NCBI GenBank assembly: GCA_003694385.1
Contig: RFKA01000071.1
Coordinates: forward strand, 1 to 13,037
Length of the DNA: 13,037 nucleotides
Source of the DNA: Candidatus Woesearchaeota archaeon
GTDB taxonomy: Archaea > Nanobdellota > Nanobdellia > Woesearchaeales > UBA525
Direction of reading: 5' to 3'
Shown here: positions 1 to 13,037 of the stretch, in pieces
Layout: each line of letters starts with the position of its first letter
Numbering within the stretch: the first letter of the stretch is position 1
The notes under the pieces: model-generated
What the model saw: the letters and a program-made list of their open reading frames with translations, nothing else
Databases searched by the model: none
Told to the model about the DNA's origin: nothing
Translations under genes and position numbers: made by a program

Positions 1-1
1 C

Positions 2-130
2 GCGCGACACAGGCAGAACCCCGTGCCGAAAGAGGAGGTCCGCGCACACGTTGAAATCGCGAGGAAATCTCTCCGCATCATCAGGGACGTCATAGCGAAA
101 CTCATCGCTGAGGAGCTCCTTGAGGAGTAG
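2..130 (+). CDS. 3' end of an unidentified gene (partial)
   Basis: Forty-two codons are open from the left edge to a TAG stop at 128-130. The visible C-terminus begins ARHRQNPVPKEEV and continues as a long charged amphipathic helix ending in IAEELLEE. A polar turn followed by a helix rich in Arg, Lys and Glu is seen at the end of several all-helical families (HEPN/DUF4145-like proteins among them), but too little is present to assign one. It converges on ileS with a 50-bp gap. Codon use (GAG, CTC, ATC, CGC) matches the neighbouring genes, which is why I accept it as a real gene end. Confidence 0.5.
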   Translation, partial: ARHRQNPVPKEEVRAHVEIARKSLRIIRDVIAKLIAEELLEE

Positions 131-180
131 TGTTCAGCTTCGCGGAAGACAGTTCGCGGAGACGCTACACACCCGGTGTC
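131..180. repeat. Convergent gap with short direct repeat and small palindrome
   Basis: The gap between the two convergent stop codons holds an imperfect direct repeat around TTCGCGGA (140-147 and 153-160, each followed by A/G-GAC) and the interrupted palindrome ACACCCGGTGT at 169-179, directly against the ileS stop. The palindrome is too short to be a convincing terminator and no T-run follows it on either strand. The first bases, GTGTTCAGCTT (130-140), recur upstream of tpiA at 11659-11669. Confidence 0.35.
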
Positions 181-3100
181 TTATGCTTTCACGAGCCTGA
201 GCGTGACTTGTTTTCCCCGAATCTTCGCTGAGAGCTCCTCGCCCTTTTCCAGCCGCGGTACCATTACTGCGCCGCAGCGCTTCGCGATCTCCTCGCCGTG
301 CAAAGAGAGGACTGGTGCCAAGCCCTCGCCAGTGATGCAGAGCTGAACGCGGTCACGCTTCTCAAGGCCCGCTTGTTTGCGCAGCTGCTGACCGCGGCGA
401 ATCAACTCGCGGGCAAAGCCCTCCGCTTCGAGTTCTGGCGTCAGGTTTGTGCGCAGGTAGACAACGCCTTTGGAGAAATTCCCGATTGCCCAGTCAGCAG
501 GCGCTTCGCGCTCGACGATGACGTGTTCGGGCTTAATTGTGTACGCGCCAAGTTGCACGGGTTCGTTCATCGTGCCCAGCTCCCGAGCAGCTTGTATCGC
601 CTCGACGACGCGCGCCGTTTCTTTACCGAATTCTCTTCCGAGCGCTTTGAAGTCGGGCTTCACCTTCACGCGCGCCTCCGTGAATGCACGGACGGTAACT
701 TCCTTCACGTTGACTTGGCGCTTGATGAGCTCCACGAGGTTCGTGATGGCCGTCCTCGTTGCTGCATCATCCGTGTCGACGACGAGCTCTGCGCTCGGCC
801 AGCGCACACCGAGCTGGGCGGCGTCGCGCGCGGCGAGGCCTGCACTGATGACGTCAAACACCGCACGCATGTCTCGCTCGAGCGCCTCATCTCTCTGTGC
901 CTCGTCCGCCTCCGGCCACCCGGTGAGATGGATGCTCTCCTCTGCGAACGAGAACGGCTCTCTGAGCTCTTGATACACGTGCTCGGTGAAGAGCGGCGCG
1001 ACAATGCTGAACATGCGCATTGCCTCCTTGTATGTTGTCAGGGCCGCGTAGAGCACCTGCTCTTTCTCCTCATCAGTTCCTTGCGAGGCTTTCTCCCGCA
1101 CGAGCTGGATGTACTGCCTGCTCAGGTCGAGCAATAACTGCTCGATGAGCGTGGGGACCTCGTTGAGTCGGTAGGCCTCCATGCACTCCGTCACTGCAGT
1201 GACCGTGCTGTGGAGGCGGCTGAGGATGTACCGCTCTTCGATGCCGAGCGCTTTCGGCTCTTTGAGCGCGACGCCCTGCTTGTGCAAGCCGAGCAAGAAC
1301 TGCCGAAGATTCCAGTACACGAGGAGGTTGCGGTGCTTGAGCTCGACGTCTTCAAAGTTATAGTTCATATCCAGGCCAGGGTTCGCCGCGCCGATCGCGT
1401 AGTACCGAAACGTGTTCGCGCCATACTTCGCGACGACCTCCTCGGGGAGAATGTAGTTCCCAAGGCTCTTGCTCATTTTTCGCCCCTGCGCGTCATTGAT
1501 GAACCCGTGCATGTAGCACGCATCGAAGCAGCGCTTGCCGAATGCGATATTGCTGCAGACATGCAGGAGATTGAACCAGCCACGAATCTGGTCTTTCCCC
1601 TCGAGGATGAAGTCTGCGGGGAACAGGCGGGCGAAGTCTTCCTCTTTCTGTGGGTAATTGAGGCAGTTCCACGAGACCGTGCCCGCATCAACCCAGACGT
1701 CAAGAATGTCAGGGATGCGCCGCATTGTGCCGCGCTCCGTTTTGCTCGTCGCCTTGCAGTTCGTGCACGGCCACGTCACCTCGTCAATCCATGGCTTGTG
1801 CAAATCCTTGGGGAGCTCGCCAGCGAAGAGCTTGAGCTCGCGCTTGCTCCCGACGACGACGTAGTGGTCGCAGGTGTCACAGCGCCACACCGGGATTGCC
1901 GTGCCCCAGTAGCGCTGCTTCGTCACGCTGTTGTCGCGGAGGCTCTTCAGCCATGAATCGAACGCGTTGTACGCCGCCTGGGGAACCCAATTGATGCCGT
2001 TGTTCTGCTCGATAAGCTGTTCTTTGATGTCCTCCACCTTGAAGAACCATTGCTTTGTCGCGCGGAAAATAACTGGTGTGTGGTGCCGCCAGCAATGCGG
2101 GTACTCGTGCTCGACCTCGACGGTCGCGATGAGCGCCCCCTCTTCTTCGAGAGCCGCGATGAAGAATGCATCCTCTACTTTAGCGACTTTTCCCGAGAAC
2201 TTCCCCATTCCTTCAGGAAACCGGCCTGTCTCGTCGAGCGTGTTGTATGGCGGCAAGCCATTGCGCCGGCCGACCTCGAAGTCCTCCGGGCCGCAGCCGG
2301 GCGCGCAGTGGACGAGCCCGCTTCCCGCGCTCGTGTCGACGTACTCCTCGCTGAGGATGACTGTGTGGAGCTTCGGTGCTTCTGCGCGCATTACCTCGTA
2401 CGCGCCGATGTGCCGCTCGAAGGGGTGGAGGTAGCGCGTGCCCTCGAGCGCCGTTCCAGGGAACACTTCTTTAATGGTGAATGAGCCATCAGCGACTGCT
2501 TGGACGACGGGCCCGACGAGCGCTTTCGCGAGCACCCACGTCTCCGTCTTCCCTTTCGTCTTGACTTCCGCGCGCACGTACTCGAGCTCAGGGTTCACCA
2601 TGACTGCGAGGTTGAAGGGGATCGTCCACGGCGTTGTCGTCCAGATAATGAGGTACTCGTCCTGCTTTCCCTGCACTGCGAACTTCACGAAGATGCTCGG
2701 CTCGCTCACTGTGCGGTACTCGCACTCGTGCTTCGCGAGAGCGCTCGCGCATTGCGGGCACCACGTCATCGTCTTTAATCCCTCGTAGAGGCGGCCCTCT
2801 TCGTGGGCGCGCTTCACGAGCCACCATTCCCCCTCGATGAACTCGTCACTGATACTCTGGTACGCGTTCGGGAAATCCATCCACACGCCGAGGCGGATGA
2901 AGTCCTTGTTCATCGCTTGCATGTTCTCTGTGCAGAGCTGCTTGCACTCCTCGATGAACTTCCCGACACCGAAGGACTCAATGTCTTCTTTCGTCGTCAA
3001 GCCGAGCTTCTTCTGCGTCGCATGCTCTGTGGGGAGGCCGTGCATGTCATACCCCGCGCGGTCCCACACATTGTAGCCGCGCATGCGCTTGTAGCGGAGC

Positions 3101-3291
3101 ACCATGTCCTTCAGTGCTTTGTTCCAGGCTGTGCCGAGGTGCACTTTGCCGCTCGTATAGGGCGGGCCGTCGAGGAAGTAGAAATCTTCTCCTTTTGCGC
3201 ACTGTGCTTTGGCTTTGGCATAGATGCCTTGTTTCTCCCAGAAGGCCAGCATTGCCTCCTCGCTCGCTGCGAAGTCATAGCCCGAACCCAT
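181..3291 (-). CDS. ileS: Isoleucyl-tRNA synthetase, archaeal/eukaryotic type
   Basis: Charges tRNA-Ile with isoleucine in the cytoplasm. The 1036 residues show the class I signatures: the HIGH-like VHLGT at 50-54 after GPPYTSG, and KMSKS at 605-609. A zinc-binding WCPQC lies at 177-181. The CP1 editing domain, which hydrolyses mischarged Val-tRNA, starts with WTTTPWT at 217-223 and carries GSGLVHCAPGCGPEDF near 323-338. A second metal site is suggested by CDTC (471-474) and CTNC (509-512). The C-terminal third is the anticodon-binding helical domain and tail. Length and motif spacing are normal for the family, with no frameshift. The ATG at 3289-3291 was chosen because a TATA box lies 30 nt upstream, giving a leaderless mRNA. 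It converges with the partial gene at 2-130. The 400-residue orphan lies upstream on the same strand, 68 bp away. Confidence 0.97.
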   Translation of the reverse strand: MGSGYDFAASEEAMLAFWEKQGIYAKAKAQCAKGEDFYFLDGPPYTSGKVHLGTAWNKALKDMVLRYKRMRGYNVWDRAGYDMHGLPTEHATQKKLGLTTKEDIESFGVGKFIEECKQLCTENMQAMNKDFIRLGVWMDFPNAYQSISDEFIEGEWWLVKRAHEEGRLYEGLKTMTWCPQCASALAKHECEYRTVSEPSIFVKFAVQGKQDEYLIIWTTTPWTIPFNLAVMVNPELEYVRAEVKTKGKTETWVLAKALVGPVVQAVADGSFTIKEVFPGTALEGTRYLHPFERHIGAYEVMRAEAPKLHTVILSEEYVDTSAGSGLVHCAPGCGPEDFEVGRRNGLPPYNTLDETGRFPEGMGKFSGKVAKVEDAFFIAALEEEGALIATVEVEHEYPHCWRHHTPVIFRATKQWFFKVEDIKEQLIEQNNGINWVPQAAYNAFDSWLKSLRDNSVTKQRYWGTAIPVWRCDTCDHYVVVGSKRELKLFAGELPKDLHKPWIDEVTWPCTNCKATSKTERGTMRRIPDILDVWVDAGTVSWNCLNYPQKEEDFARLFPADFILEGKDQIRGWFNLLHVCSNIAFGKRCFDACYMHGFINDAQGRKMSKSLGNYILPEEVVAKYGANTFRYYAIGAANPGLDMNYNFEDVELKHRNLLVYWNLRQFLLGLHKQGVALKEPKALGIEERYILSRLHSTVTAVTECMEAYRLNEVPTLIEQLLLDLSRQYIQLVREKASQGTDEEKEQVLYAALTTYKEAMRMFSIVAPLFTEHVYQELREPFSFAEESIHLTGWPEADEAQRDEALERDMRAVFDVISAGLAARDAAQLGVRWPSAELVVDTDDAATRTAITNLVELIKRQVNVKEVTVRAFTEARVKVKPDFKALGREFGKETARVVEAIQAARELGTMNEPVQLGAYTIKPEHVIVEREAPADWAIGNFSKGVVYLRTNLTPELEAEGFARELIRRGQQLRKQAGLEKRDRVQLCITGEGLAPVLSLHGEEIAKRCGAVMVPRLEKGEELSAKIRGKQVTLRLVKA

Positions 3292-3311
3292 GGGCCTGCG
3301 TGCTCGACCGT

Positions 3312-3321
3312 CTTTTATATT
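3312..3321 (-). promoter_or_regulatory. TATA box of ileS
   Basis: The minus strand reads AATATAAAAG. Its first base is 30 nt from the ileS ATG, so transcription should start at or next to the start codon, leaving no leader and no ribosome-binding site. Confidence 0.7.
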
Positions 3322-3359
3322 GATTGCGCTCAGAAACAGTGGTTTCGTTCTCGCTTTGT

Positions 3360-4562
3360 CTAGGAGCTTTTCAGCTGTTCATAGAGCTTCTTGAGTTGTC
3401 CGCTATGCTCTCGCGCATGCGCGAGGACGCGGGCGAAGGGCTCGCCGCCGAGGACGTCGGGGTTGTCGAGAAGGAACTGCGCATGTACTTTGTTGATTTC
3501 GCTGTTGCCTTTGCGTACTGGGGTGAGGCCATCATAGTGATAGTTCACGAACTGCTCGCCACTCTTCCGGTCAGTTTTGAGCTCCGTCCCCTTGAGGCCG
3601 AGACTGCTTTGTATCTCGAACTCTATCTCCATGAGAAGGTCTCTTGCTTCGTTCTCTTCTCTATCGATGGGGGTGCGGCGGGTGTAGGGAAGAACGGCCT
3701 CGATGTGATGAATCGCTTTTGGGCGCCCGAATTCGTTTAGCCCGACGACGACGTCGAGCTTGTCGCGCAGTCCGCCGTGCTCGGTCGTGAGCTTTGGGCC
3801 AAAGGCCGTATACTTGACGTCGATGCCGAATCCGCCTTCGCGCTCGTTCAGCGCATAGACGATGTGTGCTTTGCCGTGCTCCCCTCGAAGCTTTGCGCTT
3901 GCGCGCCAGGCACCAAAGTCGTCCCGTCGATAGTTCTCCTCGTCGAGGAGCCGTTCGAGGCGTGCGTAGCCGCGTTCCCCTTCGAATTCTTCCTTGTCGA
4001 ACGCAAGGCTTGTTGGCACGCAGAAACCGGCTGCAGTCTCCATAATCTCTTTCTGCAGGTTGAGTGCTTCCCAGTAGACGCGTACCGCTTCGGGGTTCGT
4101 GAGGCGGATTGTGTCGGGAACCACCCAGCCGTTTCTGAGTGTTGTTGTCGGGCCGAGGTACACGCGCGGCATTCCATAACCGTCCTGGATGATGATGCGC
4201 TTCGTCCTTGCCATCTCGCGTTCGAGTTTCTTATACTCGGCGATGCCTTGTCGCTGCCGGAACCGCTCAAGTTCTTGGATGGCTTTCTTTGCCAGGCGTC
4301 TTTGCCGGCTGAACTTATGCTTTGTGGCCTTCGCGACGAGTCGCTGGACTGCTGGCGTGTACGCTCTTGTCAGCGTCCCGTCCGGCATGACGAGCGGGTA
4401 ATCGACGACTGGATTGTCGTCCTGAGCAGTTTTGTAGAGGTGTTCGATGAAGCTCAGGTCCTGCGGCCCCGAGGCATCTATCATGACGGGCTTCTTCTCT
4501 GGATGCTCGCCCCTCATGAACCGCTCCAGCTCCTCGTCCAATGGCTTCCACGTCCTGGTCAT
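3360..4562 (-). CDS. 400-residue protein of unknown function
   Basis: I do not recognise this protein. It is hydrophilic with no signal peptide or membrane segment, so presumably cytoplasmic. Residues 1-70 are mixed. About 70-125 is a basic helical stretch (HKFSRQRRLAKKA, then ERFRQRQG and KKLEREMARTKR), which suggests nucleic-acid contact or a coiled coil. The middle alternates predicted strands and helices (GYGMPRVYLGP; YALNEREGGFGIDVKYTAFG; KLDVVVGLNEFGRPKAIHH). The tail, HAREHSGQLKKLYEQLKSS, is helical. No catalytic motif of a known family stands out. The gene is real: it has a strong TATA box 30 nt before the ATG, a long frame and family-like codon use. It is divergent from the zinc-ribbon gene across a 246-bp gap. 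The longest opposite-strand frame (3777-4607) is a shadow. Confidence 0.85.
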   Translation of the reverse strand: MTRTWKPLDEELERFMRGEHPEKKPVMIDASGPQDLSFIEHLYKTAQDDNPVVDYPLVMPDGTLTRAYTPAVQRLVAKATKHKFSRQRRLAKKAIQELERFRQRQGIAEYKKLEREMARTKRIIIQDGYGMPRVYLGPTTTLRNGWVVPDTIRLTNPEAVRVYWEALNLQKEIMETAAGFCVPTSLAFDKEEFEGERGYARLERLLDEENYRRDDFGAWRASAKLRGEHGKAHIVYALNEREGGFGIDVKYTAFGPKLTTEHGGLRDKLDVVVGLNEFGRPKAIHHIEAVLPYTRRTPIDREENEARDLLMEIEFEIQSSLGLKGTELKTDRKSGEQFVNYHYDGLTPVRKGNSEINKVHAQFLLDNPDVLGGEPFARVLAHAREHSGQLKKLYEQLKSS

Positions 4563-4582
4563 TGGTTTCAGTGCGCGAAGCG

Positions 4583-4592
4583 CATTTATATG
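4583..4592 (-). promoter_or_regulatory. TATA box of the 400-residue orphan
   Basis: The minus strand reads CATATAAATG, starting 30 nt upstream of the ATG at 4562. The spacing is the same as at the other leaderless genes in this window. Confidence 0.7.
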
Positions 4593-4686
4593 ATTTTCTA
4601 CAATTAACTACTCTTTAGTGACTATTAATGATCTTCTCCTTTCTTTTTGAGTTTTCTTTAGTTTTCTTTTTAAAGTTCAGTTCAAG

Positions 4687-4743
4687 AGTGATTGGTTGGT
4701 ATTGGCCGAAAGTGATTGGTGGTTGTTGGTAAGAGCTATTGGT
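4687..4743 (+). repeat. Phased ATTGGT repeats in the divergent intergenic region
   Basis: The region 4563-4808 holds no gene. It has a pyrimidine-rich tract on the plus strand (about 4632-4675) and then a cluster of short repeats: AGTGATTGGT at 4687-4696 and again at 4711-4720 (24 bp apart), with further copies ATTGGC at 4701, GTTGGT at 4725 and ATTGGT at 4738. The core starts are 10, 14, 10 and 13 bp apart, close to one helical turn each. They lie upstream of the zinc-ribbon promoter and could be a binding array for a regulator. Confidence 0.5.
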
Positions 4744-4779
4744 CAAGATGTGCATGTACTTGAGCGGAGTCAACAAAGC

Positions 4780-4787
4780 TTAAAAAT
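4780..4787 (+). promoter_or_regulatory. TATA-like box of the zinc-ribbon gene
   Basis: TTAAAAAT begins 29 nt before the ATG at 4809. It is weaker than the other boxes, but the spacing matches. Confidence 0.5.
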
Positions 4788-4808
4788 GCCCGCCACTGAT
4801 GAGCGCCT

Positions 4809-5306
4809 ATGCTACTCGAAGGCTCGTGCCCGCATTGCAAAGGGGACTTGCACGGGACTCCCCGAAAGGGCTACTACTGCCCGCGCTGCAATATGCTCTT
4901 CAGGCGGCACACGCTTGCTCTCCGGCACATCAGGCAGGACTTGCGCAAACTCATCGATGAACATTTCGCGAACTTCGAACAGCAGCTTACTGAGACCAAG
5001 GCGGGTATTGATGAATCTGCCAAGGAGGGCTTGCACGACCTGAGTGAACTCCAGGCAGCCGTCAATGACCTTGCGCGGCTCCTTGACAAAGATCTTACTG
5101 AGGACGAGCGGGACTTTGAGGCGTGGAAGGCTTCGCGGGCCACCTCCCCACTCATTGTTAAGCCCCACCGGGTTATCGGGAAGCGTGAAAAACCCAAGAA
5201 AGCCACTGGCCGTGCAGTGCACAAGACGACGATGAAGCAGACGGTGAAGCGCGCCAAGAAACGCGGGTTGACGCACGTGAAGAAGCGTCGTCGATCACGC
5301 CGATAG
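4809..5306 (+). CDS. Zinc-ribbon protein with helical middle and basic tail, unknown function
   Basis: A protein of 165 residues in three parts. Residues 7-27 form a zinc ribbon with two knuckles, CPHC (7-10) and CPRC (24-27), separated by KGDLHGTPRKGYY. Residues 36-108 are a long heptad-rich helix (IRQDLRKLIDEHF, LHDLSELQAAVNDLARLL) typical of a coiled coil or oligomerisation rod. Residues 117-165 are strongly basic, ending KKRRRSRR. The ribbon and tail suggest DNA or RNA binding; the family is not recognised. The start is set by the TATA-like box 29 nt upstream. The stop TAG lies inside the first copy of a 12-bp repeat (5302-5313) that recurs upstream of the next gene. The opposite-strand frames here (4812-5276 and 4874-5380) are shadows. 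Confidence 0.85.
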   Translation: MLLEGSCPHCKGDLHGTPRKGYYCPRCNMLFRRHTLALRHIRQDLRKLIDEHFANFEQQLTETKAGIDESAKEGLHDLSELQAAVNDLARLLDKDLTEDERDFEAWKASRATSPLIVKPHRVIGKREKPKKATGRAVHKTTMKQTVKRAKKRGLTHVKKRRRSRR

Positions 5307-5370
5307 TTAAGCACGCGGACTGGTGGTGAATTGTCGTGATGAATTCTGGTAGTGAATTGATAGTTAAGCA
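5302..5370 (+). repeat. 13-bp phased TGAATT repeats flanked by a 12-bp direct repeat
   Basis: GATAGTTAAGCA occurs at 5302-5313 and at 5359-5370. Between and into the second copy, TGAATT starts at 5327, 5340 and 5353, exactly 13 bp apart. The larger unit TGGTGGTGAATTG (5321-5333) is matched at 12 of 13 positions by TGGTAGTGAATTG (5347-5359), 26 bp away. The array ends 10 bp before the TATA box of the 104-residue gene, the usual place for an operator or activator site. Confidence 0.55.
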
Positions 5371-5379
5371 AACAGAACA

Positions 5380-5387
5380 TTTATATA
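5380..5387 (+). promoter_or_regulatory. TATA box of the 104-residue gene
   Basis: TTTATATA starts 29 nt upstream of the ATG at 5409, giving a leaderless transcript. Confidence 0.75.
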
Positions 5388-5408
5388 CTATTAGTTAGTA
5401 GTAACATT

Positions 5409-5723
5409 ATGGCTTTGTATTTTTCAGGGACGTCGCAGGCCGAATACGACCTCCTGGCGCTTGCCTCGCGCCGAGGCCACGCTGTGGAGAGAACTATCTG
5501 GTGCTATGGTGATGAACAGTACGGGCCCCGGGCTCGTCCGCTCGCTGTGGCCTTTGCCTTCAAACGTGCGAAACAGGACAACTCAACGCCGCTCATCATA
5601 ACTATCCATGATATTGAGGGCTTTCACTGCGAACTGGTCTCGGGGGCACATAGATTGAGAGGGGGGCTCACTCCCGAGAACCATTTCGTTGAACCAGTGA
5701 CTGTGAAGGATTTCTATTGGTAA
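5409..5723 (+). CDS. 104-residue protein of unknown function
   Basis: Not recognised. The protein is soluble and looks alpha/beta: MALYFSGTSQAEYDLLALAS suggests a strand and then a helix, RPLAVAFAFKRA and STPLIITIHDIEG look like strand-helix and strand elements, and the C-terminus FVEPVTVKDFYW looks like a final strand. No catalytic set or zinc ligands are evident (single Cys at 32 and 74). The start is well supported by a strong TATA box 29 nt upstream. The gene is single and followed within 15 bp by the promoter of the tRNA-His region. The phased repeats just upstream suggest that it is regulated. Confidence 0.8.
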   Translation: MALYFSGTSQAEYDLLALASRRGHAVERTIWCYGDEQYGPRARPLAVAFAFKRAKQDNSTPLIITIHDIEGFHCELVSGAHRLRGGLTPENHFVEPVTVKDFYW

Positions 5724-5737
5724 CGCCAGACAAAATG

Positions 5738-5745
5738 TTTATAAA
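5738..5745 (+). promoter_or_regulatory. TATA box upstream of the tRNA-His region
   Basis: TTTATAAA would start transcription near 5767, about 60 nt before the mature tRNA 5' end. A weaker candidate (CATTAAGA, 5794-5801) would give a short leader of about 5 nt, so which one drives the tRNA is open. Confidence 0.6.
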
Positions 5746-5770
5746 CGTCTTCCTGCTTCTGCGGCGCATT

Positions 5771-5800
5771 ATGACTCGAGTTGGTTGCCTTCATCATTAA
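5771..5800 (+). other. Possible nine-codon mini-ORF before tRNA-His
   Basis: The frame ATG...TAA encodes MTRVGCLHH. Its ATG lies 33 nt after the first base of the TATA box at 5738, the same geometry as hisS (TATA 7843, ATG 7876). It ends in two His codons directly before the stop and precedes the His tRNA. This could be chance; translation is not shown. Confidence 0.25.
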
Positions 5801-5822
5801 GAGGTCCGTTCTGAGCTCGAGT
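5774..5822 (+). other. Stem-loop directly upstream of tRNA-His
   Basis: ACTCGAGTT (5774-5782) pairs with AGCTCGAGT (5814-5822) as a 9-bp stem with one G-U pair and a 31-nt loop. It ends 5 nt before G-1 of the tRNA. If transcription begins at 5767, it would form in the pre-tRNA leader. Confidence 0.4.
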
Positions 5823-5827
5823 GCTTT

Positions 5828-5900
5828 GGCTGCGGTAGTCTAACGGTTAGGATGGGAGACTGTGGATCTCCAGACGGGGGTTCGATTCCCCCCCGCGGCC
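5828..5900 (+). tRNA. tRNA-His (anticodon GTG)
   Basis: A full cloverleaf can be drawn. The acceptor is GCTGCGG (5829-5835) against CCGCGGC (5893-5899). The D arm is GTCTAACGGTTAGGAT. The anticodon stem GGAGA/TCTCC encloses CTGTGGA with anticodon GTG. The T arm is GGGGG-TTCGATT-CCCCC. The extra G at 5828 pairs with C73 at 5900; this G-1:C73 pair is the identity element read by HisRS. No CCA is encoded and there is no intron. hisS lies about 2 kb downstream, with the PIN-sigma pair between them. Confidence 0.97.
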
Positions 5901-5904
5901 CTCG

Positions 5905-5920
5905 TTTTTCAGTACTTTTT
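5905..5920 (+). terminator. Oligo-T terminator after tRNA-His
   Basis: Two TTTTT runs (5905-5909 and 5916-5920) follow the tRNA 3' end at once. Archaeal RNA polymerase terminates at such T-rich runs without a hairpin. Confidence 0.5.
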
Positions 5921-6055
5921 CCAATAACTCTCTCCGGCTTTTTCTAAATTCAGTTTTGTTTTTACTTCATCTACATCTCGTTCTACATATGTTGCATCTT
6001 CTGTTATAAGAGACGGAGCTCCTAATGCACAGACAATGCATTTAGTTACCACCAC
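5909..6055 (-). pseudogene. Possible gene remnant, minus strand
   Basis: An open minus-strand frame ends at TGA (5911-5909). Its last 49 codons lie outside the PIN gene and read like a genuine protein end: KCIVCALGAPSLITED, then ATYVERDVDEVKTKLNLEKA and GESYWKKY. The ALGAPSLITED pattern is reminiscent of the C-terminal strand region of PIN-type domains (x-x-GA-x-LIT-x-D), but that is only a resemblance. No ATG lies in this part; the frame offers GTG at 6055 and 6052, too close to the shared A/T box at 6066-6075 for the spacing used elsewhere. Further upstream the frame runs antisense to the PIN gene and is a shadow. The segment is A/T-rich (about 37% G+C), unlike its surroundings. It could be a truncated leftover of an older gene or simply chance. 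Confidence 0.3.
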
Positions 6056-6065
6056 TAACCAGTGA

Positions 6066-6075
6066 CTATATAAAT
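6066..6075 (+). promoter_or_regulatory. TATA box of the PIN-sigma operon
   Basis: CTATATAAAT predicts a transcript start near 6095-6098 and a leader of only 6-9 nt before the ATG at 6104. An earlier in-frame ATG at 6074 lies inside this box and so cannot be in the mRNA. The box is also a good TATA on the minus strand (ATTTATATAG). Confidence 0.65.
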
Positions 6076-6103
6076 GATCTGTGTTTTCTCCACCACAAAC
6101 ACG

Positions 6104-6904
6104 ATGGAAACTATCGATGCGCTCCTGGCCCACCCGCTCATTCTCAGCGACACAACACCCTTTAGCCCACGAAGAAGAAACACTTACCAAGACGTTATCT
6201 ATCCCGCAAAGAACTTTGGGGAGCTCAGCAGAATTGAAGAGGAAATAACGTATGTGCGGACTCATAGGGATTGGTTCAGGCAACCAAACGTTTGCACAAC
6301 AAAACGTGTCGTGCAAGAACACGCGCGCGCATACAGAATGTTCAGAGAGAAACTCAAGAACCTCAACAAACGAGAACGCTCCCGCGCGAGAAGAAAATAT
6401 GGTCCCAGAGCAAAACCGCAACCCACAACTAACAAAACGCTGTTCGAGGATCTCGTATTCGGAATGAGTAGGCTCCTCATAGAAGCAACACACGCAGTCC
6501 TCAAGCCCGCCTTGCCAAGAGAGTACGCGCAACTCGTAAATGCAGTCACCGAGCTCTCGACCCGATGCCCCATCAAAAAAGACCATAGTCGTCGCTATGG
6601 GAGCAAGAGGAAAGCAGCGGACCTCCGCGCTGACGAAGAACTCGTCGGTGCAGCAATATACCTCTCACTCTATGAACACAAGCCCTGCTTGCTCGTGACC
6701 TCAGACTATGATCTGCGGGAACTTCTCAACGCCACTACAACACGCCTGCGGACAAAAGAGTACGCACTCTCAACAGCACCAATCACGCTCTGTATCACAA
6801 ACGGACACGCCATTGAGCACGTCTGGAATTCAGCGGACGAAAGACGCGCTACAGTCTCAGGTGCCCGGCAAACCATTGAAGATATTCTGGGGAACACACA
6901 ATGA
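6104..6904 (+). CDS. PIN-domain protein (predicted ribonuclease) coupled to sigma factor
   Basis: A protein of 266 residues with the acidic layout of a PIN ribonuclease fold: Asp16 in LILSDTTPF after the first strand, Glu72 in TTKRVVQEHARAY, Asp177/Glu178 in LRADEELVGAAIYL, and Asp201/Asp203 in CLLVTSDYDLREL. PIN enzymes use such residues to bind Mg2+/Mn2+ and cut RNA. Between the second and third parts lies a long basic segment (about 81-110: KNLNKRERSRARRKYGPRAK) that is not part of a minimal PIN and may bind RNA or DNA. The protein is about twice the length of a VapC toxin and no antitoxin-like gene precedes it. Its TGA overlaps the sigma ATG (ATGA, 6901-6904), so the two are probably co-translated and work together. 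I assign the PIN fold from motifs only. The start at 6104 is dictated by the TATA box; use of the 6074 ATG would add 10 residues. Function is unknown. Confidence 0.75.
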   Translation: METIDALLAHPLILSDTTPFSPRRRNTYQDVIYPAKNFGELSRIEEEITYVRTHRDWFRQPNVCTTKRVVQEHARAYRMFREKLKNLNKRERSRARRKYGPRAKPQPTTNKTLFEDLVFGMSRLLIEATHAVLKPALPREYAQLVNAVTELSTRCPIKKDHSRRYGSKRKAADLRADEELVGAAIYLSLYEHKPCLLVTSDYDLRELLNATTTRLRTKEYALSTAPITLCITNGHAIEHVWNSADERRATVSGARQTIEDILGNTQ

Positions 6905-7848
6905 GATTCGAACCAATCCCTTCCCTCAAGCAGTACATTAAGGAGATACGCACACAGAGCAACGTTGCCATCACAAAAGACGAAACCATTGGCATTGCTC
7001 GAGCACGTAAGGCCGCACTTGCCGTCGCCGAGAGTGCTTATGCACGTATGCACTCGCGTTTCTCGCAGAATCCAACAAACGCAGAAGCAATCTATGATCG
7101 CGCCCTACGCCTCGCCGACCAGCGGAGGAACGACCTCGTCGCAACAGCACTCCCCTTTGTTGTCGGCTACGTCACGAGTAGATACGCATCTAGGAAAGGC
7201 CGTCGGGGACTTGGTATTGAAGACCTCATCCAAGAAGGGAACATCGGCCTCATCAGCGCTGCAGAGCGGTTTAATCCAGAGTACCAGGCGACATTCCTCA
7301 CCTACGCAATCTGGTGGGTGCGCAGACATATCAACAAAGCACTGGCTGACGCAGCCTATCCATATCGAACACCAACATTTATCCAGTTGCGAAAACGCAA
7401 GGCACTCAAAGCATACCGTGCTGCCAGGGAAGCCGGCGACAAAACAGCAATGGAACAGGCTGAGCAAAAACTCCAAGAACCAATTTTTGGAACTGGGACG
7501 CCGCTCGCCAACGCTGGAGCAGACCCAATCGACGCTCTGGTAGCTATTCATGAAGATTTTTGGCAAAAACTATCTGAGGAAGACCCCTTTGAAGAGCGGA
7601 TTGCTCACGCCCTCGATTGTGACACCTTGCGGAACATAGTAGCGAAAAATGTTCCCCTGAGCGAGAACGAGCGCCAAATAATCTTTAAACGCTTCGGCCT
7701 CGGAGAAGAAACACCCATGACACTCAAAGAGATCGGCATCGAGTTTAGCCTCAGCAGAGAGCGCATACGCCAGCTGGAAGCTAGAGCCCTCAAGAAGCTC
7801 AAAACATATCTCACCAACAATCACCCTGACTTCCGCCGGAGATTTTAA
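6901..7848 (+). CDS. Bacterial-type RNA polymerase sigma-70 family protein
   Basis: A full-length sigma-70-like protein of 315 residues. A region 1.2-like start is at 3-36 (IPSLKQYIKEIR, then ITKDETIGIARA). Region 2 spans about 76-150, with DLIQEGNIGLISAAERF (108-124) and TFLTYAIWWVRRHINKALAD (131-150), including the Trp dyad W138-W139 that in bacteria wedges open the -10 element. A short region 3.0-like helix follows (about 152-175), then a divergent linker (176-250) with no clear region 3. Region 4 is at 253-302: LSENERQIIFKRFGL, TLKEIGIEFSLS and the recognition helix RERIRQLEARALKKLK. In bacteria this binds core polymerase and the promoter. Archaeal polymerase uses TBP/TFB instead, so its partner here is unclear; it might bind core polymerase, an element-encoded polymerase, or act as a DNA-binding regulator. 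The frame is intact and the domains complete, so it is probably under selection. It shares an ATGA overlap with the PIN gene. Confidence 0.93.
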   Translation: MRFEPIPSLKQYIKEIRTQSNVAITKDETIGIARARKAALAVAESAYARMHSRFSQNPTNAEAIYDRALRLADQRRNDLVATALPFVVGYVTSRYASRKGRRGLGIEDLIQEGNIGLISAAERFNPEYQATFLTYAIWWVRRHINKALADAAYPYRTPTFIQLRKRKALKAYRAAREAGDKTAMEQAEQKLQEPIFGTGTPLANAGADPIDALVAIHEDFWQKLSEEDPFEERIAHALDCDTLRNIVAKNVPLSENERQIIFKRFGLGEETPMTLKEIGIEFSLSRERIRQLEARALKKLKTYLTNNHPDFRRRF

Positions 7849-7850
7849 AA
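7843..7850 (+). promoter_or_regulatory. TATA box of hisS, overlapping the sigma stop codon
   Basis: TTTTAAAA contains the sigma gene's TAA (7846-7848). It predicts a start near 7872 and a leader of about 4 nt before the hisS ATG at 7876. hisS therefore has its own promoter and does not depend only on the PIN-sigma transcript. Confidence 0.65.
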
Positions 7851-7875
7851 GCGTTCACGTATAACTTCTCCACGC

Positions 7876-9138
7876 ATGAAACTCCAGCTGCCCAAAGGGA
7901 CAAGGGACTTTGCTCCGCGCGAGAAGCTCGCACGCGACAAAATAGTTGCTCGACTCACTTGCATCTTCCAGAGTTACGGCTTCATGCCGCTCGAGACACC
8001 GTCCTTTGAGCGGTGGGAAGTCCTCAGCGCGAAATACGCGGGGGGCGCGGAGATACTCAACGAGACCTTCCGCTTCACAGACCAAGGTGGCCGAGAGCTT
8101 GCACTCCGCTATGATCTCACCGTGCCACTCGCCCGCTACGTCGCGATGAACCCCCAGCTCAAGATGCCGTTCAAACGCTACGCCATCGGCAAGGTATTCC
8201 GTGACGGGCCAATCAAGCTTGGCCGTTACCGAGAGTTCTACCAGTGCGACGTCGACACGATTGGCGCCGCGAGCATGCTCGCCGATGCAGAATGCATCCG
8301 CCTCGGCAACGCGGTATTCAATGAGCTCGGCATCAAGGCGGTGTACAGCGTGAACAACCGGAAAGTGCTTGAGGCGCTTCTCGCGAAGGGAGGCGTGCCG
8401 AAGGAAAAGCTCATCGACGCGATGCTCACGCTTGACAAGCTGGAGAAAGTCGGCCTCGATAACGTGCAGAAAGAACTGGCCGAGAAGGGCATCCCTGAAT
8501 CTTCCGTCACGTTCGTCGTCGCCTTGCGTGAGAAGAGTAACGAGGAAAAGCTTGAGGCGATAAAGCAGGAGCTGGGGGAAGAGGCAATCAAGGAGCTCAC
8601 AGAACTCTTCTCCTATCTTGAAGGCGTACCTATTGATTTCAACCCTGCCCTCTCGCGCGGACTCGCCTACTACACGAGCACCGTCTTCGAAGCCTTCGCA
8701 CAGAACAGCAAGGTCACGAGCAGCCTCTCGGGCGGCGGCCGCTATGACAACATGATTGGTGGCCTCGTCGGGCGCGGCGACATCCCCGCAGTGGGTGTCA
8801 GCTTTGGTCTCGAGCCCATCCTCGACGTGCTCAAAGAGCAGGGCCTCGAAGAAGCGGGCGTCGTGCAACTCTACGTTGTTCCTATCAGGACGATGAAGGA
8901 GAGCGCTGGCATAGCTGAGCAACTCCGCGCGGCAGGCATCAATGTCGCCCTCGACCTCAAAGGACGCAGCATCTCGAAGAACCTTGAGTATGCGAACAGC
9001 GAGGGCATCCCCTTCGTCGTCATCGTTGGCCCGAAAGAACTCGAAGCGGGCACGGTGAAACTGCGGGACATGAAAGCGGGCACTGAAGCAGAGCTCTCCG
9101 TCGAGGAAGTCGCTCAGCGCGTCAAGGCCGCGCGGTAG
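7876..9138 (+). CDS. hisS: Histidyl-tRNA synthetase
   Basis: A class II synthetase charging tRNA-His; 420 residues, the usual length. The N-terminus has KGTRDFAP at 7-14. ALRYDLTVPLARYVA is at 76-90. Motif 2, FRDGPIKLGRYREFYQCDVD, spans 108-127. The histidine-binding HisA motif RGLAYYT is at 261-267, then GGGRYD (286-291) and motif 3, PAVGVSFGLEPI (304-315). Residues 328-420 are the anticodon-binding domain (VQLYVVPI, then LRAAGINVALDLKGRSISKNL). All expected signature segments are present. It lies 27 bp after the sigma gene on the same strand, with its own TATA box. The cognate tRNA-His is about 2 kb upstream, which hints that the tRNA and hisS were once closer neighbours and the PIN-sigma pair lies between them; that is inference. 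Confidence 0.97.
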   Translation: MKLQLPKGTRDFAPREKLARDKIVARLTCIFQSYGFMPLETPSFERWEVLSAKYAGGAEILNETFRFTDQGGRELALRYDLTVPLARYVAMNPQLKMPFKRYAIGKVFRDGPIKLGRYREFYQCDVDTIGAASMLADAECIRLGNAVFNELGIKAVYSVNNRKVLEALLAKGGVPKEKLIDAMLTLDKLEKVGLDNVQKELAEKGIPESSVTFVVALREKSNEEKLEAIKQELGEEAIKELTELFSYLEGVPIDFNPALSRGLAYYTSTVFEAFAQNSKVTSSLSGGGRYDNMIGGLVGRGDIPAVGVSFGLEPILDVLKEQGLEEAGVVQLYVVPIRTMKESAGIAEQLRAAGINVALDLKGRSISKNLEYANSEGIPFVVIVGPKELEAGTVKLRDMKAGTEAELSVEEVAQRVKAAR

Positions 9139-9175
9139 TGCACAACGCTCTCTTCAGTAGCACTCCTGCACAAGT

Positions 9176-9183
9176 CTTTTAAG
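9176..9183 (+). promoter_or_regulatory. TATA box of the thioredoxin gene
   Basis: CTTTTAAG predicts a start near 9205 and a leader of about 45 nt before the ATG at 9250, unlike the leaderless genes around it. The leader could form a small hairpin (CGAGC...GCTCG). Confidence 0.5.
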
Positions 9184-9234
9184 GAGGGCTTGGCTCACCC
9201 GAGCACAACCCGCTCGACAGCCCCTGCTCTGCGG

Positions 9235-9243
9235 GAGAGGTGA
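9235..9243 (+). promoter_or_regulatory. Shine-Dalgarno site of the thioredoxin gene
   Basis: GAGAGGTGA ends 6 nt before the ATG and matches the 3' end of 16S rRNA (GGAGGTGA-type). It confirms the start at 9250 and goes with the leadered transcript. Confidence 0.75.
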
Positions 9244-9249
9244 AGCACA

Positions 9250-9564
9250 ATGGTGACGGATGTTACTCCAGAGAACTTCAATGAGCTGCAAGAAGGGAAA
9301 GCCATTCTTGATTTCTGGGCGCCCTGGTGTGGGCCCTGCAGGATGTTCAAGCCCATCTTTGAAGAGACTGCGGCTGAGTACCCCGACATAAAGTTCGGCA
9401 AGGTGAACACTGAAGAGCCAGTGAACCAGACGCTTGCAGGACAGTTCGGCATTATGGGTATCCCGACGAGCGTGTTCCTCAAGGACGGAAAAGAGGTCGG
9501 GCGCTTCTCAGGAGCGGTCCCGAAGGACGTGTTTAAGGAGAAGATCAAAGAATTTTTTGGCTAG
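9250..9564 (+). CDS. trx: Thioredoxin
   Basis: A dithiol-disulfide oxidoreductase of 104 residues, the standard length for a single-domain thioredoxin, with no signal peptide, so cytoplasmic. The active site WCGPC is at 26-30 after AILDFWAP, and the cis-Pro loop is GIPTSVFL (70-77). The buried Asp of the fold is in LDFW (21). The C-terminal strand and helix GRFSGAVPKDVFKEKIKEFF are intact. No thioredoxin reductase is in the window. The last 20 bp overlap tail to tail with the orphan on the other strand. The start is supported by a clear Shine-Dalgarno site. Confidence 0.96.
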   Translation: MVTDVTPENFNELQEGKAILDFWAPWCGPCRMFKPIFEETAAEYPDIKFGKVNTEEPVNQTLAGQFGIMGIPTSVFLKDGKEVGRFSGAVPKDVFKEKIKEFFG

Positions 9565-10363
9565 CCACATCAAGGACTTGTGACGCGAGTACGCGCTGCA
9601 GGAAACGCGTCCGCACGTAGAGAGGGATGCGCGCGTCCTCAGTAACGATTATATGAGGGTTTTCAACGCCTCGTTCAGCATAGTGCTGCTTGATGGACTC
9701 CTCGAGGTTGCTCGTGACGTGCTTCCGGACTTCCTCGAGACGTGGGACGCTTATTACGCCGAGGATGATGCTGTCGGGTCCTCTGCCGGCGAACGGTACG
9801 ACTGCCCGGCCGTTGTAGCAGTGGAGCACCTCATAACCTTCTCCTTGCTTCTGTGCGACAGCCACTGCTCTTGCTGTTGGGGTGAAGTCCCCTTCTGCGT
9901 GGGCGTTGAGTACGAGTGTGTCAAACTCGCGAGGAGTTCTGAACGCGCCAGAATAGAGTATTGAGCTTGTCGTGTCGAGCCCGAAAGGGCTCAGCGCCTG
10001 GTTTAATGATTTCAGCCCTTCGTGGTTGTTCGTCTCTCGTTTGAGGTACTGTTCTGCAGCTTTTTGCAACCCATTGTTGAGGAGGCTTGTTGTGTACGCG
10101 TAGAGCGTCGCCTGCCGTATCATCTCGGCAGCGAGTCCTTCCGCCGCGCTGAGTTCTTGTCTGCTCACTGCATGGACGAGCCCGGGGTCATAACCTGTTG
10201 CGCTGTGTGTTCTGAGCTGGGGCGCATCAATGAGGAAGAGCTTCGCAGCAACTTCTGGGGCTCTGTCGAGGAGCTCTAGTTTGAGGCACCCAAGGGCGAG
10301 CGCTTCTCTTGACGACTCACTCGACGACGGAGCAGTCACGTCATCCACACCAACAAAATCCAT
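9545..10363 (-). CDS. 272-residue protein of unknown function
   Basis: Not recognised. It is soluble, without signal peptide, membrane segment or Cys cluster. The N-terminal half is Ala/Leu-rich and helical (EALALGCLKLELLDRAPEVA; LAAEMIRQATLYAYTTSLL). The C-terminal half looks alpha/beta, with strands DTLVLNAH, ARAVAVAQ, YEVLHCYNG and DSIILGVISV, then a helical EEVRKHVTSNLEESIKQHY and PHIIVTEDARIPLYVRT. The frame can be extended to a GTG at 10369, but the TATA box at 10385-10392 sits exactly 29 nt from the ATG at 10363, so I take the ATG. Its stop (TGA, 9545-9547) lies inside the thioredoxin gene, giving a 20-bp convergent overlap. It is divergent from lgt. Confidence 0.8.
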   Translation of the reverse strand: MDFVGVDDVTAPSSSESSREALALGCLKLELLDRAPEVAAKLFLIDAPQLRTHSATGYDPGLVHAVSRQELSAAEGLAAEMIRQATLYAYTTSLLNNGLQKAAEQYLKRETNNHEGLKSLNQALSPFGLDTTSSILYSGAFRTPREFDTLVLNAHAEGDFTPTARAVAVAQKQGEGYEVLHCYNGRAVVPFAGRGPDSIILGVISVPRLEEVRKHVTSNLEESIKQHYAERGVENPHIIVTEDARIPLYVRTRFLQRVLASQVLDVASQKIL

Positions 10364-10384
10364 ATTCACTGAAAAGTGGTATTT

Positions 10385-10392
10385 TTTATAAA
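10385..10392 (-). promoter_or_regulatory. TATA box of the 272-residue orphan
   Basis: The minus strand reads TTTATAAA, 29 nt from the ATG at 10363. The divergent gap 10364-10535 is otherwise A/T- and pyrimidine-rich, with a second TATA-like site (minus strand GTTTATAAAG, about 10408-10417). I see no further gene in it. Confidence 0.65.
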
Positions 10393-10505
10393 TTTTTTAA
10401 TTATTCTTTATAAACTCTTTCTTCCTGATTCCTTCCCAGTGTCTTTCCTTGTTTTTCTTAAGCTTCTAGCTCACACTTCTTTCTAGCTTCTTTCATAGCA
10501 TAACT

Positions 10506-10513
10506 CTTATAAG
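10506..10513 (+). promoter_or_regulatory. TATA box of lgt
   Basis: CTTATAAG starts 30 nt before the GTG at 10536, indicating a leaderless mRNA with a GTG start. Confidence 0.65.
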
Positions 10514-10535
10514 TATCCTCGCGCTCTCAGCGCAG

Positions 10536-11345
10536 GTGTTCACGCACAATTTTTCACCGACAATCTTCACGCTTGGGCCCTTCGCGCTCCGCTGGTACAG
10601 CCTCGTGTGGGTCACGGGCTTCCTCACCGCGTACTACCTCTTGCTGCGCGTGGCGCGCACCCGCCGCATCAAAGGCCTGACAGCGGACACCGTCGATGGC
10701 TTCGTCTCGTGGCTCGTCATCGGCACAGTGATCGGGGCACGCACGTTCTATGCACTCTTCTATAACCCTACTTACTTCCTCGCACAACCCTGGAAGTTTT
10801 TCTTCGTCTGGGAAGGAGGGCTGAGCTTTCATGGGGGATTCCTCGGCGCCTTTATCGCCGCATGGTGGTACACGAAGCGGGCGAAGCTGGACTTCTGGAA
10901 GCTCGCCGACTTCCTCGTTATTCCACTGGCTTTCTTCCTCTGCCTCGGCCGCATAGCCAACTTCATTAATGCAGAACTCGTCGGCACAGTCACGGATGTC
11001 GCCTGGTGCGTCACCTACCCCAACCAGCCATGGATCGAGGGCTGCCGGCACCCAAGCCAATTCTACGAGGCAGGAAAGAACCTCATCATATTTGCTGTTC
11101 TTCTTCCTTTGTGGTCAAAGAAGCGATACGCGAAGCTCAAGGAGGGAACACTCTTCTGGCTCTTCGTCACGCTCTACGGCCTCGGACGCTTCATCACGAA
11201 TTTCTGGCGCGCACCAGACCTCTCAGGAGCATCATGGGCGACAACAACACTGCTCGGCCTCACGCTCGGCCAATGGCTGAGCCTCATCATGGTGGTGCTC
11301 GGGGCAATAATGCTCACACGACTCTTCCAGCAAGATCCAGCATGA
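10536..11345 (+). CDS. lgt: Prolipoprotein diacylglyceryl transferase
   Basis: Lgt is a membrane enzyme that attaches a diacylglyceryl group to the lipobox Cys of lipoprotein precursors. The 269 residues form about seven membrane segments. Family signatures present: GLSFHGGFLGA (95-105, His99), GRIANFINAELVG (138-150, matching Arg143, Asn146, Glu151 and Gly154 of the E. coli enzyme by spacing), RHPSQFYEA (171-179) and YGLGRFITNFWRAPD (214-228). In this last motif the usual R-x3-E-x2-R reads R218-x3-N222-x2-R225, so the conserved Glu is Asn. The start is GTG, set by the TATA box 30 nt upstream. Lgt is typical of bacteria and absent from most archaea, so transfer is likely. Its TGA overlaps the ATG of the next gene. 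Confidence 0.93.
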   Translation: MFTHNFSPTIFTLGPFALRWYSLVWVTGFLTAYYLLLRVARTRRIKGLTADTVDGFVSWLVIGTVIGARTFYALFYNPTYFLAQPWKFFFVWEGGLSFHGGFLGAFIAAWWYTKRAKLDFWKLADFLVIPLAFFLCLGRIANFINAELVGTVTDVAWCVTYPNQPWIEGCRHPSQFYEAGKNLIIFAVLLPLWSKKRYAKLKEGTLFWLFVTLYGLGRFITNFWRAPDLSGASWATTTLLGLTLGQWLSLIMVVLGAIMLTRLFQQDPA

Positions 11346-11653
11346 CTGACTACCTCAACACAAAAAAATTCCACGTTGCGCGCATCAGGAAACTCGAGCC
11401 GCGATTCTTCAAAGGACTCGCCCACATACGCTTCGGCACAGAAGAACGGCTTATTGATGACTTGCTGCCGCGGAGGAAAGTCAAGAAGATGATAGCCACG
11501 CTTGAAGCCTTCGGCATCAGCGTCGTCCTCAAAGGGGACGCCCACTACCTCTGCGCACCAAAAAAAGCGATGGACAAAGAACTCTTTCTCAAACGCATAG
11601 AGCAAGCATCCCTCCACGCCATTGGTCGCCGGATCCTCGTCGCCCTCATCTAA
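11342..11653 (+). CDS. 103-residue protein coupled to lgt, unknown function
   Basis: The ATG at 11342 overlaps the lgt stop as ATGA, so translation is probably coupled. The protein is basic and soluble: MTDYLNTKKFHVARIRKLEP, then FFKGLAHIRFGTEERLIDDLLPRRKVKKMIATLEAFGI, VVLKGDAHYLCAPKKAM and a C-terminal helix. The pattern looks alpha/beta or winged-helix-like, but I recognise no family. The open frame continues upstream to 11006 inside lgt; that part is a shadow. Co-translation with lgt suggests, without proving, a role linked to the membrane enzyme or simply a shared transcript. Confidence 0.75.
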   Translation: MTDYLNTKKFHVARIRKLEPRFFKGLAHIRFGTEERLIDDLLPRRKVKKMIATLEAFGISVVLKGDAHYLCAPKKAMDKELFLKRIEQASLHAIGRRILVALI

Positions 11654-11659
11654 GCTTGG

Positions 11660-11693
11660 TGTTCAGCTTGACACAATGTTCAGCTTGACACAA
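11660..11693 (+). repeat. Perfect 17-bp tandem repeat upstream of tpiA
   Basis: TGTTCAGCTTGACACAA is present twice in direct succession (11660-11676 and 11677-11693), ending 3 bp before the tpiA TATA box and thus covering its BRE and upstream region. Each unit contains TTGACA, the bacterial -35 consensus. The first 10 bases also occur at 131-140. Confidence 0.9.
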
Positions 11694-11696
11694 ATG

Positions 11697-11704
11697 TTTT
11701 AAAC
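11697..11704 (+). promoter_or_regulatory. TATA box of tpiA
   Basis: TTTTAAAC begins 29 nt before the ATG at 11726, giving a leaderless transcript. The tandem 17-bp repeat abuts it. Confidence 0.7.
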
Positions 11705-11725
11705 CCTTCTGTCGAGGAGACTGGT

Positions 11726-12385
11726 ATGAAGCCAGTCATCATCGTGAACTTCAAGACTTACGCGAGCGCAACAGGGGAGGGCGCCGTGGCGCTCGCGAAG
11801 ACCTGCGAGCGCGTCGCTGAAGAGCGAGACGCTGATATCCGAGTTGCCGTGCAAGCCGCAGACATCTATCGCGTCGCGAGCGCGGTGAGCCTCCCCGTCT
11901 ATGCCGAGCACGTCGACCCCATCGAGCCGGGTCGACACACGGGCTACATTCTACCGGAGGACGTCAAGGAGGCAGGCGCGGTAGGCACCCTCCTCAACCA
12001 CAGCGAACACCCGATCGACATGGAAACGCTCGCGCGCACCGTCAAGGACTGCAATGAGACCGGACTCAAGTTCATCATCTGCGCACCCGATGCCGAAAAA
12101 GGAAGCATTGTCGCGCAGTTCCTGCCGGAGTTCGTCGCAGTCGAGCCGCCAGAACTCATCTCAGGAGATGTGAGTGTGAGCGAGGCGGAACCAGAACTCA
12201 TCGAGGAGGCAGCGAAGAAAATCCCCGCCCCCCTGCTCGTTGGCGCGGGTATTCACGACGGTGACGACGTCCAGGTAGCGATGGAGCTCGGCGCGAAAGG
12301 CGTGTTGCTCGCGAGCGGCGTCACGAAGGCCGACGACCCTGAAGACGTGCTGAACGACCTGCTCGACCTCGACGATACTAACTAA
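11726..12385 (+). CDS. tpiA: Triosephosphate isomerase, archaeal short form
   Basis: Interconverts dihydroxyacetone phosphate and glyceraldehyde 3-phosphate in glycolysis and gluconeogenesis. At 219 residues it is of the short archaeal type (bacterial and eukaryotic enzymes have about 250). Active-site residues are visible: Asn8 and Lys10 in VNFKTY, His92 in LLNHSEH (89-95), and the catalytic Glu140 in VAVEPPELISG (137-147), whose spacing is typical of archaea. The phosphate-binding VGAGIHDG is at 172-179 and GVLLASGVTKADDP at 192-205. The acidic tail is normal. It is probably monocistronic behind its own TATA box, with a tandem repeat next to it that may serve regulation. It overlaps the convergent pilin-like gene by 4 bp. 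Confidence 0.97.
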   Translation: MKPVIIVNFKTYASATGEGAVALAKTCERVAEERDADIRVAVQAADIYRVASAVSLPVYAEHVDPIEPGRHTGYILPEDVKEAGAVGTLLNHSEHPIDMETLARTVKDCNETGLKFIICAPDAEKGSIVAQFLPEFVAVEPPELISGDVSVSEAEPELIEEAAKKIPAPLLVGAGIHDGDDVQVAMELGAKGVLLASGVTKADDPEDVLNDLLDLDDTN

Positions 12386-12924
12386 TCAACGTTCAGCGTG
12401 AACTGTGTGCGGTGGCGCTGCGGGCACACTCCCCCGGCGAATTGTGCGCAGCCGCCCGCACTCGTCGTCTCGAACGCGACGAGTTCGCAAAGGTACTGTC
12501 CCTGCCCAAGAGCAGTATTCGTCACCGTGTCAGTCCCGTAAATCGTGATGCGGAACCCGACAGCCTTCCCTTTCTCGATGAGTGAGGAGAGCCCGACGCT
12601 CCCCGGCTGGTACGTGTTCCCGTCACTATCGATGCACACGCCAGTCTTGACGCGGAAATACGCTTTGTTGCCCGTGTTATAGTACGCGGCGAGCAGCTGC
12701 GCGGATTCTCCACTCTTGACCGTGACCTCTTCTGGCGAGAGCACGAGCGGGTTGTCAGGGCTGGGCTGGTTCGGGAGCAAACTCACATCGACGAGCTCAG
12801 GGAGGGCTCCTGCTTTCGAGAAAATAGTGGTGATGAAGCCAATGCCGAGCGCGATGACGAGGACGGCGATGACGATGATGACAATGGCTTTTATGCTGAG
12901 TGTGAGCGCTCCCTTATCGGACAT
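12382..12924 (-). CDS. Pilin-like secreted protein with class III signal peptide
   Basis: A protein of 180 residues. The N-terminus MSDKGALTLSIKAIVIIV has a short charged leader ending in Lys-Gly, followed by about 24 hydrophobic residues (11-34), the layout of archaeal type IV pilin-like precursors cut by a prepilin peptidase after KG. The rest (about 38-180) looks like a beta-sandwich ectodomain (EEVTVKSGESAQLLAAYYN; RVKTGVCIDS; VGFRITIYGT; QGQYLCELVAFETT; RTQFTLNVD) with four Cys (97, 146, 159, 167) that could form two disulfides. The frame extends to 13002, but that part lies over the upstream gene, so the ATG at 12924 (preceded by AAGGTG) is preferred. It overlaps the upstream gene by 11 nt. 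The C-terminal pattern resembles that of its neighbour, so they are likely paralogues. Confidence 0.8.
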   Translation of the reverse strand: MSDKGALTLSIKAIVIIVIAVLVIALGIGFITTIFSKAGALPELVDVSLLPNQPSPDNPLVLSPEEVTVKSGESAQLLAAYYNTGNKAYFRVKTGVCIDSDGNTYQPGSVGLSSLIEKGKAVGFRITIYGTDTVTNTALGQGQYLCELVAFETTSAGGCAQFAGGVCPQRHRTQFTLNVD

Positions 12925-13036
12925 TGATATGCACCTTCGTTTTTGCGTACGGGCCCGAGTAGAACACCCACCCGTTCCCGTCGTCGTACTTCGTTGATTC
13001 AATGGCTACGTCAAACGTGTACTCTCCCGGCAAGGC
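12914..13036 (-). CDS. 3' end of a second pilin-like or surface protein (partial)
   Basis: Forty codons run from the right edge to a TAA at 12916-12914, inside the start of the next gene. The visible end is ALPGEYTFDVAIESTKYDD, then GNGWVFYSGPYAKTKVHINVR. Its pattern G-E-Y-x-F-x-V-A-x-E ... K-x-x-I-N-V parallels G-Q-Y-x-C-E-L-V-A-x-E ... T-Q-F-T-L-N-V in the downstream protein, so both appear to end in the same beta-sandwich domain. The 11-nt overlap implies one operon. The N-terminus lies outside the window, so a signal peptide cannot be checked. Confidence 0.7.
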   Translation of the reverse strand, partial: ALPGEYTFDVAIESTKYDDGNGWVFYSGPYAKTKVHINVR

Positions 13037-13037
13037 C

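Follow-up and report, generated by a model that had tools for sequence, protein, structure and literature searches.

A bacterial-type sigma-70 gene behind a PIN-like gene in a Woesearchaeota archaeon: a probable two-gene insertion at tRNA-His/hisS rather than a conserved system

Introduction

On one contig (RFKA01000071.1) of a Woesearchaeota-order genome, a gene for a candidate PIN ribonuclease is followed by an overlapping gene for a sigma-70 family protein, which raises the question of whether the two genes form a dedicated system or are neighbors for some other reason. Sigma-like proteins are said to have been noticed by Rinke and colleagues in 2013 in some DPANN single-cell genomes. A later study describes sigma-70 proteins in DPANN archaea that are prevalent in Woesearchaeota, rules out mis-binning as their source, reports that an anti-sigma factor was not found, and calls the control mechanism unclear if these proteins regulate transcription (Castelle et al. 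2021, PMC8204110). Because of that report, a sigma protein in such a genome is not new. Among the literature matches listed, no title or abstract opening mentions a PIN-sigma pair. Below, the window denotes the whole analyzed stretch of 13,037 nucleotides.

Organization of the locus

The features of the locus are as follows.

5829..5901, plus strand: tRNA-His(GTG), bordering the insertion on the left (ARAGORN; Rfam tRNA, 62 bits)
5912..7842, no strand: inserted islet, approximate, ~1.9 kb, from the T-run after tRNA-His to the hisS TATA-like box (borders by eye)
6067..6074, plus strand: TATATAAA, TATA box of the PIN-sigma pair (exact match)
6104..6904, plus strand: PIN-like nuclease ORF, 266 aa (the mechanical ORF opens at 6074)
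6901..6904, plus strand: ATGA, the PIN stop codon overlapping the sigma start codon (from the sequence)
6901..7848, plus strand: sigma-70 family protein, 315 aa (Pfam and PDB matches, comparison with E. coli sigma-70)
7843..7850, plus strand: TTTTAAAA, likely hisS TATA box over the sigma stop codon and right border of the islet (read from the sequence)
7876..9138, plus strand: hisS, histidyl-tRNA synthetase, right flank (TIGR00442, 366 bits)

The preliminary description had noted an ATGA overlap between the two ORFs and a single TATA box with a very short leader, and both observations were confirmed. The box TATATAAA, with a chance expectation of 0.01 per window, is located 30 nt before ATG 6104, which is preferred as the PIN start codon because the alternative start at 6074 overlaps the box. 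The search for bacterial promoters in the region 5700-8000 found one, as against 1.4 expected. A 16-nt inverted repeat (94%; 5372-5387 and 6067-6082) spans two TATA-like boxes, one located 5' of a 104-aa ORF and the other 5' of the PIN-like gene.

The host genome (0.89 Mb in 130 contigs, 87% complete) encodes TBP, and its rpoB is split into two ORFs, a configuration that we take to be an archaeal trait. The possibility of a chimeric or bacterial contig was rejected, since both flanks keep their gene order in the congener G002, with 40–74% protein identity, and TBP is present in the host genome; the archaeal assignment proposed earlier is thus sound. Elsewhere in the window, the gene at 10536-11345 encodes Lgt (prolipoprotein diacylglyceryl transferase; TIGR00544, 200 bits), a bacterial lipoprotein enzyme that also occurs in the congeners G001 and G002 and in the family member G007. 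The ORFs at 3360-4562 (400 aa) and 5409-5723 (104 aa) belong to no Pfam or PHROG family and were unmatched in the ten hisS loci read.

Insertion between tRNA-His and hisS

In the congener G002, tRNA-His and hisS are separated by 40 nt and the islet is absent, with ATTAAAAG preceding hisS as the counterpart of TTTTAAAA in the window. The two genomes share the gene order IleRS, 165-aa gene, tRNA-His, hisS, Trx and Lgt, and the HisS protein of the window is 62–66% identical to its counterparts in four congeners. Neither the PIN-like gene nor the sigma gene was found in these four congeners or in four further members of the family (73–95% complete). The empty site in G002 and the failure to find either gene in eight relatives therefore identify the pair as an inserted islet, a call that takes gain as likelier than repeated loss. 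The "captured" origin suggested in the preliminary description holds to this extent: the insertion was seen in none of the eight relatives searched within the genus and the family.

In the genomes G003 and G004, the tRNA-His/hisS gaps are about 190 and 300 nt long and contain a GC-rich element (L123 about 7150-7640; L124 about 6840-7220). The ends of this element look inverted by eye (GTTCAGCATC ... GATGCTGAAC in L123), a hint that the gap is open to further insertions as well. The corresponding gap in G001 (L122 6735-9074) is occupied by a second tRNA-His, which is divergent, and by what reads by eye as a probable histidine ammonia-lyase gene.

Both genes of the pair have a GC3 of 0.54, as against 0.60–0.78 for the 11 other genes of the window, and their codon usage deviates from that of the host set (z of -4.2 for PIN and -6.3 for sigma); the fit of the two to each other is not clearly closer than their fit to the host. 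The genes for the 165-aa, 104-aa and 274-aa proteins give z values of -3.9 to -4.8, and since these three nearby genes are atypical as well, composition alone does not prove a foreign origin. The first 190 bases of the islet are AT-rich (GC of 0.37 at 5902-6103) and carry no assigned gene; no Rfam family was found in 5902-6070, where the folding z values are -0.5 and +0.45. In the region 5300-8300, the repeats listed are all short and imperfect, and none is conspicuous as an att-like site or a target duplication; the islet has no further ORF of integrase size. Beside tRNA-His, the minus strand of 5912-6085 carries a coding-looking piece of 58 aa, perhaps the tail of a gene since lost; its matches, in 28 other genomes at an E value of 1 or lower, are weak (best 0.005).

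The sigma-70 protein

The Pfam search identified region 2 (Sigma70_r2, residues 94-150, E of 6.4e-14, 51.9 bits vs a cut-off of 24) and region 4 (Sigma70_r4, residues 253-301, 6.6e-15, 54.8 bits vs 24.1), and gave no match for regions 1.2 and 3. Bacterial SigA, RpoD and RpoS structures in the PDB match the protein to 1e-28; some of the SigA alignments begin at residue 8-9, suggesting region 1.2, and the alignment with E. coli sigma-70 pairs that region with no residue of the window protein. The protein had been called a complete sigma, which is upheld for regions 2 and 4, but not for region 3 by Pfam, nor for region 1.2 outside some SigA alignments.

The protein is identical to E. coli sigma-70 at D403, Q406, E407 and N409, which we take to be clamp docking positions, at F419, F427, T429, Y430, W433 and W434, presumably the melting positions, and at R584, E585, R588 and Q589, the assumed -35 reading positions. 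R451 and R586 are also retained, as against changes at Q437R, T440N, R441, H455F and E458L. From these retained and changed residues, we predict that the protein reads a -35 element and that its specificity for the -12 and extended -10 positions is altered, and with its clamp, melting and -35 residues kept, the protein may contact polymerase and initiate transcription. On the polymerase side, a segment of the host Rpo1 that we take to hold the clamp coiled coil aligns with E. coli beta'. The Rpo2 segment at what is presumably the flap tip position is 7 residues shorter than in E. coli and dissimilar, so the bacterial mode of docking may not apply to region 4.

Relatives of this sigma are remote, with identities of at most 39% among the 119 other proteins listed (7997 candidates scored). 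A search of genome contigs for a close relative found three bacterial loci, and one distant sigma (27%) was found in viral contigs by a scan that reaches close relatives only. The phage sigma family phrog_351 matches the protein at 1.1e-39. Within the order, sigma proteins were found in 55 of 193 genomes, its own included, where they are scattered among genomes and many are long-branched. The window protein has no supported home in a tree built from 76 sigma rows, where it sits on an end branch of 2.06 changes per column and the bootstrap had yet to settle. The order contributes 53 rows to this tree, including the window; they need seven changes, at least four of them forced by supported branches, and so do not form one clade in that tree. 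The ORF lengths of the order's sigmas range from 264 to 1741 aa (e.g., L099 3316-8541), and two sigmas are in tandem at six of 46 loci (L063, L066, L072, L081, L082 and L094).

Two described groups of proteins can be compared with the window sigma. The MzaA sigma of the MZA anti-phage system (NCBIfam, PADLOC) shares the sigma-70 domain match, and the sigma was the only one of three window proteins scanned to be matched by PADLOC; full-length MzaA was rejected, since the score was 137 bits vs a cut-off of 800 and the sigma part alone matches. The window protein resembles the DPANN sigma-70 proteins of PMC8204110 (fam00359) in being a sigma-70 of bacterial type from a TBP-encoding DPANN genome, on a contig that, by synteny, is not mis-binned. 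It differs from DPANN sigma-70 proteins in being 36% identical to its best-scoring kin within the order, in the lack of Pfam regions 1.2 and 3, and in its place behind a nuclease gene, and may or may not belong to fam00359 itself.

The PIN-like protein family

The product of the first gene has no match in Pfam (even at E 1), NCBIfam, PHROGs or PADLOC, and thus no phage or defense family in the latter two. It belongs to a family that is undescribed, with nine relatives in 193 genomes, its own included; an alignment search of the order, many of its matches being partial, extends the family to 44 of 352 genomes, again counting its own, and one database member is annotated as a hypothetical protein of a Woesearchaeota archaeon. 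Among 10 family sequences, D16, E72, K158, D177, E178, D201 and D203 are invariant. In a set of 41 sequences (the 43 family ORFs minus L188 and L191), D16 is invariant and E72, D177 and D201 are conserved in at least 90%, so the PIN-type acidic order D, E, D, D is present family-wide.

At E 0.1, the 41 members matched 23 Pfam families, the best single match being the unrelated WASH_WAHD (0.0006). These 23 include PIN_6, NYN, 5_3_exonuc_N, PIN, PIN_4 and NYN_YacP (best E 0.0099), which we group as six PIN-like nuclease families. The HHalign score of the family against 11 VapC-type proteins of the order was 22.8, compared to a maximum of 12.2 in 60 column-shuffled controls, 12.8 for a sigma profile, 11.8 for HisRS, and 8.6 and 9.9 for reversed profiles; the probability is just 5.6%, the global mode gives -0.3, and the confident part is confined to 28 columns round the last acids. 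Against larger PIN-bearing proteins the score was 15.9. AlphaFold2, run with few homologues, gave pLDDT values of 40 for the window protein and 44 for its homologue P0122, and a Foldseek search with the low-confidence P0122 model returned no match at E 0.001, a result that is uninformative at pLDDT 44. The residue pattern and profile comparisons make it quite likely that the first ORF is PIN-like, in which case it is probably an RNase. The earlier designation as a PIN ribonuclease is thus probably right: the acidic residues are family-wide, and the PIN fold has weak profile support and a low-confidence structure prediction.

Like the VapC-type PIN proteins (PF01850), the window protein has the conserved order of acids and a weak profile similarity to them. 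It is longer (266 aa vs 100–158 aa in the 11 VapC-type proteins compared), has a longer stretch from the second to the third acid, and lacks both a Pfam match and a VapB-like partner. In VapBC systems, a small DNA-binding antitoxin gene adjoins the PIN gene, usually upstream. The stretch from tRNA-His to the PIN-like gene holds just plus-strand ORFs of 21-55 aa, of which the 55-aa ORF overlaps the PIN gene, and the downstream partner is a 315-aa sigma; a VapBC toxin-antitoxin system was rejected, as no antitoxin-type gene is adjacent. No relative of the PIN-like protein was found in viral contigs by a scan that reaches close relatives only.

Linkage of the PIN-like and sigma genes in related genomes

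On the PIN side, no sigma adjoins any of the 42 other family ORFs (42 loci, flanks up to about 8 kb as limited by the contigs, 40 ORFs with a readable downstream ORF), and none was found in six frames of the 43 other PIN-family loci fetched. This sampling left out G157, which has a degenerate match, and the L194 locus of G199 gave no family ORF. The linkage is thus present in one of 43 PIN-family ORFs, namely the window itself. On the sigma side, a PIN-like gene adjoins none of the 53 other sigma ORFs of the order, sampled from 46 loci in 37 of the 54 other sigma-bearing genomes with weaker matches left out; the L075 sigma was missed by ORF calling, yet its locus was scanned. With a 10-sequence PIN profile, nothing was found in the six frames of 47 sigma loci, and a 41-sequence profile found one ORF, L045 726-1580 in genome G089. 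This ORF (284 aa, E 0.0005, 17.6 bits) matches the second half of the profile only, has no Pfam match and is separated from the large G089 sigma gene by 5.2 kb with eight called genes between; it may be a distant relative of the PIN family, and we do not count it as a pair.

At the genome level, sigma occurs in four of 18 PIN-bearing genomes vs 50 of 174 others among 192 relatives (Fisher p of 0.78, assuming that the PIN alignment search covered all 192), so co-occurrence is at chance. We also clustered the 412 neighbors of 70 aa or more encoded within five genes of 54 sigma ORFs (47 loci, window included). A conserved partner of the order's sigmas was rejected, as no neighbor family occurs in more than four loci, and the three families that reach four look housekeeping by eye. 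For 90 sigma-adjacent proteins (window excluded, none longer than 1000 aa), the Pfam families listed, 25 of 140, each match two of the proteins at most, a share that leaves room for a single PIN neighbor of a sigma.

Since the two genes are not side by side in the relatives examined, PIN-sigma does not look like a conserved system. The preliminary description had offered a dedicated coupled system as one possibility and had named sigma homologues that never adjoin the PIN gene as its refutation; as far as sampled, this is what the related genomes show, and functional coupling is neither shown nor conserved.

Discussion

On balance, we consider it more likely than not that the pair is a laterally acquired two-gene cargo, which landed between tRNA-His and hisS in a single genome of the Woesearchaeota order. 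The sigma would be one of the order's patchily distributed, bacterial-type sigma-70 proteins, and the first gene would be a stray member of the order's PIN-like RNase family, elsewhere without an adjacent sigma. Transcription by way of TBP and TFB at the TATA box would yield a single mRNA with a short leader, on which translation of the two proteins would be coupled through the ATGA overlap. Region 2.2 of the sigma may dock on the clamp coiled coil of the archaeal polymerase, the region 2.3 aromatics may open DNA and region 4.2 may read a -35-like element, so that transcription would begin at a small number of element-type promoters. Independently of this, the PIN-like protein would cut RNA by means of its metal-binding acidic residues. 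The sequence data show the gene structure, the overlap, a site that is filled here and empty in a congener, the retained residues and the lack of conserved linkage, whereas expression, the two activities, any contact with polymerase and the route of arrival are inferred. Several points count against the cargo reading. Atypical codon use is not confined to the pair, no att-like repeat, target duplication or integrase-sized ORF stands out, and the sigma is changed at Q437, T440, R441, H455 and E458. The overlap may also mark a functional pair with relatives outside the present sampling, the listed sigma relatives being at most 39% identical, and the flap-tip segment of Rpo2 is hard to reconcile with classic docking of region 4.

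The ATGA overlap and the shared TATA box, together with the low GC3 of both genes and the failure to find them in the eight nearest relatives, would suit a dedicated regulatory or toxin-like module that moves as a unit, with PIN as effector RNase and sigma as selector, tether or antidote. We regard such a module as unlikely, given that linkage was seen in none of the 42 other PIN-family and 53 other sigma ORFs, that co-occurrence is at chance, that the space between tRNA-His and the PIN gene offers only short plus-strand ORFs, the longest overlapping PIN, and that the PIN protein matches no phage or defense family. A remnant of archaeal virus or plasmid cargo, in which sigma redirects polymerase to element promoters and RNA of the host or of rivals is shut down by the PIN RNase, is improbable as well: the position beside a tRNA gene, the phrog_351 match and the scattered, often long-branched sigmas of the order speak for it, but the close-relative scans of viral contigs yielded no PIN relative and one distant sigma, the islet has no other gene, and phrog_351 may fit ordinary cellular sigma factors equally.

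Very unlikely, in our view, is a chance juxtaposition of two functionally unrelated genes, one or both possibly decaying. It would account for the lack of conservation, the long end branch of the sigma and its changed specificity residues (Q437R, T440N, H455F and E458L). Against it, neither reading frame is broken, the acids of the PIN-like protein and the core residues of the sigma are retained, and genes that share a promoter and overlap by 4 nt would, in our judgement, be an unusual product of chance. We give equally little credence to a mobile PIN-sigma operon on an unsampled element inserting beside tRNA-His, in which sigma would commandeer the archaeal polymerase via the universal clamp coiled coil and the co-translated PIN RNase would remove competing host RNA, a two-protein capture of gene expression.

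On present evidence, PIN-sigma coupling should not count as a system. The locus also brings out an undescribed PIN-like family from the same order. Its sigma is short and intact, retains the docking and melting positions and comes from a genome that encodes TBP as well, which makes the locus suited to a direct test of whether an archaeal polymerase can be used by a sigma factor of bacterial type.
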